Part shown: positions 1 to 64,000 of the stretch, in pieces
How positions within the stretch are numbered: the first letter of the stretch is position 1
How the letters are laid out: each line of letters opens with the position of its first letter
From: Flavivirga algicola
GTDB lineage: Bacteria > Bacteroidota > Bacteroidia > Flavobacteriales > Flavobacteriaceae
Direction: 5' to 3'
Assembly: GCF_012910715.1 (NCBI RefSeq)
Contig: NZ_JABBHF010000003.1
Coordinates: 124,001-188,000, forward strand
DNA length: 64,000 nt
Notes under the pieces: model-generated
Told to the model about the DNA's origin: nothing
What the model saw: the letters and a program-made list of their open reading frames with translations, nothing else
The model's database searches: none
Translations under genes and position numbers: made by a program

Positions 1-648
1 TCTCAATCGGATAGTATTCACATACTTGTTGTCGATGATAATTCCCCAGATCTAACAGCTTCAAAAGTAAAAGAACTTCAAGCTCATTTTGTCAATAGGC
101 TGTTTTTAGAAACACGACAAGAAAAATCGGGACTTGGAACTGCCTATATTCACGGTTTTAAATGGTGTTTGAGCAAATCTTATAAGTATATTTTTGAAAT
201 GGATGCCGATTTCTCACATGATCCTAAGGATTTAATAAAACTCTACAATGCTTGTCATACAGATGGTGCCGATTTATCTATAGGCTCTAGATATGTAACG
301 GGAGTGAATGTTGTTAACTGGCCCATGAACCGCGTTCTCATGTCTTATGGTGCATCTAGATACGTGCGTATAATTACTGGTATGAAAATTCATGATACAA
401 CCGCTGGTTATGTTTGTTATAGGCGTCATGTACTTGAGGCTATAAATTTAGATACTATAAAATTTATCGGTTATGCGTTTCAAATTGAAATGAAATTTAA
501 AGCCTACTTAAAAAAATTTAAAATTATAGAAGTACCAGTTATTTTTACTGATAGAACAAAGGGCGAATCAAAATTAAGTTCAGGTATTATTTCTGAAGCT
601 ATTTTTGGAGTTATTTCGATGAAATTAAAAAGCCTGTTTAAAAAATAG
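1..648 (+). CDS. Polyprenol monophosphomannose synthase-like glycosyltransferase, GT2 (5' partial)
   Basis: The frame is open from the first base of the window, so the N-terminus lies outside; about 215 residues are visible. The product resembles bacterial dolichyl/polyprenol-phosphate mannose synthases, which move a sugar from a nucleotide donor to a membrane polyprenyl phosphate at the inner face of the cytoplasmic membrane. The visible part begins in the nucleotide-binding fold (VVDDNSPD), then has a GLGTAYIHGF segment and the DADFSHDP metal-binding motif (near visible residue 63). The TGMKIHDTTAGY stretch is typical of the family. I see no C-terminal membrane helices, so it is the short soluble type. 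The stop is 6 bp before the dihydroorotase start, so the two are probably co-transcribed. Confidence 0.85.
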   Translation, partial: SQSDSIHILVVDDNSPDLTASKVKELQAHFVNRLFLETRQEKSGLGTAYIHGFKWCLSKSYKYIFEMDADFSHDPKDLIKLYNACHTDGADLSIGSRYVTGVNVVNWPMNRVLMSYGASRYVRIITGMKIHDTTAGYVCYRRHVLEAINLDTIKFIGYAFQIEMKFKAYLKKFKIIEVPVIFTDRTKGESKLSSGIISEAIFGVISMKLKSLFKK

Positions 649-654
649 AACGAT

Positions 655-2001
655 ATGAAACTAAAATCGACACTTATTAAAAATGCGAATATTGTAAATG
701 AAGGCGTCATTTTTAATGGAGATATATTAATTGAAGGAGAATACATTAAGAAGATAAGCGATTCAATAAGCGTGAAATCTGCCGATGTACTTGTTGTAGA
801 TGCCGAAGGTAAGTATTTATTGCCTGGAGCTATCGATGACCAGGTTCATTTTAGAGAACCAGGATTAACCCATAAAGGTAATATAGAAACAGAATCTAGA
901 GCAGCTATTGCAGGAGGTATTACTTCTTTTATAGAAATGCCAAATACAAATCCTCAAACGACTACTATTGAGAAGTTGGAAGAAAAATTTGAGATAGCTT
1001 CTAGAACTTCGTCTGCTAATTATTCGTTTATGTTTGGTGGCACTAATGATAATCTGGAAGAAATTTTAAAATTAGACGTTAACCAAGCTGCTGGTCTAAA
1101 ATTATTTTTGGGATCTTCAACAGGTAACATGTTGGTTGATGATTTGGAAGTATTGGAGAAAATTTTTAAAAGCACCAACATGCTTATTTCTGTTCATTGT
1201 GAGGATGAAGCAACCATAAAAAAGAATTTTCAAGAGCATATAGATACATTTGGAGACGATATTCCTATAAAATATCATCCTGTTATAAGAAGCGAAGAAG
1301 CTTGCTATTTGTCATCTTCCAGAGCCATCGAATTAGCAAAAAAAACTGGAGCGAGACTTCATGTTTTTCATCTTTCAACAGGAAAGGAAACGAATTTATT
1401 TAGTAACAAAATACCTTTAAAAGAAAAAAGAATTACATCTGAAGTTTGTATCCACCATTTGTGGTTTAGCGATGAAGATTACGATAACAAGGGCACTTTT
1501 ATAAAGTGGAATCCAGCTGTAAAAACAAAAGAAGATAGAACTCAATTATGGGATGCTTTGTTAGACGATAGAATAGATGTTATTGCTACAGACCATGCGC
1601 CACATACTTTAGAAGAAAAGAAAAACGTTTATACTAAAGCGCCATCTGGTGGCCCGTTGGTACAACATGCGCTACCTGCAATGCTAGAAATGTATCATAA
1701 AGGTAAAATTTCTGTAGAAAAAGTAGTTGAAAAAATGTGCCATAACCCAGCCATTTTATTTCAAGTTGCAAGAAGAGGTTTTATAAAAGAAGGCTATTAT
1801 GCAGATTTGGTGTTAGTAGATTTAAATAGTCCTTGGACTGTAAATAAAGATAATATTCTATATAAATGTGAGTGGTCTCCTTTTGAAGGAACTACTTTTA
1901 AATCTAGAATAACGCATACATTTTTAAACGGTAGTTTAGTGTATCAAAACTCTAAGTTCAACAATATAAAAGCGGCTAAACGCTTAACTTTTAATAGATG
2001 A
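655..2001 (+). CDS. pyrC: Dihydroorotase
   Basis: 448 residues, full length for an amidohydrolase-fold dihydroorotase, which interconverts carbamoyl-aspartate and dihydroorotate in pyrimidine synthesis in the cytoplasm. Metal-site motifs are in order: IDDQVHFREPG near residue 60, VHCEDE near 180, FHLST near 238 and ATDHAPH near 304 with the catalytic Asp. The usual first His of the HxH pair reads Gln (DQVH), which I believe is common in Bacteroidota homologues; a degenerate allantoinase-like relative is the alternative. The ATG at 655 closely follows the upstream glycosyltransferase, and the stop overlaps the next gene as ATGA, so translation is probably coupled. Confidence 0.88.
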   Translation: MKLKSTLIKNANIVNEGVIFNGDILIEGEYIKKISDSISVKSADVLVVDAEGKYLLPGAIDDQVHFREPGLTHKGNIETESRAAIAGGITSFIEMPNTNPQTTTIEKLEEKFEIASRTSSANYSFMFGGTNDNLEEILKLDVNQAAGLKLFLGSSTGNMLVDDLEVLEKIFKSTNMLISVHCEDEATIKKNFQEHIDTFGDDIPIKYHPVIRSEEACYLSSSRAIELAKKTGARLHVFHLSTGKETNLFSNKIPLKEKRITSEVCIHHLWFSDEDYDNKGTFIKWNPAVKTKEDRTQLWDALLDDRIDVIATDHAPHTLEEKKNVYTKAPSGGPLVQHALPAMLEMYHKGKISVEKVVEKMCHNPAILFQVARRGFIKEGYYADLVLVDLNSPWTVNKDNILYKCEWSPFEGTTFKSRITHTFLNGSLVYQNSKFNNIKAAKRLTFNR

Positions 2002-2558
2002 TTTTAAGACGACTTACCATATATTTAAGCATTATTGTAGCTTTTTTAGCTTGCCATGATATAGAAAAACCAAAGAAACCTGATAATTTGATTTCCAAGG
2101 AGAAAATGGTTGATATTCTAATTGACGCTAAAATAATAGCATCGGCGAGTTCTGCAAATAGAAAAATAATGGAGGAGCATGGGGTTAAATTAAATTCGTA
2201 TGTTTATACTAAGCACCAAATAGATAGCCTGCAGTTTGCCTTGAGTAATGATTATTATGCATTTCATGTAAAAGATTATGAAGAAATTTATGAGAAAGTT
2301 AAGGACAGTTTAGGAAAGCTTATAGTCAAGGTAAAAGAAGAGGAAGAGAAAGAAAGGATTGAAAAGGAAAAGAGAAGAGAAGATTCGCTTAGGGTGGTAT
2401 TTAAAGACAAGGATTCTTTAGGCCTGTTCAGAATTAGGGACTCATTAAAGGTACAGGCAATAAAAGATTCGATAACCGAAATGTTAATTGACAACAGACT
2501 TGAGGAATTGAGAGGTTTAATAGCGCCTATTTCTTCTTCAGATAAAGATGACCAATAG
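1998..2558 (+). CDS. DUF4296 lipoprotein
   Basis: 186 residues. A hydrophobic N-terminus (ILRRLTIYLSIIVAFLAC) ends in a lipobox-like Cys at about residue 19, so a membrane-anchored lipoprotein is likely. The following region, with ISKEKMVDILIDAKIIASA, matches the DUF4296 pattern of Bacteroidota. The C-terminal half is highly charged (Lys/Glu/Asp runs, repeated DSL) and probably forms a long helix or coiled coil. The function of the family is unknown. It overlaps the dihydroorotase stop by 4 bp, and its own 3' end overlaps the convergent epimerase gene by 32 bp. Confidence 0.8.
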   Translation: MILRRLTIYLSIIVAFLACHDIEKPKKPDNLISKEKMVDILIDAKIIASASSANRKIMEEHGVKLNSYVYTKHQIDSLQFALSNDYYAFHVKDYEEIYEKVKDSLGKLIVKVKEEEEKERIEKEKRREDSLRVVFKDKDSLGLFRIRDSLKVQAIKDSITEMLIDNRLEELRGLIAPISSSDKDDQ

Positions 2559-3534
2559 TGCTAATCGTTTCGTCTATAGGTTTAAACTTGTAATTTAAAC
2601 CTGTTTTAATTTTTTTATTACTGTAATTTTTTTCTGTCGATAAAGATGTGACAATATGTTTAGTCAATTGTCTTCGTTTGCCTGTTAATTTAGTTTTTAA
2701 CCAATCTAGTTTCCAAGCCAGTTGTAATAACCAACTACTAGCCATTTTTTCTGGAGGCTTAACTTGAACAGATTTAGACAAGGTTTGCAAAAATTGCTTA
2801 TAGGTCCAATTCTCGGCAACTAACAAAAAACGTTCATTTACAATATCACTTTTTGTAAGTGCTATCATAATTGAAACAACATCTTCAACAGCTATGAGAG
2901 CAATGGTTCCAGAGGTGTAATATTTAAATCCCTTATGCGCCTTTTTAAAAAAACTTCCAGTCCCATAGCGCCAGATACCTGCGCCTAAAATAACGCCAGG
3001 ATTAACTATGACAACATTAAGGCCTTCTTGTGTAGCGCGCCAAACTTCCATTTCTGCACCGTATTTCGTAATGGCATAAACGCTATTATCATCTTCAGGA
3101 TTCCAAATCGTTTCTTCTGTAATTTCTTCATTATTAATAGCATTTCCTAAAGTAGCGATAGAACTTACATAGCAAAGTTTGTTAATTGTATTTGATAAAC
3201 AGAGGTTAACAATATTAGCAGTTCCTTCAATATTTGTTTTTCGTAATGTTTGATATTTATCTGGTTCAAAAGATACAAATGCAGCACAGTGATATACATG
3301 GGTAACTCCAGTAAACGCTTCAGACAAAGCTGGGATATCTAAAAGGTCTGCCTTCACCCATTCAATAGCTTTGAAAAGGGATTCGAAATTAGAACTATAA
3401 GTAGCAAAAACAGATTTCACATTGGCAAGTTTATGTTCTGTCCTATAAATAGCCCTAACTTTCTCTTTACCACTTACAAGCTTGTAAAGTAAATGAGAAC
3501 CAACTAAACCAGTACTTCCTGTTACTAAAATCAT
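2527..3534 (-). CDS. NAD-dependent epimerase/dehydratase family protein
   Basis: 335 residues, an extended short-chain dehydrogenase. The Rossmann motif TGSTGLVGSHL is at residues 5-15, and the catalytic YAITKYGAE (YxxxK) is near residue 155 after VSSIATLG with the active-site Ser. This subgroup resembles dihydroflavonol-4-reductase/3-beta-HSD-like enzymes that act on sugar, steroid or aldehyde substrates; the substrate here cannot be told. It is a single gene convergent with DUF4296, with a 32-bp overlap at the 3' ends. Confidence 0.85.
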   Translation of the reverse strand: MILVTGSTGLVGSHLLYKLVSGKEKVRAIYRTEHKLANVKSVFATYSSNFESLFKAIEWVKADLLDIPALSEAFTGVTHVYHCAAFVSFEPDKYQTLRKTNIEGTANIVNLCLSNTINKLCYVSSIATLGNAINNEEITEETIWNPEDDNSVYAITKYGAEMEVWRATQEGLNVVIVNPGVILGAGIWRYGTGSFFKKAHKGFKYYTSGTIALIAVEDVVSIMIALTKSDIVNERFLLVAENWTYKQFLQTLSKSVQVKPPEKMASSWLLQLAWKLDWLKTKLTGKRRQLTKHIVTSLSTEKNYSNKKIKTGLNYKFKPIDETISTIGHLYLKKK

Positions 3535-3581
3535 GCAACGAAAGTAATAAATATTTAAGAGTACTCAGGTTTAAATAATGC

Positions 3582-3704
3582 CTATATAAATTTTATTGCT
3601 TGTATTCCTGTTAAAACCATACCGAGAGAAGAAAATGGTAATTTCAACCAAAATTGAAGCCCTTTTTTAATAACCTCATGTTTTTCGAATAAAGAATTAT
3701 TCAT
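3582..3704 (-). CDS. Possible small protein, 40 residues
   Basis: A 40-codon frame starts at an ATG (MNNSLFEKHEVIKKGLQFW) and ends in a moderately hydrophobic half (KLPFSSLGMVLTGIQAIKF). It occupies most of the otherwise empty space between the epimerase and tyrS. The composition looks like a short membrane-associated protein or the N-terminal part of a longer small membrane protein that has been truncated. No family is recognised. It could be chance, since the interval is only about 230 bp. Confidence 0.35.
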   Translation of the reverse strand: MNNSLFEKHEVIKKGLQFWLKLPFSSLGMVLTGIQAIKFI

Positions 3705-3732
3705 AATATCTAAGTAATTATACATTGATTTT

Positions 3733-3740
3733 TATCTTTG
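3733..3740 (+). promoter_or_regulatory. Putative -7 promoter element of tyrS
   Basis: TATCTTTG is an exact match to the Bacteroidota -7 consensus TAnnTTTG and lies 26 bp before the tyrS ATG. No TTTG is seen at the expected -33 distance, so the call rests on the -7 box and position only. Confidence 0.4.
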
Positions 3741-3766
3741 CCATAATTTTTAAAAATTGAAGAGTA

Positions 3767-5062
3767 ATGATAAAGAATTTTGTTGAAGAATTAACATGGA
3801 GAGGTATGATACATACCGTAATGCCTGGAGCAGAAGAGCATTTAATGGAATGTATGCGCAGTGCTTATGTGGGTTTCGACCCTACAGCAGATTCTTTACA
3901 TATTGGAAATCTAGTCCCTATTATGCTTTTGGCACATTACCAACGTTGTGGGCATAGACCGGTAGCTTTGGTAGGAGGAGCCACAGGAATGATTGGAGAT
4001 CCTTCGGGTAAATCAAATGAGCGTAATTTGTTAGATGAAAAAACATTACGCCACAACCAGGAAGCTATTAAAAATCAATTATCGCATTTTTTAGATTTTG
4101 AAAGCGATGCTGAAAATGCAGCACTTTTAGTGAATAATTACGATTGGATGAAAGATTTTTCGTTTCTTGAATTTATTCGAGACATTGGTAAACATATTAC
4201 CGTAAACTATATGATGGCAAAAGATTCTGTAAAAAACAGAATTTCATCTGAGTCGTCTGAAGGTATGAGTTTTACTGAGTTTACGTATCAATTAGTTCAA
4301 GGGTACGATTTTCTTCATTTATACAAGGAAAATGATTGTTCCATACAAATGGGAGGAAGCGATCAATGGGGTAATATTACAACGGGAACAGAATTAATTA
4401 GAAGGATTGGTAGTGGAAAAGGATTTGCTATCACTTGCCCGTTAATTACAAAATCTGATGGTTCTAAGTTTGGAAAATCAGAAGGAGGTAATGTTTGGTT
4501 AGATGCCAATAGAACGTCTCCTTATAAATTCTATCAGTACTGGCTAAACTCTAGTGATGAAGATGCTGAAAAATATATTAAGATCTTCACTTTTTTAACT
4601 CAAGAAGAAATTAATACTTTGATAAAAACACATAAAGAAGCACCACATTTACGTGTTTTACAAAAACGGTTGGCAGGAGAAATTACAACAATGGTACATT
4701 CTAAAGATGATTTAGAAAATGCTGTAAAAGCGAGTAATATTCTTTTTGGAAAATCTACCAGCAATGATTTAAAAGGGTTAAATGAACAAACATTTTTAGA
4801 TGTGTTTGATGGTGTACCGCAAACAGCAATACTCCAATCGGATATAGATAGTGGCTTAGATATTATTGCAGCTTTAGCAGAAAAGGGAGGGTTTTTAAAA
4901 TCTAACGGAGAAGCAAGGAGAGCGCTTAAGGAAAATTCCATTTCTGTAAACAAAGAAAAAGTAAAGGATGATTACCGTATCACTGCAAAAGATTTGATTA
5001 ATGATAAGTTTGTGTTATTGCAGCGTGGTAAGAAAAACTATTTTGTACTACGCGTTAAATAA
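3767..5062 (+). CDS. tyrS: Tyrosyl-tRNA synthetase
   Basis: 431 residues, normal length for a bacterial TyrRS, which charges tRNA-Tyr in the cytoplasm. The class I signature HIGN is at about residues 44-47 (after [11 protein letters not shown]), and the second signature KFGKSEGG is near residue 234. The tyrosine-pocket motif [10 protein letters not shown] is near 193. The C-terminal 65 residues ([17 protein letters not shown]) form the S4-like RNA-binding domain. It appears monocistronic: a -7 box lies upstream and a strong terminator immediately downstream. Confidence 0.97.
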
Positions 5063-5070
5063 AAAATAAC

Positions 5071-5095
5071 AAAGCCTGGTTTCAAACCAGGCTTT
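5071..5095 (+). terminator. Rho-independent terminator of tyrS
   Basis: AAAGCCTGGTTT, a single C, then AAACCAGGCTTT forms a perfect hairpin starting 8 bp after the tyrS stop. The U-tract after it is weak (TTTGTGTTT). It may also stop the convergent acyl-ligase transcript. Confidence 0.75.
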
Positions 5096-5213
5096 GTGTT
5101 TAACCAACCAACTAAAAACTAATCTTTCTTTTTCTTAGCTGATAATTTTGTCGTAGTTATTTTAAATGCCTTACACAAAGATTAAATTATTTCGATTAAG
5201 CTTGTTTTTGCAA

Positions 5214-6194
5214 TTAAAGCACCATAAGGTTACACCCGCGAATATCCGAATTATCAAACCGGCCAAGGACTTCGAACGTGCTGTTATCGTTAACGCGCCC
5301 CAGATCTTGAGTGGCAATAAAAGAACAAGAATTAATGTTTGCCAGATCAATGATATTTATTCCGCCAGTTTTACCCGTTGCTTGTATAGAAAGTGGGTCT
5401 TCGGTATCCCGTGTTAAAATACGCATCCAATTAGGGGAATTAAAAAGACCGTGCCCTTTTGAGTAGCCCTGACTTAAAAGTTCAGTCATACCATATTCGC
5501 TATGTATCAAGTCAACCCCGAAACCTGTTTTCAATTTTGCATGTAAATCTTCCCTGATAAGTTCTTTTCTTCTGCCTTTCATACCTCCAGTTTCCATAAT
5601 AGTGGTGTGATTTAAATTAAACTGATATGTTTCAACCAAGTCTAATAAGGCAAAAGATACGCCTATTAATAAGATTTTTTCCCCACTTGAGTCTAATCTT
5701 ATCAATGTGTCTTTTAACTCAGAATAATTGTTTAAATAAAAGCCGCTTTCAGAATATTTTGATTGCTTAATCATGGCATTTGCCATATATATTAACGAAG
5801 AACCTTCGCGTTCTAGATAAGAAGGTAATAATGCCAGAATTACATAGTCTTCAACATAGCCATAGAATTGTTGAAAACCTTTGGTAAAGCTTTGTATGTA
5901 AATATCTAAATCTGTTATATGGTGTTTACTTGTATTACTTCCAGTAGTACCAGAACTTGAAAAAGTAGTTTGAATGGGAACCTTAGAACTTAGTATTTTA
6001 TGAGATTTAAAGAACTGAATGGGCAAAAAAGGAATATCCTTTATGGTTTTTACATCGCTGGGATGTTTGTATAACAAATCGCAAAAAGAACGATAAGTAC
6101 GATTGTTTTCAAATTGAAATCTGAAAATTTTCAGAGCTAACTCTTCAAACTCTGTTTGGTTATTAATGTTGAAAATAGAATTTGTGTCAATCAT
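5214..6194 (-). CDS. LuxE/PaaK-like acyl-protein synthetase family protein
   Basis: 326 residues, resembling the acyl-protein synthetase (LuxE) branch of adenylate-forming enzymes. These activate a fatty acid or aryl acid with ATP and transfer it to a carrier. The nucleotide-binding loop SSSGTTGSNTSKH is near residue 82, and SEYGMTELLSQGY near 225 is the adenylation A5-like motif with the catalytic Glu. Residues such as METGGMKGRRKE fit the family. In Bacteroidota such genes are often single and their partner unknown; no lux reductase genes are nearby. It lies alone, with a terminator-like hairpin just upstream that ends the preceding gene. Confidence 0.8.
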   Translation of the reverse strand: MIDTNSIFNINNQTEFEELALKIFRFQFENNRTYRSFCDLLYKHPSDVKTIKDIPFLPIQFFKSHKILSSKVPIQTTFSSSGTTGSNTSKHHITDLDIYIQSFTKGFQQFYGYVEDYVILALLPSYLEREGSSLIYMANAMIKQSKYSESGFYLNNYSELKDTLIRLDSSGEKILLIGVSFALLDLVETYQFNLNHTTIMETGGMKGRRKELIREDLHAKLKTGFGVDLIHSEYGMTELLSQGYSKGHGLFNSPNWMRILTRDTEDPLSIQATGKTGGINIIDLANINSCSFIATQDLGRVNDNSTFEVLGRFDNSDIRGCNLMVL

Positions 6195-6230
6195 AATTAT
6201 TAGAAAGACAAAAGTATGTAAAATAAAAAA

Positions 6231-6249
6231 GTGTTACCAATGGTAACAC
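6231..6249 (-). terminator. Terminator hairpin of the T9SS-tail gene
   Basis: GTGTTACCA, A, TGGTAACAC is a perfect inverted repeat with A-rich sequence on the left and T-rich on the right. On the minus strand it ends in a U-rich run 26 bp after the stop of the 6275-6616 gene. It could work in both directions. Confidence 0.7.
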
Positions 6250-6274
6250 TTTTAAAATTTATGAATTGTGATAT

Positions 6275-6616
6275 TTACTTGATCACTAATTTTCTTGTTT
6301 CACTAATATCGTTTTCTGTAATCTTCAAAATATAAACGCCTTTTCGCAAATTTGAAATCTTTAATTCCTTGCCGGTTAAAATGGTAGAATAAACTTTTTT
6401 ACCTAAAACGTTAAAGAACTCAATTTTTTTAGTCAAATTACGTTTAGATGTTAGATATACAAATGTTCTATTGCTACTAGCGGGGTTTGGATATATAGAT
6501 AAGCCTTCTATATTTTGCGCAATAGAAACCTCTTTAACATTGTTTTGAGCGAATCCGTATTGGGTGGCTGACAATGTTAAGGCTAAAAATAAAATGAATA
6601 AGTAGTTTTTTTTCAT
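6275..6616 (-). CDS. Small secreted protein with T9SS type A sorting domain
   Basis: 113 residues. A signal peptide (MKKNYLFILFLALTLSATQYGFAQ) is followed almost directly by a type A Por secretion tail: LSIYPNPASSNRTFVYL near residue 39, FFNVLGKKVYS near 68, and the closing KGVYILKITENDISETRKLVIK. The protein is therefore little more than a sorting domain, with no separate cargo domain. It would be exported by Sec and passed through the type IX machinery. It may be a minimal secreted protein or the remainder of a longer one, but the reading frame is clean and starts at its own signal peptide. Confidence 0.85.
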   Translation of the reverse strand: MKKNYLFILFLALTLSATQYGFAQNNVKEVSIAQNIEGLSIYPNPASSNRTFVYLTSKRNLTKKIEFFNVLGKKVYSTILTGKELKISNLRKGVYILKITENDISETRKLVIK

Positions 6617-6718
6617 ACGTTCTATTCGGTACCATAAAGGTAATGAATTACTACAAAAGTGATGCCAAAAAAGTGTTAAAGATTTCGTTATTTGGTCGAA
6701 AGTTTAATTTACTGTATC

Positions 6719-6748
6719 TTGTTTGTTACGTTAATGTTATTAATTTTG
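6719..6748 (+). promoter_or_regulatory. Putative promoter of the two-component operon
   Basis: TTG at 6719-6721 is followed after 19 bp by TAATTTTG at 6741-6748, matching the Bacteroidota primary-sigma pattern. Transcription would start near 6755, giving a leader of about 65 nt before the response regulator. Confidence 0.5.
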
Positions 6749-6820
6749 AAATATCAATAAAACGGTATTATTTAGTTTTATCTTTACTTTAAGAAATAAA
6801 TTATAATTTGTTATTTAAGT

Positions 6821-7501
6821 ATGAAAAAGAATGATATTAAAATATTATTAGTTGATGATGAACCTGATATTTTAGAGATTGTAGGCTATAATTTGTCAAG
6901 CGAAGGCTATCAAGTTATTACTGCGGAGAATGGTCATGAAGGTGTTAAAAAGGCAAAAAAAGAGTTACCGCAATTAATCATTTTAGATGTCATGATGCCA
7001 GAAATGGACGGTATTGAAGCTTGTGAATTAATTCGTAAAAATCCAGATTTAAAAAATAGCATTATCACTTTTTTAACAGCGAGAGGAGAAGATTATTCTC
7101 AGGTGGCTGGTTTTGATGCTGGTGCAGATGATTACATAACAAAACCCATAAAACCTAAGGTTTTAGTAAGTAAAGTAAAAGCGCTTTTAAGACGTTTTAA
7201 AGAAGAAGATGTAACAGATACTGTTAAAATAGGAAGCTTGGTAATAAATAGAGATGAGTATAAGATCATTTCTAAAGGAGAAGAAATTGTTTTGCCAAGA
7301 AAAGAATTTGAATTACTATCATTATTGGCCTCAAAACCAGGAAAAGTTTTTAAAAGAGATGAGATTCTTGATGCCGTTTGGGGTAATGAGGTTGTTGTTG
7401 GAGGCAGAACAATCGATGTACACATTCGTAAATTAAGGGAGAAATTAGGAGATAAGAGTTTTAAAACCATAAAAGGAGTAGGCTACAAGTTTGTAGAATA
7501 A
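6821..7501 (+). CDS. OmpR/PhoB-family response regulator
   Basis: 226 residues. The receiver domain (residues 5-120) has the acidic pair DDE at 12-14, the phospho-acceptor Asp in LILDVMMPEMDG near residue 56, the FLTARG switch Thr and the GADDYITKPI Lys. A winged-helix DNA-binding domain follows (residues 130-226), with LPRKEFELLSLLASKPGKVF and the recognition-helix region GRTIDVHIRKLREKLG. It lies directly upstream of its kinase: the stop TAA and the next ATG abut. It resembles the PhoB-like regulator of Bacteroidota; the stimulus is not known, and phosphate is only a guess. Confidence 0.93.
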   Translation: MKKNDIKILLVDDEPDILEIVGYNLSSEGYQVITAENGHEGVKKAKKELPQLIILDVMMPEMDGIEACELIRKNPDLKNSIITFLTARGEDYSQVAGFDAGADDYITKPIKPKVLVSKVKALLRRFKEEDVTDTVKIGSLVINRDEYKIISKGEEIVLPRKEFELLSLLASKPGKVFKRDEILDAVWGNEVVVGGRTIDVHIRKLREKLGDKSFKTIKGVGYKFVE

Positions 7502-8545
7502 ATGCAGACAAAATTTAAAAGATCATATAGGTTTTCTATAAAAACGTCACTATATATAACTTTATATACAACGCTCGTAATGAGTGTTTTTTTATATTAT
7601 TTTTATGAACTTAAGTGGCTTCATTTACTCATTTTTGTTCCAAGTGTTTATGTTTTTTCTTTTGTTGTCATTCAGTTTAGTGTAGAACGGTTTATATATA
7701 AACGTGTTAAAAAAATATACGATGATTTAACACTTTTAGAATCGGCTAGTTTAAGTAAGGGGCCTATTACGACCGATATGCGAACGCTTACCCAAGAGAT
7801 TGATAAGTTTGCACGAGACAAAAAGATAGAAATAGAAACCCTAAAGGTTCGTGAAAAGTATAGAAAAGAATTTTTAGGAAATGTATCTCACGAACTAAAA
7901 ACACCATTATTTACAGTGCAAGGGTACGTTCTTACACTATTGGATGGTGCTATGAATGATGAGAAATTACGAGAAAAATATTTAGAACGAGCAAGTAAAG
8001 GTATTGAGCGTTTAGGTTATATTATTAAAGATTTAGACATGATTACCAAATTAGAAGTTGGTGATTTAAGTTTAAATATAGAAGAATTCGATATTGTAGA
8101 GTTGGTCGAAAATGTATTCGAAATGCTTGAGATGAAAGCCAGTAAAAAAAGAATTACGCTTACTTTTGATACTGAGTACAACAAACAAGTACTAGTTAAA
8201 GCAGATAAAGAACGTATACAGCAAGTATTGGCAAACCTCATAGTAAATTCTTTAAAATATGGAAGAGAAAAAGGGACTACAGAAGTAAGTATCGAAAATT
8301 TGATAAAAAACAAGGTTATAGTTCGTGTTACCGATAATGGTGAGGGTATTGAAAAAAGGCACCTTCCTCGTTTGTTTGAACGTTTCTATAGAGTAGACAA
8401 AAGTGGTTCCCGTAAAGAAGGAGGATCGGGGTTAGGACTTTCTATAGTAAAACATATTATTGAAGCTCATGACGAAAAAATATATGTAGAAAGTGAGTTT
8501 GGAGTTGGTAGCGAGTTTTCATTCACACTCGAAAAGGTTGAATAG
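7502..8545 (+). CDS. PhoR-like sensor histidine kinase
   Basis: 347 residues. Two membrane helices (about residues 15-33 and 38-58) have almost no periplasmic loop, so it probably senses within the membrane or through a partner. The HisKA domain carries FLGNVSHELKTPLFTVQGY near residue 125, with the phosphorylated His. The ATPase domain has the N box NLIVNSLKYG, the G1 box VTDNGEGI, the F region LFERFYRVD and the G2 box GGSGLGLSIVKH. It starts immediately at the regulator's stop, so the two form a cognate pair. The 3' end overlaps the convergent glycosyltransferase by 27 bp. Confidence 0.93.
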   Translation: MQTKFKRSYRFSIKTSLYITLYTTLVMSVFLYYFYELKWLHLLIFVPSVYVFSFVVIQFSVERFIYKRVKKIYDDLTLLESASLSKGPITTDMRTLTQEIDKFARDKKIEIETLKVREKYRKEFLGNVSHELKTPLFTVQGYVLTLLDGAMNDEKLREKYLERASKGIERLGYIIKDLDMITKLEVGDLSLNIEEFDIVELVENVFEMLEMKASKKRITLTFDTEYNKQVLVKADKERIQQVLANLIVNSLKYGREKGTTEVSIENLIKNKVIVRVTDNGEGIEKRHLPRLFERFYRVDKSGSRKEGGSGLGLSIVKHIIEAHDEKIYVESEFGVGSEFSFTLEKVE

Positions 8546-9574
8546 TTTTTTGAAATTCACATGATAATCAAAAGCGTTTAAACCTTTAAAAGATATCATG
8601 TTTTTTAATTTATCTAATGTAAAATCTTCTTGTTTGCAACTTGGAACCAATTCTAAGTCCGTTAGCCTTTTTGCCAGGTATTCTTGTTCATATTGCCCAG
8701 GAGTAGGTATAAAAAAGGCTTTTTTACTAAGTTTTGTTAAATCCATAATGGTTGTATAACCAGATCTGGATAAAATTAACTTGCTTTGGTTAATGGTTTT
8801 TTCTAGTAAATTTGAAGTCATAAAATTATAAATCGTCATATTTCCTATAATCTGAATAGTTTGTTCCTTATCCATAATGCCTTTAACAAAAACAATTTTT
8901 CCAGCATAATTCTTTAACTCTGAAAGAAGTTTTTTTTCAAGTAAAGTACGTTGTGGTTCTGGGCCAGAAAGCAATACCATTAAGTCGTTTACAATATTTA
9001 AATGCTTCTTTTCAAACCGACTCAAGGGACCTATGTATTTAGTAAGTATTTCAAAATCATCAGTATGTCCAAGTTTTCCACTTAAACTCATGCTCCCCTC
9101 GGTATCAGGAACCCAGCATTCATTAAATTTTTTGATGATTTTTTGATGCATTTTTGTGCTAAACCATGTTGTACTCCCTGTTAAAACATTTAATTGATGT
9201 GTTATGAAAACCGATGGTACTTTCTTACTATAAACACCCAATCGGTTATCGGAAATAATGCCTATAATATTATGAGTTTCTACAATTACCTTGGTTATTT
9301 TCTTTTCAGCTTTAATAGCTTTAAGAAGTTTAGGAGAATCCTTAATCATCTTTAATTTAAAATGCTTTCCTTTTTTAGCATAAGTAATATTATAAGATGG
9401 TAATTCTATAGAAGAAAGGCTAGGGAATTCTTTTTGCAAAAGTGTTAAAGCAACACCATCACTGGCAATAATAGGTTGGAAACCATGTTTTATTAACGCA
9501 TAAATAATAGGAATACTTCTTGTGGCATGTCCTAGCCCCCAGTTTAAAGGCGCAACTAAAATTCTTTTTTTCAT
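8519..9574 (-). CDS. MurG-like glycosyltransferase family protein
   Basis: 351 residues with the two-lobed GT-B arrangement. The N-terminal APLNWGLGHATRSIPII (residues 8-24) has the glycine-rich loop of MurG/UDP-glycosyltransferase-like proteins. The C-terminal donor-lobe signature is SRSGYTTIMDLTKLSKKAFFIPTPGQYEQEYLA (read in parts near residues 270-300), with the acidic/glutamine residues that bind a nucleotide sugar. It is not MurG itself, as neighbouring cell-wall genes and the length pattern are absent. The acceptor is unknown; a lipid or surface glycan is plausible. It stands alone on this strand. Confidence 0.82.
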   Translation of the reverse strand: MKKRILVAPLNWGLGHATRSIPIIYALIKHGFQPIIASDGVALTLLQKEFPSLSSIELPSYNITYAKKGKHFKLKMIKDSPKLLKAIKAEKKITKVIVETHNIIGIISDNRLGVYSKKVPSVFITHQLNVLTGSTTWFSTKMHQKIIKKFNECWVPDTEGSMSLSGKLGHTDDFEILTKYIGPLSRFEKKHLNIVNDLMVLLSGPEPQRTLLEKKLLSELKNYAGKIVFVKGIMDKEQTIQIIGNMTIYNFMTSNLLEKTINQSKLILSRSGYTTIMDLTKLSKKAFFIPTPGQYEQEYLAKRLTDLELVPSCKQEDFTLDKLKNMISFKGLNAFDYHVNFKKLFNLFECE

Positions 9575-9760
9575 AGATAGTTTAAGACGCGTTTTTTATA
9601 AAAACTAAGCTTTCTGTTTATATCTTGCACCTAATTTGAATAAAAATCAAATTAAAAAGGGTATAGTAGAAAGCTTTCGCGCAAGTTTTCAGTAAAATCA
9701 AAGATAAGCATAATAACACTCTCGTATATTTCCTTAATTTTACCAAAATTTTAAATAATA

Positions 9761-10438
9761 GTGGGAAGTAAAAATAAACTCAGAAGATTTAAAGAAAACG
9801 AAACTTTTTCAAACGTATTTCAACCAACTAGGAATGAGTTGGTTAAAAGTGAGTATGAGTTAAAAGGCAATTGGCGAAAGTCTGTATTCAAAAACGAAAA
9901 CCCATTGGTATTGGAGCTAGGTTGTGGAAAAGGGGAATATGCTGTAGCGTTGGCGAAAAAATACCCAGATAGAAATTTTATAGGAATAGATATTAAAGGA
10001 GCACGTTTTTGGAGAGGAGCAAAAACAGCTATAGAAGAAGGTATACCAAATGTTGTTTTTTTAAGAACCCAAATCGAATTAATAGATCATGCTTTTGCAG
10101 AAAATGAAGTGGATGAAATTTGGATAACTTTCCCAGATCCTCAAATAAAGTATAAGCGCACGAAACATAGAATGACTAATGAAGCGTTTTTAAAACGCTA
10201 TAAAAAAATATTGAAACTTGAAGGTGTTGTTAATCTAAAAACCGATAGTGAATTCATGCATGGGTATACGCTTGGTTTATTGCATGGAGCGGGGCATGAG
10301 GTGCTTTATGCCAATCATAATGTTTATAAGCAAGAAGGCAGTCCCGAAGAGGTAACAAGCATTCAAACATTTTACGAATCGCAATATTTAGAACAAAACA
10401 AACCAATTACGTATATTCGATTTAAAATTAAGCATTAG
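9761..10438 (+). CDS. trmB: tRNA (guanosine(46)-N7)-methyltransferase
   Basis: 225 residues, normal for TrmB, which methylates G46 in the tRNA variable loop using SAM. The SAM-binding motif LELGCGKGEYAVALA is near residue 50, followed by FIGIDIKGARFWRGAK and the family-specific WITFPDPQIKYKRTKHRM near 125. The start is GTG at 9761, which gives the usual flavobacterial N-terminus GSKNKLRRF. Its stop overlaps the LysE-type gene by 1 bp, so the two are co-transcribed. Confidence 0.95.
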   Translation: MGSKNKLRRFKENETFSNVFQPTRNELVKSEYELKGNWRKSVFKNENPLVLELGCGKGEYAVALAKKYPDRNFIGIDIKGARFWRGAKTAIEEGIPNVVFLRTQIELIDHAFAENEVDEIWITFPDPQIKYKRTKHRMTNEAFLKRYKKILKLEGVVNLKTDSEFMHGYTLGLLHGAGHEVLYANHNVYKQEGSPEEVTSIQTFYESQYLEQNKPITYIRFKIKH

Positions 10439-11067
10439 TGAATATTACTTTTATCTTTATTTTAGGATTATTTATAGCTTTAATAGGGGTTATTCCCCCA
10501 GGTTTGCTAAATATGACAGCTGCTAAAATAAGTTTAAAGGAAGGACACACGAGAGGTGTTATGTTTTCTATTGGGGTCTGTGTTATTGTGCTACTTCAAA
10601 CTTATGTAGCCTCAGTTTTTGCAAGATATTTAAGTAAACATTTAGAAGTTGTCGACATTTTACAGCGCGTAGCGTTTGTTATTTTTGTATTAATAACGGT
10701 CTATTTTTTACTTATAGCAAAATCAAAACACAAACAACAAATTAAACCTCAAATTCGTAGTAAGCATAGTCGTTTTTTTCAAGGAGTATTCCTCTCGGCA
10801 ATCAATGTATTCCCTATTCCTTACCAAGCATATATGACCATTACTTTGGCATCTTTTGGATGGATGTCGTTCGACCAAATTAGCATTATATCATATATGG
10901 CGGGTGCTGCTATGGGGACTTTCGTTATGTTATATATGTATATTTTCTTTTTTGATAAAATAAAAGGAAAGTCGTTTACATCTCAAAAAAATATGAATTA
11001 TGTTATAGGAGGTATTACAGCTGTTATTTCTGTGATTACACTAATTAATATAATTAAGGAGATATAG
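10438..11067 (+). CDS. LysE/RhtB-family amino acid exporter
   Basis: 209 residues with about six hydrophobic segments. The N-terminal FIALIGVIPPGLLNMTAAKISLKEG carries the PPG-type motif of the LysE family, and INVFPIPYQAYMT in the second half is the related repeat. Members export amino acids or similar small molecules across the inner membrane by proton exchange. GTG at 10438 is used as start, overlapping the trmB stop. The MGMT-like gene begins 3 bp after this stop, making a three-gene unit. Confidence 0.85.
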   Translation: MNITFIFILGLFIALIGVIPPGLLNMTAAKISLKEGHTRGVMFSIGVCVIVLLQTYVASVFARYLSKHLEVVDILQRVAFVIFVLITVYFLLIAKSKHKQQIKPQIRSKHSRFFQGVFLSAINVFPIPYQAYMTITLASFGWMSFDQISIISYMAGAAMGTFVMLYMYIFFFDKIKGKSFTSQKNMNYVIGGITAVISVITLINIIKEI

Positions 11068-11070
11068 ATT

Positions 11071-11400
11071 ATGAAACCAGAGACTTTAAATTTCTTCGAT
11101 AAAGTTTATAAGGTTGCTAAATTGATTCCTTATGGGAGGGTGACCAGTTATGGAGCTATTGCCAACTATTTAGGAGCAGTTAGAAGTGCTCGTATGGTTG
11201 GTTATGCTATGAATGGTTCAGGAGGAAAAGACGTGCCAGCACATCGTGTAGTTAATAGAAAAGGCCTATTAACAGGTAAACATCACTTTGATGGAACAAA
11301 CCTGATGCAACAATTACTGGAAAGCGAAGGCATTGAGGTAATTGACAATCAAATTCAGAATTTGGAAAAGGTGTTTTGGGATCCCTCAAAAGAGTTATAA
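11071..11400 (+). CDS. Alkyltransferase-like protein (MGMT fold, catalytic Cys replaced by Ala)
   Basis: 109 residues, corresponding only to the C-terminal DNA-binding half of O6-alkylguanine-DNA alkyltransferase. The winged-helix elements YGRVTSYGAIA and the recognition-helix region SARMVGYAMNG are present. The acceptor motif PCHRV reads PAHRVV near residue 51, so it cannot accept alkyl groups. Known alkyltransferase-like proteins bind O6-alkylguanine and flag it for nucleotide excision repair; that role is inferred here. It is the third gene of the trmB unit, 3 bp after the exporter. Confidence 0.88.
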   Translation: MKPETLNFFDKVYKVAKLIPYGRVTSYGAIANYLGAVRSARMVGYAMNGSGGKDVPAHRVVNRKGLLTGKHHFDGTNLMQQLLESEGIEVIDNQIQNLEKVFWDPSKEL

Positions 11401-11476
11401 CTATTTCCTATAAATAAACTGAATGTTTGTATAAATCATTTCAATTAAATGCCTTTAAATTCTAAACAATTCACTG

Positions 11477-11484
11477 TATATTTG
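11477..11484 (+). promoter_or_regulatory. Putative -7 element upstream of mrp
   Basis: TATATTTG matches TAnnTTTG exactly. A TTTA at 11454-11457, 19 bp upstream, is one base off the -33 TTTG. It would leave a leader of about 115 nt before the mrp ATG. Confidence 0.45.
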
Positions 11485-11605
11485 CATTTTAGAACGATTC
11501 TTAATTAGTAAAGCTTTTAGTTCGAAAGTTAAGGCGAATCAAACTAAATTGATTGAATTTGTCCCAATTTTATATTGGGATTTCATAATGTAGAACTTTT
11601 AGTTA

Positions 11606-12742
11606 ATGAAGCTCAATAAACAAGATATATTAAAAGCGCTTGAATCTATAACCGTACCAGGTGAAGGACAAAACATGGTTGAAAGCGGTGCTGTAAAAAA
11701 CGTTATCACCTTTGGAGATGAGGTTATTGTAGATATTACTATTAAAAACCCTAGCTTACAAGCAAAAAAACGTACAGAGGTAGATATTTTAAAAACGATA
11801 CATGAACAGGTTTATGAAAAAGCTAAAATAACCGTAAATGTAAAAGTTGATGCTCCAGCGAAGCCAAAAGCAAATGTTATTAAAGGAAAACCTATTCCAG
11901 GTATTCAGAATATTGTAGCAGTAGCCTCAGGCAAAGGAGGTGTAGGTAAATCTACTGTGACAGCCAACTTAGCAGTAACTTTAGCGAAGATGGGCTTTAA
12001 GGTAGGTGTTTTAGATGCCGATATTTATGGGCCTTCTATTCCTATTATGTTTGATGTAGAAGCTGAAAAGCCTTTAGCAGTGAATATTGGTGGAAAGTCT
12101 AAAATGAAACCTATAGAAAATTATGGGGTAAAGATATTATCTATTGGATTTTTTACACAGCCTAATCAAGCAGTGGTTTGGAGAGGTCCTATGGCGGCAA
12201 AAGCATTAAACCAAATGATTTTTGATGCACATTGGGGGGAACTTGACTTTTTGCTTTTGGATTTGCCTCCAGGAACGGGCGATATTCATTTAAGTATTAT
12301 GCAGTCCCTTCCAATTACAGGAGCTGTTGTTGTGAGTACGCCACAAAACGTAGCATTAGCAGATGCTAAGAAGGGAGTGGCAATGTTCCAACAAGAAAGC
12401 ATAAATGTACCTGTATTAGGAATTATAGAGAATATGGCTTATTTTACACCTGAAGAATTACCAGATAATAAGTATTATATCTTTGGAAAAGAAGGTGCTA
12501 AAAATTTGTCAGAAGATTTAAAAGTACCATTTTTAGGAGAACTGCCTTTGGTACAAAGTATTAGAGAAGCAGGAGATGTTGGGCGTCCAGCAGCTTTACA
12601 AACAGCTACAGCGTTAGAACAAGCTTTTGAAAAACTAACTCAAAATGTAGTAGAAGAAGTAGTTAGACGAAACGATGATCTGCCTCCTACAGAAGCAATT
12701 AAAATAACAACAATGGCTGGGTGTTCAGCGGTTAAAAAGTAG
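11606..12742 (+). CDS. mrp: Mrp/NBP35-family Fe-S cluster carrier ATPase
   Basis: 378 residues. The N-terminal 95 residues are a MIP18/DUF59 domain. The P-loop ATPase follows with the deviant Walker A GKGGVGKSTVTAN near residue 112, GVLDADIYGPSIP and LLLDLPPGTGD. These proteins bind and deliver Fe-S clusters. The usual CxxC cluster ligand near residue 280 is not evident: the IENMAYFTPEELPD region lacks Cys, and the only late Cys is in AGCSAVKK at the C-terminus. The NifU-like gene starts 11 bp downstream and a ferredoxin follows, supporting an Fe-S role. Confidence 0.93.
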   Translation: MKLNKQDILKALESITVPGEGQNMVESGAVKNVITFGDEVIVDITIKNPSLQAKKRTEVDILKTIHEQVYEKAKITVNVKVDAPAKPKANVIKGKPIPGIQNIVAVASGKGGVGKSTVTANLAVTLAKMGFKVGVLDADIYGPSIPIMFDVEAEKPLAVNIGGKSKMKPIENYGVKILSIGFFTQPNQAVVWRGPMAAKALNQMIFDAHWGELDFLLLDLPPGTGDIHLSIMQSLPITGAVVVSTPQNVALADAKKGVAMFQQESINVPVLGIIENMAYFTPEELPDNKYYIFGKEGAKNLSEDLKVPFLGELPLVQSIREAGDVGRPAALQTATALEQAFEKLTQNVVEEVVRRNDDLPPTEAIKITTMAGCSAVKK

Positions 12743-12753
12743 TATAGTAACAG

Positions 12754-12996
12754 ATGACTTCAGAAGAACTTAAAGTAAATGTTGAGAAAGCCTTGGATGA
12801 GATTCGTCCTTTTTTACAAAGTGATGGTGGTGATATTTCTTTGCTATCAATAGAAAATGATACTTTAGTTAAAGTACAGCTACAAGGGGCTTGTGTAGGT
12901 TGCAGTGTTAACCAAATGACCTTAAAATCTGGCGTCGAAATGACCATTAAAAAGTATGCACCTCAAATAGAACAGGTTATTAATATTGAAATTTAA
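12754..12996 (+). CDS. NifU C-terminal domain (Nfu-type) Fe-S scaffold protein
   Basis: 80 residues, a single Nfu domain. The cluster-binding CxxC is in LQGACVGCSVNQMTLK near residue 45, preceded by the family pattern DEIRPFLQSDGGDISLL. Two monomers normally share one 4Fe-4S cluster that is passed to target proteins. It lies 11 bp after mrp, so cluster scaffold and carrier ATPase are probably made together. Confidence 0.93.
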   Translation: MTSEELKVNVEKALDEIRPFLQSDGGDISLLSIENDTLVKVQLQGACVGCSVNQMTLKSGVEMTIKKYAPQIEQVINIEI

Positions 12997-13060
12997 TCTC
13001 TTTTTTTTAATTCCTACTAAAATAATAGGAAAAACTTACCCTTAAATAATTCAGAAAGTT

Positions 13061-13068
13061 TAAATTTG
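13061..13068 (+). promoter_or_regulatory. Putative -7 element of the ferredoxin gene
   Basis: TAAATTTG matches TAnnTTTG and lies 51 bp before the ferredoxin ATG. A clear -33 TTTG is not seen. It would allow the ferredoxin to be transcribed independently of mrp. Confidence 0.4.
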
Positions 13069-13119
13069 CGGCACGAATTGTGAAATGCTTTTTATTCGAG
13101 AAAGTATAAAAATTTAACA

Positions 13120-13449
13120 ATGGAAGACATTAATATAAAAATAACAGATAGAGATGGTGTAACTCATGATATAGTCGCACCAACAGATATGGCAATGAAT
13201 CTTATGGAAGTTGTAAGGACTTACGAACTGGCTCCAGAAGGGACTATTGGTGTTTGTGGAGGTATGGCTATGTGTGCGTCCTGTCAATGTTATGTTAAGA
13301 GTGATACTGAGTTACCGCCAATGTCTGATGACGAAGAAGCCATGCTTTCTGAAGCGTTTGATGTTCAAGATAATTCACGTTTAGGTTGTCAAATCCAAAT
13401 GACTCCAGATATGGAGGGATTAGAGGTGGAATTGGCTCCTGAGAGTTAA
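13120..13449 (+). CDS. 2Fe-2S ferredoxin, adrenodoxin type
   Basis: 109 residues. The cluster ligands are in GVCGGMAMCASCQCYV (C-x5-C-x2-C, near residues 45-55), with a distal Cys in RLGCQIQMT near residue 92. This is the vertebrate/bacterial-type ferredoxin used in electron transfer and in Fe-S cluster assembly. The protein is strongly acidic (SDDEEAMLSEAFD), as is usual for electron carriers. It follows Mrp and the NifU-like scaffold but has its own likely promoter. Confidence 0.93.
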   Translation: MEDINIKITDRDGVTHDIVAPTDMAMNLMEVVRTYELAPEGTIGVCGGMAMCASCQCYVKSDTELPPMSDDEEAMLSEAFDVQDNSRLGCQIQMTPDMEGLEVELAPES

Positions 13450-13455
13450 TACTGA

Positions 13456-14250
13456 TTACCACCAAACCAGAAACACTTTTTTTAATTCTCCATTTTTAAA
13501 TTTTATCCAGAACAATGGAGAAAATTGTTGCTCGAAATAATCTTTAGCGATTAGTATAAACTCATTAAAGCTTAACCATTTTACGCGAGTGTATGGAATT
13601 ACCAACCAATCCTTCTTTTTGGGGATATAAAACTTACAATTGGTAAATTTTCTCAGTTCATTTTTAGTAATATAAAACCCAACAACGCAGGCGTTATTTA
13701 ATGTTTTAAGATGTATATCTTGGTTGGCATAAGGGAGGAATAATTGGGCTTTAAAATAGACCTGTTGGGAAATATCAGCTGTTTTTATACTAAGACTTTT
13801 TAGGTAATGCTTACATTCATTGGAATGCAAGAGTGGTAATTGTTTATCTTTTAGTTTGGATATTTTGTCTTTTAAAGAATCCTTTCTGTTAGGACCAATA
13901 AAATACTCGATTTCCGTCTCTCCCACTAAAGGATCGTAGAGATAGAATTTATAAATAATCTCTAGATGTATGGGTTTATTATTTTTAAGTAGTAAACAGT
14001 CTAATTCTCCTAAAGTTACTTTGTGATGTTGAATTTGCACATTTTCAGCTAAAATAGAAATGTTCTTATGTTGGTTTAATTGAAAAGAAACAAGGCGTTC
14101 AACATATTTGCCCAAACGTAGTTTTTCATCAATGTTAATATTAATTTTGTTAAATATGGAATTAACTTCAAACTGTTCCAATTTAAGAATGGCATCATTG
14201 TGCCATAAACATGGCGTTTTTAAAAAGCCTTTATATCTCTTTTGAAGCAT
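13456..14250 (-). CDS. DUF1853 family protein
   Basis: 264 residues. It resembles DUF1853: an N-terminal RYKGFLKTPCLW, then a central block RLGKYVERLVSFQL, LGELDCLL and HLEIIYKFYLYDP. The D-x-L...E-I-x-K spacing recalls a PD-(D/E)xK nuclease-like fold, as has been proposed for this family, but no activity is established. It is the last of three minus-strand genes with small gaps (24 bp and 2 bp), and it converges with the ferredoxin gene 6 bp away. Confidence 0.75.
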   Translation of the reverse strand: MLQKRYKGFLKTPCLWHNDAILKLEQFEVNSIFNKININIDEKLRLGKYVERLVSFQLNQHKNISILAENVQIQHHKVTLGELDCLLLKNNKPIHLEIIYKFYLYDPLVGETEIEYFIGPNRKDSLKDKISKLKDKQLPLLHSNECKHYLKSLSIKTADISQQVYFKAQLFLPYANQDIHLKTLNNACVVGFYITKNELRKFTNCKFYIPKKKDWLVIPYTRVKWLSFNEFILIAKDYFEQQFSPLFWIKFKNGELKKVFLVWW

Positions 14251-14274
14251 ATATTGTATTAGCTTTTTTAATAC

Positions 14275-14898
14275 TTATTTCCAAACACCAAATTCATTAC
14301 TTAAAAGATTAGTTATTTCAGAATAAAAAATCAATTCGTCTATTTCTGGATATAGTTTTAGATATTCGATATGATTTGAAAAGGAGAATTCATTGTTTTT
14401 GTAATCAGAAATTTGAACTTTGATAACATAACCATCGACAATATTATGTTTTTTTCGACCTTCTAATTCATAGTTTATTTTTTTATCCCCTTTATTGTTT
14501 ATCTTTCTTTGAATAGTTATAACTTTTCCTTTATCAACCATTTTCCAATTAATACTATTCATATCTGGCAAATCAAGAATGTGATTAAGTTTAAGGTTTA
14601 GGTAAATTAGTTCTATATCAGTTTTCGGTTTTAGATGTCTTTTTTTAGAATTGAATCCTTTTTCATTGTTAGTCATGAACCAATGTTCATAGAATTCGGC
14701 TTTCCATTCATTTGCATTATCCATATAAATTCTAAGAACGGATGTATAATTCGAAACTCCAAATCTTTTGTATAATCGAACTTCTTTTTGAAATGTAAGA
14801 GAGTCTGATAATTCCAAGTTTTTATTTATTTTCGACACATTTTGGCAAATTGCTATAAATGGAGCCAGATAGAAGATAGTAAATAAAAAGATCCTCAT
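14275..14898 (-). CDS. Hypothetical secreted protein
   Basis: 207 residues. An N-terminal signal peptide (MRIFLFTIFYLAPFIAICQ) is followed by a soluble, charged region with no domain I recognise. The sequence contains LRIYMDNANEWKAEFYEHWF and NHILDLPDMNSINWKMVDKGKV in parts, with alternating beta-strand character. It starts 2 bp after the metallophosphoesterase stop, so the two are co-expressed. Confidence 0.7.
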   Translation of the reverse strand: MRIFLFTIFYLAPFIAICQNVSKINKNLELSDSLTFQKEVRLYKRFGVSNYTSVLRIYMDNANEWKAEFYEHWFMTNNEKGFNSKKRHLKPKTDIELIYLNLKLNHILDLPDMNSINWKMVDKGKVITIQRKINNKGDKKINYELEGRKKHNIVDGYVIKVQISDYKNNEFSFSNHIEYLKLYPEIDELIFYSEITNLLSNEFGVWK

Positions 14899-14900
14899 TC

Positions 14901-15800
14901 TTATTCAGTTTTATAATCAATCAATTTTCTAGGACCTTCAAGTACCGTTCTAACAATTTGAAGTGTGCCATCGTCTTTGGTGGCGATATGCCATTTGATT
15001 AATGAGATTTCACCCTTTTCAATTTCAATACCCGTAATGCTTCTTGGGTGTACGCAACTCCCATCATTAAAAAAAGCGATATCTCCTGGTTCTGGAAAAC
15101 GAGGCCTGTGTGTATGCCCGACAATAGTTAATAAATTATTGTTTTCGCTAATCCATTTTTTAGTTCTACGCTCTACTTTTATAAGTTCTTTGTAATTCTT
15201 AGCAGGACTTGTTGGGTCTGCAATCCCCATAACATTTAAGGGTTTCCAAAGAATTCTAACTAAAAACCTACTCCACTTCCAAAATAAAAAATTCCACCAA
15301 TCGGCCTGGTGGCCATGGGTTAAAAAAAGTTCTTGTCCTGTTTCGGAATGTTTTAAAATAATGGCTTCATTGTATACAATATTACCAAAAAGCTCTACGT
15401 CTTCACCAATTTTTGGGTCAAAATAAGAAGACAAATGCTTTTTTACATAATTTGGATTTCTATAAACCATATCATGGTTGCCCCAAATCATGTGTAGTTT
15501 ACCTTCCTTATGAAATTGTTTCATAAGCATAAATACATTCTTATGCGCATTAAGAATTGATGTAAACGAAATGTTTTCCCAAAGCTCATCGCCATCACCA
15601 AGTTCACAATACTGAAAGCCTTCTTTGGAATAGTGCTTTAAGGCATGGAAGTAAATATTTCTATTATTAGCGAAGTCGTCTGCAAAACTATTGTCTCCAC
15701 GGTGGCAATCACTAAATAAAATAAATTTACTAGAGTCATTAAATGAAATAACTTTAGCATTTTTATAAGCGTGGTCTAAGCGTTTTTTAGATGAAAACAT
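14901..15800 (-). CDS. Metallophosphoesterase (calcineurin-like)
   Basis: 299 residues. All metal-ligand motifs are visible: FSDCHRGDN near residue 29 (D-x-H variant), ELGDGDELWE near 65, WGNHDM near 106, THGHQAD near 160 and GHTHRP near 226. Related enzymes hydrolyse phosphomonoesters or pyrophosphates such as UDP-2,3-diacylglucosamine (LpxH), but the GDGDE variation and the length suggest a separate Bacteroidota subgroup. The substrate is not assignable. It is the first gene of a three-gene minus-strand unit with a secreted protein and DUF1853. Confidence 0.87.
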   Translation of the reverse strand: MFSSKKRLDHAYKNAKVISFNDSSKFILFSDCHRGDNSFADDFANNRNIYFHALKHYSKEGFQYCELGDGDELWENISFTSILNAHKNVFMLMKQFHKEGKLHMIWGNHDMVYRNPNYVKKHLSSYFDPKIGEDVELFGNIVYNEAIILKHSETGQELFLTHGHQADWWNFLFWKWSRFLVRILWKPLNVMGIADPTSPAKNYKELIKVERRTKKWISENNNLLTIVGHTHRPRFPEPGDIAFFNDGSCVHPRSITGIEIEKGEISLIKWHIATKDDGTLQIVRTVLEGPRKLIDYKTE

Positions 15801-15833
15801 TTGCCTTTGTACTTTGGGCTAATATAGACATTA

Positions 15834-16580
15834 TTAATTTGTATTGTATCCAATTTTTTCAAGGGCTTTTGGTAGCATGCGACTTACAAAATGGGAATAG
15901 GCAATTGTAGATGGATGTAAACCATCATTAGCTACTAATTCTGGTTTTTGAAAACCCTCTCTAGTAATATCTGTTATATAAACATATGTAATGCTGTACT
16001 GTTTACAATAGTTTTCAATGTAGGTATTGTACTTATCTAAATCTTCAGAAATATTTGTGTTTCCATTGCCAAAAGGTGTAAAAGCATAATCAGGGATAGA
16101 AACTACTATGAGCTTTTCCTTATTTAATTTAGTGAGTTTTATAGCAGTATTTACTAATTGAGGAAATTCTTCTTCGAATAAACTAAATGGTTTACGTTGA
16201 AATTGATTGTTAACACCTATAAGTAAGGTTACTAAGTCATAGTCTTCGATTAAATTTTCTTTTTCAATGGCGTCTTTTAAAAAAGTGGTAGTCCAGCCAG
16301 TTTGTGCTATAACCTTTAAGGTTACATTATTCTTGCCTATTTTTTTAATAATACTGTCTTTAAGTTGTTCGGGGAATTTACAAGTATCACAAACGCTTTC
16401 TCCAATAGTGTAACTATCTCCAAGTGAAATTATTTTTATAATAGTATCCTCATGAGAGTCATCTTTGGGTATTTCAGAATCTATTTCTTCATCGCTTAGT
16501 TTATCAACGTCTGATGAAGAGCAACTAAACCAAACTATAGTAAATATACCAAGACATAGTAAAGAGGTTTTCAATGTCAT
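15834..16580 (-). CDS. SGNH/GDSL-family hydrolase lipoprotein
   Basis: 248 residues. A hydrophobic leader (LLCLGIFTIVWFSC) ends at a lipobox Cys near residue 20 and is followed by an acidic linker. Block I is ISLGDSYTIGES, with the nucleophilic Ser near residue 56. Block III is LLIGVNNQF, and block V is DGLHPS, with the Asp-His pair near residue 222. Such enzymes cut esters or acyl groups from surface polymers or lipids. It would face the periplasm or cell surface. A terminator hairpin separates it from the upstream SDR gene. Confidence 0.87.
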   Translation of the reverse strand: MTLKTSLLCLGIFTIVWFSCSSSDVDKLSDEEIDSEIPKDDSHEDTIIKIISLGDSYTIGESVCDTCKFPEQLKDSIIKKIGKNNVTLKVIAQTGWTTTFLKDAIEKENLIEDYDLVTLLIGVNNQFQRKPFSLFEEEFPQLVNTAIKLTKLNKEKLIVVSIPDYAFTPFGNGNTNISEDLDKYNTYIENYCKQYSITYVYITDITREGFQKPELVANDGLHPSTIAYSHFVSRMLPKALEKIGYNTN

Positions 16581-16623
16581 TTTTCTTTTAAAGATACAAC
16601 TTTAAAAAATGTGGTTAAATAAG

Positions 16624-16649
16624 AAAAGCCTCTGTTTGTAGAGGCTTTT
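16624..16649 (-). terminator. Terminator of the SDR operon
   Basis: AAAAGCCTC, an 8-nt loop and GAGGCTTTT make a perfect 9-bp stem, with the A-run on the left serving as the U-tract for minus-strand transcription. It lies 40 bp after the SDR stop. Confidence 0.75.
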
Positions 16650-16688
16650 CATAAGTTTATGTTTGTCAAGTGTCCTACTTAGTTAAAT

Positions 16689-17408
16689 TTATGGGTTTGT
16701 AGACCATAAAGCTGCACTTTTCATCATAGCTCTTCTTGGAAGTTTTAAACCTGATAGAATTAATTCTGCAAAATCCTCTGGCTGAAGTACTGTTTCATGA
16801 GATCCTTCTTTTGCAATCCCTAGATCAATTGTCATATCTGATTCTATGGTGCTAGGTGTTAAAGTGATGACTCTTATGTTGTTTTTACGGACTTCCTTCA
16901 TTAAAGATTCAGACATACCTATTACGGCAAATTTTGATGCCGAATAAGCAGATATATTTGCATTTCCATTTAAACCAGCTGTAGAAGCTACATTAAAAAT
17001 ATCACCTTCATTTTTGTCTAATAAATAAGGTAATACTTCTTTAGTAACATAATACATACCCATGACGTTGGTTTGAATCATTTCGCTCCATTGTTCTACA
17101 GGCATATCGTTAAAAGACCCAACAGCAGCAATACCAGCATTATTTACTAAAATATCTACACCTCCTAAAGTATTAATAATGTTTTTAATATTACTTTTTA
17201 CCTCCTTGTAATTTCCAACATCAAATACAGCATAGGTGACGTTTACGCCAAATGTTTTTAATTCTTCAGTGGTTTTCTTTAAAACCGTTTCATTTCTGCC
17301 TGTTATGGCAACATCAATGCCTTCTTTAGCAAATGCTATCGCTGTTGCTTTTCCTAAGCCTCTACTACCACCGGTTATAATGGCTTTTTTATGTTTTAAA
17401 TTGCTCAT
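16689..17408 (-). CDS. SDR family oxidoreductase (3-ketoacyl-reductase-like)
   Basis: 239 residues, a classical short-chain dehydrogenase. The cofactor loop TGGSRGLGKATA is near residue 13, NNAGIAA near 90, the catalytic Ser in NVASTAG near 141, and YSASKFA (YxxxK) near 156. The Arg after the first loop and TGRNE suggest NADP use. It is last in the row Crp-like regulator, GlcG, propeller-Dabb, SDR (12-bp gap to the propeller gene), so it may act on the same small molecule. Fatty acid synthesis is less likely given this context. Confidence 0.88.
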   Translation of the reverse strand: MSNLKHKKAIITGGSRGLGKATAIAFAKEGIDVAITGRNETVLKKTTEELKTFGVNVTYAVFDVGNYKEVKSNIKNIINTLGGVDILVNNAGIAAVGSFNDMPVEQWSEMIQTNVMGMYYVTKEVLPYLLDKNEGDIFNVASTAGLNGNANISAYSASKFAVIGMSESLMKEVRKNNIRVITLTPSTIESDMTIDLGIAKEGSHETVLQPEDFAELILSGLKLPRRAMMKSAALWSTNP

Positions 17409-17420
17409 ATGCTTTTTTAA

Positions 17421-18935
17421 TTATTTTTTTGTCCAATAATCCATTACTAAAACACCACCTATAATTGGGCCTACTTTACTAATGAGGTCTAAATGTGCTT
17501 TGTGAAATAAGTAAATTTCTCTAGCGTGTTCATCATTAAAGGTTAGGGTAAAACAATGGGTAAAACCATCACTATGGCCTTCTGTACTATCATTCACACC
17601 CCACTCTATATCAGCTATTTCTGGAATTTTATTTTTGAGCTCTAAAAATATATTAACAGCTTCATCTATTTGTTTTTGAGAGGCTTCTTCTTTATATTTT
17701 AGATTTACAATATGTCGTAAAACTTTTCCTTCTCTTTCTATTTTTGGTGCTACTCTATAAGTTGCTACCTTTCCAAAGTCAAACCTGAAAGACCCAGCAA
17801 TTAAGAAATTGGTATCTTCAATTTTATGAGATCTTAAACCATAATAGATAGAGAAGCCAGTTTCTAAATAGTTGATTGGGGTTAAGACACCCGCCTCACT
17901 TAATTTGCAAAGTTGAATAGCTTCATCATCTCTGGTGCCTACAGCTATTACTGCTTCGTTATTATCTACTGAAACTACCTCTATTCTTGTTTGTCCTTGC
18001 AACTTGGTGTTTTCATCATCTTTTAAAATAGAATGAGGTACTAAAGCCCCCTTTTTATTCACTTTAAAAACACTTACGGCATCACCATGATACACAAAAT
18101 CTGTCTTTTTAATAAAACCACTTCTTTTATAATATTTATGGTGTCTGTGCCCAACAATTACATAATTGTTATCGCCTAAAGTTACACCAGTTACAGGATA
18201 AGCACCAGTTAAGAATCTATCTTTGGTATTATCACTTATGTTGTTCACATTTTTGAACGTTCCATCATCATAAATTCTAAAGCTGCTTACACCATTGTCT
18301 TGAAATCCACTTGTATATAAAAAGGTTTTACCCTTAATTTTATGAACATACATGCCAATAATACCATCTGTATGAAGTTTGTCATCATCTTTCATAGATT
18401 GTACATGTGTTAACTTTCCATCATCTTGAATTTTAAAACAGCTTAACCCAGGCGTATCTTCAAGCCCTCCAACAAATAGGTAAGATGCATTTTTCATATG
18501 CACTACTTGTAGTGTAATTGCAACAGCAAGGTGAGTGTCTTCAGTATCTTCTACCAGAGCAACACGTTCAATAGAACCGTTATCTAAAATTTTAAAGGTT
18601 TCTATAACATTACCGTATTTATTGGCTACAAATAAGAAATCTGTACCATTAATATTGTCGGCCACCATACCTCTTGCAGGGCCTTTTTGTTTGTACAGCT
18701 CATGATTGCTAATAGGCGTAAGCATACCTTCTTTATCAAGGCTATATACATCAATATTGCCAAAACCTCCAACGTATACATAATCTGAACTTCCTTTTTT
18801 GTAGCTCGTTACAGTTACTGTGTTTTGTGCAGAAATATTTTTAAAATCTTTACGGTAAAGCATTAAATCGTCAGATGTTTGAGCAAAACAAACATGGGAT
18901 AAAAACAATGCTAAAATGAAAATTGCTTTTTTCAT
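17421..18935 (-). CDS. Secreted lactonase-like beta-propeller fused to a C-terminal Dabb domain
   Basis: 504 residues from the chosen ATG. A start 8 codons upstream is possible, but this one gives a clean signal peptide, KKAIFILALFLSHVCFAQ. Residues about 25-400 form repeated blades of the type YVYVGGFGNIDVYSLDKEG and FLFVANKYGN, as in YVTN/6-phosphogluconolactonase-like propellers. The last 105 residues (LRHIVNLKYKEEASQKQIDE to GVLVMDYW) match the stress-responsive Dabb alpha/beta barrel, a dimeric fold often found in small catabolic enzymes. A propeller-Dabb fusion with a signal peptide is unusual. It lies between the GlcG and SDR genes. Confidence 0.8.
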   Translation of the reverse strand: MKKAIFILALFLSHVCFAQTSDDLMLYRKDFKNISAQNTVTVTSYKKGSSDYVYVGGFGNIDVYSLDKEGMLTPISNHELYKQKGPARGMVADNINGTDFLFVANKYGNVIETFKILDNGSIERVALVEDTEDTHLAVAITLQVVHMKNASYLFVGGLEDTPGLSCFKIQDDGKLTHVQSMKDDDKLHTDGIIGMYVHKIKGKTFLYTSGFQDNGVSSFRIYDDGTFKNVNNISDNTKDRFLTGAYPVTGVTLGDNNYVIVGHRHHKYYKRSGFIKKTDFVYHGDAVSVFKVNKKGALVPHSILKDDENTKLQGQTRIEVVSVDNNEAVIAVGTRDDEAIQLCKLSEAGVLTPINYLETGFSIYYGLRSHKIEDTNFLIAGSFRFDFGKVATYRVAPKIEREGKVLRHIVNLKYKEEASQKQIDEAVNIFLELKNKIPEIADIEWGVNDSTEGHSDGFTHCFTLTFNDEHAREIYLFHKAHLDLISKVGPIIGGVLVMDYWTKK

Positions 18936-18968
18936 GGGTTTATATATTTTATATTTCAAATTTAGTTA

Positions 18969-19454
18969 TTATAAGATAGATGCTGCACCAGCAGTAGCAA
19001 TAGCTCTGTCTTGATCAATAGTACCACCGCTCACACCAATGGCACCAATAATTTTACCTTCTTTATTTTTTATAGGTATGCCGCCAGGGAACGTAATTAA
19101 ACCATCATTAGAATGTTCTATATTGTAAATTATGCCTCCTGGTTGCGTTAGTTCTCCCAATTTTCCAGTATCAATATTAAAATACCTTGCCGTTTTTGCT
19201 TTTTTAATGGCTACATCGATGCTTCCTAGAAAAGATTCATCCATTCTTATAAAGGCTTTTAAATTAGCACCAGCATCTACTACTGCAATATTTACCAATA
19301 CGTTCGAGTCTTCGGCTTTTTTCTTGGCAGCTAAAAGGGCTTTAAAAGCTTCATTGTGAGTAATATCATTAGTAATTTGGGCATGTACCGTATTTGATAG
19401 TAATGCTAGTGTCAATGTAATGATACAAATTTTTAATGGTTTAAGTAAGTTCAT
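18969..19454 (-). CDS. GlcG/HbpS-family protein, secreted
   Basis: 161 residues from the ATG at 19454; an in-frame start 23 codons earlier would place extra residues before the signal peptide, so the shorter form is preferred. The signal peptide is KPLKICIITLTLALLSNTVHAQ. The mature part has AFKALLAAKKKAEDSN, VVDAGANLKAFIRMD and IGAIGVSGGTIDQDRAIA, typical of the HbpS/GlcG fold that binds haem or small ligands. It follows the Crp-like regulator with a 90-bp gap that may contain its own promoter, and precedes the propeller-Dabb gene by 9 bp. Confidence 0.88.
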   Translation of the reverse strand: MNLLKPLKICIITLTLALLSNTVHAQITNDITHNEAFKALLAAKKKAEDSNVLVNIAVVDAGANLKAFIRMDESFLGSIDVAIKKAKTARYFNIDTGKLGELTQPGGIIYNIEHSNDGLITFPGGIPIKNKEGKIIGAIGVSGGTIDQDRAIATAGAASIL

Positions 19455-19544
19455 AATTCTGTTTATCGTTTTATAAATACAAAAATTATAAACCATTCTG
19501 AGAAAATAGTTGAACAAGTTCAACTTGATAAAATTTCACTGGAT

Positions 19545-20117
19545 TTAAGATTGTTTTTTAATTTTACTTAAAAACTCATGCGTAATACCCAAATAGCTGG
19601 CAATTTGTTTGTCGGTGAGTTTGGAAGCGATGTTCGGATAGGTATTTGCAAAGTAATGATAGCGTTCTTTTGCCGTTTCGCAATGATTTCTAATTAAACG
19701 ACGCTGCCATGCAACTAGCGCTTTTTGAGACATCACTCTGAATAATTTCTCAACGATAGGGATAGATTCGTAAAGCGCCAATTTATCGGTTCTGTTAATT
19801 AAAAGTACTTTGCTGTCTTCCAGGGCTTGTATATTTAAATTCGATGGTGTTTGGTTCATGAAACTATCAATATCCATTAACCACCAATCTCTCGTGGCAA
19901 AATATAAGGTGTTTTCATTGCCTTTTTTATCGATGGTGAAGATTCTAAAACAGCCTTCTAAAACAAAGCCTTCAAATTTGCATATTTCACCTTGGGTTAG
20001 TAGAGAAGCCTTTTTTTTAATAGACTGAGGATAAAAGTATTTACAGATTTCTTCTAATTCTGAATTAGAGAGTTGGGCATTTTTCTTTATATTTTGTTTT
20101 AGTAAATCGTTAACCAT
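19545..20117 (-). CDS. Crp/Fnr-family transcriptional regulator
   Basis: 190 residues. The N-terminal 120 residues form the cyclic-nucleotide-binding-type beta-barrel (LLTQGEICKFEGFVLEGCFRI in parts, and VLLINRTDKLALYES). The C-terminal helix-turn-helix is short: LTDKQIASYLGITHEFLSKIKK. This is the Bacteroidota subgroup without the classic cAMP phosphate-binding loop, so the ligand is unknown. It is upstream of GlcG, propeller-Dabb and SDR on the same strand and is the obvious candidate regulator of that set. Confidence 0.87.
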   Translation of the reverse strand: MVNDLLKQNIKKNAQLSNSELEEICKYFYPQSIKKKASLLTQGEICKFEGFVLEGCFRIFTIDKKGNENTLYFATRDWWLMDIDSFMNQTPSNLNIQALEDSKVLLINRTDKLALYESIPIVEKLFRVMSQKALVAWQRRLIRNHCETAKERYHYFANTYPNIASKLTDKQIASYLGITHEFLSKIKKQS

Positions 20118-20278
20118 TAATGTAAATAAGCATTGGAAACTCGGTGGAAATTTACTAATTTTAAAAGGATTGAAACATAATATTTCAATAGAATTTTATC
20201 TGTGCTATGTGTAAGTAAATAATATGTTTGTGACTCTTAACTCTGCGTATACGGATTTCTCTTTTTTTATATAAAAAA

Positions 20279-20310
20279 GGTCTGAAAAACCAAAATAGAT
20301 TTTTCAGACC
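20279..20310 (-). terminator. Terminator of the large PEPCK-like gene
   Basis: GGTCTGAAAAA, a 10-nt loop and TTTTTCAGACC form an 11-bp stem, with an A-run to the left giving UUUUUU on the minus-strand RNA. It starts 30 bp after the stop at 20341. Confidence 0.8.
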
Positions 20311-20340
20311 TCATTGAAAAACGCAATTCAAGGTATTATG

Positions 20341-23300
20341 TTACTTCCTGTATAAAGGATCTGCTCCAATAGTACCAATTAAACTGTTTAAATATGAGTC
20401 GGATTTAACTCGATTATATAATTGTTTTACAGATTCCAAACGATCTTTAATTTTCATTTCGGCTACTAAAACATTATTGTTCGGGTTTGAAATGAAGGCT
20501 TCTAAATAAGTGATTTGCGAATCATAAAAACGGATATCTTTTTGTTGTTTCAATACCAGTCTTTCTTTATACCAGTCACTATTTAATACGTAATCTCTGT
20601 TAAAATATTTACGTAACTCAGGATCACTGATGTCTTTTCCTTCATAATTGCCATAGGCCATCATGTGCAATAAGATTTTTAGTGGTGGTATAGCAGATTC
20701 TATGCTACCATCTTCGAAATAACTTATAGCCACTTTTTGCTGAGCTTCAACAATGTTTTTTATGCCATCTACGTAATCCTCCATACCTTGCAGTTCAGGT
20801 TTTAACATCCTTTCATTAAAAACGGCAATTGGTTCATCAAATAAACGATTTAAACATCTTAGGGAGAATGTTTTGGTAATTCTGTATCCTAAACGGCTTG
20901 CTAAAATGGTTTCACCATTAAACTCAAAATCTTCAATTTTTTCTAAGGAACCATCAGCAATTAGTTTTTGAGGGTCTCTGTTCTCTGGTTCTAAACGTGC
21001 CCAAATCTCTGGAATTAATAAGCTTACATCGTGGTCTATCTTGTTTTCAGCGCCTACATAACCAGCAGCCGTACTAAATCCGTTAGATTCTGTTAAAATA
21101 TGTGATAATAGGGCATTATTTAAATCGGTTGTAGGCGTTAACATGTTAAACGGGGCTTTTGTTAAAGCACCTTCCGATCCTGCGCCTGTTGTTGATGGTG
21201 ACTTACCTGTTAAACTACAGATAAAGTCCATAAATAACTCTGGTGTTTCTTGATAGTGAATCGGGTTGTAAACTGCTAATGGTCTAATACCAGCTTCTCT
21301 ATCTACAGGGTTGTTTCTTCTGCCGGGAAGTACAGCATTTACGACGTGAATAACAGGGTCTTCAGGTTTGATTTTTCTGCGTAAGCGCACGCCTATATTA
21401 GAGATATACGAGGCTTCTGTTTCATTGTAAAACCTGTTTGGTTCTAAATAACGCGGGTTTTTAGTTGGTAGACCATCTTCAATAATTCTTGGGTGAGACG
21501 GTAATACAAACTGTTCGTCATCATTTTCGCTATTAATAACTTCAAGTATAAAATCCTTAACAGGTTGTGTGTATTTGTCAAAATTTATAGTGTCCTCATA
21601 TATCGCAATAGCATCTTCTTTTGTTAACATTTCATAATTTGTTAAGAATCTGCCATCTGAAATAATATCTAATTCGGCAATTTTATCATAACCTCTAACA
21701 ATGGCCTCATCGGGTCTTTGGAATAAATGTGCTTCACAATTAGTTAATACTTTTACACTAGGGTTGTTGTATTCTGGATTCAAGTCTTTAAACTGGTCTC
21801 TTGGAAGCGTAATAGATGCAGAAATATCATCTTCGGTTTGAATTTTTTCACTTGCAGAGAAATCAGAACGCAGTTTGTTAAGCATCCAGTTGCCGTTTTG
21901 GTTGAACCCGATACGAACATAACTACCAACAACAGGATTGTTGTTGTAAATTAACGAAGTCCCTTTTACACCATTAATAATCTCGACAGACATCATGTCT
22001 TTCCAGTTAAGGTTGGCGCCGTGAGCTTGTCTGAATAAACGTTTTACAAAAAGAACTAAGGAACGTATGTGTACTGGAATATTTTTTAGCCACTCATTGA
22101 ATTCATCTGAGTTCTCTTCAGAAGGTGTTAATAATTTTACCACAGACCCTAAGGTTCTTTTTTCACTTAAGAACGACCTTGATTTGGGTCTATTAGGATC
22201 TTCTGTTTTCCATCTTGTAGAATAATCGAATTCAATAATTTCGTCAGCTTTTTTGAAATCCTCCTCAATATTATGAATATTGAACGTACCATAGGTAATA
22301 GCATTTTGCATGGATTTTGAAATCTCTGATTTTCCACCACCAGATACGGTACAAGGCTTATGACAAAAGATACCTTCTGGAAATGTTTCTACGATACGCC
22401 ATAAGTTGATAGATGGATGTTTTTCTAATCGTAATTTATTCCCTGATGGGTGTACATAGGTTTTAAATGGGGACAATATTAACTTTTGTTCTTTACCATT
22501 ATAATCCCATGTGATACTATTTTTGTTGATATTGAAATATGCAGATTCTGGAATATAAACAACATTTGGGTATTTCTTATCTACCGCATAATTTTCTGGT
22601 TTTATATCAATTCGATCTGCCAATAAGGTTTTTACCTCTTCAAAGGTGTGGTCTAGTCCATAACTTCGAGAATAATCTTTACCATTTACGGTATCTCCCA
22701 TGATACGTCTTGCATAGGCAATAGCACCACCAGCATGTTCCTCTTCTACTAAACCATAAAGATTTGCCGAATAACTTATTTGGGTTTTAATTTCCTTTTT
22801 AGAATAACCGTAGTAGTTGTCTGCAATCAAGGTAACCACAACACCACGTTCATCTCTACAGGTTATTTTAAAGGCTCCACCATCATTATAGAGTTCATTT
22901 TCATCTTTCCAGCACATGCCGTCTTTTCGTTGACGTTCTGTAGCATGATCGTAATGCGGTAACCCCACATCTTTTTTCTTTAAGGACTTTAAATGAGGTG
23001 CTAAAATAATACACCCAGTATGGCCTGTCCAATGCTCGGTATCTAAAGCAGCATCATTCTTAGCTAGGTTTGGGTTGCCTGCATTGCCAAAAATGTTTTC
23101 AACAAAATCTAAGTTGCTCACTAAATTCCCTGGCACAAAAAAGCGAACCTCTAAAGATTTTTCTTTAATAATACCTTTTACTTCGGGACAAACAATGGGC
23201 CTGAGCAGCATTGAGACCATAACCTTGGCCTTTTCTTTTTTGTTGGCTGTGAATGGTAAAACTTTTAAATCATCTGGTGCATTAAAAGCAGCATTTAAAA

Positions 23301-23793
23301 AGTGTGCTAATACAATTTTAGGAACTTCTTTTTTGTCCAGTGGAACTGGTAAGTCGCCTTCTACAATGTGAAAGGTTCCTTTTGTTGTTCTTTTATCGTG
23401 TAAAGGGTTGTTTAAAATACCTTGCTTTAGTCTTTTGGAATTAACTAAATCGCTTTGAAAAGAATTTCCATCTGGTGGTAAACTGGCTTCTCTGGCTTGT
23501 CCTTTTTTTGATAAAATAAGCGTATCATTTGGTAACGTGTAAGGTTTATCAAAAGAAACATCTTTTAGATAATCATTAATGAAGTTTTGTATTCTGGAGT
23601 CAGCAGGTGATTGATGATTAGCCAGAAGCCTTGAGTTTTCTTGAATGCTCTTTATTAATCCGTTAGTTAATTCTTCAAACTTAGGGTCGCAAAACGTTTC
23701 TTTGCTACCTTCTTCATCTTTGAAGGTTGGTTGTCCAATAGATGCTAACTTTAAGTTGATAGATTGAACAATGTCTTTTCTTAGTTTTTCCAT
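20341..23793 (-). CDS. Large conserved protein, candidate PPi-type phosphoenolpyruvate carboxykinase
   Basis: 1150 residues with no signal peptide or membrane segment. Length and character recall the PPi-dependent PEP carboxykinases of Entamoeba and Propionibacterium (about 1100-1150 residues), which interconvert oxaloacetate, PPi, PEP, phosphate and CO2. A glycine-rich phosphate-binding-like loop, CTVSGGGKSEISKSM, lies near residue 483. Other dense blocks are DTEHWTGHTGCIILAPH near 250, CRDERGVVVTLIADNYYGYS near 310, EEEHAGGAIAYARRIMGD near 350, and TGKSPSTTGAGSEGALTKAP near 870. The assignment is from memory of that family, not a search; it could be another uncharacterised kinase-like enzyme. 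Monocistronic, with its own terminator and an inverted repeat in the promoter. Confidence 0.5.
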   Translation of the reverse strand: MEKLRKDIVQSINLKLASIGQPTFKDEEGSKETFCDPKFEELTNGLIKSIQENSRLLANHQSPADSRIQNFINDYLKDVSFDKPYTLPNDTLILSKKGQAREASLPPDGNSFQSDLVNSKRLKQGILNNPLHDKRTTKGTFHIVEGDLPVPLDKKEVPKIVLAHFLNAAFNAPDDLKVLPFTANKKEKAKVMVSMLLRPIVCPEVKGIIKEKSLEVRFFVPGNLVSNLDFVENIFGNAGNPNLAKNDAALDTEHWTGHTGCIILAPHLKSLKKKDVGLPHYDHATERQRKDGMCWKDENELYNDGGAFKITCRDERGVVVTLIADNYYGYSKKEIKTQISYSANLYGLVEEEHAGGAIAYARRIMGDTVNGKDYSRSYGLDHTFEEVKTLLADRIDIKPENYAVDKKYPNVVYIPESAYFNINKNSITWDYNGKEQKLILSPFKTYVHPSGNKLRLEKHPSINLWRIVETFPEGIFCHKPCTVSGGGKSEISKSMQNAITYGTFNIHNIEEDFKKADEIIEFDYSTRWKTEDPNRPKSRSFLSEKRTLGSVVKLLTPSEENSDEFNEWLKNIPVHIRSLVLFVKRLFRQAHGANLNWKDMMSVEIINGVKGTSLIYNNNPVVGSYVRIGFNQNGNWMLNKLRSDFSASEKIQTEDDISASITLPRDQFKDLNPEYNNPSVKVLTNCEAHLFQRPDEAIVRGYDKIAELDIISDGRFLTNYEMLTKEDAIAIYEDTINFDKYTQPVKDFILEVINSENDDEQFVLPSHPRIIEDGLPTKNPRYLEPNRFYNETEASYISNIGVRLRRKIKPEDPVIHVVNAVLPGRRNNPVDREAGIRPLAVYNPIHYQETPELFMDFICSLTGKSPSTTGAGSEGALTKAPFNMLTPTTDLNNALLSHILTESNGFSTAAGYVGAENKIDHDVSLLIPEIWARLEPENRDPQKLIADGSLEKIEDFEFNGETILASRLGYRITKTFSLRCLNRLFDEPIAVFNERMLKPELQGMEDYVDGIKNIVEAQQKVAISYFEDGSIESAIPPLKILLHMMAYGNYEGKDISDPELRKYFNRDYVLNSDWYKERLVLKQQKDIRFYDSQITYLEAFISNPNNNVLVAEMKIKDRLESVKQLYNRVKSDSYLNSLIGTIGADPLYRK

Positions 23794-23800
23794 AGGTTCT

Positions 23801-23846
23801 AACTTTGCTAACTATTTATAGTTCATTATAATTCATAGCAAAGTTA
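23801..23846 (-). promoter_or_regulatory. Promoter -7 box inside a 10-bp inverted repeat upstream of the PEPCK-like gene
   Basis: AACTTTGCTA at 23801-23810 and TAGCAAAGTT at 23836-23845 are perfect inverted repeats separated by 25 bp, 8 bp before the ATG. The distal arm contains TAACTTTG on the minus strand (23839-23846), which is an exact -7 box. The repeat may be an operator, or the arms may pair in the 5' leader. Confidence 0.45.
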
Positions 23847-23969
23847 TATTTAGGATGTTTTAAAAAAGCTGTCAAAAGTCATGTTGCCTACAAATTTTTT
23901 ACTCAAACGATGTAGTAAGAAACTGGTGGTTAGAAAGGAGGAATAACTATTGTGCGCTTCAAAGATTTC

Positions 23970-24695
23970 TTAGTTTGGTGAAGTTAATTTTTCTAAAACG
24001 TTTGGCTTATATTTTCTACTAATGGGGATTTCGTTTCCAAAAATTACTATTTTGGTGTTGTTGAAAGATTCTATTTTTGTTATGTTTATTAGATAAGACC
24101 TATGAACCCTAATAAAGCTTGACGAAAGTCTATCTTCAAGTTTACTTATCTTTTCTCTGGTTGTAAATATTTTTTCTTCACTATATATTTTAACATAATC
24201 GCCCTGACTTTCAATATAATTGATTTTTGACTCTAAAAGTTGAACCGTTTTTCTGTTTGATTTAAATTGAATTAATGGCTCTAAATTTTCTTCTTTAACC
24301 GACCATCTTCTAATGAGGTATATTAAATTACTTAGAAATACAATAAAAAATAATACAATAGCTAATTGTTCAATATTGTAACTGTAAGCAGGCATGTTCT
24401 TAAAAGAATAGTTGCCTAAGCAAATAAGAAGGCATAGGATAATTAGAGTTTCTAGGTATATAGAAATAATAGTAATAAACAATCCAAATGATATAAATTT
24501 TAAGAATTGTTTTTTGAATAAGTATTTTGGAAATAGCCAATAATTAATAAGGTAAGAAGTGGCTATTATTATGGGTGTTAGTAAGCTAGTAAAAACTATT
24601 GCAAAATACATGTTTTGTTTTACACCAATTAAAAGTGCAATTAAAACACTATTGGCAATCCAAAATAAAAAATGTAATAATATACGTTTGTACAT
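23970..24695 (-). CDS. Membrane-anchored LytTR-family transcriptional regulator
   Basis: 241 residues. Four hydrophobic segments fill residues 5-130 (for example FLFWIANSVLIALLIG and LAIVLFFIVFLSNLIYLI). The LytTR DNA-binding domain occupies about residues 145-241: INYIESQGDYVKIYS, TREKISKLEDRL, FIRVHRSYLINITKIE and EIPISRKYKPNVLE. There is no receiver domain, so the membrane part probably senses directly. It is divergent from the ExbB-like/hydrolase pair, 153 bp away, and is a likely regulator of them. Confidence 0.88.
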   Translation of the reverse strand: MYKRILLHFLFWIANSVLIALLIGVKQNMYFAIVFTSLLTPIIIATSYLINYWLFPKYLFKKQFLKFISFGLFITIISIYLETLIILCLLICLGNYSFKNMPAYSYNIEQLAIVLFFIVFLSNLIYLIRRWSVKEENLEPLIQFKSNRKTVQLLESKINYIESQGDYVKIYSEEKIFTTREKISKLEDRLSSSFIRVHRSYLINITKIESFNNTKIVIFGNEIPISRKYKPNVLEKLTSPN

Positions 24696-24809
24696 AAAAA
24701 TAGAATTCTAAAAACAAAGATTCTACAATTTTTTTAAAAAAGACTTTTTTGTAGGTGAATAACCAGTTTAGGGACGGATTTAACATGCCGAATTAATCTT
24801 TATTATTTC

Positions 24810-24817
24810 TAAATTTG
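24810..24817 (+). promoter_or_regulatory. Putative -7 element of the ExbB-like/hydrolase operon
   Basis: TAAATTTG matches TAnnTTTG and is 31 bp before the ATG at 24849. No TTTG is visible at the standard -33 distance, which could mean an activator is needed. The divergent LytTR gene is a candidate. Confidence 0.4.
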
Positions 24818-24848
24818 GATTAATTAAAATTGATTTCTAAGACAAATT

Positions 24849-25220
24849 ATGATTGATTTTTTGAACAAAGGAGGATATGTGTTTATGTTGCCTTTAACAC
24901 TTTTGTTGTTAATAAACATTATAATAATAGCTAAAAATATCTCGTTTCTTTTTGCTAATAAGTTCTCATCAAAAGAAGCTGCGAAACAAAGTTTTGATTA
25001 TATATTTCACATTGGATTATTTGCATTGACTTTAGGTTTATTAGGGCAAATTGTTGGATTGTATGAAGGATTTGAGTCTATTGAAAATTGGGGTAATGTA
25101 GATGCTGATTTCCTCTTTAAGGGCATTGCAGTATCAGCTATACCAGCAATCTATGGATTGGGTATATTCATTGTATCATATGTGTTTTATTTATTATTGA
25201 AAGTAAAATTAAATTCATAA
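24849..25220 (+). CDS. Small MotA/TolQ/ExbB-like membrane protein
   Basis: 123 residues with three membrane helices (about 12-33, 48-70 and 92-118). The second and third helices, LFALTLGLLGQIVGLYEGFESI and FLFKGIAVSAIPAIYGLGIF (read in parts), resemble the conserved pore helices of the MotA/TolQ/ExbB proton-channel family. The protein is much shorter than a full ExbB (about 230), and no ExbD/TolR partner lies nearby. It may therefore have another membrane role. It precedes the hydrolase gene by 13 bp. Confidence 0.7.
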   Translation: MIDFLNKGGYVFMLPLTLLLLINIIIIAKNISFLFANKFSSKEAAKQSFDYIFHIGLFALTLGLLGQIVGLYEGFESIENWGNVDADFLFKGIAVSAIPAIYGLGIFIVSYVFYLLLKVKLNS

Positions 25221-25233
25221 ACATAAAAACGAA

Positions 25234-26700
25234 ATGAGATATTTAGAAATAGTATTATTGTTATTGGTAACCTTCCTGCCTTTTACAAAACGTATATTAC
25301 TTAAAATATTAGAAAAGAAATATTTATTAGCTGCTTTAGTTACTATTTTGGTATCGCATTTATTAATAGAGGGTTGGCGTTGGCAAATGTTTCCAGTCTA
25401 TCTATTATTAATTATTATTTTATATCGGATTATTTCAACAAACGCAATAACTAATTATAAATTAACTTTTTTAAGAATTGTTGGTTATGTAGTTGTTGTA
25501 TTGCTATTGATTCCTGGGTGGGTTTTGCCAAATATACTTCCTGTATTTCAACTTCCTGAACCAACAGGTAAATATACAGTGGGAACTTATAAAATACATT
25601 TAAAGACTAATATTGATGAGGTAATAACCAAGAATGAAGGAGATAAGAGGGAGCTCATGATTAAGGTTTGGTATCCATCTCTTTCAAGTACCAATAGAAA
25701 ACAAGAACCTTATCTAGACCATGCCAATAGAGTTGGTTTTGTAAATAAGTACCTGGGCTTTATGCCAACTACAGCATTAAATTATTTAGATGAAGTAAAA
25801 ACGCATGTTTATCCAAACATTCCAATAGCTAATGAATCTTTTCCAGTTTTAATCTTTTCTCATGGTTATGGTTCCAATGCTTCAGGTTACTATACATTAT
25901 TAACTGAAATAGCTAGTCAAGGTTACATCATTTTAAATATGAATCATACCTATGAGAGTTTGGGGGCTGTTTTTCCTAATGGTAAAGAAGTCTTTTTTGA
26001 TTATGACTTTCAGGCTACCCAAAATGTAAATTCCATGAAACATATTACTCCTATTAGAGAAGCTTTCAAAAAAAATCTTCCTTTTGAAGAACGGCATTCT
26101 ATTATTAGAGAAGCATCTAAAGGCTATGCTGCAACGAAAATGATAAAAAGATGGGCTAAGGATATTACATACACTTTAGATCAATTAGAATATTGGAATA
26201 ATGAGGGTTTTTTTAAAGGAAAATTAGACTTAGATAGAATAGGTGTTTTTGGACACTCTCGTGGTGGTGGAGCTGCTGGACAGGCAACTATTGAAGATGC
26301 CAGAATAAAAGCATCTGCAAATATTGACGGTGTGCAATGGGGCGAAATGATGGATACTATTTATCAAACTCCCTTTTTATATCTTTCTTCAGATTGGGGA
26401 GAGAATCACGAAGATGTTAACTTGCATGTTTATAAAAATAAAAGTACCAATTATTTTTATGAGGCAAAACTGTTAACCGCAGCGCACCCAAATTTCATGG
26501 ACATCCCTTTTATGATTCCAGTTAAAGAGTTAGCGCAAACTGGTAATATTGATGTTAAATTAGGTGTTAAAATTACTAATGAGCTTGTCATAGCATTTTT
26601 TAATTCACACTTAAGAGGTGATTCTATTAGTATAAAAGAAATAAGCAAAAAGTATGATTTGCTTAAAATGACTGTACATGAAGGAGATTCATTAAAGTAG
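25234..26700 (+). CDS. Membrane-anchored alpha/beta hydrolase (PAF-acetylhydrolase/dienelactone hydrolase-like)
   Basis: 488 residues. Three to four membrane helices are in residues 1-110, then an alpha/beta hydrolase domain. The oxyanion region is VLIFSHGYGSNASGY near residue 205; the nucleophile is in GVFGHSRGGGAAGQ near 343; Asp candidates are in ASANIDGVQWG, and the catalytic His is in AAHPNFMD near 412. The order fits platelet-activating-factor acetylhydrolase-like lipases. The active domain probably faces the periplasm. It is co-transcribed with the ExbB-like gene and ends 6 bp from the convergent acyl-CoA dehydrogenase. Confidence 0.85.
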   Translation: MRYLEIVLLLLVTFLPFTKRILLKILEKKYLLAALVTILVSHLLIEGWRWQMFPVYLLLIIILYRIISTNAITNYKLTFLRIVGYVVVVLLLIPGWVLPNILPVFQLPEPTGKYTVGTYKIHLKTNIDEVITKNEGDKRELMIKVWYPSLSSTNRKQEPYLDHANRVGFVNKYLGFMPTTALNYLDEVKTHVYPNIPIANESFPVLIFSHGYGSNASGYYTLLTEIASQGYIILNMNHTYESLGAVFPNGKEVFFDYDFQATQNVNSMKHITPIREAFKKNLPFEERHSIIREASKGYAATKMIKRWAKDITYTLDQLEYWNNEGFFKGKLDLDRIGVFGHSRGGGAAGQATIEDARIKASANIDGVQWGEMMDTIYQTPFLYLSSDWGENHEDVNLHVYKNKSTNYFYEAKLLTAAHPNFMDIPFMIPVKELAQTGNIDVKLGVKITNELVIAFFNSHLRGDSISIKEISKKYDLLKMTVHEGDSLK

Positions 26701-26706
26701 AAAAAT

Positions 26707-27885
26707 CTACTTAAAAGCATTCAATCCCGTCACATCTAATCCAGTAATTAATAAATGAATATCGTGGGTACCTTCATAAGTAATCACACTTTCAAGATTC
26801 ATCATATGACGCATAATGCTATATTCTCCCGTAATACCCATGCCGCCAAGTATTTGTCTGGCCTCTCGTGCAATATTAATGGCCATGTCTACATTATTGC
26901 GTTTTGCCATGGATATTTGTGCTGAGGTTGCTTTACCATCGTTACGTAAAACACCAAGTCGCCAGGTTAATAATTGGGCTTTGGTAATTTCGGTAATCAT
27001 TTCTGCCAATTTTTTTTGCTGTAATTGAAACTGACCAATAGGTTTTCCAAATTGCATACGTTCTTTGCTATACCGAAGCGCTGTATCATAACAATCCATA
27101 GCAGCACCAATAGCGCCCCAGGCAATACCATAACGTGCGGAGTCTAGACATCCTAACGGGGCACCAAGTCCAGATTTGTTAGGTAGTACGTTCTCTTTAG
27201 GCACTTTTACATTGTCAAAAATAAGTTCGCCAGTAGCAGAAGCTCGTAAAGACCATTTATTGTGAGTTTCTGGCGTTGTAAAACCTTCCATACCACGCTC
27301 TACGATTAAACCATGAATACGTCCTTCCTCATTTTTTGCCCAAACAACAGCCACTTGTGCAAATGGGGCGTTGCTAATCCACATTTTGGCACCATTTAAA
27401 AGATAGTGGTCACCCATATCCTTAAAGTTTGTCATCATACCTCCCGGATTACTTCCATGATCGGGTTCGGTTAGACCAAAACAGCCAATCCATTCGCCGC
27501 TTGCTAATTTTGGCAGGTATTTTTGACGTTGTTCTTCGTTGCCATATTTCCAGATGGGGTACATAACCAAAGAAGACTGTACCGAAGCTGTACTTCTAAC
27601 CCCAGAGTCGCCACGTTCTATTTCCTGCATGATTAAACCATAAGAAATTTGGTCTAATCCTGCACCCCCATATTCCATAGGGATATAAGGACCAAAAGCA
27701 CCTATTTCTGCTAATCCGTTAATAATTTGTGTTGGAAATTCTGCTTTTTGTGCATAATCTTCAATAATCGGGGAGATTTCACGTTTAACCCATTCGCGGG
27801 CAGCATCACGCACTAATTTATGTTCGTCTGTAAGTAGCTCATCAAGGTTATAATAGTCTGGAGCTTCGAATAAGTCTGGTCGCAT
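26707..27885 (-). CDS. Acyl-CoA dehydrogenase, glutaryl-CoA dehydrogenase-like
   Basis: 392 residues, full length. FAD/substrate motifs include CFGLTEPDHGSNPGGM near residue 140 and MWISNAPFAQVAVVWA near 168. The catalytic Glu is in VITYEGTHDIHLLITG near residue 370, the pattern of glutaryl-CoA dehydrogenases. These oxidise and decarboxylate glutaryl-CoA to crotonyl-CoA in lysine and tryptophan breakdown, passing electrons to ETF. It is a single gene here with no other lysine-degradation genes alongside, so a different acyl-CoA substrate is possible. Confidence 0.93.
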   Translation of the reverse strand: MRPDLFEAPDYYNLDELLTDEHKLVRDAAREWVKREISPIIEDYAQKAEFPTQIINGLAEIGAFGPYIPMEYGGAGLDQISYGLIMQEIERGDSGVRSTASVQSSLVMYPIWKYGNEEQRQKYLPKLASGEWIGCFGLTEPDHGSNPGGMMTNFKDMGDHYLLNGAKMWISNAPFAQVAVVWAKNEEGRIHGLIVERGMEGFTTPETHNKWSLRASATGELIFDNVKVPKENVLPNKSGLGAPLGCLDSARYGIAWGAIGAAMDCYDTALRYSKERMQFGKPIGQFQLQQKKLAEMITEITKAQLLTWRLGVLRNDGKATSAQISMAKRNNVDMAINIAREARQILGGMGITGEYSIMRHMMNLESVITYEGTHDIHLLITGLDVTGLNAFK

Positions 27886-27994
27886 AAAAACTAAATTTAA
27901 GTCTGTTTTAAAATAAAATTATTAATAAAAAAGCTATTTTTTTGTTAAATCAATATTTTAAAGACTCAAATTTAATTAATTCCTACCGATTCGA

Positions 27995-28738
27995 TTACAT
28001 TTTTAGATAAAAATCTTTGGTAAGATTTGTGTAATCTTTAGTGTACTCGTGTCTCGATGTTTCAATAACAAGACTATCTATTTTTTTTTCACTTTCTCGA
28101 AAAGAGAATTCGATCAAACTTCGTTTAATTTCAGAAACTGGAGTTCCTTTTACATGCAGTATTCTATTTGGGATAAGTTTAAATTTTGAAGCTAAATTAA
28201 TGAGTTTTTCTTCCTCTTTAAATGGAATGATCACAGAAAATATACCATTTTTAGATAACAATTTTGAGACACTTTCAATTAAATGATCAAAAGGCATAGC
28301 GTCTTGAAATCTTGCTGTTTTTCGAGCATTAGACATTGGTTTTTCCCCTTTTGAGAGAAACGGCAAAGCCTGAGAAGGGGAGTAAAAAGGCGGGTTAGAA
28401 ATGATGAGATCGTAGTTGTCATCTATTTCATCAACAAATTCTTCAAGTGCAGCATGGTAGCAAAACAAGCGGTCTCCCCAGGGTGATTGTTCAAAATTAT
28501 CAACACATTGCTCGTAAGCTTGATCATCAATTTCTATGGCATCAATAATTTCTGCATGACTTCGTTGTGCTAACATAAGCGACAAAATACCTGTGCCAGC
28601 TCCGATATCAAGTATAGAGAACGGGTGGGTTTCAATAGATGTCCAAGCACCAAGTAAAACACTGTCGGTGCCAATTTTCATGGCGCATTGTTCCTGATTT
28701 ATCTCAAATTGTTTGAAAACAAAAGGCTTTTTAGACAT
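27995..28738 (-). CDS. trmN6: tRNA1(Val) (adenine(37)-N6)-methyltransferase
   Basis: 247 residues, matching the YfiC/TrmN6 group that methylates A37 of tRNA-Val. SAM-binding motif I is ILDIGAGTGILSLMLAQR near residue 41, and the N6-adenine motif is ISNPPFYSP near 112. The opening FKQFEINQEQCAMKIGTDSVLLGAW is typical of the family. It stands alone, divergent from the small helical protein downstream at 28891. Confidence 0.88.
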   Translation of the reverse strand: MSKKPFVFKQFEINQEQCAMKIGTDSVLLGAWTSIETHPFSILDIGAGTGILSLMLAQRSHAEIIDAIEIDDQAYEQCVDNFEQSPWGDRLFCYHAALEEFVDEIDDNYDLIISNPPFYSPSQALPFLSKGEKPMSNARKTARFQDAMPFDHLIESVSKLLSKNGIFSVIIPFKEEEKLINLASKFKLIPNRILHVKGTPVSEIKRSLIEFSFRESEKKIDSLVIETSRHEYTKDYTNLTKDFYLKM

Positions 28739-28890
28739 GAAATGATGTTTGAAATTTATGGCAATAGTATAAAATAAAAAAATGAGATGACGGAAAAAAT
28801 CTTAAAATTATATTAAAATTAATACTAAAGATATCCGTTTGTTTTATAATTTACGTATATAAAAATAATGGCTTATATTGTATTAAAAAA

Positions 28891-29340
28891 ATGAAAAAAG
28901 AAAATAAAATTTTAGTAAAGTTAAATGACGTGTTTTTAATGAATGAAGCCATCGAAAAAGTCTATACGAAAGCTTGCGAAAAAGTTTCTAATATAGATGT
29001 AAAGGCCGTTTTAAAAGAAAAAAGTTTAGAGCGATATAACTTTGGTAAAATGTTGCAAAATGAGATAAAAAAACTTGATGCCAATGCCAAAGAGGATATC
29101 ATGTCAAGAAGGATATACCAACTTTATATGAAGAGTTTTAGTAATTTATTAAGGATGGAAAACCATAGTGATTTGTTAAATGCGATCTGTAAAATTGAGT
29201 TATTATGTTTAGAAAAATATAATGAATTACTTAGAGAAATTAATCTGTCTTTATCACTTTGCAGATTATTGATAAAGCAACAGGATAATATTCAATACGG
29301 AGTACGTTCAATAAAAAAAGAATTGATTGTTGCCGATTAA
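28891..29340 (+). CDS. Four-helix-bundle protein, DUF2383/PA2169-like
   Basis: 149 residues, all helical by composition, with no signal peptide. The spacing of helices (LNDVFLMNEAIEKVYTKACE, FGKMLQNEIKKL, LLNAICKIELLCLEKYNELL) resembles the ferritin-like DUF2383 bundles of Bacteroidota. Four Cys are present, but the acidic/His pairs of an iron-binding ferritin centre are not obvious. The function is unknown, and stress-related roles reported for relatives are only suggestive. Confidence 0.6.
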   Translation: MKKENKILVKLNDVFLMNEAIEKVYTKACEKVSNIDVKAVLKEKSLERYNFGKMLQNEIKKLDANAKEDIMSRRIYQLYMKSFSNLLRMENHSDLLNAICKIELLCLEKYNELLREINLSLSLCRLLIKQQDNIQYGVRSIKKELIVAD

Positions 29341-29361
29341 TTTTTTAATATCAAATATCTT

Positions 29362-29907
29362 CTATAGATATAAGTCGATTAACCCTTCTGGTGTTTCTAC
29401 CAAAATAGTCTTATTTTCTCTATCCACCTTAACTATAAATTCATCATTCATAGGAATTAAAATTTCAGTGCCGTTTCGATCTATTTCAAAAAGCGCTTGA
29501 GCGGTAGAATCGTTTATGGCTTTTATAGTTCCTACTTTTCCACGATTTACATCTTCAACCGAAAAACCAATAACTTCGTGGAAATAAAACTTATTGCCTT
29601 CGAGTTTAGGGAGCATATCGAGTGGTAAGTATAAATCACTTTTCATTATAGCATCTGCATCAGCTTCCTCATCAATATCTTCAAATTTAATGCGGAGTAA
29701 TTCTGATTTATGAAGTTGCGAGCGTTCAATAAAAAAAGGAACAAGGTTATTTCTTAAGTTTAAGAAAATAGCATCCAAGTTCTCATAAAGTTCTGGCTGA
29801 TCTGTGTCAAGTTTGGCTAAAACTTCTCCTTTAAAGCTATATTTTTTTACAATTTTACCTAGGTAAAAGCAATCTTCTTTTCGCATGACAAATGATTTTT
29901 TTATCAT
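29362..29907 (-). CDS. rimM: Ribosome maturation factor RimM
   Basis: 181 residues, normal for RimM, which binds S19 and helps 30S assembly. The N-terminal beta-barrel begins with CFYLGKIVKKYSFKGEVLAKLDT, and a PRC-barrel follows from EVIGFSVEDVNRGKVGTI to ILVETPEGLIDLYL. It lies downstream of rpsP as in many bacteria, but the 155-bp interval holds a terminator and a repeat, so rimM may be partly uncoupled from rpsP. Confidence 0.95.
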   Translation of the reverse strand: MIKKSFVMRKEDCFYLGKIVKKYSFKGEVLAKLDTDQPELYENLDAIFLNLRNNLVPFFIERSQLHKSELLRIKFEDIDEEADADAIMKSDLYLPLDMLPKLEGNKFYFHEVIGFSVEDVNRGKVGTIKAINDSTAQALFEIDRNGTEILIPMNDEFIVKVDRENKTILVETPEGLIDLYL

Positions 29908-29917
29908 TCCCGTGAAA

Positions 29918-30010
29918 ACGAGAACCTTTCTAAGTTTATCCTGGTAAACTTATGAGATTTCCACATTCGTGGGAATTATTTAATCAAACTTGGAAACGTT
30001 TGATTAAATA
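29918..30010 (-). repeat. Cluster of palindromes between rpsP and rimM (REP-like)
   Basis: Three adjacent inverted repeats are visible: TAAGTTTA/TAAACTTA (29931-29938 and 29945-29952), TATTTAATCAAAC/GTTTGATTAAATA (29977-29989 and 29998-30010), and the outer pair TTCCCGTGAAAACG/CGTGGGAA around 29928-29975. On the minus strand the run between ATTCCCAC and CACGGGAAT looks like an interspersed flavobacterial repeat. It could stabilise the rpsP end or modulate rimM. Confidence 0.55.
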
Positions 30011-30015
30011 AAAAA

Positions 30016-30037
30016 ACTCCGATAAAAATATCGGAGT
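30016..30037 (-). terminator. Terminator after rpsP
   Basis: ACTCCGATA, loop AAAA and TATCGGAGT form a perfect 9-bp stem 25 bp after the rpsP stop, with an A-rich left flank giving the U-tract on the minus strand. Read-through would be needed for rimM unless it has its own promoter. Confidence 0.8.
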
Positions 30038-30061
30038 TTAAAAGTATAAAAAATTCTTTTT

Positions 30062-30580
30062 TTATTCTTCTTCTTTTGAAGCTTCTGCTTCGGCAGCAGG
30101 GGCCTCTTCTTCAGCAACTTCCTCTTCAACAACAGGAGCAGCTGCAGCAATACGAGCTTCATTGGCAGCTTTTTCAGCTTCAAGAGCTTTTGCTTTGGCA
30201 TCAGCATCCGCTTTAGCGACATCATTCGCTTTAGCACTAACTTTACTAGCTTTTTCTTCCAACCAAGCATTAAACTTCGCTTCAGCTTGTTCTTCAGTTA
30301 AGGCTCCTTTTCTAACACCACCTGCAAGGTGATTTTTAAGTAAAGCGCCTTTGTAAGATAAAATAGCTTTGGCTGTATCAGTTGGCTGTGCACCATTCTG
30401 TAACCATTGTACCGCACCATCAATATTTAATTCTATGGTTGCTGGGTTTGTGTTTGGATTGTAAGCACCTAATTTTTCTAGGTATTTACCATCTCTTTTT
30501 GAACGTGCATCTGCTGCTACGATCCAGTAGTAAGGTTTTCCTTTTTTACCGTGTCTTTGTAATCTAATCTTTACTGGCAT
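30062..30580 (-). CDS. rpsP: 30S ribosomal protein S16
   Basis: 172 residues. The first 80 are canonical S16 (PVKIRLQRHGKKGKPYYWI, DGKYLEKLGAYNP). The remaining half is an Ala/Glu/Lys-rich tail ending in PAAEAEASKEEE, an extension I know from Bacteroidota S16 proteins and likely disordered or helical on the ribosome surface. The promoter lies 48-76 bp upstream and a terminator follows. A long overlapping Leu/Lys-rich frame in the same region is an artefact of the repetitive tail. Confidence 0.96.
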   Translation of the reverse strand: MPVKIRLQRHGKKGKPYYWIVAADARSKRDGKYLEKLGAYNPNTNPATIELNIDGAVQWLQNGAQPTDTAKAILSYKGALLKNHLAGGVRKGALTEEQAEAKFNAWLEEKASKVSAKANDVAKADADAKAKALEAEKAANEARIAAAAPVVEEEVAEEEAPAAEAEASKEEE

Positions 30581-30627
30581 AATAATTAATTATTTGAGGT
30601 TCTCGACCTCGGTTATTAATAAGGGCG

Positions 30628-30656
30628 CAAAGATACTATATTTTTTTAATTATCAA
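30628..30656 (-). promoter_or_regulatory. Promoter of rpsP
   Basis: On the minus strand TTG (30654-30656) is followed after 18 bp by TATCTTTG (30628-30635), a near-ideal Bacteroidota promoter. Transcription would start about 40 bp before the rpsP ATG. Confidence 0.6.
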
Positions 30657-30691
30657 TGCTATATTTTGATTAGAAATTATGCAAAAATGTA

Positions 30692-31753
30692 TTAAAATAA
30701 TAGACAAACTGGAGCTGGCAAATTTGTTGCGTGTAAGAAAGTAAGTTTTCCCGATTTGTTGTTTATCTTAAACACACTAATATTGTTACTCTTTTTATTT
30801 GCTACTAAAAGAAATTTGCCAGTTGGGTCCAATGTAAAGTTTCGTGGCCAATCCCCATGAACACTTATGTTTTGAATTTTTTTAACAGTGCCATCAGACA
30901 AGTTTCTTTTAAAAACAGCAATAGAATTTTCACCACGGTTGGAGCCGTATAAAAAGCGTTCGTCTTTGGATAAATGAATGTCGGCACATTTGTTTTTGCC
31001 TTTATAATTTTCATCAAGAGTAGAATCGAAATCTATATTTTTAAAACCATCCTCGGTCCTTTTTATTGAAGTTATGGAACCGCCATATTCATTAATGATG
31101 TAAATAAACTGACCATCTTTGCTTAATTCAAAGTGACGAGGCCCAGGGTTGCCTTCCATCTCAATGAAAAAATGACGTATAAATTCATCAGAAGAATCTT
31201 TTAGCTTATATTGGTAAAACATATTCCTTCCTAAATCAGCGACAAATAAGTCATCTTTAAAAAACTTGGCAGAATGTGCATGTGACTTTTCATTTAAAGA
31301 ATTATGATTGAAAATCTGGTAAGCTTCTTTTAGGCTGCCATCTTCATTGATAGGATAAATAGATACGGTGCCCCCAGTATAATTGGAAACAACAATTTTA
31401 TTACCACTTTCATTTATCGAAATATGACAAGGCCCTTTGCCATTGCTTCGTACTCTTGTTAATAGTGATAAAGTACCATCGTTATTGATTTTATACGATG
31501 ATGCGAACCCGTTTTCACTTTGATTCACCGAATATAAATATTTTTTATCTGGAGAATACGCTAAAAAAGAAGGGTTGTCTATGTTTATAGCAAGCTGTTT
31601 GTTGCTTAAATTACCATTTTCTGTATTGAATTCCAGTTGGTAAATACCCTCACTGTCGCCTTGGGTGTATGTACCAACATATAAATGGATGTTTTGAGCT
31701 TGGATATTAAAAAGAATAAAAGTGAAACCGAGAAGTAATAATTTAATTTTCAT
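30692..31753 (-). CDS. Lactonase-family beta-propeller protein (6-phosphogluconolactonase-like), secreted
   Basis: 353 residues. A signal peptide (MKIKLLLLGFTFILFNIQAQ) precedes a seven-bladed propeller with repeated blades such as LYVGTYTQGDSEGIYQLEF, KYLYSVNQSE, ISINESGNKIVVSNYTGG and GKFLLVANKKSNNISVFKI. GPCHISINE and GPRHFELS are the His/Asn-bearing blade motifs of this lactonase family. Cytoplasmic Pgl acts in the pentose phosphate route, but a signal peptide argues for a periplasmic sugar-lactone role. Single gene, divergent from dnaE. Confidence 0.88.
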   Translation of the reverse strand: MKIKLLLLGFTFILFNIQAQNIHLYVGTYTQGDSEGIYQLEFNTENGNLSNKQLAINIDNPSFLAYSPDKKYLYSVNQSENGFASSYKINNDGTLSLLTRVRSNGKGPCHISINESGNKIVVSNYTGGTVSIYPINEDGSLKEAYQIFNHNSLNEKSHAHSAKFFKDDLFVADLGRNMFYQYKLKDSSDEFIRHFFIEMEGNPGPRHFELSKDGQFIYIINEYGGSITSIKRTEDGFKNIDFDSTLDENYKGKNKCADIHLSKDERFLYGSNRGENSIAVFKRNLSDGTVKKIQNISVHGDWPRNFTLDPTGKFLLVANKKSNNISVFKINNKSGKLTFLHATNLPAPVCLLF

Positions 31754-31909
31754 ATAAATAAAGGATAAAAAATGCTTTCAAAAATAATACAATTAAAATT
31801 AAGGTTCTTTTGTTTAAAACTCTTTATAACTTCACTTTAAAAAAGTATTATTTCTATGTATTTTTATAAGCTATTAATTTCTCTCTTTTTGGGAGGCTAA
31901 GAGCAGCTT

Positions 31910-34900
31910 ATGTACTTAATTTTCGATACAGAAACTACTGGATTACCTAAACGATGGGATGCGCCTATTACAGATGTTGATAATTGGCCTAGGTGTATTC
32001 AAATTGCATGGCAGCTGCACGATGCCATGGGAAATTGTATCGATCACCAAGATTATTTAGTACAACCAGAAGGGTTTAATATTCCATATGACGCGGAGAA
32101 AGTTCATGGTATTTCAACAGAATTAGCTCAGGAACAAGGTATTCCGTTAGCTGAGGTCTTAGAAAAATTTAATGATGCCTTAAGTAAAACCAAATTTGTT
32201 GTCGGACAAAATGTGAAGTTCGATTTAAACATTATGGGCGCCGAATTTGTTCGTGGAGATGTTTCAAATCCATTACAGGAATTACCTGTTTTAGATACCT
32301 GTACAGAACATACGGCAAGTTTATGTCAGATCCCTGGTGGTCGTGGTGGTAAATTTAAGTTACCAACACTTACAGAATTACATGAATTTTTATTTAAAGT
32401 GCCTTTTGCCGAAGCCCATAATGCCACGGCCGATGTTGAGGCAACGACACGTTGCTTTTTTGAGCTGATTCGTTTAGGAGAATACACCAAAGAGCAGCTC
32501 GATGTAGAACCTGATTATTTTCAGAACTTTAATGAAGCCAATCCAAAAGAGATTGAGCTTATAAATTTAAAGCATGTTAACCTTAAAAAGGAAAGTGCTA
32601 AAATTCGTGAGCGCATTAATAGCCTTAAACAAGACACGGTTTCTACTGAAGATATAGAGCGAAATATATCCGATTTGGCAGATGCTGGTTTTGTGCACCT
32701 TCATAATCATTCGCAGTTTTCTGTATTGCAATCAACTATGAGTGTTGGTGATATTGTGGCTGCCGCTGCCTCTCATAATATGTCTGCTGTAGCGCTTACC
32801 GATCACGCCAATATGATGGGGGCATTTCATTTTATAAATGCTGTTAACAAACAAAATAATAGTATAAAAGCGCTTTTAGAGGAGGCTGAAGCTAAAGGAG
32901 AAGTTTCAGAAAAACAATTGATAAAACCAATTGTGGGGTGTGAGTTTTTTGTTTGTGAAAACCATCAAGATAAATCAAGAAAAGATAATGGGTATCAAGT
33001 TGTATTGATAGCTAAAAACAAAAATGGTTATCATAATCTGGCAAAATTATCGTCCCACGCCTTTGTTAACGGTTTTTATTATGTGCCTAGAATAGATAAA
33101 AAACTTATTCAGGAATATAAGGAAGATATTATAGTACTTACTGGTAACTTATATGGTGAAGTACCAAGTAAAGTCCTTAATATTGGAGAGAAACAAGCTG
33201 AAGAAGCGCTGTTATGGTGGAAAAATGAGTTTGGAGATGATTTGTATGTGGAAATTATGCGTCATAATCAGGAAGATGAAAATCGCGTTAATACAACCCT
33301 GATAGCATTAGCAAAAAAACATGATGTAAAATTAGTCGCAACGAATAACACATATTACCAAAAGAAAGACGATGCGAACGCACATGATATTTTACTATGT
33401 GTAAAAGATGGAGAGAAGCAGGCTACTCCCATAGGTAGAGGAAGAGGCTACCGTTATGGATTGCCTAACCAAGAGTATTATTTTAAGTCTTCTGAAGAAA
33501 TGAAACAATTGTTTCAAGATCAGCCAGAAGCCATTTTAAATATTAAGGAGGTTGTAGATAAAATTGAAGGGTTTCAACTAGCGAGAGATGTCCTTTTACC
33601 TGCCTTTGATATCCCCGATGAGTTTAAGCATGAAGAAGATTTAATAGATGGGGGTAAGCGCGGTGAGAATGCCTATTTACGTCATTTAACCTATGAAGGA
33701 GCAAAAAAACGTTATGGTGACCCTCTCTCTGAAGATGTTATTGAGCGTCTTGATTTCGAATTAAGTGTTATCGAAAACACGGGATATCCAGGATATTTTT
33801 TAATTGTTGAAGATTTTATTCGTGAAGCCCGAAACATGGATGTATCTGTAGGGCCAGGGCGTGGATCTGCTGCTGGGTCGGTAGCTGCTTATTGTTTGTG
33901 GATTACCAACATTGATCCTATGAAATACGATTTGCTTTTTGAGCGTTTTTTAAATCCAGATCGTATTAGTATGCCCGATATTGATATTGATTTTGATGAT
34001 GAAGGACGAAGTCGTGTCATGGACTATGTTATTGAAAAATATGGTGCTAATCAAGTAGCTCAGATTATTACTTATGGAACCATGGCCGCTAAATCTTCTA
34101 TTCGCGATACGGCTCGTGTTTTGGATTTACCGCTTTTTGATGCCGATAGAATTGCGAAGTTAATTCCAACCATGTCTAAACTGAACAAGATTTTTGGTTT
34201 AGATGAAAAAGAATTAGGTAAAAAGTTTCGTGCTGAAGACTTAGAAAAAGTGAATCAGCTTTTAAATATTTCAGAAGGATCAGATTTAGAGGCAGAAACG
34301 GTTAATACGGCAAGAGCTTTGGAAGGTTCGGTAAGAAATACTGGTATCCATGCCTGTGGGGTTATAATAACTCCCGATGATATCACCAAGTTTGTCCCTG
34401 TATCTGTGGCTAAAGATTCCGATTTATATGTCACACAGTTTGATAATTCGGTTGTTGAAGATGCTGGTTTGTTAAAAATGGATTTTTTAGGGTTGAAGAC
34501 GTTGACTTTAATAAAAGATACCGTTAAAATAGTAAAAGCAAAACATGATATTTTACTAGATCCAGAGACATTCCCTTTAGATGACCAAAAGACGTATGAA
34601 TTATTCCAGCGAGGTGAAACTGTTGGTGTGTTCCAATATGAATCTCCTGGGATGCAAAAACACCTTAGAGATTTAAAACCTACCGTTTTTGAAGATCTAA
34701 TTGCCATGAATGCTTTGTACCGACCAGGGCCTATGGAATACATTCCAAGTTTTGTTAGGAGAAAACATGGTGATGAAGATATTGAGTACGATTTGCCAGC
34801 CATGGAGGAGTACTTGAAAGAAACATACGGAATTACGGTTTACCAAGAGCAGGTGATGTTGTTGTCTCAAAAATTAGCTGGTTTTACAAAAGGTGAAGCC

Positions 34901-36298
34901 GATGTATTACGTAAGGCGATGGGGAAAAAGCAAATTGCGGTATTGGATAAAATGAAACCAAAGTTTGTTGAGCAGGCGAGTGCAAATGGGCATGATGCTA
35001 AAATTTTGGAAAAAGTTTGGAAAGATTGGGAAGCCTTTGCGAGTTATGCCTTTAATAAATCTCACTCTACATGCTATGCTTGGATTGCCTATCAAACGGC
35101 CTATTTAAAAGCCCATTATCCTGCGGAATATATGGCGGCGGTTCTATCTAACAATATGAACGATATTAAACAGGTGACCTTCTTTATGGAAGAATGTAAA
35201 CGTATGAAATTGGATGTATTGGGTCCAGATGTTAACGAATCGTATTATAAGTTTTCTGTAAATCAGGATAATGCGGTACGTTTTGGTATGGGAGCTATTA
35301 AAGGTGTTGGTCATGGAGCTGTAATGACTATTGTCGAAAAAAGAAAAGAGGATGGCCCCTATAAATCTATTTTCGATTTGGCAAAACGAATCGATTTAAG
35401 GGCTGCAAATAAAAAGGCTTTCGAAAATTTAGCTTTAGCTGGCGGGTTCGATTGTTTTGGAAATACGCATCGCGCTCAGTATTTTCATAAAGAAGGAGAT
35501 GATATCACTTTTTTAGAAAAAGCAGTTAAGTATGGTAGTAAGCACCAAGAAAATGAGAACTCATCTCAAGTGAGTTTGTTTGGAGCAACGAGCGAGGTGC
35601 AAATAGCAGAACCCCAAGTACCACCATGTGAAGAATGGGGAACTATGGAGAAATTGGCCCAAGAACGTGAGGTTGTAGGGGTTTATATTTCTGGTCATCC
35701 GTTAGACGATTTTAAAACCGAAATGAAAACGTTTTGTAACGGTACCATTGCCATGTTCAATAATCTGGAGCCTTATGTTAATAGAGAAATTGTTTTTGGA
35801 GGTGTCGTCACCGATGTGCAACACCGTGTAAGCAAGCAAGGAAAAGGCTGGGGGCTTTTTACTGTTGAAGATTATACTGATAGTTTTGAGTTTAGGATTT
35901 TTGGTGAAGAATATTTAAAATTCAGGCATTTTTTAATGAAGAACAATTTTGTGTTTATTAAATCATTTATCCGGGAAGGATGGGTTAATAAAGACACAGG
36001 AAAAAAGAGCGATCCAAGGTTGCAGTTCAATAGTTTTCAGCTGCTGCATGATGTTATGGAAAATTATGCTAAAAAACTATCCATCCAACTTAATATTAGA
36101 GATCTGAAAGAAGAAAACATTCTGCATTTAAAAGAATTGTTGCAAATGCACCCTGGAAACCAGGCGTTAAATTTTGTGGTGTATGACAACAAGGAGCAAA
36201 TAAAACTACAAATGCCAAGTAGACGACAAAAAGTTAAAGTATCCCAAGAGTTGCTTAGTGAACTTGAGAGTCGGGATGTGTTATTTAAGTTGAACTGA
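31910..36298 (+). CDS. dnaE: DNA polymerase III alpha subunit with N-terminal 3'-5' exonuclease domain
   Basis: 1462 residues, the replicative polymerase. Residues 1-190 are a DnaQ-type exonuclease with all DEDDh motifs visible: FDTETTGLP, VVGQNVKFDLNI and HNATADVEATT. The PHP domain follows near residue 265 (VHLHNHSQFSVLQ, LTDHANMMG). The polymerase core has GPGRGSAAGSVAAYC near 650 and the catalytic PDIDIDFDDEG near 688. A helix-hairpin-helix region, an OB domain near 1290 (IVFGGVVTDVQHRVSKQGKG) and a C-terminal tail complete it. Fusing proofreading to DnaE removes the need for a separate epsilon subunit in this complex. It is transcribed alone. Confidence 0.96.
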   Translation: MYLIFDTETTGLPKRWDAPITDVDNWPRCIQIAWQLHDAMGNCIDHQDYLVQPEGFNIPYDAEKVHGISTELAQEQGIPLAEVLEKFNDALSKTKFVVGQNVKFDLNIMGAEFVRGDVSNPLQELPVLDTCTEHTASLCQIPGGRGGKFKLPTLTELHEFLFKVPFAEAHNATADVEATTRCFFELIRLGEYTKEQLDVEPDYFQNFNEANPKEIELINLKHVNLKKESAKIRERINSLKQDTVSTEDIERNISDLADAGFVHLHNHSQFSVLQSTMSVGDIVAAAASHNMSAVALTDHANMMGAFHFINAVNKQNNSIKALLEEAEAKGEVSEKQLIKPIVGCEFFVCENHQDKSRKDNGYQVVLIAKNKNGYHNLAKLSSHAFVNGFYYVPRIDKKLIQEYKEDIIVLTGNLYGEVPSKVLNIGEKQAEEALLWWKNEFGDDLYVEIMRHNQEDENRVNTTLIALAKKHDVKLVATNNTYYQKKDDANAHDILLCVKDGEKQATPIGRGRGYRYGLPNQEYYFKSSEEMKQLFQDQPEAILNIKEVVDKIEGFQLARDVLLPAFDIPDEFKHEEDLIDGGKRGENAYLRHLTYEGAKKRYGDPLSEDVIERLDFELSVIENTGYPGYFLIVEDFIREARNMDVSVGPGRGSAAGSVAAYCLWITNIDPMKYDLLFERFLNPDRISMPDIDIDFDDEGRSRVMDYVIEKYGANQVAQIITYGTMAAKSSIRDTARVLDLPLFDADRIAKLIPTMSKLNKIFGLDEKELGKKFRAEDLEKVNQLLNISEGSDLEAETVNTARALEGSVRNTGIHACGVIITPDDITKFVPVSVAKDSDLYVTQFDNSVVEDAGLLKMDFLGLKTLTLIKDTVKIVKAKHDILLDPETFPLDDQKTYELFQRGETVGVFQYESPGMQKHLRDLKPTVFEDLIAMNALYRPGPMEYIPSFVRRKHGDEDIEYDLPAMEEYLKETYGITVYQEQVMLLSQKLAGFTKGEADVLRKAMGKKQIAVLDKMKPKFVEQASANGHDAKILEKVWKDWEAFASYAFNKSHSTCYAWIAYQTAYLKAHYPAEYMAAVLSNNMNDIKQVTFFMEECKRMKLDVLGPDVNESYYKFSVNQDNAVRFGMGAIKGVGHGAVMTIVEKRKEDGPYKSIFDLAKRIDLRAANKKAFENLALAGGFDCFGNTHRAQYFHKEGDDITFLEKAVKYGSKHQENENSSQVSLFGATSEVQIAEPQVPPCEEWGTMEKLAQEREVVGVYISGHPLDDFKTEMKTFCNGTIAMFNNLEPYVNREIVFGGVVTDVQHRVSKQGKGWGLFTVEDYTDSFEFRIFGEEYLKFRHFLMKNNFVFIKSFIREGWVNKDTGKKSDPRLQFNSFQLLHDVMENYAKKLSIQLNIRDLKEENILHLKELLQMHPGNQALNFVVYDNKEQIKLQMPSRRQKVKVSQELLSELESRDVLFKLN

Positions 36299-36340
36299 TA
36301 AACCTTGCATGCAATGAGTTTGTCAAAATGAAGGAATCTC

Positions 36341-36695
36341 ATGATTATGAAAAAGATACTATTCTACCATATAATAGCCTTTTTGGTTTTAGAAGTAATT
36401 TTCTTTTTTTCTTCAGGAGAATTGATAAAATTGTTAGTGCCAGAAGAGGGTGTCTAAAAAGTATGTTCAATGTCATATTGAGCTTGTCGAAATATTTTTA
36501 AAATACTGATACTCAATGTTGGTTTCGACAGGTTGAATGCTGAGCGTAGTCGAAGTGCTCAACCTGACAAATCAAATTACTAAGACTTTTTAGACACCCT
36601 CTTATTTAAACCTGTTTGGGGTAGCTTTTCTTTTCATAGCAGTTCTTATTGTATTTCTAATTAATAGAAAAAAGTTTAAAAAGCATTGTTCTTAA
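36341..36695 (+). pseudogene. Small membrane-protein gene split by a 160-bp repeat element
   Basis: An ATG at 36341 opens MIMKKILFYHIIAFLVLEV, a hydrophobic helix, followed by FFSSGELIKLLVPE. The frame then runs into the inverted-repeat element (36444-36603) and stops. Directly after the element, a compatible frame continues as YLNLFGVAFLFIAVLIVFL and ends INRKKFKKHCS with a stop at 36693-36695. Joining the parts gives a small protein of about 65 residues with two membrane helices and a basic C-terminus. No family is recognised. It lies 42 bp after dnaE. Confidence 0.7.
36444..36603. mobile_element. MITE-like element with 19-bp terminal inverted repeats
   Basis: AAGAGGGTGTCTAAAAAGT at 36444-36462 is repeated in perfect inversion at 36585-36603. 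The 160-bp element has no transposase and interrupts a small membrane-protein frame. The interior (36471-36575) contains TGAGCTTGTCGAAAT and, in the other half, GTTTCGACAGGTTGA and GTAGTCGAAGTGCTCAACC, a second inverted-repeat family I recognise as dispersed in flavobacterial genomes. The ends recall IS1182/IS5-type termini. A clear target duplication is not seen. Confidence 0.75.
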
Positions 36696-36819
36696 TCTTT
36701 CAAAATAAGGTGTAAGAACCTGTTTATGGATTTACTTAATTTGTGTTTTGAATTTTCAAAAAATAGATTGTTGCAGCTATTTCACCTTAACAAAGACAAT
36801 TTGATTTACTATTAAAAGC

Positions 36820-37269
36820 TTATTTGTCTTCCTCTAAAAAATCTTTTAAACTACTGGTAATAAATCGATTCCAGGTGGTAGAGCATACCTCATAACACTC
36901 AATATTTGGAGTCAATCCATTTTGATGGAACTTAATCAAGCTTTTTCCATTTTGTTCTTTTATTTTCCAATGTAGTACATGGCCTATCCACTCTTTGTTA
37001 AAATCAGGTTCACCACCAATACATTTCCAAATGAGCTCGTGATTAGGGGTGTGTTCTATAATCTTAAAAGTCCACCAATAACCATTTTCAAATTGAATGG
37101 TAAAGTGACCACCAGCTTTAAATTCTGAATTACTTATGTTTCCCCACCATGAATGGAGCCCCTCGTTTAAAGCAAAAAAGATGCTTTCTGCATTAGTACT
37201 AACTTCTAATTGTATATTGTAGTTTGCATCTTGATCTTCAAGATTTTTTAATTTAATAGCGTTATCCAT
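36820..37269 (-). CDS. SRPBCC/AHSA1-family protein
   Basis: 149 residues of the START-like AHSA1 fold: NIQLEVSTNAESIFFALNEGLHSWWG, GGHFTIQFENGYWWTFKIIEH and WTGHVLHWKIKEQNGKSL-type strands, with a C-terminal helix (TTWNRFITSSLKDFLEEDK). Such proteins bind hydrophobic ligands; AHSA1-like members in bacteria are often paired with ArsR regulators. Its start overlaps the ArsR-family gene by 8 bp, so it is third in a three-gene operon. Confidence 0.85.
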   Translation of the reverse strand: MDNAIKLKNLEDQDANYNIQLEVSTNAESIFFALNEGLHSWWGNISNSEFKAGGHFTIQFENGYWWTFKIIEHTPNHELIWKCIGGEPDFNKEWIGHVLHWKIKEQNGKSLIKFHQNGLTPNIECYEVCSTTWNRFITSSLKDFLEEDK

Positions 37270-37591
37270 TTTTTGGTGTGTTTAAATAATTTTCTAAATC
37301 TTGCAGCGAATTATCCCAGAATTGTGAGTAAAACTGAACCCATTTGCTAACCTCTTTTAATGGTTTGGCATTGGCATTACAAAATCGTTCACGCCCGTTT
37401 GTGTTGATATATACCAAACCAGCTTCTTCCAGTGTTTTTATATGTTTTGTCACCCCTTGTCTGCTAATATCAAATTGACTTGATATTTGCGTAATAGATA
37501 GTGCTGAGGTTGCAATAACTAAGGCGTGAAAAATATCACGCCTTGTCGGGTCTGCAATGGCCTTGAATAATTTGGTTATTTTATCCTGCAT
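37262..37591 (-). CDS. ArsR/SmtB-family winged-helix repressor
   Basis: 109 residues. KLFKAIADPTRRDIFHALV opens the domain, and the recognition helix region is ISSQFDISRQGVTKHIKTLEEAGLV. The classic metal-binding CVC box of SmtB/ArsR is absent, so it belongs to the non-metal SdpR-like branch found with AHSA1 proteins. It overlaps both neighbours (11 bp and 8 bp). Tandem palindromes upstream of the operon are its probable binding sites. Confidence 0.9.
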   Translation of the reverse strand: MQDKITKLFKAIADPTRRDIFHALVIATSALSITQISSQFDISRQGVTKHIKTLEEAGLVYINTNGRERFCNANAKPLKEVSKWVQFYSQFWDNSLQDLENYLNTPKNG

Positions 37592-38012
37592 TGACTAGTT
37601 GTTTTAAATAATCTGTTAGTTCACTTATACAATTGTCCCAACCGCCGTTAAAACTTTCAAACATATGTACGGCAGTCTCTCCTTCGTAATTAGAAATACC
37701 AGAGTGTTCCAGGTATAATTTGGTACCATCTTCAGTAGGCTCCAATTGCCATGTTACTGTAGTTTCCACTTTCATTTCGGCAACTATCCATGTATAAACT
37801 AATTTGTAGGGATTAGACTCTTTAACTTCTCCGCTAATAACGGTGCAACCTTTTTCGTTGGGCTCTGAAGTAAATGTATATTTATACCCTTTTTCAGCTT
37901 TAAAATCTGCTTGAATAAACCAAGCAGAAATTTCTTCAGCTTTAGAAATGGCATTCCATACTTTGTCTATAGGGTGCTTGAAGACCTTCTCTTTTTTTAT
38001 AACATCATTCAT
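37581..38012 (-). CDS. SRPBCC/AHSA1-family protein
   Basis: 143 residues from the ATG at 38012; a longer in-frame start 24 codons upstream would place the N-terminus inside the operator palindromes and is rejected. The fold is marked by FKHPIDKVWNAISKAEEISAWF, GYKYTFTSEPNEKG and the C-terminal GGWDNCISELTDYLKQLV. It is the first gene of the AHSA1-ArsR-AHSA1 operon. The two AHSA1 proteins are clearly different in sequence, so they may bind different ligands or form a heterodimer. Confidence 0.88.
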   Translation of the reverse strand: MNDVIKKEKVFKHPIDKVWNAISKAEEISAWFIQADFKAEKGYKYTFTSEPNEKGCTVISGEVKESNPYKLVYTWIVAEMKVETTVTWQLEPTEDGTKLYLEHSGISNYEGETAVHMFESFNGGWDNCISELTDYLKQLVNAG

Positions 38013-38031
38013 AATTATTTCGATTTTTTGG

Positions 38032-38100
38032 TTAATATGCAACTTTTCGGTTGCTAAACTAAAACAAATATTTTTAATATGCAACTTTTTGGTTGCTTAA
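38032..38100 (-). promoter_or_regulatory. Tandem palindromic operator of the AHSA1/ArsR operon
   Basis: Two direct repeats of about 26 bp start at 38032 and 38074. Each contains the palindrome GCAAC-N6-GTTGC (38039-38054 and 38081-38096), with centres exactly 42 bp (four helical turns) apart. An A/T-rich stretch between them holds AATATTTG on the minus strand, close to a -7 box. Placement 20-90 bp before the first gene fits binding by the operon's own ArsR-type repressor. Confidence 0.6.
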
Positions 38101-38460
38101 TATGAGTTTGATTTAAGTTGTTATTGAATAAAGTACTGATTTATATATGTCATACCAATTTGAAACATGCTCTTTTTGGTAAATATGTAATAAAAACTGG
38201 TTGGGTATTTTGAGTTTAAAAGGGCTCTTGGAGCTAGTTCGAGGGGTTTTTATAAAAAAGCTTATATCGAGAACTAACCTAGGCACTAAAATTCTTATTT
38301 TCGATACAAATTTCACTCATTTCACTCGTTAAGTTCATTTGGATTTGGTAGAATTTTATCAAAATATGTGACAGGTTACAATAGCTTAACTATTGAGTTT
38401 AGTGGTGTTCAAGAAAATATAATAGTGCTAAACAATATTGATATAAATAAAACAAATTGT
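38101..38460. other. Intergenic stretch without a confident gene
   Basis: The only frame of size is a 67-codon minus-strand one at 38113-38316, with no recognised domain, no signal peptide and low-complexity basic composition (FIKTPRTSSKSPFKLK). I treat it as chance. No tRNA, terminator or repeat is evident in the rest. Confidence 0.5.
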
Positions 38461-38464
38461 TACC

Positions 38465-38498
38465 TTGTAAGCTTTAGGAAATATTTTGACTAATTTTG
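38465..38498 (+). promoter_or_regulatory. Putative promoter of trxA
   Basis: TTG at 38465-38467 and TAATTTTG at 38491-38498 match the Bacteroidota pattern with a 23-bp spacer, at the upper end of the normal range. The -7 box is 39 bp before the trxA ATG. Confidence 0.45.
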
Positions 38499-38537
38499 TG
38501 TAATAAAAATAAATATAAGAATTAAAACATAAATATT

Positions 38538-38855
38538 ATGGCATTAGAAATCACAGATGCGACGTTTGAAGAAACTGTATTAAAAAGCGATAAACCAGTA
38601 TTGGTTGACTTTTGGGCTGCTTGGTGTGGACCTTGTAGAATGGTTGGACCAATTATTGAAGAAATTAGTGGAGAATACGATGGCAAAGCCATTGTAGGAA
38701 AAGTTGATGTAGATGCAAATCAAGAGTTCGCTGCAAAATATGGTGTGCGTAACATCCCTACTGTTTTAGTTTTTCAAAACGGAGAGGTTGTAGGTAGACA
38801 AGTTGGAGTAGCACCAAAAAATGCATATACAGAAGCTATAGATTCACTTTTATAA
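38538..38855 (+). CDS. trxA: Thioredoxin
   Basis: 105 residues, classical cytoplasmic thioredoxin. The active site is FWAAWCGPCRMVGPI near residue 29, the cis-proline motif NIPTVLVFQNG is near 74, and the buried VGKVDVDANQ strand precedes it. There is no signal peptide. It reduces protein disulfides using thioredoxin reductase. It is monocistronic, with a promoter and a strong terminator. Confidence 0.97.
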   Translation: MALEITDATFEETVLKSDKPVLVDFWAAWCGPCRMVGPIIEEISGEYDGKAIVGKVDVDANQEFAAKYGVRNIPTVLVFQNGEVVGRQVGVAPKNAYTEAIDSLL

Positions 38856-38880
38856 TTAGATATATAAAAAAAGAAATTGA

Positions 38881-38912
38881 AAAGGTTTGTCATGATGGCA
38901 AACCTTTTTTTA
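38881..38912 (+). terminator. Terminator of trxA
   Basis: AAAGGTTTG, a 9-nt loop and CAAACCTTT form a perfect stem that runs into a T-tract (TTTTTTTATTTT) 26 bp after the trxA stop. Confidence 0.85.
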
Positions 38913-39070
38913 TTTTAGATAAAACAAAAATTAATAAATTTAAAAAGTACATTTACAAAATGTATTTTTTAAGATTTTTAATGAAAGAGCGAAGCGGTTC
39001 TTCGTGTTCTCATTTTTATTATTAATTTTAAAATCAATAAAATTTAAACGAGCAAAAAATAGAAAAAGAT

Positions 39071-39613
39071 ATGAGTGAACAAATAAAAGTACAGGATGTT
39101 ATTGATAGCAAATTGATAGAAGAACGGAAAGTGTTTTTGTGGGGGCAAGTTGATGATGATTCTGCCAAGCATGTTATAGATCGCCTTATGTATTTGGATG
39201 CATTGGAAACTAAAGACATTCATTTGTACATTAATAGTCCAGGTGGTTATGTAACATCTGGCTTTGCTATATACGATTGTATAAAATCCTTAAAAAGTGA
39301 GGTGTCAACAATTTGTACAGGGTTTGCTGCTTCAATGGGGTCTTTAATATTATCTGCTGGAGAAAAAGGAAAACGTTTTATACAACCACATGCACGTGTT
39401 ATGATTCATCAGCCTAGTGGTGGTGCTCGTGGGCAAGCAAGTGATATAGAAATTACAGCAAAAGAAATTATAATAACTAAAGAATTGAGTGCTCAAATCT
39501 TAGCCGATAATTGTGGTCAAACCTTTGAAAAAATAATGAAAGATTTTAATCGTGATCATTGGATGGGAGCCGATGAGTCTGTTGCATATGGTATTGTTGA
39601 TAGTGTGATTTAA
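39071..39613 (+). CDS. ClpP-type serine protease (paralogue)
   Basis: 180 residues, ClpP fold. The Ser is in GFAASMGSLIL near residue 87, the His in MIHQPSGGARGQ near 112, and the Asp region is DFNRDHWMGADES near 160. IHLYINSPGGYVTSG is the family hallmark. The neighbours are not tig/clpX, and the N-terminus (KVFLWGQVDDDSAKHVIDRL) differs from canonical ClpP, so this is probably a second ClpP rather than the housekeeping one. The helical motif binding the ATPase is not readily judged. It precedes the DUF58 gene by about 55 bp. Confidence 0.85.
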   Translation: MSEQIKVQDVIDSKLIEERKVFLWGQVDDDSAKHVIDRLMYLDALETKDIHLYINSPGGYVTSGFAIYDCIKSLKSEVSTICTGFAASMGSLILSAGEKGKRFIQPHARVMIHQPSGGARGQASDIEITAKEIIITKELSAQILADNCGQTFEKIMKDFNRDHWMGADESVAYGIVDSVI

Positions 39614-39668
39614 AACTAAAAATATTGGAAGGTGATGTTAAGATAGATTGCCTTTAATCCTAGATTTT

Positions 39669-40598
39669 ATGAATTTACAGCATGAACTTAATAAGGCTAG
39701 TGGGTTTAAAAACTTAGAGCTGCTCGCAAAGCAAGTGGTGGAAGGTTTTATTGCAGGGATGCACAAGAGCCCGTTTCATGGATTTTCAGCCGAATTTGCT
39801 GAACATAAAATCTATAATCAGGGAGAGAGCACGCGTCATATAGACTGGAAACTATTTGCTAAAACAGATAAGTTGTACACCAAACGCTATGACGATGAAA
39901 CGAATCTGCGTTGTCATATTATTATAGATAACAGTAGCTCTATGCACTATCCTAAAATGGATTCGTTTTCTATTGAAGGATTAAATAAAATAGGCTTTTC
40001 AGCTTTGGCTTCCGCCTCTTTAATGTATATTTTAAAAAAGCAACGCGATGCGGTTGGTCTAAGCATTTATAGTGACGATTACGATTACTATGCACCAGAA
40101 AAAGGTAGCGAACGTCATCACCAAATGTTGTTAAATCATTTAAGTGATGCTGTGATTTCTAAACCTTTGAATAAAGAAACGGAGACCTATAAATATTTAC
40201 ACGAAATAGCAGAAAAGATACATAGACGTTCTATGATATTTTTGTTTACTGATATGTTTCAAACATCAGAAGATGAAACGAGGTTATTTGAAGCCTTACG
40301 CCACTTAAAATACAACAAACATGAAGTGGTCTTGTTTCATGTATTTGATAAAGACAAAGAGTTGGTTTTTAATTTTGATAATAAACCCAAACGCTTCATT
40401 GACGTTGAAACAGGTGAGTATATTAATTTATATGCCGATACGATAAAAGATAATTATAAAAAAAATGTAAGTGATTATTTTGAAGCTTTACGTTTAAAGT
40501 GTGCGCAGTACAAGATTAAATATGTTGAAGCAGATATTAATAAAGGATTCAATAACATATTGACAACATACATGATAGAGCGTCAAAAGTTTGTATAG
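39669..40598 (+). CDS. DUF58 domain protein (MoxR-associated type)
   Basis: 309 residues from the ATG at 39669; a TTG 7 codons earlier is possible but weaker. The DUF58 core is SAEFAEHKIYNQGESTRHIDWKLFAKTDKL (read in parts near residue 45), followed by a von Willebrand A-like region with IIIDNSSSMHYP, a MIDAS-like DxSxS, and IFLFTDMF. These proteins usually act with a MoxR AAA+ ATPase and other vWA proteins in a membrane-associated complex. No moxR is visible immediately upstream, where a ClpP paralogue sits instead. Confidence 0.85.
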   Translation: MNLQHELNKASGFKNLELLAKQVVEGFIAGMHKSPFHGFSAEFAEHKIYNQGESTRHIDWKLFAKTDKLYTKRYDDETNLRCHIIIDNSSSMHYPKMDSFSIEGLNKIGFSALASASLMYILKKQRDAVGLSIYSDDYDYYAPEKGSERHHQMLLNHLSDAVISKPLNKETETYKYLHEIAEKIHRRSMIFLFTDMFQTSEDETRLFEALRHLKYNKHEVVLFHVFDKDKELVFNFDNKPKRFIDVETGEYINLYADTIKDNYKKNVSDYFEALRLKCAQYKIKYVEADINKGFNNILTTYMIERQKFV

Positions 40599-40687
40599 GT
40601 TACGCATAACAATTTAAATTAAAACTTTAGTGCAAAGTCTCAAAAGCATGCTTTTTTAAAATAAAATTTAAAAAACTTAAAAAAACA

Positions 40688-40718
40688 TTTGAGATATAAA
40701 AAAAGGCGTGTATATTTG
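40688..40718 (+). promoter_or_regulatory. Promoter of tRNA-Asp
   Basis: TTTG (40688-40691), 19 bp, TATATTTG (40711-40718): a perfect Bacteroidota primary promoter, ending 18 bp before the mature tRNA. Confidence 0.75.
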
Positions 40719-40736
40719 CAACCGCAATAAAGCAAC

Positions 40737-40810
40737 GGTCTGGTAGTTCAGTTGGTTAGAATGTCGCCCTGTCACGGCGAAGGTCGCGGGTTCGAGTCCC
40801 GTCCAGACCG
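40737..40810 (+). tRNA. tRNA-Asp (GTC)
   Basis: A full cloverleaf of 74 nt: acceptor GGTCTGG/CCAGACC, D arm GTTCAGTTGGTTAGAA, anticodon stem TCGCC/GGCGA with loop CTGTCAC (anticodon GTC at 40771-40773), TPsiC loop GTTCGAG and discriminator G. CCA is not encoded. Confidence 0.97.
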
Positions 40811-40826
40811 CGAAAATTGCAAAAGA

Positions 40827-40854
40827 AAAGCTCTGAGAAATTAGGGCTTTTTTT
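40827..40854 (+). terminator. Terminator of tRNA-Asp
   Basis: AAAGCTC, 10-nt loop and GGGCTTT (one G-U pair) followed by seven T's, 17 bp after the tRNA. Confidence 0.7.
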
Positions 40855-40901
40855 GGCAATTTAAAGAAGTTGTGTTGTTCGCGCCGTAGGCGTGATGTAG
40901 T

Positions 40902-40923
40902 AATACCAAATTTATTTGGTATT
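40902..40923. repeat. Short perfect hairpin downstream of tRNA-Asp
   Basis: AATACCAAA, TTTA, TTTGGTATT: a 9-bp stem with a 4-nt loop, not followed by a T-tract. Its role is unclear; a second RNA-stabilising hairpin or part of an A/T-rich repeat are both possible. Confidence 0.5.
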
Positions 40924-41065
40924 CCAATGAGAAGCTTTCCTTTTTTCTGTGAAGAAAATTGGGATGCTTTTTTGTTTTAGCTTATATCTTTCTTCAATAG
41001 CATGTGACTTTTTATTATAACCTGTGTCTTATTATTAAACTTACATTATAAAACCCTATTTTAAG

Positions 41066-41395
41066 ATGGCAAAATTTGAAATTTACAAAGACAAAAGAGG
41101 CGAATTTAGATTTAGATTAAAAGCTGGCAATGGGCAGTCTATCCTAGCTAGTGAAGGTTATGCTGCAAAATCTGGCTGTACCAATGGCATTGAATCTGTA
41201 AAGAAAAACTCGACAGACGATGCTAGATACGAACGCTTAGAATCTAAAGGAGGTAGTCCTTATTTTAACTTAAAAGCTTCAAACGGACAGGTTATAGGAA
41301 CCAGTGAAATGTACTCATCTACAAGTGCTATGGAGAATGGGATCGCTTCAGTAAAGAAAAATGCGTCAGAAGCTAGTATAGACGATTTATCATAG
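41066..41395 (+). CDS. YegP-family (DUF1508) protein
   Basis: 109 residues made of two tandem DUF1508 repeats. The first is FEIYKDKRGEFRFRLKAGNGQSIL to NGIESVKKN, the second YFNLKASNGQVIGTSEMYS to NGIASVKKN. Each has the same Asn-Gly-Gln and Gly-Ile-x-Ser-Val-Lys-Lys pattern. The fold is known, but the function is not. A strong terminator follows. Confidence 0.93.
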   Translation: MAKFEIYKDKRGEFRFRLKAGNGQSILASEGYAAKSGCTNGIESVKKNSTDDARYERLESKGGSPYFNLKASNGQVIGTSEMYSSTSAMENGIASVKKNASEASIDDLS

Positions 41396-41422
41396 ATATT
41401 TATTCATAATTAGATTGTTTAG

Positions 41423-41448
41423 GCTGCAAGGAATTGCAGCTTTTTTTT
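41423..41448 (+). terminator. Terminator of the YegP gene
   Basis: GCTGCAA, loop GGAA and TTGCAGC, then an eight-T run: a canonical intrinsic terminator 27 bp after the stop. Confidence 0.9.
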
Positions 41449-41577
41449 GCTTTCAACTCAAGATATGCCTGTTTTATACAACTTAAAACGAAGGAAAATG
41501 AAATATTACGTTGTATGATTTTTTTTATTAAATTTAAGGAATAGAAATAATGATTAATTTAAATTATTGAATTGGTT

Positions 41578-42189
41578 ATGAAAAAAGTGATCTTATGTAT
41601 TACTGTTTTAGTTTCAACACTTAGCTATACACAAACCAATAATTCGAAGTTTGTTTATGGAGGGGAGGGCTTGGTTCCTAGAAGTTTCACCGTGGAGGTA
41701 AAAGGAATGGATAGAAACGAACTGCTACTAAAAGCTAAAGCATGGCTTGATGAAAAATTTGAGGATTCAAACGATGTTATTCTCAAAAATGATAGCAAAA
41801 GCAAGACTTTCGATGACGATGATGTATACGATGACGATGAAACAGGGAAAGCCAAAAAAAATGAAAAGATTCGTTTTAACGGTTTTACAGATAATGCCAT
41901 ATGTTTTGGCAGAGGGGATAATTACAGTTGCGAAGGGGTGGAATATATTATAGAGCTAAGATTTAGAGATGGCGATTATAGATTCAAGCCCATAAAACTA
42001 ACTTACAAAACGGCTTCAAATAAAAAAAGTCAAAAAATAGGTTTAAAAAAGCACAAGTTTTATTCGAACGATGGGAAAATAAAAGAGGGTTATGAAAAAG
42101 TTTCTTCGCAAATAGAAACCCTGCTCAATAATTTAAATAAAAGCCTTTTAAGTTATTTAACCAATAGGGATCAGGAAGACGAGTGGTGA
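41578..42189 (+). CDS. DUF4468 domain protein, secreted
   Basis: 203 residues from the ATG at 41578, which gives a clean signal peptide (KKVILCITVLVSTLSYTQ); a TTG 2 codons earlier adds nothing. The mature region has FTVEVKGMDRNELLLKAKAWL and YIIELRFRDGDYRFKPIKLTY, typical of DUF4468 (TBP-like fold). An acidic insertion near residue 82, rich in Asp (FDDDDVYDDDE), lies between. The function is unknown, and envelope location is expected. Confidence 0.82.
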   Translation: MKKVILCITVLVSTLSYTQTNNSKFVYGGEGLVPRSFTVEVKGMDRNELLLKAKAWLDEKFEDSNDVILKNDSKSKTFDDDDVYDDDETGKAKKNEKIRFNGFTDNAICFGRGDNYSCEGVEYIIELRFRDGDYRFKPIKLTYKTASNKKSQKIGLKKHKFYSNDGKIKEGYEKVSSQIETLLNNLNKSLLSYLTNRDQEDEW

Positions 42190-42202
42190 TTATTCGTAAA
42201 CT

Positions 42203-42290
42203 GTTATTTTAGAATGACCTGTGTTATCTCTGCAACGATCTTATTTGATAAGGTTGCCCAAATCTACTGAGTTTTCCACAAATGTCAAAA
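42203..42290 (-). pseudogene. Remnant of the 3' end of a deoxynucleoside kinase gene
   Basis: The minus strand reads FVENSVDLGNLIK and, after a one-base shift, VAEI, aligning with FVDNPEDLGNVINRIDAEI of the intact kinase at 48887-49501. Over the best 59 bp about 49 bases agree with 48903-48960. Similarity continues into the bases beyond the stop, so the duplication included flanking DNA. The remnant is in the same orientation as the intact gene, so the two copies are direct repeats around the TonB/DUF4249 operon. Confidence 0.7.
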
Positions 42291-42431
42291 AATACAATTT
42301 TGCCTTAGGTGTGTCTTCTAGCCTTTTGAATAAGCTATAATAAACAGAAATATTTGTACTAACTTTAGAACGATTTCTACACCCATTTTATAGTAAGTTA
42401 GATTAGTTTTAGTATCTAATTGACTTTCAAA

Positions 42432-43178
42432 GTGAAATACTATTTATTTCCCCTATTACTCATTTTAATAGCCATTGATTTTAGCTTTTCTCAAGATAAA
42501 TCACCCACAGAAACATATTATAAGTTGTTCGATTCATATTTTAATTATAAGAATTATGAAGTTTTTAATGGTTTGGAGTATGTAGATGAGTTCCCAGAAT
42601 TAATAAGAACAAAAGAGACTAATAATAAATTTTATGATTCGTACGATTTTATAAAAGGGCTCATTGTTTATAATGGGGAGCCATATTACAATTTAGAAAT
42701 AAAGTATGATTTATTTAATGATCATGTGCTTTTGAAGTATTTAAATAAAAAGATAAATTATTTAAAACTCAATTCTAAGATGGTTTCTCAATTTAGACTA
42801 AAAGAAGACAAGTTTGTAAGACTGAAAAATAATTTGGCATTAAACAATTTTTACAGAAATGGTTTTTTTAAGGAAGGGTATAAAGGAGAAAGATTTTCGC
42901 TATATGTAAAGTATAAAAAAAATAAACAGGAAGATTTAAATCAAGGAAGGGTTGTTTACATTTTTGAGGAATACAAATTTTTTTTTGTGTGCTATATGGG
43001 TGCACTTCATAGAATAAATTCTAAAAAAGATATGCTAAAAGCTTTTCCTTTTAGAGAAAAAGAAATTCGAACATTTTATAAAAATAACTCTAGCCTGTTA
43101 AAGAGTAGTAAAGAACATTTTTTCATAAGACTTGTGAAATATCTGGATACTTTAAATCATATAAATACAAACGAGTGA
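42432..43178 (+). CDS. Hypothetical secreted protein, first gene of the STN-TonB operon
   Basis: 248 residues from GTG at 42432; a TTG 4 codons earlier would also work. Signal peptide KYYLFPLLLILIAIDFSFSQ. The mature part is rich in Tyr, Phe and Lys, with beta-strand character (FIKGLIVYNGEPYYNLEIKYDLF, HVLLKYLNKKINYLKL in parts). No domain is recognised, and the last 60 residues include HRINSKKDMLKAFPF and IRTFYKNNSSLLKSSKE. It ends 1 bp before the STN-TonB gene, so it is translationally linked to it. It could be a periplasmic partner of the receptor. Confidence 0.7.
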   Translation: MKYYLFPLLLILIAIDFSFSQDKSPTETYYKLFDSYFNYKNYEVFNGLEYVDEFPELIRTKETNNKFYDSYDFIKGLIVYNGEPYYNLEIKYDLFNDHVLLKYLNKKINYLKLNSKMVSQFRLKEDKFVRLKNNLALNNFYRNGFFKEGYKGERFSLYVKYKKNKQEDLNQGRVVYIFEEYKFFFVCYMGALHRINSKKDMLKAFPFREKEIRTFYKNNSSLLKSSKEHFFIRLVKYLDTLNHINTNE

Positions 43179-43179
43179 A

Positions 43180-45945
43180 ATGAATACAAAGAGAATATTT
43201 GGAATTATTTGTTTTTTCGTTTTTTTTTCTCAAATAGTTTTTTGCCAATCTAAAGAAAAAGTTTCTGTTGCTTTTGAAAATATCGGAATAACCGAGGCTT
43301 TATTAGAATTAGAAAACATATCTGAATACCAATTTTATTTTAATAAAGATTGGTTCAACGATTTGTTGATTTCAAAATCATTTACGAATGCTGATATTGA
43401 AGAAGTTTTAAGCGGGATTTTTGAAGCATCTTCAATTAATTTTTTCATTTTAAATAATAAGGTCATTCTAACCAAGAATAATGTGATTAGAGATAAAGTG
43501 TCCTTGAATTATTATGATTATAAGGATGATGAAAATATGGGGCAAGATTATAAAAAGGCTCCCGTACTACAAAAACAGTATGTTAATGCAGTTAAATCTA
43601 AAAACATTGAAATTTTTCATATAGGTAAAGAAGATGCAGGGTCATCTCAAAAAATCTTTACCATATCTGGATATATTAAAGACGCTAAAACTAAAAAACC
43701 AATAGAAAATTTAGTCGTATTTGTCCAGGGGACATCTATTAATACAATAACCAACAACCTGGGGTACTACAATATTAAGGTGCCTGTCGGATTTAGTATT
43801 TTAGAAATAGCCTCAATGTCCTATGGTAAACAACAAAAACAAATAGTCGTTTATGGTGATGGTATATTAAATTTTGAATTAGATGAAGATATTGAAGAGT
43901 TGGAAGAAATAGTTATTGAATCTGATAGAGATAAAAACATTAAAAGTGCTAATGTTGGAGTAACCAAAATATATGTTGAAGGAATTAAAAATATACCATT
44001 AGTTCTTGGTGAAAGAGATGTTCTAAAAGTTGCAACAACAATGCCAGGTATAAAAACTACAGGGGAAGGAGCTTTGGGGTACAATGTTAGGGGCGGGAAG
44101 GTCGATCAAAATTTGATTCTTTTTGATGATGCGGTAATTTATAATCCGTCTCATTTTTTCGGGATATTTTCGGCTATAAATCCTTTTGCAACAGGGAGTG
44201 TCGATATTTATAAAGGCAGTATTCCTGCAGAATTTGGTGGGCGATTATCTTCTGTAATAGATATTTCTACAAAAGAAGCAAATACAAAAGAACTTTCTGG
44301 AGAAGGCAATATTGGTCCAGTAACTGGGAATTTATTAGTGGAGGTTCCAATTATAAAAGACAAAGCTGCAGTTTTGGTAGGAGGTAGGGCTACTTATTCA
44401 GACTGGGTTCTAAAATCAATTTCCGAGGAGTCTATAAAAAATAGTAAAGCTTCGTTTTACGATGCTGTACTAAAATATAACCATAAAATTAATAATAAGA
44501 ATTCATTACAGGCAACAGCTTATTACAGCGAGGATGCGTTTAGTATAACTTCAGATTCTGTTTATAATTATAGTAATAGATTGGCCTCCATAAAATGGAA
44601 TCATGAGTTTAATGATAAAAATATGGCATCGGTTCAGTTGGCGACTAGTCAATACAAATTCAGCATAATTTATGATGGTATATTTAATAGAAATTTTGAT
44701 TTTGGTTATGGTATTAACGAAACCCAATTAAAACTAAAGGCGCGATACTTGCGAAACAAAAAGCATAAGTTTACTTATGGTTTAAGTAGTAAGTTATATA
44801 GTATCAAACCAGGAGATATCAACCCGTTAGGAGAGGAATCCGTTATTGAAAGCAAATCTGTAGAAAAAGAAAAGGGACTGGAGTCGGCTGTTTTTATCTC
44901 GGATTTATTTGAAGTTAATAAGAAATTACTTTTCGACCTAGGTTTCAGATATTCTTTTTATAAAGCGTTAGGGCCAGACAGTCAGAATGTTTATGCTTTA
45001 AATGTACCGCTAAGTTCAGAATCGGTTACGGAAACAAAACAATATGGTAATAATGAAATCATAAAAACATACGGTGGTTCGGAATTCAGATTTTCAGCAA
45101 GGTATTTTTTATCACCTACCCTTTCAGTAAAGGGTAGTTACAATAAAACAATTCAATATTCTCACTTACTGTCTTCTAATACAACTGCATCTCCAGTTGA
45201 CTCCTGGAAATTATCAGATTTAAATATTGAGCCCCAAAGGGCAGAACAGTATGCTTTAGGAGCATTTAAAAATTTTGATAATGGAATATATGAGATAAGT
45301 ATAGAAGGGTATTATAAAAAAATGAAAAATCTTTTAGATTTTAAAGTTGGTGCCGATTTACTACTCAATGAAGATATTGAAACAGAACTATTGCAGGGAG
45401 AAGGTAAGGCCTATGGTATAGAATTTTTACTGAAAAAGAAAAAAGGAAAATTTAATGGATGGTTGGGATATTCTTATTCCAGAACATTGGTGAAATTAGA
45501 TAGTGAATTCTTAACAAATCAAGTAAATAAAGGAGATTATTTTTCGGCCAATCAAGATCGGCCTCATGATGTTAGTCTAATATCAAACTATAAATTAACC
45601 AAACGTTATAGCTTTTCTTTAAATTTTAATTATCAGTCTGGAAGGCCTATTACATATCCTGTAGGCAAATACAGTTATAATGGAACGGAACAATTGTTAT
45701 ATAGTGATAGAAACAAATTTAGAGTACCAGATTATTATCGACTAGACCTTGGGGTTAATATTGAAGGGAACCATAAAAATGTAAAGCTTGCACATAGTTT
45801 TTGGAATATTTCTGTTTATAACGTTTTAGGAAGAAATAACCCATATTCAGTCTTTTTTGTAAATGAGGAAGGAGAAGTAAAAGGTTATAAATCGTCCATT
45901 TTTGCTATTCCTGTACCTACAATAACTTATAATTTTAAATTTTAA
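43180..45945 (+). CDS. TonB-dependent receptor with N-terminal STN domain
   Basis: 921 residues. A signal peptide (FGIICFFVFFSQIVFCQ) is followed by an STN domain (VSVAFENIGITEALLELENISEYQFYF read in parts, residues 27-100). Then comes a CarboxypepD-reg-like beta domain (IFTISGYIKDAKTKKPIENL, about 165-240). The plug domain has VEGIKNIPLVLGERDVLKVATTMPG near 267 and GYNVRGGKVDQNLILFDDAVIYNPSHFFG. The rest is a 22-strand barrel ending in PVPTITYNFKF. STN domains normally signal to an anti-sigma factor, but none is adjacent. It lies between a secreted protein (1-bp gap) and DUF4249 (1-bp gap). Confidence 0.92.
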   Translation: MNTKRIFGIICFFVFFSQIVFCQSKEKVSVAFENIGITEALLELENISEYQFYFNKDWFNDLLISKSFTNADIEEVLSGIFEASSINFFILNNKVILTKNNVIRDKVSLNYYDYKDDENMGQDYKKAPVLQKQYVNAVKSKNIEIFHIGKEDAGSSQKIFTISGYIKDAKTKKPIENLVVFVQGTSINTITNNLGYYNIKVPVGFSILEIASMSYGKQQKQIVVYGDGILNFELDEDIEELEEIVIESDRDKNIKSANVGVTKIYVEGIKNIPLVLGERDVLKVATTMPGIKTTGEGALGYNVRGGKVDQNLILFDDAVIYNPSHFFGIFSAINPFATGSVDIYKGSIPAEFGGRLSSVIDISTKEANTKELSGEGNIGPVTGNLLVEVPIIKDKAAVLVGGRATYSDWVLKSISEESIKNSKASFYDAVLKYNHKINNKNSLQATAYYSEDAFSITSDSVYNYSNRLASIKWNHEFNDKNMASVQLATSQYKFSIIYDGIFNRNFDFGYGINETQLKLKARYLRNKKHKFTYGLSSKLYSIKPGDINPLGEESVIESKSVEKEKGLESAVFISDLFEVNKKLLFDLGFRYSFYKALGPDSQNVYALNVPLSSESVTETKQYGNNEIIKTYGGSEFRFSARYFLSPTLSVKGSYNKTIQYSHLLSSNTTASPVDSWKLSDLNIEPQRAEQYALGAFKNFDNGIYEISIEGYYKKMKNLLDFKVGADLLLNEDIETELLQGEGKAYGIEFLLKKKKGKFNGWLGYSYSRTLVKLDSEFLTNQVNKGDYFSANQDRPHDVSLISNYKLTKRYSFSLNFNYQSGRPITYPVGKYSYNGTEQLLYSDRNKFRVPDYYRLDLGVNIEGNHKNVKLAHSFWNISVYNVLGRNNPYSVFFVNEEGEVKGYKSSIFAIPVPTITYNFKF

Positions 45946-45946
45946 A

Positions 45947-47134
45947 ATGAGATTAAATAAAAATATATTGTTACTTGTTTTGGTCATTAACTTTAGTTGT
46001 ACCGAACCATTTAAACTAGTCACTGAGTCTTTTGAGGATGTTTTGGTAGTTGAGGCCACGATAACTGATGAGCTGAAAACGCAAAAAATAAAAGTTTCTC
46101 GTACATATAAATTAGAAAGTGATATCCCTGTTATTGAAGAAACAGCAGAAGTTAAAATAGTAGATAGCAACAATAATGAATACGATTTTAAGCATGAAGG
46201 CGATGGTGTCTATAATTCGGTACGGAAATTTCAGGCTGTAGAAGGTGTTTCTTATAAATTATTTATAACAACATCAGATGGGAAAGAATATGTTTCTAAT
46301 GAAGAATTGTTAGCTCCAAAAGCAGAAATGGATCTATATGCAGAATCATTTAATTTGAATGGCGAAATAGGGGCACAGGTTTTTGTTAATAGTTACGATA
46401 ATTTGGGTAAAGCCAAATATTTTAGATATGAATACGAGGAGACCTATAAAATTGTGACGCCATACACTATTACTCAAGATGCTTTGGCTACTAATATTAC
46501 TGGTTCTGGGTTGAGTATAAGATATGATATAGAATTCGTTCCTAGACCTTTAAATAGGAACGTTTGTTACTCTAGTAATTATTCAAATAAAATTTTAATC
46601 ACAAATGTTAACGGATTAAATGAAGATAAAATATCTAGGTACCCGATTCGTTTTTTGCCTTCTGGGAGCCATTTGTTAAGAGAACGGTATAGTATTTTAG
46701 TAAAACAATATGTGCAATCTGCAAATGCAAACAATTTCTATAAAATACTAAAAGAATTAGGTTCTGATGAGAGTTTGTTAATAGACATTCAACCAGGGTT
46801 TATTCAAGGAAATATTTTTCCCAAACAAAACCCTGAAGAGAAAGTTATTGGCTTTTTTGATGTCTCTTCGGTAACATCTAAAAGGATTTATTTTAATTAT
46901 GCAGATTTCAATTTTAAATATCCAGGTTATTTTTTTTCGTGTGATCTTACCACATTGAATTATAACGCTGGTGGAGAGAAAAGGCTAGCTTTATATTATT
47001 TGATGGTTGGTATTGGTCATTTGTACCTCACTGGAGGAACCCCAGAAAGCCCTTCTCTTACATTTGTTTCATTACGATGTGGAGATTGTACTACGTTTTC
47101 TTCAAACATAAAACCAGAATTTTGGGAAGATTAA
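45947..47134 (+). CDS. DUF4249 lipoprotein
   Basis: 395 residues. The leader (NILLLVLVINFSC) ends at a lipobox Cys near residue 19, followed by TEPFKLVTESFEDVLVVEATITDEL, which is the family start. The C-terminal FVSLRCGDCTTFSSNIKPEFW holds paired Cys residues and the usual closing motif. DUF4249 proteins are found beside TonB receptors in Bacteroidota and may be their surface-exposed lipoprotein partner, comparable to SusD; this is by context only. It follows the receptor by 1 bp. Confidence 0.88.
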   Translation: MRLNKNILLLVLVINFSCTEPFKLVTESFEDVLVVEATITDELKTQKIKVSRTYKLESDIPVIEETAEVKIVDSNNNEYDFKHEGDGVYNSVRKFQAVEGVSYKLFITTSDGKEYVSNEELLAPKAEMDLYAESFNLNGEIGAQVFVNSYDNLGKAKYFRYEYEETYKIVTPYTITQDALATNITGSGLSIRYDIEFVPRPLNRNVCYSSNYSNKILITNVNGLNEDKISRYPIRFLPSGSHLLRERYSILVKQYVQSANANNFYKILKELGSDESLLIDIQPGFIQGNIFPKQNPEEKVIGFFDVSSVTSKRIYFNYADFNFKYPGYFFSCDLTTLNYNAGGEKRLALYYLMVGIGHLYLTGGTPESPSLTFVSLRCGDCTTFSSNIKPEFWED

Positions 47135-48885
47135 TAAAATATTTAGCACACATAAGCATAATTATATTGTGCTTATCTCATCATATTGCTTTTGGCCAAG
47201 TACAAAGCGATATTCAAGATATCATGATAAAAACAATCCCAAAAGAAAAAGTAGTTGTGCACCTCAATGATAAATTGCTGCTTACTGGGGATACGTTTTA
47301 TTATAAAGTTTTTTGTTTATCAGAGCAAACAAATCAATTAAGTGATATAAGTAAGATAGTATATGTCGAATTAATAGGAGAAAATAGTAATGCTTTATTT
47401 AACCAGAAGCTCAAGTTGGTAAATGGTATGGCAAGTGGCGATTATTTTATATCATCTGATATTAAAACTGGTAACTACAAACTTATTGCTTACACTAAAT
47501 GGATGATTAATAATCCTCAAAACTCTTTTTTTGTTAAAGATATTTACATTATTAACCCTTATATACCAACCTCGAATTTATTAAAAAACACGTCTGAAAA
47601 TGATAAATCAGTTAAGATTCAAATTAGAAAAACAAGAAGTGTTCAATCGGGAATCACCAAAAATGTTGGCGTGCAATTGAAAACAGATTTTGATATATAC
47701 AAACCTAGAAGTAGGGTTTTGTTAGAATTAGATAATACGTTTGGAACATCGATGTACGGTAACTATACCGTATCTGTTAAAAAGATAGACTCGGTAGAGG
47801 TAGAAACCGCTAATAGTGTTGAATTAAAAAAGGCTATTAATACAACTAATACATTTTATTTGCCAGAACTTAGAGGAGAAATTGTATCTGGATATGTTGT
47901 ATCTAAAGATCATGATTCAGTGATACCAAACAAAATAGTTGCTCTGTCTATTCCGGGTAAAAATTATGTATACAAAAATGTATTAACCGATAAATTTGGC
48001 GTGTTTTATTTTAATTTAGATGAAAGATACACTAATTCTGAATGTGTTTTACAAATTTTAGATCCCGATAGAAATGATTATAAAATAGTTTTAGACGGTT
48101 CTCAATTTAAATATTTTGGGACATTAAAATTTCAAAAGATTCAATTAAGTTCAAATATTCAAAATTGGGTACAAAATCAAAGTATTTATAATCAAATTGA
48201 GAACGCCTACAGTGCCTCTAAATTAGACAGTATATTGCCTCTAAGTTTTTTAAAACCATTTTACGAAAAACCTAGTATTACTTATGTGTTAGATGATTAT
48301 AAACGTTTTTCAACACTAAAAGAGACTTTTACCGAAGTAATTGAAGGCGGATTTGTAAGGAGGCATAAAGGGGTGAATAAATTAATAGTTCGTAGAAATA
48401 ATGTGTCTACATTTAACCCTTATGATGAGCGGGATCCATTAATACTTCTAGACGGCGTGTTAATTCAAGATAGTGAATACATATTAAATTACGATGCTTC
48501 AAAAATAGAAAAAGTGAGTTTGGTAAAAGAAATTTACTTTTATGGACCGAGCATATTTAACGGGATTATTGACATAACAACAAAAAAGGGAGATTTTTAT
48601 TTGCCACCTAAAGTTGATGGTATAAGTTACTTAAATCTAGATATTCCTAAAGAAAGAAGAGAATATTATCAACCTAATTATGACAATAACGGACAGATGT
48701 TAAAAAGAATTCCTGATTATAGGAGTCAGTTATTATGGGAACCAAACATTGATTTAAAATCTAAATCCAAGTCAATTGAATTTTATACATCAGATCTAGA
48801 GGGTACATTTGAGATACAGTTTGAAGGCTACACATTGAATGGAGCCCATGTAAATTCAAAAAGTTACTTCAAGGTAAAAAATTAA
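47122..48885 (+). CDS. Plug-domain protein with macroglobulin-like N-terminus, fourth gene of the TonB/DUF4249 operon
   Basis: 587 residues from TTG at 47122, chosen because it puts KYLAHISIIILCLSHHIAFGQ at the N-terminus as a signal peptide and overlaps DUF4249 by 13 bp; an ATG at 47077 would need 58 bp of overlap. After KVVVHLNDKLLLTGDTFYYKVF come MG2-like and beta-rich segments. Near the C-terminus YDERDPLILLDGVLIQDSEYI with YDASKIEKVSLVKEIYFYG and GIIDITTKKG form a plug-like domain without a barrel. Such plug-only proteins in Bacteroidota are of unknown function. It ends 1 bp before the convergent kinase. Confidence 0.8.
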   Translation: MGRLIKYLAHISIIILCLSHHIAFGQVQSDIQDIMIKTIPKEKVVVHLNDKLLLTGDTFYYKVFCLSEQTNQLSDISKIVYVELIGENSNALFNQKLKLVNGMASGDYFISSDIKTGNYKLIAYTKWMINNPQNSFFVKDIYIINPYIPTSNLLKNTSENDKSVKIQIRKTRSVQSGITKNVGVQLKTDFDIYKPRSRVLLELDNTFGTSMYGNYTVSVKKIDSVEVETANSVELKKAINTTNTFYLPELRGEIVSGYVVSKDHDSVIPNKIVALSIPGKNYVYKNVLTDKFGVFYFNLDERYTNSECVLQILDPDRNDYKIVLDGSQFKYFGTLKFQKIQLSSNIQNWVQNQSIYNQIENAYSASKLDSILPLSFLKPFYEKPSITYVLDDYKRFSTLKETFTEVIEGGFVRRHKGVNKLIVRRNNVSTFNPYDERDPLILLDGVLIQDSEYILNYDASKIEKVSLVKEIYFYGPSIFNGIIDITTKKGDFYLPPKVDGISYLNLDIPKERREYYQPNYDNNGQMLKRIPDYRSQLLWEPNIDLKSKSKSIEFYTSDLEGTFEIQFEGYTLNGAHVNSKSYFKVKN

Positions 48886-48886
48886 C

Positions 48887-49501
48887 TTAAAATAACCCAT
48901 TTATTTCTGCATCGATCCTATTGATAACGTTACCCAAATCCTCTGGGTTATCCACAAAGTTTAAGTCATCCACATCGATAATTAATAACTTTCCTTTGTC
49001 ATAGCCATGAATCCAGGCCTCATAGCGTTCGTTCAACCGACTTAAATAGTCTATGCTTATGGAGTTTTCGTAATCACGGCCGCGTTTGTGTATTTGGGAT
49101 ACCAGATTAGGAATAGAGCTGCGTAAATAAATTAATATATCGGGACCTTGAACTAAAGATTCCATTAAATCGAAAAGCGACCTGTAGTTTTCATAATCAC
49201 GGTTAGTCATAAGACCCATCGCATGCAAGTTTGGTGCGAAAATATGAGCATCTTCGTAAATGGTTCTATCTTGAATAATGTCTTTGCCACTTTGGCGAAT
49301 TTGTAACACCTGACTAAATCTACTATTTAAAAAATACACCTGTAAATTGAAACTCCAACGTTCCATTTGGTTATAAAAATCATCTAAGTACGGATTGTCA
49401 ACAACATCTTCCAGTTGTGCTTCCCATCTATAATGTTTTGCTAATAGTTTAGTAAGCGTGGTCTTTCCGGCACCAATGTTTCCAGCAATAGCAATATGCA
49501 T
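48887..49501 (-). CDS. Deoxynucleoside kinase
   Basis: 204 residues of the dNK/DGK family, which phosphorylate deoxynucleosides for salvage. Walker A is IAGNIGAGKTTLTKLLAKHY at residues 4-23, DRTIYEDAHIF near 78 contains the DRS/DRT-type substrate motif, and LIYLRSSIPNLVSQIHKRGRDYE is the LID region near 130. The 3' end is duplicated in decayed form at 42203-42290. It is followed on the same strand by nothing close; upstream lies the propeller-like gene at 5-bp distance. Confidence 0.92.
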   Translation of the reverse strand: MHIAIAGNIGAGKTTLTKLLAKHYRWEAQLEDVVDNPYLDDFYNQMERWSFNLQVYFLNSRFSQVLQIRQSGKDIIQDRTIYEDAHIFAPNLHAMGLMTNRDYENYRSLFDLMESLVQGPDILIYLRSSIPNLVSQIHKRGRDYENSISIDYLSRLNERYEAWIHGYDKGKLLIIDVDDLNFVDNPEDLGNVINRIDAEINGLF

Positions 49502-49506
49502 AATTT

Positions 49507-50289
49507 TTAGTCAATTTTTATTTTGTACTTCTGAAGGGCTTCGTTTGCGTAAATATACAAGGTTTCATTGGTTACAAAAAAATCATTTATCAATAAATTT
49601 GGTATTGATATTGGAATGGGGGTTTTACTGTTTTTTTTCAAATAAACCAATGATTTTTTTATTTTTAAAATGATATCTCCGTTACTTTCAGTAAGTTCTG
49701 TGTATTCGTTGTTTTTTGTTTTTTTTACCAGACTGCCAAAATAATTGTAAACATATAAGTGGTCTTTGGTAAGTAAATAACAAAAATTGTAATTGCTTTT
49801 TAAATCTAAAATGGGACTTTGAATAGGTATTGTTTGAGCACGCGTTGTTCGTGTTTTGTAATCAAAAAGTTCTAACTTTTGATTATCCTGATTAAAAATC
49901 CATATGGTATTATCATATCCAGTAGAAACATGAGACACATTTTTGTACTCAGTGAGTGTATTAAAATCGATTCTAAATATCTCTGCCAATCGGTTGTCTA
50001 GAATTATAACACTATTAAAGTCTTTGTAAAATAGGTTGATTTTTAAAGGGTTAAAAACATTGGCAGTTGTGATGTCGCCAAGTTGTAAATTATTATACGT
50101 AATAATGGTCTGGTTGAGATCTTTTTTATTAAAAACATTGTTGCTTATAAAGTAAGCAGTGCCAAAATTATCAATAGTAATAAACCGATCTGTTTTAAAA
50201 TCTGTTTTTTTTATAAATGAAGTTTCAATAGCCTTTTGAGCACATATTGAATAAGATAGAAGTAAAAAAAGATAGAGTGTATATTTCAT
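49507..50289 (-). CDS. Hypothetical secreted beta-propeller-like protein
   Basis: 260 residues. Signal peptide MKYTLYLFLLLSYSICAQ. The mature part consists of repeated short blades: FITIDNFGTAYFISNNVF, INLFYKDFNSVIILDNRLAE, IWIFNQDNQKLELFDY and LLTKDHLYVYNYFGS. No family name can be given. It is 5 bp upstream of the deoxynucleoside kinase on the same strand, an association I believe is common in Flavobacteriaceae but whose meaning is not known. Confidence 0.75.
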   Translation of the reverse strand: MKYTLYLFLLLSYSICAQKAIETSFIKKTDFKTDRFITIDNFGTAYFISNNVFNKKDLNQTIITYNNLQLGDITTANVFNPLKINLFYKDFNSVIILDNRLAEIFRIDFNTLTEYKNVSHVSTGYDNTIWIFNQDNQKLELFDYKTRTTRAQTIPIQSPILDLKSNYNFCYLLTKDHLYVYNYFGSLVKKTKNNEYTELTESNGDIILKIKKSLVYLKKNSKTPIPISIPNLLINDFFVTNETLYIYANEALQKYKIKID

Positions 50290-50573
50290 ATTGGCTCGAA
50301 AAATACAAAAACCTTACCACTTTTCAGTTAATTGAATGTAGTAAAATTCTTAATATCAAGATAATGTCATATTGCTTTAAGATATGTAGAGATCATCAAA
50401 TGAAGAGCGAAAAGAAAAGCGATATTATTTAAGAAATGGTGTTGAAAGAATAAGTAATTATGTTGGGAGGGTGTTTTAAGAGTTATTTAACATTTCTGCA
50501 TTAAACCAAATAGAAAGGTTTTAGTCAAATTAGGACATTGTTTTAATAAGCTAACTAAAAGATACTAATTTCA

Positions 50574-51428
50574 ATGAAAACGAATTTTATAAGATTAACA
50601 GCTATTCTTTTACTTTTCATATCCGCTCTGTCATTTGCTCAAAAAGATTTTCAAGGGAAAGCATATTATCAAACTAAAACCACTTTAGATATGAACAGGT
50701 TTGAAGGTAGACAAATGAGCGAGGACCAAAAAAAGCGTATTGCAGAACGCATGAAGAGCATGTTTGAAAAAACATATATTCTAACATTTAACCAAATAGA
50801 ATCTATTTATAAAGAGGAGGAAAAACTTGAAGCACCTGGGACTAGAGGAGGACGTTGGAGAGGCATGATGGGTAGTTTTACACCAGGTGACCTATATAAA
50901 AATGTGAAAGAACAGACCCTGTTGCAAGGTCAGGAGTTTTTCGGAAAGCAATTTTTAATCAAAGATTCTTTGCCTCAATTAAAATGGGTTATGGGTAGTG
51001 AAACAAAACAAATAGGAACCTATACCTGCTTTAAGGCAACTGCTATAAAAACCAAAACTGATTTTGATTTCAATAGGTTTAGGAGACCACCAGAACATAG
51101 AGGGAAAAAGGAGATGATCAATGGAAAAGAAGAAAGACCTATTCAGGTTGAGGTCGTAGTTTGGTACACGCCTCAAATCCCAGTGAATCAAGGACCAGGG
51201 GGATATTGGGGGCTTCCAGGTTTAATTTTAGAAGTCAATGAGGGAAGAACAACGATTTTATGTTCTAAAATTGTTATAAATCCAGAAGAGAAAGATATCA
51301 TCAAAGCACCATCAAAAGGGAAAGAAGTGTCAAAAGAAACGTACCATGCTATTGTAAAAAAGAAGACAGAAGAGATGCGAGAGAACTTTAGAAGAGATGG
51401 TGGCCGACCAGGAGGTAGAAGAAGGTAG
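50574..51428 (+). CDS. GLPGLI family protein
   Basis: 284 residues. Signal peptide FIRLTAILLLFISALSFAQ, followed by KDFQGKAYYQTKTTLDMNRFEG. The hallmark is GPGGYWGLPGLILEVNEG near residue 215, with VEVVVWYTPQIPVNQGP before it. The family is named after this motif and its function is unknown. The C-terminus is Arg/Gly-rich (RRDGGRPGGRRR), giving a strong positive charge. It precedes a TonB-like outer-membrane protein by 35 bp; the pairing is common in Bacteroidota. Confidence 0.92.
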   Translation: MKTNFIRLTAILLLFISALSFAQKDFQGKAYYQTKTTLDMNRFEGRQMSEDQKKRIAERMKSMFEKTYILTFNQIESIYKEEEKLEAPGTRGGRWRGMMGSFTPGDLYKNVKEQTLLQGQEFFGKQFLIKDSLPQLKWVMGSETKQIGTYTCFKATAIKTKTDFDFNRFRRPPEHRGKKEMINGKEERPIQVEVVVWYTPQIPVNQGPGGYWGLPGLILEVNEGRTTILCSKIVINPEEKDIIKAPSKGKEVSKETYHAIVKKKTEEMRENFRRDGGRPGGRRR

Positions 51429-51463
51429 TTTGGATGAATAAATAATTAATCAAAGAATCTTTA

Positions 51464-54175
51464 ATGAAGTTTAAAATAGCCCTGTTGCTTTTGTTGGTAA
51501 CAAGCTCACTTTTCTCTCAAATCAAGTTGGAAGGTGTCGTAAAAGATAGTACAGGTATCCTTTTAGAGTTAGCAAATGTTGTGGCGATAAACCAAGAAAC
51601 GAAAGCCTTGGATTCTTATGGAATTACCAATAATGAAGGACGGTATAAACTTAATTTGAAAAAGAACACATCATATAAAATTCAAGTGAGTTATATAGGT
51701 ACAAAAACCAGTGAAGAACAATTAGAAACCAAAGAGAAAGCTATCACTAAAAACTTCATATTGCAATATGATAACGCTTTAGACGAAGTGGAGTTGGTAT
51801 ACGAAATGCCAGTAACAGTAAAAGGAGATACCATTGTTTACAATGCAGATTCTTTTAATCGAGGCACGGAGAGGAAATTGGAAGACGTGCTTGAAAACTT
51901 GCCAGGTGTAGAAATCAATGATGACGGCGATGTGGAAGTAGAAGGTAAAGTGGTTTCGAAGGTGATGGTTGAGGGTAAAGATTTTTTTGATGGCGATTCT
52001 AAACTGGCAACAAAAAATATCCCTTCCAATGCAGTAGACAAGGTTGAAGTACTTAAAAATTATGCTGAGGTTGGTCAGTTAAGAGGTGTTACTAATAACC
52101 AGGATAATATTGCCTTGAATATTAAATTAAAAGAGGGGAAAAAGAATTTTTGGTTTGGTAATATAAAGGCTGGTGGCGGCGCTTCCAATAAAAATGAATT
52201 GTATTTATTCCAACCAAAACTATTTTATTATAGTCCCGAGTATAGTGTTAATGTTATTACCGATTTAAACAACCTGGGGGAAATTGCCTTTACCCGACGC
52301 GATTATTTCAATTTTACAGGCGGATTTAGAAATCCCAGCCGACAAAGTGGGACAAATATCAATCTAGGGAGTAATAACCTCGGGTTTTTAATGGTTCAGA
52401 ATAACAGGGCAAAAGATATCAATACCAAATTTGGAGCAGCGAATTTTAGTTGGTCACCAAACAAAGCTTTAGATTTAAGTGGATTTGCCATTTTTTCTAA
52501 TAGTAAAACCGAATTACAAGAAAACAAGGGCGTGCAATATACCAACCCAGATTTAGGAATTCCAGACGAAACCACAGAAAGTAACACCATTCAACGCAGT
52601 GATTTAGGCATGTTAAAACTGTCTGCTAAATATAAGCCTAATACCAATAACCAACTAGACTATGATATTTTGGGCCGTGTGTCAAAAGAATCACAAGACC
52701 AAGGTTTTTTCTCGTCGATTATTGGAAATATTGATCAGCTAGAAACATCGAGCCCTTATAGTATTAATCAGAATTTAAACTATTACTATACCTTGGACGA
52801 CACCAATATTTTTGCGTTTGAAGTTCAACATTTATTACAGGACGAAGACCCCTTCTATAACGCTACTTTAGATGATAAAGCCAATTACAATGGTACAGCA
52901 AATAATTTGGGGCTGGATGGCGCGCAATTAGACTACAACATAGCACAAGATAAACGCGTAAAATCAAATCAAGTAGATGCAAAGTTGGATTATTGGAATG
53001 TTTTGAATAATAAAAGTGATATTAATTTCACTCTGGGAACCATATTGAGCAGCCAGCAATTCGACTCGAATATTTTTCAATTCTTAGATGATAATTCTCG
53101 ATTCGATCCTACACCAACTATTAATAATGGTGTAGATACTAATGCTATTAAATATAATTTTAGTGATGTGTATTTAGGGGTGCATTATAGATTAAAGTCA
53201 GGTGTTTTTACATTTACGCCAGGTTTTTCGGCACATGTCTATAGTGCAAAAAACACGCAATTTAATAATCGGATAGTCGATAATTTTTTCAGGTTGTTAC
53301 CAGATTTTAACATGAGGATGCAATTAAAAAAGAGTGAGCAAATAGTTTTAAACTATAAAATGCAAACCCAGTTTACAGATGTGTCAAAATTTGCAAGCGG
53401 TTTGGTACTTAACAATTATAATGCTTTGTTTTCTGGTAATCCAGATTTAGAAAGTGCCTTGTCCCATAATTTAAACCTGTCCTATTTTAGCTTTAATATG
53501 TTTAACTATACCAATGTTTTTGCTAATATTAACTATAACAAAAGCATTGATAATATAAGAAATATATCTGTTTTTGAACCAGGGAGCGTCGTACGGGTTA
53601 GTTCAACATTTAATTCATCTTTTGCAGACGAAAGCCTGAGTGTAAATGGAAGGTTTGAGCGTACCTTCGGAAAACTAAAAGCAAATTTGAGGGGTAATTT
53701 TAACTATTCTAAGTTTAATCAATTTGTACAAAATGTACAGTCTATAAACGAAAGTTTTTCGCAAACGTATAGAGCAGGATTACGAACTAACTTTAGAAGC
53801 GCCCCCAATATCGACCTTAGGTATCTTTATCGCATTCAAGATAACAATCAAGGTGCCAGCACAACTAAATTCGTTACTAAGACGCCCTCGGTCGAGGCAG
53901 ACGCCCTCATATTAAAATCTTTTACTTTTAAAACAGATTATTCATATAATAACTTTAGTGATGCATCTGGCACCATAAATAGTTATGAGTTTTTAAATGC
54001 CTCTCTATCTTATCGAAAAGATAAAGATGCTAAGCTGGAATATGAGATAAAAGCAACAAACTTGTTCGATACAAAGTCACAGAACAATAGCAATACCACT
54101 AACATATCTGTAAGTGCTGCAGAATATTATATCCAACCATTATTTTTATCGTTTAGATTGCGTTATGAATTGTAA
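51464..54175 (+). CDS. Outer-membrane beta-barrel protein with carboxypeptidase-regulatory N-terminus (GLPGLI partner)
   Basis: 903 residues. Signal peptide KFKIALLLLLVTSSLFSQ, a CarboxypepD-reg-like domain (LEGVVKDSTGILLELANVVA, residues 22-105), and a plug-like region with DTIVYNADSFNRGTERKLEDVL, LPGVEINDDGDVEVEGK and MVEGKDFFDGD (120-200). The barrel ends in YIQPLFLSFRLRYEL, an aromatic-rich terminus expected for an outer-membrane protein. It lacks an obvious TonB box. Likely transport or surface role with the GLPGLI protein. Confidence 0.9.
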   Translation: MKFKIALLLLLVTSSLFSQIKLEGVVKDSTGILLELANVVAINQETKALDSYGITNNEGRYKLNLKKNTSYKIQVSYIGTKTSEEQLETKEKAITKNFILQYDNALDEVELVYEMPVTVKGDTIVYNADSFNRGTERKLEDVLENLPGVEINDDGDVEVEGKVVSKVMVEGKDFFDGDSKLATKNIPSNAVDKVEVLKNYAEVGQLRGVTNNQDNIALNIKLKEGKKNFWFGNIKAGGGASNKNELYLFQPKLFYYSPEYSVNVITDLNNLGEIAFTRRDYFNFTGGFRNPSRQSGTNINLGSNNLGFLMVQNNRAKDINTKFGAANFSWSPNKALDLSGFAIFSNSKTELQENKGVQYTNPDLGIPDETTESNTIQRSDLGMLKLSAKYKPNTNNQLDYDILGRVSKESQDQGFFSSIIGNIDQLETSSPYSINQNLNYYYTLDDTNIFAFEVQHLLQDEDPFYNATLDDKANYNGTANNLGLDGAQLDYNIAQDKRVKSNQVDAKLDYWNVLNNKSDINFTLGTILSSQQFDSNIFQFLDDNSRFDPTPTINNGVDTNAIKYNFSDVYLGVHYRLKSGVFTFTPGFSAHVYSAKNTQFNNRIVDNFFRLLPDFNMRMQLKKSEQIVLNYKMQTQFTDVSKFASGLVLNNYNALFSGNPDLESALSHNLNLSYFSFNMFNYTNVFANINYNKSIDNIRNISVFEPGSVVRVSSTFNSSFADESLSVNGRFERTFGKLKANLRGNFNYSKFNQFVQNVQSINESFSQTYRAGLRTNFRSAPNIDLRYLYRIQDNNQGASTTKFVTKTPSVEADALILKSFTFKTDYSYNNFSDASGTINSYEFLNASLSYRKDKDAKLEYEIKATNLFDTKSQNNSNTTNISVSAAEYYIQPLFLSFRLRYEL

Positions 54176-54192
54176 AAAATATAACATTTTTA

Positions 54193-54223
54193 TTTGTAAA
54201 ATTAAAGAACAGTAATATATTTG
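54193..54223 (+). promoter_or_regulatory. Promoter of tRNA-Tyr
   Basis: TTTG (54193-54196), 19 bp, TATATTTG (54216-54223). Boxes and spacer length are identical to those of tRNA-Asp. Confidence 0.75.
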
Positions 54224-54234
54224 CGCTCAGTTTT

Positions 54235-54316
<82 letters not shown>

Positions 54317-54326
54317 CTTAACTCGG

Positions 54327-54355
54327 AAAGTTTGCATGAAGATGCAGACTTTTTT
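54327..54355 (+). terminator. Terminator of tRNA-Tyr
   Basis: AAAGTTTGCAT, loop GAAG and ATGCAGACTTT (one G-U pair) followed by a T-run, starting 11 bp after the tRNA. Confidence 0.75.
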
Positions 54356-54407
54356 AGTTTTAAAACATATACAAAGCTTGCTTTAGGATATGTTTTAAAA
54401 CTAAAAA
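54351..54407. repeat. 20-bp perfect inverted repeat downstream of tRNA-Tyr
   Basis: TTTTTAGTTTTAAAACATAT at 54351-54370 is repeated in perfect inversion at 54388-54407, around a 17-nt loop that contains CAAAGC and GCTTT. It sits directly after the tRNA terminator and would make an unusually long hairpin, a likely bidirectional terminator or a mobile-element footprint. Confidence 0.65.
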
Positions 54408-54542
54408 AAAAGGGCGTTGTGTTAGCAACGTAACTTTCCATTTTCACGATTGGGGAACGAGGATATTTAATCCTGTCCTCAATACTAATATTACTATGTT
54501 TCCCATCCAGGTTCTATTTAGATGTAATCCTCCTAAATTTTA

Positions 54543-54644
54543 TCATAATTTTAATTTCACATTGAAAGAAAGACTTATTTTTTCATTATTGGAAAGGCGT
54601 CCTTTGTGAATAAGATTTCCTTGCATATTAAAAATAACATAATT
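54543..54644 (-). pseudogene. Remnant of a T9SS type A sorting tail
   Basis: A minus-strand stretch of about 33 codons reads VIFNMQGNLIHKGRLSNNE and then KISLSFNVKLKL before a stop. This resembles the end of a Por secretion tail (compare FFNVLGKKVYS in the gene at 6275), but no upstream reading frame continues it. It suggests a T9SS cargo gene once lay here and was deleted. Confidence 0.4.
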
Positions 54645-54936
54645 TTAGGCTGAGAAAGGCAGAGATTGGAATATGATTAGTTGAAGGAGTGGAATAAATT
54701 TGAAATTATGGCTATGTATAAGTTAAAGAAAAGGCTTTTCGTTTTCATGAATCGGGAATAAACCGTTCTTAAAATATGAGCTGGATTTTTCATTTGTACA
54801 GAAGTTTCATGACAGCATTGATCGTAGCTTTCTGTCTAAATGACTAAGAGTTTTTTGTCCTGTAACCTTGGTAATTCATATTAATCTATTAAATTCACCG
54901 TCCATATTAAATATTTATATGTAATAAATCATTATT
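54645..54936. other. Non-coding stretch before the WGR-LRR gene
   Basis: About 290 bp with no recognisable gene, terminator or strong promoter. Stops are frequent in all frames. It may be decayed DNA from the same event that left the T9SS-tail remnant. Confidence 0.5.
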
Positions 54937-57786
54937 ATGACTTTAAAGACCTACTTAGAATATACCGATGAGAAATCATCAAAATTTTGGATGATTGAAG
55001 TGAACGAAGAACGTTATACAATCACCTATGGAAAACTAAATACCGAAGGGAAGCAAATAACAAAAAATGCCGATTCGGCCGAAAAAGCTCTTAAAGATGC
55101 TAAAAAGTTAATCGACTCAAAAGTGAAAAAGGGTTATATCGTAGTATCTTCAGAAGAACAGGAAGCCGAAGAAAAAGGATGGCTTGAAAATTTAGAAGAT
55201 ACGGTCTACAAAATTTATAAAAATGAGATTCTACGATATGAACAAAAAGACTACCGTACGATTCGATTAACTAGAAGAGGCGACTACAATCGTTATGCAT
55301 TAGGGTTGGAAACCAAAGAAAATGGTGATTATTGGGAAGGCATAAATGCAGCTTACGATTACGAATATGAGCAGTTTGAATCTTTCTGCTGGGAGGCGTT
55401 TGGAGAAAAAGGGATAAAAAATAATTGGCCCACAGAAGATCATTATTTTGAATTAAATGCTTTTTTAACCTCGGTTATACTAGGAAAGGTGTATTTAAAA
55501 CTTAACCAGACTCCTGAATTAAAAGATTACTTAAAGGATGTTAGTACCATAACTATAGATTTTAACGATATGCATAAGCTGCCATTTACTGAGTATTTTC
55601 CAGATGAAGCAACGCGTACGGCTTTTGTGAAAAAAGTAGCAGCACAAAAGGCAAATCAACAATTGATCTCCGATTTATGGGCAGACAAAGTAGATGGTGA
55701 CGGAATCGATTTTTTAACGCAATTACAAATTCCGTTGCCAAAGAAAAAAGCGGACTCGACAATTGAACAGTTTAAATCTATTTTAGAAACTTCTATAGAT
55801 TTATGGGAAGAAGATAAAACTAAAAAGGCCATTAAATTATTGGAACCAGCCCTGTACGATTTTGCTAAAAAGAACAGCGGTCAAAAAAGCTTAATAGATG
55901 AAGCCAGTGGTTACCTGGCACGTTATTTCAAAGAACTTGAACAAATTCCTGAAGCTGTAAAAGCTTATCAAATAGGAATAACTCATCTTCCTAATGGTTA
56001 CACGACTCTTAACTTATTGTCGCTTCTTAAAAAAACGGCTTTTGATAATGAGCTGATGTTTTCTACAGCAGAAACCTTGGTGAAAAAAGGGCAATTTAAT
56101 AATAAAGAGTACAGATACTATGCCTATTATTATTTAGCCTATGCATGTGTCGTTACAAAAAGGGAAAAAGAAGCAAAAAAGACTTTTCAAACGGTTAAAA
56201 CTTCCGTTGATTCGTTAAAAGACCTAAATAAGGTAGAGGAGATTATAAAAGACTTATCGGCACTTGTGGAGTCTAAAACTCCAGGATTCGAAATAGCAAA
56301 GGAGATACTTCCCCTTTTTAAAGGAGAAGAACAGGAAATAGATGGAAAGAAGGCAGCAAAACTTATTGCATGGTGGGCTTCAGTGCCATCTAAGGTAAAA
56401 AGTACGGCTATGAAATATGCTAAAGTAAAAGGTGATACAGACCAATTAGCACCTTCTGCTTTATTAAGAATTTCGCGCATGCATTTTCTACCCTTGATGG
56501 AACATAGTTTAGAGAATATTTCTTTTTTAACAGGATTTACGCATTTGGAAACGTTATATATTAATAGAAACCAAATAACCGAAATAAATATACTCTCCAA
56601 GTGTTTTTCTCTTAAAGAATTATATATTTCTAATAATCCAATTACTTCAATTTCACCTTTAAAAAGTCTTTATAGACTTGAAAAATTAGAGGCTGGTAGA
56701 TGTGAAATAGATGATATTTCAGTGTTAAGTAATTTGAAGCGACTAGAGGTGTTGGAATTAAATAATAATAACATTTCTAATATTGAAGCACTTCATGGTT
56801 TAAGTATGTTGGGGGAGTTAAAGCTATCTGATAATGCTATTTCAGATGTTTCTGCTATAGGTATGTGTAAAGCCTTAAGAGCATTGGAATTAGAAGACAA
56901 CCCGATAGAAAAAGGTATGGAAGCTATTGTTAAATTGCCGCTTTTGCAAGACATAGAATTTGATTATGATCTATTAGAAGAGCATTTCAGTGACTTGCCT
57001 TATCTTTCAGAAGATTGGGGAGCCTGGGAAGAACATGCATCAGAAGAAGAAAAAAAAGAATTAAAGACCTGGTTAAAGAGTGTTAAAGCGCATTCAAAAT
57101 TCAAGGACATATGGTGGGAAGGAGAGGAACCTGACGTTGAAGAATTAGCTGAGTTCGTTTATACGGAAGATCATATTTCTCTTAAAAAGAAAAAAATAGA
57201 TGATTTGTCTCTATTACACATCTTTAAAAGATGTAACTATTTGAATATTGAAAATACTAAAATTTCAAGTTTAGAAGGTATTGAAAACCTGTCTTTGTTA
57301 GAATATCTTATAGTGGATAATAATACTATTTATGATATTTCAACAGTTGAAAATTTTAAACACCTTAGAACTTTAAGGGCCTCGAGCTGCAAATTAAATA
57401 ATTTATACGAATTAGAAAATTGCCGCAATCTGAAGAACCTGCATATTAATGATAATAACTTAAAAAATTTATTCCCTTTAGATGAGTTGGAAAACCTTGT
57501 TCATTTTAGTGCCTCTAATAATAAATTAAGAGATATCAAGCCTTTGGCTAATCATAAAAAATTATCTGAAGTAACTATTGAAAACAATGAGGAAGCATTA
57601 GACCTTTCTCCTTTGGCATCGTGCAGAGAATTGCGTGTTGTTAAATGCTCTAGCTCAAGAGGAATAACAGGCTTGGCTGCACTTGCTAAGTTGCCGTTGC
57701 TTAGAGAGGTAGATACTAAGGGTACAGCCAGCAAAATTCAAATAGATATGTTAAAAGGGAAAAATCCAAATATATTAATTAGTTGA
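54937..57786 (+). CDS. WGR domain and leucine-rich-repeat protein
   Basis: 949 residues, cytoplasmic by lack of a signal peptide. An N-terminal WGR domain (residues 1-80, FWMIEVNEERYTITYGKLNTEG) is of the nucleic-acid-binding type found in MolR and PARPs. A Glu/Lys linker and an uncharacterised middle (about 90-520, partly helical repeats such as AVKAYQIGITHLPNGY) follow. From about 520 to the end come two blocks of internalin/SDS22-type repeats: LETLYINRNQITEINIL, LEVLELNNNNISNIEAL, LKNLHINDNNLKNLFPL. An acidic helical segment (EEHASEEEKKELKTWLK) separates them. Its task is unknown; protein-protein recognition coupled to nucleic acid is an inference. Confidence 0.85.
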   Translation: MTLKTYLEYTDEKSSKFWMIEVNEERYTITYGKLNTEGKQITKNADSAEKALKDAKKLIDSKVKKGYIVVSSEEQEAEEKGWLENLEDTVYKIYKNEILRYEQKDYRTIRLTRRGDYNRYALGLETKENGDYWEGINAAYDYEYEQFESFCWEAFGEKGIKNNWPTEDHYFELNAFLTSVILGKVYLKLNQTPELKDYLKDVSTITIDFNDMHKLPFTEYFPDEATRTAFVKKVAAQKANQQLISDLWADKVDGDGIDFLTQLQIPLPKKKADSTIEQFKSILETSIDLWEEDKTKKAIKLLEPALYDFAKKNSGQKSLIDEASGYLARYFKELEQIPEAVKAYQIGITHLPNGYTTLNLLSLLKKTAFDNELMFSTAETLVKKGQFNNKEYRYYAYYYLAYACVVTKREKEAKKTFQTVKTSVDSLKDLNKVEEIIKDLSALVESKTPGFEIAKEILPLFKGEEQEIDGKKAAKLIAWWASVPSKVKSTAMKYAKVKGDTDQLAPSALLRISRMHFLPLMEHSLENISFLTGFTHLETLYINRNQITEINILSKCFSLKELYISNNPITSISPLKSLYRLEKLEAGRCEIDDISVLSNLKRLEVLELNNNNISNIEALHGLSMLGELKLSDNAISDVSAIGMCKALRALELEDNPIEKGMEAIVKLPLLQDIEFDYDLLEEHFSDLPYLSEDWGAWEEHASEEEKKELKTWLKSVKAHSKFKDIWWEGEEPDVEELAEFVYTEDHISLKKKKIDDLSLLHIFKRCNYLNIENTKISSLEGIENLSLLEYLIVDNNTIYDISTVENFKHLRTLRASSCKLNNLYELENCRNLKNLHINDNNLKNLFPLDELENLVHFSASNNKLRDIKPLANHKKLSEVTIENNEEALDLSPLASCRELRVVKCSSSRGITGLAALAKLPLLREVDTKGTASKIQIDMLKGKNPNILIS

Positions 57787-58044
57787 GATATTCTTATTGT
57801 GCTTGCCTTTTATGTGGTTAAGGGAAGTGTCTTTTTCGATTTTATAAAAATATACAGTGGCATGATTTGCATTTAAAAAAACAATTTTTGTCTTGCCATG
57901 CTTTAAGAAATACATCTTGGACAATACTTTTAGAAACCTCTAAATCGTTGAGGTACTTGTATGCCAATATACATAGTTGTGGATATAAGTCTTTAAAAAG
58001 TTTTTTAAAGTTAGTTCGTTGTTATTTTCCTTGGTAGTAAACAT
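57775..58044 (-). pseudogene. ECF sigma-70 factor remnant with two frameshifts
   Basis: From an ATG at 58044 the minus strand reads MFTTKENNNELTLK. After loss of one A in a run it continues LFKDLYPQLCILAYKYLND and LEVSKSIVQDVFLKAWQDK, a clear sigma region 2. After one extra A it reads IVFLNANHATVYFYKIEKD and LNHIKGKHNKN before a stop. Region 4, which binds the -35 element, is absent. The two shifts compensate each other. The 3' end overlaps the tail of the WGR-LRR gene. No anti-sigma gene or FecR remnant is near. Confidence 0.75.
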
Positions 58045-58127
58045 ATTACTCGTAATTTGTGCGCACTATGTCGTTCGTCGCAATGCACAGTTTTATGTTT
58101 TTTATAAGGATGTTGGCAGTAATTAGA

Positions 58128-58874
58128 ATGAACTATAAAGAATACATACCATCTAAAAATTTGAATTCAATTGTTGATATCATTTGGATAGCAACAAACA
58201 ATGGAAAAGAAATAGAGTCTAAAATCTTACCAGACGGATGTGTCGACATTATTTTTGACCTTGACAAACAAATGCATTTGAATTCAGGAAATGAAATTAG
58301 AATTTCAGGTATGATGACAAAGTTTAAAAAAGTAACATCAAGGAAAAATTCAGAAACTCTAGGGATTAGGTTTAAACCAGGACAATTTAATGCTATCTCG
58401 AATATCCCACTTTCAGAAATAAAAAACATTGCTATAAATGCATCAAACTTATTCCCTAAACTTAACAATTCATTTTGGGATGAATTAATTGAAAAAAAGA
58501 ATCAATGGGAAAAGGTCCAATTAATCAATAGATTTTTAATAGCTGAAATAAATTGGTCAGGTTTAACAGTAAGCAAATTAGAACACTCCGTTTGTGAATC
58601 TATTCATTTAAACTACAGAGAGTTAGATTTGAATAAAGTAGCTAAAAATCATTGTATAAGTTTGAGACAATTAGAAAGGCGTTTTAAAACGACAATTGGA
58701 GTTACCATGAAAGAATATCACTCTATAATTCGTTTTAATAAAGTTAAAGATTATATCACTGAAAATCCAAACATGAGTTTATTAAACATAGCTTTTGATA
58801 ATGGTTATTTTGACCATTCTCATCTTTCTAAAGAAATAAAAAAAATGTCTGGATTAAATCCTTCTGAATTATAA
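58128..58874 (+). CDS. AraC-family transcriptional regulator
   Basis: 248 residues from the ATG at 58128, since the 23 codons before it come from unrelated upstream DNA. The N-terminal domain (SKNLNSIVDIIWIATNNG, KILPDGCVDIIFDLD, ISGMMTKFKKV, LGIRFKPGQFNAI) is the sensing fold of the DUF6597 type. The C-terminal HTH-18 domain has VAKNHCISLRQLERRFKTTIGVT and LNIAFDNGYFDHSHLSKEIKKMSG. It lies 2 bp from the upstream end of the VOC gene's long frame, and may regulate that gene. Confidence 0.9.
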   Translation: MNYKEYIPSKNLNSIVDIIWIATNNGKEIESKILPDGCVDIIFDLDKQMHLNSGNEIRISGMMTKFKKVTSRKNSETLGIRFKPGQFNAISNIPLSEIKNIAINASNLFPKLNNSFWDELIEKKNQWEKVQLINRFLIAEINWSGLTVSKLEHSVCESIHLNYRELDLNKVAKNHCISLRQLERRFKTTIGVTMKEYHSIIRFNKVKDYITENPNMSLLNIAFDNGYFDHSHLSKEIKKMSGLNPSEL

Positions 58875-58930
58875 TCTTGTCGTTTTTTTACAAAACACAA
58901 TCCTTTCTTGACTTCTACATTTGTCATAAA

Positions 58931-59401
58931 ATGATTATGAAATATTTTTTAATGGTAGTTCTCATTAGTTTCTCTATTAAATCTTATTCTCAAACTAAAA
59001 ACAATAATATGACAAAATTAGAATCTCTTACACCAAACATAATGGTTAAAGACGTAAATGCAACTTTAGATTATTACACAACGAAGCTAGGTTTCGCAAT
59101 AATAGATATTAATCCCGAATCAGGTCAATATGAATGGGGCTATGTAATATTAGATAATGTAGGTATAATGTTCCAAGAGGAAAAATCATTAAAAACTGAG
59201 TATAAAGAAATAGAACCTTTAAAAGTTGGAGGTGCTTTGACTTTTTATATTAGAGTAAAAGACATAAATGAATATTTCAATCAATTACCTAAAGAAGTTA
59301 ACATTGTAAAACCTATGAACAAAACTTTTTATGGCACTAACGAATTTGCTATAATGGATATAAACGGATTTATCCTAACCTTTTCTGAAACACCAGAATA
59401 A
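58931..59401 (+). CDS. VOC-family (glyoxalase/bleomycin-resistance fold) protein with signal peptide
   Basis: 156 residues from the ATG at 58931, which gives IMKYFLMVVLISFSIKSYSQ as signal peptide; a TTG 18 codons earlier is rejected. The mature domain has LTPNIMVKDVNATLDYYTTK, YVILDNVGIMFQEE, GALTFYIRVKDINEYFNQLP and FAIMDINGFILTFSE. Metal-binding His of the glyoxalases is not evident, so it may bind rather than convert a ligand. An exported VOC protein is uncommon. It follows the AraC gene and precedes a methyltransferase by 8 bp. Confidence 0.8.
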   Translation: MIMKYFLMVVLISFSIKSYSQTKNNNMTKLESLTPNIMVKDVNATLDYYTTKLGFAIIDINPESGQYEWGYVILDNVGIMFQEEKSLKTEYKEIEPLKVGGALTFYIRVKDINEYFNQLPKEVNIVKPMNKTFYGTNEFAIMDINGFILTFSETPE

Positions 59402-59409
59402 GCCCCAAT

Positions 59410-60081
59410 ATGAATTTTGAAAAGATTGCAAAACAGTTGGCCAACCCATCTGGAAAATTTGGAGAAGAGGTAGCATCTGGAATGAATACAATGAATCAAT
59501 TTATTAGTGAAACTACATATGAACTATTGCAAATAAAGAATTCAGAAAGTATTTTAGAAATCGGTTTGGGGAATGGAAAATTCACTAAGGACATTCTTAA
59601 TTATGGAAGTAATATTTATTATACAGGAGTAGATATTTCCAAGACAATGATAGCGGAAGCAAAAAAGCTTAATCATAATCTTATCAAAAAGGGATATGTA
59701 GATTTAATTCATGCAGACATAGAGCAAATGCCTTTTTGGGATGAGACATTTGATAAAGTATGTACGATTAATACAGTATACTTTTTGAAAGCCCCTTTAA
59801 ATGCATTTAAAGAAGTTTTTCGAGTTTTGGCCAACAAGGGTATTTTTATTATTTCATATAGACCCTTTATAGAGGGCCAAACACTTAACTTCACCCAGTA
59901 TGGATTTAGAGAATACAGTTCCGAAGATTTAGAATCATTAATTCTTAAATCTGATTTCAGAATAATAGAAAAAATAGAAAAAGTTGAACCTGAAATTAAA
60001 TTTAATGGACAAATCTATAATTTGAAATCTCAATATTTTCTATTACAAAAAACTACTGCCATCAACGTATATAAAAAATAG
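59410..60081 (+). CDS. Class I SAM-dependent methyltransferase
   Basis: 223 residues. SAM motif I is ILEIGLGNGKFTKDIL near residue 49, followed by TGVDISKTMIAEAKKL and ADIEQMPFWDETFDKVCTIN (motif II/III), as in UbiE/methyltransferase-11 proteins. Substrate unknown. It sits 8 bp after the VOC gene, so AraC, VOC and methyltransferase probably make one transcript. No terminator is evident downstream. Confidence 0.85.
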   Translation: MNFEKIAKQLANPSGKFGEEVASGMNTMNQFISETTYELLQIKNSESILEIGLGNGKFTKDILNYGSNIYYTGVDISKTMIAEAKKLNHNLIKKGYVDLIHADIEQMPFWDETFDKVCTINTVYFLKAPLNAFKEVFRVLANKGIFIISYRPFIEGQTLNFTQYGFREYSSEDLESLILKSDFRIIEKIEKVEPEIKFNGQIYNLKSQYFLLQKTTAINVYKK

Positions 60082-60463
60082 CTCACTAGGTACAAGATAT
60101 AAAACTTTGCCCCAGCTCTCGCTAGTTTCCAAAACTAGTGGCGAAAAGTAGCTAAAAATCAACTTTCTAAAAAGCAGAAAAAATCTCAAGATCTCTATAA
60201 AATATTTTCTCTTTATTTTTTATCACAGGTATGTCACTAGGAAATCCAAGCGGTATCGTGGCTTAAGGTGTTATTTAGCGCTTACTCTTGTATCTGGCTA
60301 TAATCAAGTGAAATCGGAAAAAGTGGGTTTGTTGACAATTAGAGGATTATAAGAATTTCAGGCTTTAAAATACAAAAACCATGGAGGTCTTTAGACAGTC
60401 TGACAGTTTGTTATGTCGTCTTAGTATTCCTTAAGAATTACGTATTACACACCATGTTGAGGC
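60082..60463. other. Non-coding stretch with a short hairpin
   Basis: The 380 bp hold no convincing gene. A small perfect hairpin, CTAGTTT/AAACTAG (60122-60138), lies in CGCTAG...AAACTAGTGGC. A similar CGCTAG...AAACTAGTGCC lies at 61060-61083. The end (60440-60463) has CATGTTGAGGCTTAT, which has a partial direct counterpart at 60940-60956. Confidence 0.45.
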
Positions 60464-60910
60464 TTATTCCTTTTTAAAAATCTTAATTTCAATATATTCA
60501 TTGTAATCAATCTTTTCTAATTGAAATTTATAACCTTTCCATAATACAGAACTAAAACGTTCAGCTTTAGAAAGTCCATCTTCAGATTTTGATTTTCCTT
60601 CTACTCCATGTTCAGAAAGAAATATTTCCTCATATTCATTATCCTTGGAAATGGTTAAAGATGTCATAACCTTTGTTGCGCCTCCAATATATGGGCGTTT
60701 ATGAGTAAAATACGTTAGTTCAATAGAAAAAGTGTCATTAACGAGTGTAACTTCATTAATATTTAACTTTATAACCTCACCATATTTATAGTTGATTTTG
60801 TGCATTATTTGTTTTTCAGATGTAATTTGGGAATACGTTATGGGAGCTGAAAAAAGAAAAATACAACAAAAAACAATTATTTTTTTTGCGAAGCACTTTT
60901 GAAACTTCAT
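60464..60910 (-). CDS. Hypothetical secreted protein
   Basis: 148 residues from the ATG at 60910, preferred over a start 17 codons upstream because it opens directly on a signal peptide (CFAKKIIVFCCIFLFSAPITYSQ). The mature part (about 120 residues) is beta-rich with TLVNDTFSIELTYFTHKRPY and GYKFQLEKIDYNEYIEIKIF. Nothing is recognised. It stands alone between short repeat-like sequences and looks like a lineage-specific gene. Confidence 0.6.
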   Translation of the reverse strand: MKFQKCFAKKIIVFCCIFLFSAPITYSQITSEKQIMHKINYKYGEVIKLNINEVTLVNDTFSIELTYFTHKRPYIGGATKVMTSLTISKDNEYEEIFLSEHGVEGKSKSEDGLSKAERFSSVLWKGYKFQLEKIDYNEYIEIKIFKKE

Positions 60911-61094
60911 AGTTCTGCGATTTTTATTTCTTTTATTATTGCATGTGTTGCGGTATAACACACAATAATGATTATATGTACCAGATCCATTATATTTTTA
61001 ACAAATCTAAGTAGCTTCTAATTAGCTTAAAATTAACGTATTTTCTAGCATTTACCGCACGCTAGAGGTTTTAAACTAGTGCCAGTGACAGCTT

Positions 61095-61415
61095 TTAATC
61101 TATTTCTACCGATATAGGGCCTCCATTAGAGACATATCCTCCACCGATTTCGTCTATATTAACGTCCAATTCATCATGAGTATCTATACCAACAATGTTA
61201 ACGTCAATTTTGTTATTGGTACTTAGTTTTACACTTATGGTTCCATCGTCATTTAAAGGGACAAGCCCATAATTCATAGGAGGAGACAATTTTAAGTTGT
61301 TTGAAGGTTCATTTGCATAAGCTTTTGGTATCAACTCTAAATTTTTAATAGTCAATATTGTTAGGTTGACTGCGATTACTGTTAAAACTATTTTAGTGAA
61401 TTTGTCTATTTTCAT
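61095..61415 (-). CDS. Small envelope protein with N-terminal membrane helix
   Basis: 106 residues from the ATG at 61415. The N-terminus IDKFTKIVLTVIAVNLTILT followed by LELIPKAYA is a membrane anchor or signal peptide typical of a Bacteroidota small-protein group. The rest is acidic, with beta-strand repeats KLSTNNKIDVNIVGIDTH and DELDVNIDEIGGGYVSN. Function unknown. The copy of a 50-bp repeat at 61511-61560 lies about 95 bp upstream. Confidence 0.65.
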   Translation of the reverse strand: MKIDKFTKIVLTVIAVNLTILTIKNLELIPKAYANEPSNNLKLSPPMNYGLVPLNDDGTISVKLSTNNKIDVNIVGIDTHDELDVNIDEIGGGYVSNGGPISVEID

Positions 61416-61510
61416 AAGATCAATTTTAGTAATTATTAGATAGTTTAATATGACTTTTTTATACAAGTTAACTAATGGCTATGTATATCAGTAAACATAT
61501 ACCCATTTAG

Positions 61511-61560
61511 TTAAGACCACTAATCTAGTCGATTTTTAATAGTTTTGAAAGTATTTACTG
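61511..61560 (-). repeat. Direct repeat copy A (50 bp)
   Basis: Aligns without gaps to 62231-62280 with 41 of 50 bases identical, exactly 720 bp apart. The best block is GATTTTTAAT. It lies upstream of the small envelope gene at 61095. Confidence 0.7.
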
Positions 61561-61640
61561 CTAAATATGTTAAAGGAAGGTCATAGGAAATTTACAATCC
61601 AAATACTTATTTAATTAAAGTCAGTTTTGATATTTTACAC

Positions 61641-62216
61641 TTATATATTGGCATGGTAAGTTTCAATCCCAATCTTATAATCTTCAGGCTGGTCGTATCT
61701 TTTTATGTCAATTGGTTTGTGTAAAAAATTAAAGTGAAGGCATCTATCTCCAAAACCATGTTTCCATTCATAATTTTCATCACCATAACCGTCTTTTGTA
61801 TAATTTGACCAGCTCGAGCTTGCTGCAATTTTGAAAGATTCTTCAAACTGAATCACGAAAAGCATTTCTGTTAAGAAAAGTGATTGATTGTCAGTATGAT
61901 TTTTGAAACTTGTATAGCAAACCCAGAATTTTCCGTATTTTTTATGTGTGTATTCACTTATTTTAAATAGCTTTCTTGGTAATCGGGGGTATGGATTACT
62001 AAAAAAACTTTTGCCTCCAAATAGTTCTATTTCATCTTCATCCCTCTCGCCTTCGAGAGCCATAAACTCAATATGAGGGTGTAAATAAAATGAGTTCGCT
62101 TTATCTATATTAGCATTATACTCGTTATAACTCAATTTCCATTTCAGGGTTTCTGTTTCGGCTTCTACTTTGGCAAAGTCTTCAAAAAAGATTCTTACAT
62201 CTTCAATGTTCCTCAT
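61641..62216 (-). CDS. Hypothetical protein
   Basis: 191 residues, no signal peptide or membrane helix, so cytoplasmic. Rich in aromatic and acidic residues: IRFFEDFAK-like start (DVRIFFEDFAKVEAE), FYLHPHIEFMALEGERDEDE, KHGFGDRCLHFNFLHK and the end DYKIGIETYHANI. No family recognised. It is enclosed by the two copies of a 50-bp direct repeat, which suggests it was inserted or duplicated here. An immunity or effector-type protein is conceivable but unsupported. Confidence 0.6.
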   Translation of the reverse strand: MRNIEDVRIFFEDFAKVEAETETLKWKLSYNEYNANIDKANSFYLHPHIEFMALEGERDEDEIELFGGKSFFSNPYPRLPRKLFKISEYTHKKYGKFWVCYTSFKNHTDNQSLFLTEMLFVIQFEESFKIAASSSWSNYTKDGYGDENYEWKHGFGDRCLHFNFLHKPIDIKRYDQPEDYKIGIETYHANI

Positions 62217-62230
62217 TTAGATTGGTTTTG

Positions 62231-62280
62231 TTGAGATCGCTAATCTAATGGATTTTTAATTGTTTTAAAAGTGTTTATTG
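62231..62280 (-). repeat. Direct repeat copy B (50 bp)
   Basis: Partner of 61511-61560 with 82% identity, lying 14 bp before the start of the 61641-62216 gene on its minus strand, so it may include its promoter region. Confidence 0.7.
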
Positions 62281-62348
62281 TTGTATGTAGTTCTATAAAT
62301 AATGCTAAACAAAGACAGAATAAGTTTTATAAAAACAATGCAAACAAA

Positions 62349-62374
62349 AAAGACCGCCAATGTAGGCGGTCTTT
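62349..62374 (-). terminator. Terminator of metK
   Basis: AAAGACCGCC, loop AATGTA and GGCGGTCTTT form a perfect 10-bp stem, with an A-run on the left serving as the U-tract for minus-strand metK. It starts 24 bp after the metK stop. Confidence 0.85.
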
Positions 62375-62398
62375 AATAAGATTTATAAAATGTTTGGT

Positions 62399-63652
62399 TT
62401 ACAAACCAAACACTTCTTTTACTTTATCAACATAATCCAGTTTCTCCCATGTGAATAATTCGACGTCTAAAGTAGTCGCTTCACCATTAGGTTGTGTGAA
62501 TGTTTTAGTAACGATTTCGTTGTTACGCCCCATATGTCCGTAAGCCGCCGTTTCGCTGTACATAGGTGACCGAAGTTTTAAGCGTTCTTCTATGGCAAAT
62601 GGACGCATATCAAAAATTTCGGAAACTTTTTCGGCAATTTCACCATCAGTCATATTAAAAGGGCAGGTGCCATAAGTATCAATAAAAATACCCATAGGTT
62701 CTACCACACCAATAGCATAACTAACCTGAACTAAAACCTCGTCGGCAACACCTGCAGCAACCAGATTTTTTGCAATATGTCGCGTTGCATAGGCTGCACT
62801 TCTATCTACCTTACTCGGGTCTTTCCCAGAAAAGGCACCACCACCATGCGCACCTTTTCCGCCATAGGTGTCAACAATAATTTTTCTACCAGTTAAACCA
62901 GTGTCTCCATGAGGGCCACCAATTACAAATTTCCCTGTTGGGTTTATGTGGTATTTAATGTCGTCATTAAACAAGACCTGAATTTGCTTAGGTAGTTTGG
63001 CAACAACACGTGGAATTAAAATGTCGACAATATCCTTTCTAATTTTTGCAAGCATGGTATCATCATCTCCAAAATCGTCATGCTGTGTAGATACTACAAT
63101 AGCATCAATACGTTGCGGAATATTGTCATCACTATACTCAATAGTTACCTGACTTTTAGAATCGGGACGTAAATAAGTAATGTCTTTGTTTTCTCTTCTT
63201 AATTCGGCAAGTTCTATCAAGATTCTATGCGACAGATCTAAAGCTAAAGGCATAAAGTTTTCGGTCTCATTGGTTGCGTATCCAAACATCATCCCTTGAT
63301 CCCCAGCGCCTTGTTGCTCTTTGCTTGCTCTATCGACACCTCTGTTAATATCGTCCGATTGTTCATGAATAGCAGACACTACACCACAAGAATTACCATC
63401 AAACATATACTCGCCTTTAGTGTAGCCAATTTTGTTTATGGTCTCTCTGGCAATTTTTTGTACGTCTAAATATGTTTTAGATTTTACTTCACCAGCAAGG
63501 ACAACTTGCCCTGTAGTAACCAGGGTCTCACAAGCTACTTTCGAGTCTGTATCGAAAGCTAAAAAATGGTCAATTAAAGCATCGCTAATTTGATCTGCTA
63601 CTTTGTCTGGATGTCCTTCGGAAACACTTTCCGAAGTAAATAAATAAGCCAT
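62399..63652 (-). CDS. metK: S-adenosylmethionine synthetase
   Basis: 417 residues, full length. The methionine/ATP motifs are visible: [20 protein letters not shown] at residues 8-27, [15 protein letters not shown] near 116, [20 protein letters not shown] near 242 and [20 protein letters not shown] near 272. It makes SAM from ATP and methionine, the methyl donor used by the TrmB, TrmN6 and other methyltransferases in this window. Monocistronic, with a strong terminator and a long structured leader (see the entry at 63700). Confidence 0.97.
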
Positions 63653-63699
63653 AAATTGTATTTTATATTTAGGATTTGACGATAGCGTCGAAGGAAGTT

Positions 63700-63828
63700 T
63701 ACACTGCCTTTAGCATTTTTCAATTTTGAATTTGTTTCAGAATTTTTCGATTCTAAAGTTTTTCAAAAAAGATGCCGAAACAAGTTCAGCATAAAGAGGT
63801 TGCAATCAGTCAAATCTTTCCTCTGTTA
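63700..63828 (-). ncRNA. Structured leader of metK, candidate SAM-responsive riboswitch
   Basis: The minus-strand leader (about 180 nt from the predicted start) begins with AACAGAGG, AAAGATTTGACTGATTGCAA, CCTCT, which pairs GAGG with CCTC around a conserved-looking loop containing GATTGCAACC. Next come a TGCTGAA/TTTCGGCA hairpin, an AGAAT/ATTCT hairpin and a TGCTAAAGGCAGTG segment at 63702-63715 that resembles the GGTGCTAA arm of S-box RNAs. The parts are suggestive of a SAM-I/IV variant but not a textbook match. Confidence 0.45.
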
Positions 63829-63838
63829 TTTGTGATGG

Positions 63839-63846
63839 CAAAAGTA
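63839..63846 (-). promoter_or_regulatory. Putative -7 element of metK
   Basis: TACTTTTG on the minus strand matches TAnnTTTG. It sets a transcription start near 63832, about 180 nt before the metK ATG, in keeping with a regulatory leader. No clear -33 TTTG was found. Confidence 0.45.
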
Positions 63847-63936
63847 AAAAAATAAAAGGAAATGAGGATTCGTTTTTATTTTTTTAAAAAATAAATTGGT
63901 TATTATATTTTAATTCCAAATATTTGTACAAACAAA

Positions 63937-63999
63937 ATGAAAAAGCAAATATTAAATATCGTTTCTTTTATCGTCATTGTGATTAGTTCGCAACGGTAG
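63937..63999 (+). CDS. Short frame with a signal-like N-terminus, possibly frameshifted
   Basis: An ATG at 63937 opens MKKQILNIVSFIVIVISSQR and then a TAG at 63997-63999. The hydrophobic run is typical of a signal peptide, and a shift of two bases after ISS gives FATVG, a plausible continuation. The window ends here, so it could be a broken gene or the start of an exported protein with a sequencing or real frameshift. It is divergent from metK. Confidence 0.35.
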   Translation: MKKQILNIVSFIVIVISSQR

Positions 64000-64000
64000 G

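Follow-up and report, generated by a model that had tools for sequence, protein, structure and literature searches.

Correia elements (NEMIS) of Neisseria are short, non-autonomous inverted-repeat elements of 105–107 and 155 bp, and the passages of PMC2229807 that describe them add that the larger class has an extra internal segment and that the transcripts fold into stem-loops near genes. The ERIC (or RU-1) repeats of enterobacteria appear in the same passages as short, non-autonomous, multi-copy sequences of 127 bp with inverted ends (PMC2229807). DUS-type terminators, in the description given by PMC2267715, are dispersed, paired uptake sequences that double as terminator hairpins.

The element described here was found in the window, that is, the whole 64-kb stretch of Flavivirga algicola DNA that was analysed. 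As far as the Neisseria elements are described in the source cited, it resembles them in having two size classes, here of 133 and 158 bp, the larger with an extra segment. It differs from them in the absence of target duplication, in a preference for gene ends and in its sequence. Furthermore, the IHF site of Neisseria lies in the internal segment of the long form, whereas the IHF-like site found here, where present, is central. With ERIC, so far as that account goes, the element shares its multiple copies, its inverted ends and a mover that is not identified. The interior of ERIC is conserved; here, in contrast, the interior arms vary strongly by lineage, while the length, the ends and often the centre are kept. 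REPINs consist of short repeats arranged in inverted pairs and multiply within genomes, and both the paired inverted short repeats and the multiplication in the genome are found again here. Unlike REPINs, this element has a long terminator-like outer stem and borders RAYT genes at none of the 30 matches examined out of 63. Compared with the DUS-type terminators, as portrayed above, it is a mobile unit of 133–160 bp instead of a pair of short uptake sequences.

The element belongs to a multi-copy family with a bias in genomic position, interrupts a coding gene and lacks target duplications. It is probably a mobile hairpin, non-autonomous and with a preference for terminator positions, that has here landed in a coding gene. 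According to this proposal, a non-autonomous family would have spread through the genus and widely in Bacteroidota, its paired ends forming a stem of 18–19 bp shaped like a bidirectional transcription terminator. Most copies would settle just past gene ends, several of them at sites where relatives have ordinary terminators. The small gene following dnaE would have been inactivated by one 158-bp copy, which took the place of some 23 bp and brought in a stop codon. The stem would be expected to end transcription, the missing 23 bp were presumably lost together with the insertion, and the spread may have relied on terminator-like sites, either as targets or as places of exchange, and not on ordinary cut-and-paste.

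Table 1. Coordinates of the features around the element, numbered within the window
Feature	Position	Strand	Basis or remark
dnaE, 1462 aa, conserved left neighbour	31910..36298	+	stop at 36298
5' fragment of small two-helix membrane-protein gene	36347..36443	+	orthologue comparison
Putative mobile hairpin element, 160 bp	36444..36603	.	copies, ends, fold
Left inverted end AAGAGGGTGTCTAAAAAGT	36444..36462	+	inverted-repeat search; carries the in-frame TAA that truncates the gene
Inner core TGTCATATTGAGCTTGTCGAAA..TTTCGACA..GCTCAACCTGACA, centre ACTGATACTCAAT	36471..36569	.	without the 25-bp segment, common to 133-bp copies
25-bp segment with CTGAGCGTAGTCGAAG (36540-36555)	36532..36556	+	extra compared with 133-bp copies
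Right inverted end	36585..36603	-	perfect complement of left end
3' fragment of the same two-helix gene	36603..36695	+	read in the orthologues' frame

The 160-bp element of the preliminary description, whose 19-bp inverted ends are perfect, is present at 36444-36603 (Table 1), its arms separated by 122 bp. Counted from AGAGGG to CCCTCT, the same element falls into the 158-bp subtype. It folds at -54.1 kcal/mol (z -6.2), and none of 200 shuffled sequences folds equally well. The 15-bp core of the end, with up to two mismatches allowed, occurs within the 64-kb window just at these two arms (0.14 matches expected; two reached in 1 of 100 shuffles). No ORF of at least 30 aa lies wholly inside the 160 bp.

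The inner core contains a pair of short repeats, one inverted relative to the other (TTGAGC..GTCGAAA / TTTCGAC..GCTCAA), and the alignment places the TTGAGC..GTCGAA inverted repeat in both the 158-bp and the 133-bp copies. It had been suggested that one repeat invaded another. Nesting of the whole interior is ruled out, because the 133-bp and 158-bp copies have the same inner arms, and only the 25-bp segment of the inner repeat would look like an invader. Its CTGAGCGTAGTCGAAG motif is also present elsewhere in the genome, and TGAGCGTAGTCGAA, which lies within the 25 extra bp of the 158-bp form, is found at 36 exact places, 26 or 27 of them outside elements when sorted by hand.

The left neighbour, dnaE, is presumably the gene for DNA polymerase III alpha, with an N-terminal exonuclease-like stretch. 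The proposal that the element splits a single two-helix membrane-protein gene is borne out by the two halves, which both match one 71-aa orthologue. The 5' half starts at the ATG at 36347 (another in-frame ATG lies upstream, at 36341) and is terminated by the TAA at 36455-36457, inside the left arm of the element, while the 3' half runs from about 36603 to the TAA at 36693-36695. In relatives, a protein of 71–77 aa with two hydrophobic stretches (seen by eye) is encoded directly after dnaE. The small protein has no Pfam family above the cut-offs.

Orthologues were searched in 12 genus genomes, namely the window genome and 11 congeners. The uninterrupted orthologue that had been predicted downstream of dnaE is intact there in six of the 11 congeners (G001, G002, G003, G004, G006 and G009). 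In G010 the gene beside dnaE is damaged (L372, L374), with a distant relative elsewhere at 46% identity. G005 has just a weak match to the small protein (E 0.09), and the genus-genome search gave no match in G007, G008 and G011. In the window genome the two fragments are the sole matches. Compared with seven orthologue sequences, about 23 coding bp are missing at the insertion point, or 22–25 bp depending on the assignment of shared A and T bases. Judging from the sequence comparison, the small gene seems to have been broken independently in a second species (G010) and therefore appears dispensable. In the annotation of this species, the small gene downstream of dnaE is best labelled a pseudogene.

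The region between dnaE and the small gene varies in other ways. At four congener loci (L062, L063, L064 and L070) it holds a different palindromic repeat, one that resembles CCTGCGAAGGCAGG with ATCT after it, and the window has decayed or different sequence at 36300-36340, where congeners have this CCTGCGAAGGCAGG-like repeat. In G008 (L069), the small gene is missing after dnaE, and some 30 bp beyond the dnaE stop lies a 430-bp sequence related to the element, whose ends are of the same type.

The ends of the element were expected to be multi-copy and not unique, which is the case. With up to three mismatches, the end pattern is matched in the genome 25 times in forward and 25 times in reverse orientation, compared with four forward and ten reverse matches for its reversed control. 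Eight places in the genome match the window element at 94–100% over 155–167 bp, and these make up a 157–159-bp subtype, beside which stands a sister group of 132–134 bp. The flanks of the eight copies are unrelated save for one 30-bp match (83%), so the copies are not segmental duplications. On this evidence, the 158-bp subtype, composed of the 133-bp form plus the 25-bp repeat, has multiplied recently in this genome as a mobile unit.

The interior is not identical in all members, since four end-matched elements of the same genome (L121, L122, L123 and L126) have different arms. Within one copy the arms co-vary, with 16 shared departures from the consensus against 4.6 in shuffled data (2 of 10000 shuffles), in a test on 23 of the 28 own copies to which L051 alone contributes six of the 16. 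Palindromy of the flanks beyond the arms is not convincing (78 of 138 against 70.8 when shuffled, a value reached in 502 of 10000 shuffles).

The genomic position was analysed in 22 own copies with both ends, two of 24 having been dropped for poor ends, against backgrounds drawn from the one 64-kb window. For 17 of the 22 copies a stop codon is at most 80 bp away, which holds for 26% of the intergenic bases of the window. Half of them (11 of 22) are in convergent gaps, as against five of the 40 gaps in the window, and two of the 22 lie between divergent genes. Counted by hand, TTT follows 15 of the 22 copies and AAA precedes 13. The window copy is one of the exceptions: it sits within a coding gene, 146 bp beyond the stop of dnaE, and its flanks have no A and T runs. 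The terminator scan did not call the window copy. No small-loop stem is formed by the arms of the 132–134-bp and 157–159-bp copies, which have at least 96 bases between them.

The same sites in relatives bear on what these positions held in other genomes. Joined-flank queries were built from ten of the 28 own copies and searched in nine congeners, yielding 31 hand-chosen relative loci for nine of the ten query copies (L037 left out). Of these loci, 28 are colinear and three are not. A gap hairpin of at least eight pairs with a T-rich tail is found at 19 of the 28 colinear sites, which derive from nine own copies and are therefore not independent; in seven of the 28, alignment is weak on one flank (score of 41 or less), and five of these seven are among the 19. 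The nine sites without a hairpin comprise six of the seven for L049, one of the two for L033 and two for L036, both of the latter with poor right flanks. At the L049 site, some relatives have sequence that, by eye, resembles diverged elements of another arm type. As background from the window, the same hairpin finder scores in 8 of 25 stretches that follow stops, in 5 of 37 that precede starts and in 55 of 400 taken at random, and the value after stops means that any gene end would give part of the signal.

The strongest single case for terminator replacement is L039. When it is compared with L283 and L284, the flanks on both sides align without remainder (0 bases), and the two relatives have a terminator of 27–31 bp exactly where the L039 element sits. 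As the relatives compared are other species, the ancestral states are those that we infer.

An ordinary MITE would be an insertion sequence that has lost internal parts and is mobilised in trans by a DDE transposase; the copies at gene ends would then be the tolerated ones and the target duplications would have decayed. This is possible, but on balance we doubt it. The label MITE-like, used in the preliminary description, holds as far as a multi-copy inverted-repeat element is meant, and is not supported in its strict sense, given the missing target duplication, the approximately 23 bp absent from the gene and the lack of an end-matched transposase at the loci examined. The inverted ends, which we take to be IS5-like in appearance, agree with such an origin, as do the absence of coding capacity, the several near-identical copies and the inverted TTTAAACTTTTT borne near their ends by IS5-like PF13340 copies. 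However, in 22 copies, young ones included, no direct duplication of 2–9 bases at any offset tried exceeded the shuffles. A transposase with matching ends had been proposed as the mover, and the search for one brought none: at the 62 transposase loci read, the ends never match on both sides, whether for PF01609 (DDE_Tnp_1; 30 of 67 matches), PF13340 (DUF4096; 12 of 12) or PF13751 (DDE_Tnp_1_6; 20 of 36). On these 62 loci, DDE_Tnp_1, DUF4096 and DDE_Tnp_1_6 are rejected as movers. Weak single-sided end matches occur at two PF01609 loci (L347 and L356).

A further point against an ordinary MITE is that the 115 loci selected for an exact end yielded no end-matched transposase, although four end pairs there lie 0.6–2.7 kb apart. 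The strongest pair, a 1445-bp "IS" in Bacteroides acidifaciens (L154), encloses a pectate lyase gene, and the frames within the other three pairs are not transposase-like by eye. A transposase mover for the element, perhaps one with a preference for hairpins, may nevertheless exist. As for the IS5-like loci themselves, seven of 12 have the inverted TTTAAACTTTTT close to the ends, which partly resembles the element ends (L375, L376, L378, L380, L381, L382 and L384, from G150, G066, G076 and G048), and in G048 GCTG precedes the inverted TTTAAACTTTTT.

Spread without any transposase is rather unlikely in our estimate. Hairpins would then be exchanged through gene conversion driven by microhomology or through template switching during replication, anchored in the common A-rich/T-rich borders (AAAAGAG..CTCTTTT). 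It would fit the replacement of a 27–31-bp terminator without flank loss (L039 versus L283 and L284) and the lack of target duplication in 22 copies. It would also fit L032, whose left end has AAAGGG where the terminators of relatives have AAAAAAGG. At the window site, the G002 and G006 versions of the lost stretch share the 12-mer AATGTCATATTG with the element, and sharing of a 12-mer with the element is found in 0.14% of 24-bp stretches of the window. As a single case, the AATGTCATATTG common to the missing stretch and the element is suggestive. However, it is present in just two of the six intact orthologues, and border homology is nearly nil at the window site.

Copying of a REPIN-like element by RAYT, a Y1 tyrosine transposase, is very unlikely. 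Paired inverted short repeats do lie inside the element, and RAYT-family genes are present in 12 of 12 genus genomes. Nevertheless, none of the 30 RAYT loci examined, out of 63 matches, has the repeat on both flanks, and RAYT was rejected as the mover. The sole 133-bp-type element nearby, in G009, adjoins a broken RAYT frame. Long outer inverted ends are, to our knowledge, not a REP feature. The G009 copy just mentioned is a complete element (L258, 1750-1882) placed directly after the broken frame.

That the sequences are not mobile, being a structured regulatory RNA or terminators inherited from a common ancestor, is extremely improbable and, in its strict form, refuted by the insertion in the window: the terminator-like structure and position agree with it, but near-identical copies stand at unrelated loci, one copy lies within a gene that is intact in relatives, and the element has no Rfam match at gathering scores in ten loci, where the one hit is a tRNA. 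For the window itself, Rfam gave two matches over 36200-36900, both to eukaryotic families and far below gathering.

The favoured reading, a mobile hairpin drawn to terminator positions, can be followed beyond this genome. The element ends are present in 12 of 12 genus genomes, and a scan of genome contigs for the exact end gave at least 115 stretches. Among the 80 of these listed by name, 68 belong to Bacteroidota. The remaining 12, all of them metagenome-assembled or draft records and several without a paired end, are assigned to Ignavibacteriales, Verrucomicrobia, Chloroflexi, Cyanobacteria, Proteobacteria and Bacillota, with one unassigned. In the 115 loci listed, where one end is exact by selection, 87 elements are paired, 40 of them 132–134 bp long and the others 31–309 bp; 21 ends have no partner within 450 bp and seven are at a contig edge. 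Among the open-licence papers searched, none was found that describes this repeat family or its strings.

Across all the loci collected, 64 elements of 132–134 bp were reduced to 31 after removal of near-duplicates. In 16 of these 31 non-redundant elements, the sequence that best fits TGATWATCA lies exactly at the centre. In the 16 elements of exactly 133 bp, the central 13 columns hold 0.78 bits, compared with 0.25–0.29 in the arms. The interiors of 28 of the 31 out-fold their shuffles at z below -2. Length and ends are thus conserved, as the centre often is, and the arms vary greatly yet stay self-complementary. Five of the 31 elements have the strict IHF consensus at their centre, where shuffling predicts 0.14 and none of 300 shuffles gave as many. 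An IHF site is thus real, but it is rejected as a general feature, being present in just these five.

These elements might be selfish terminators of a widespread class, namely hairpins of 133 bp whose ends are fixed, whose centre has a bend-like motif (TGATWATCA, in some cases a full IHF consensus) and whose self-complementary arms diverge freely. They would multiply by swapping with resident terminators, with no transposase of their own and no target duplication, and would be tolerated by their hosts because termination persists. Such a class is a speculative and unlikely reading. If copies do replace terminators yet keep termination, a parasite would multiply at little cost to its host, and this could account for part of the repeated terminators of Bacteroidota. 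A fixed length, fixed ends and a fixed centre combined with freely changing arms make an unusual evolutionary signature.

Among 24 partnerless or weakly paired loci that were inspected, about six are short, plain hairpins of terminator form. Five loci (L176, L219, L228, L245 and L246) have hairpins without an interior, in which the end sequence of the element is followed by a T run, and they look like ordinary terminators that share its stem.
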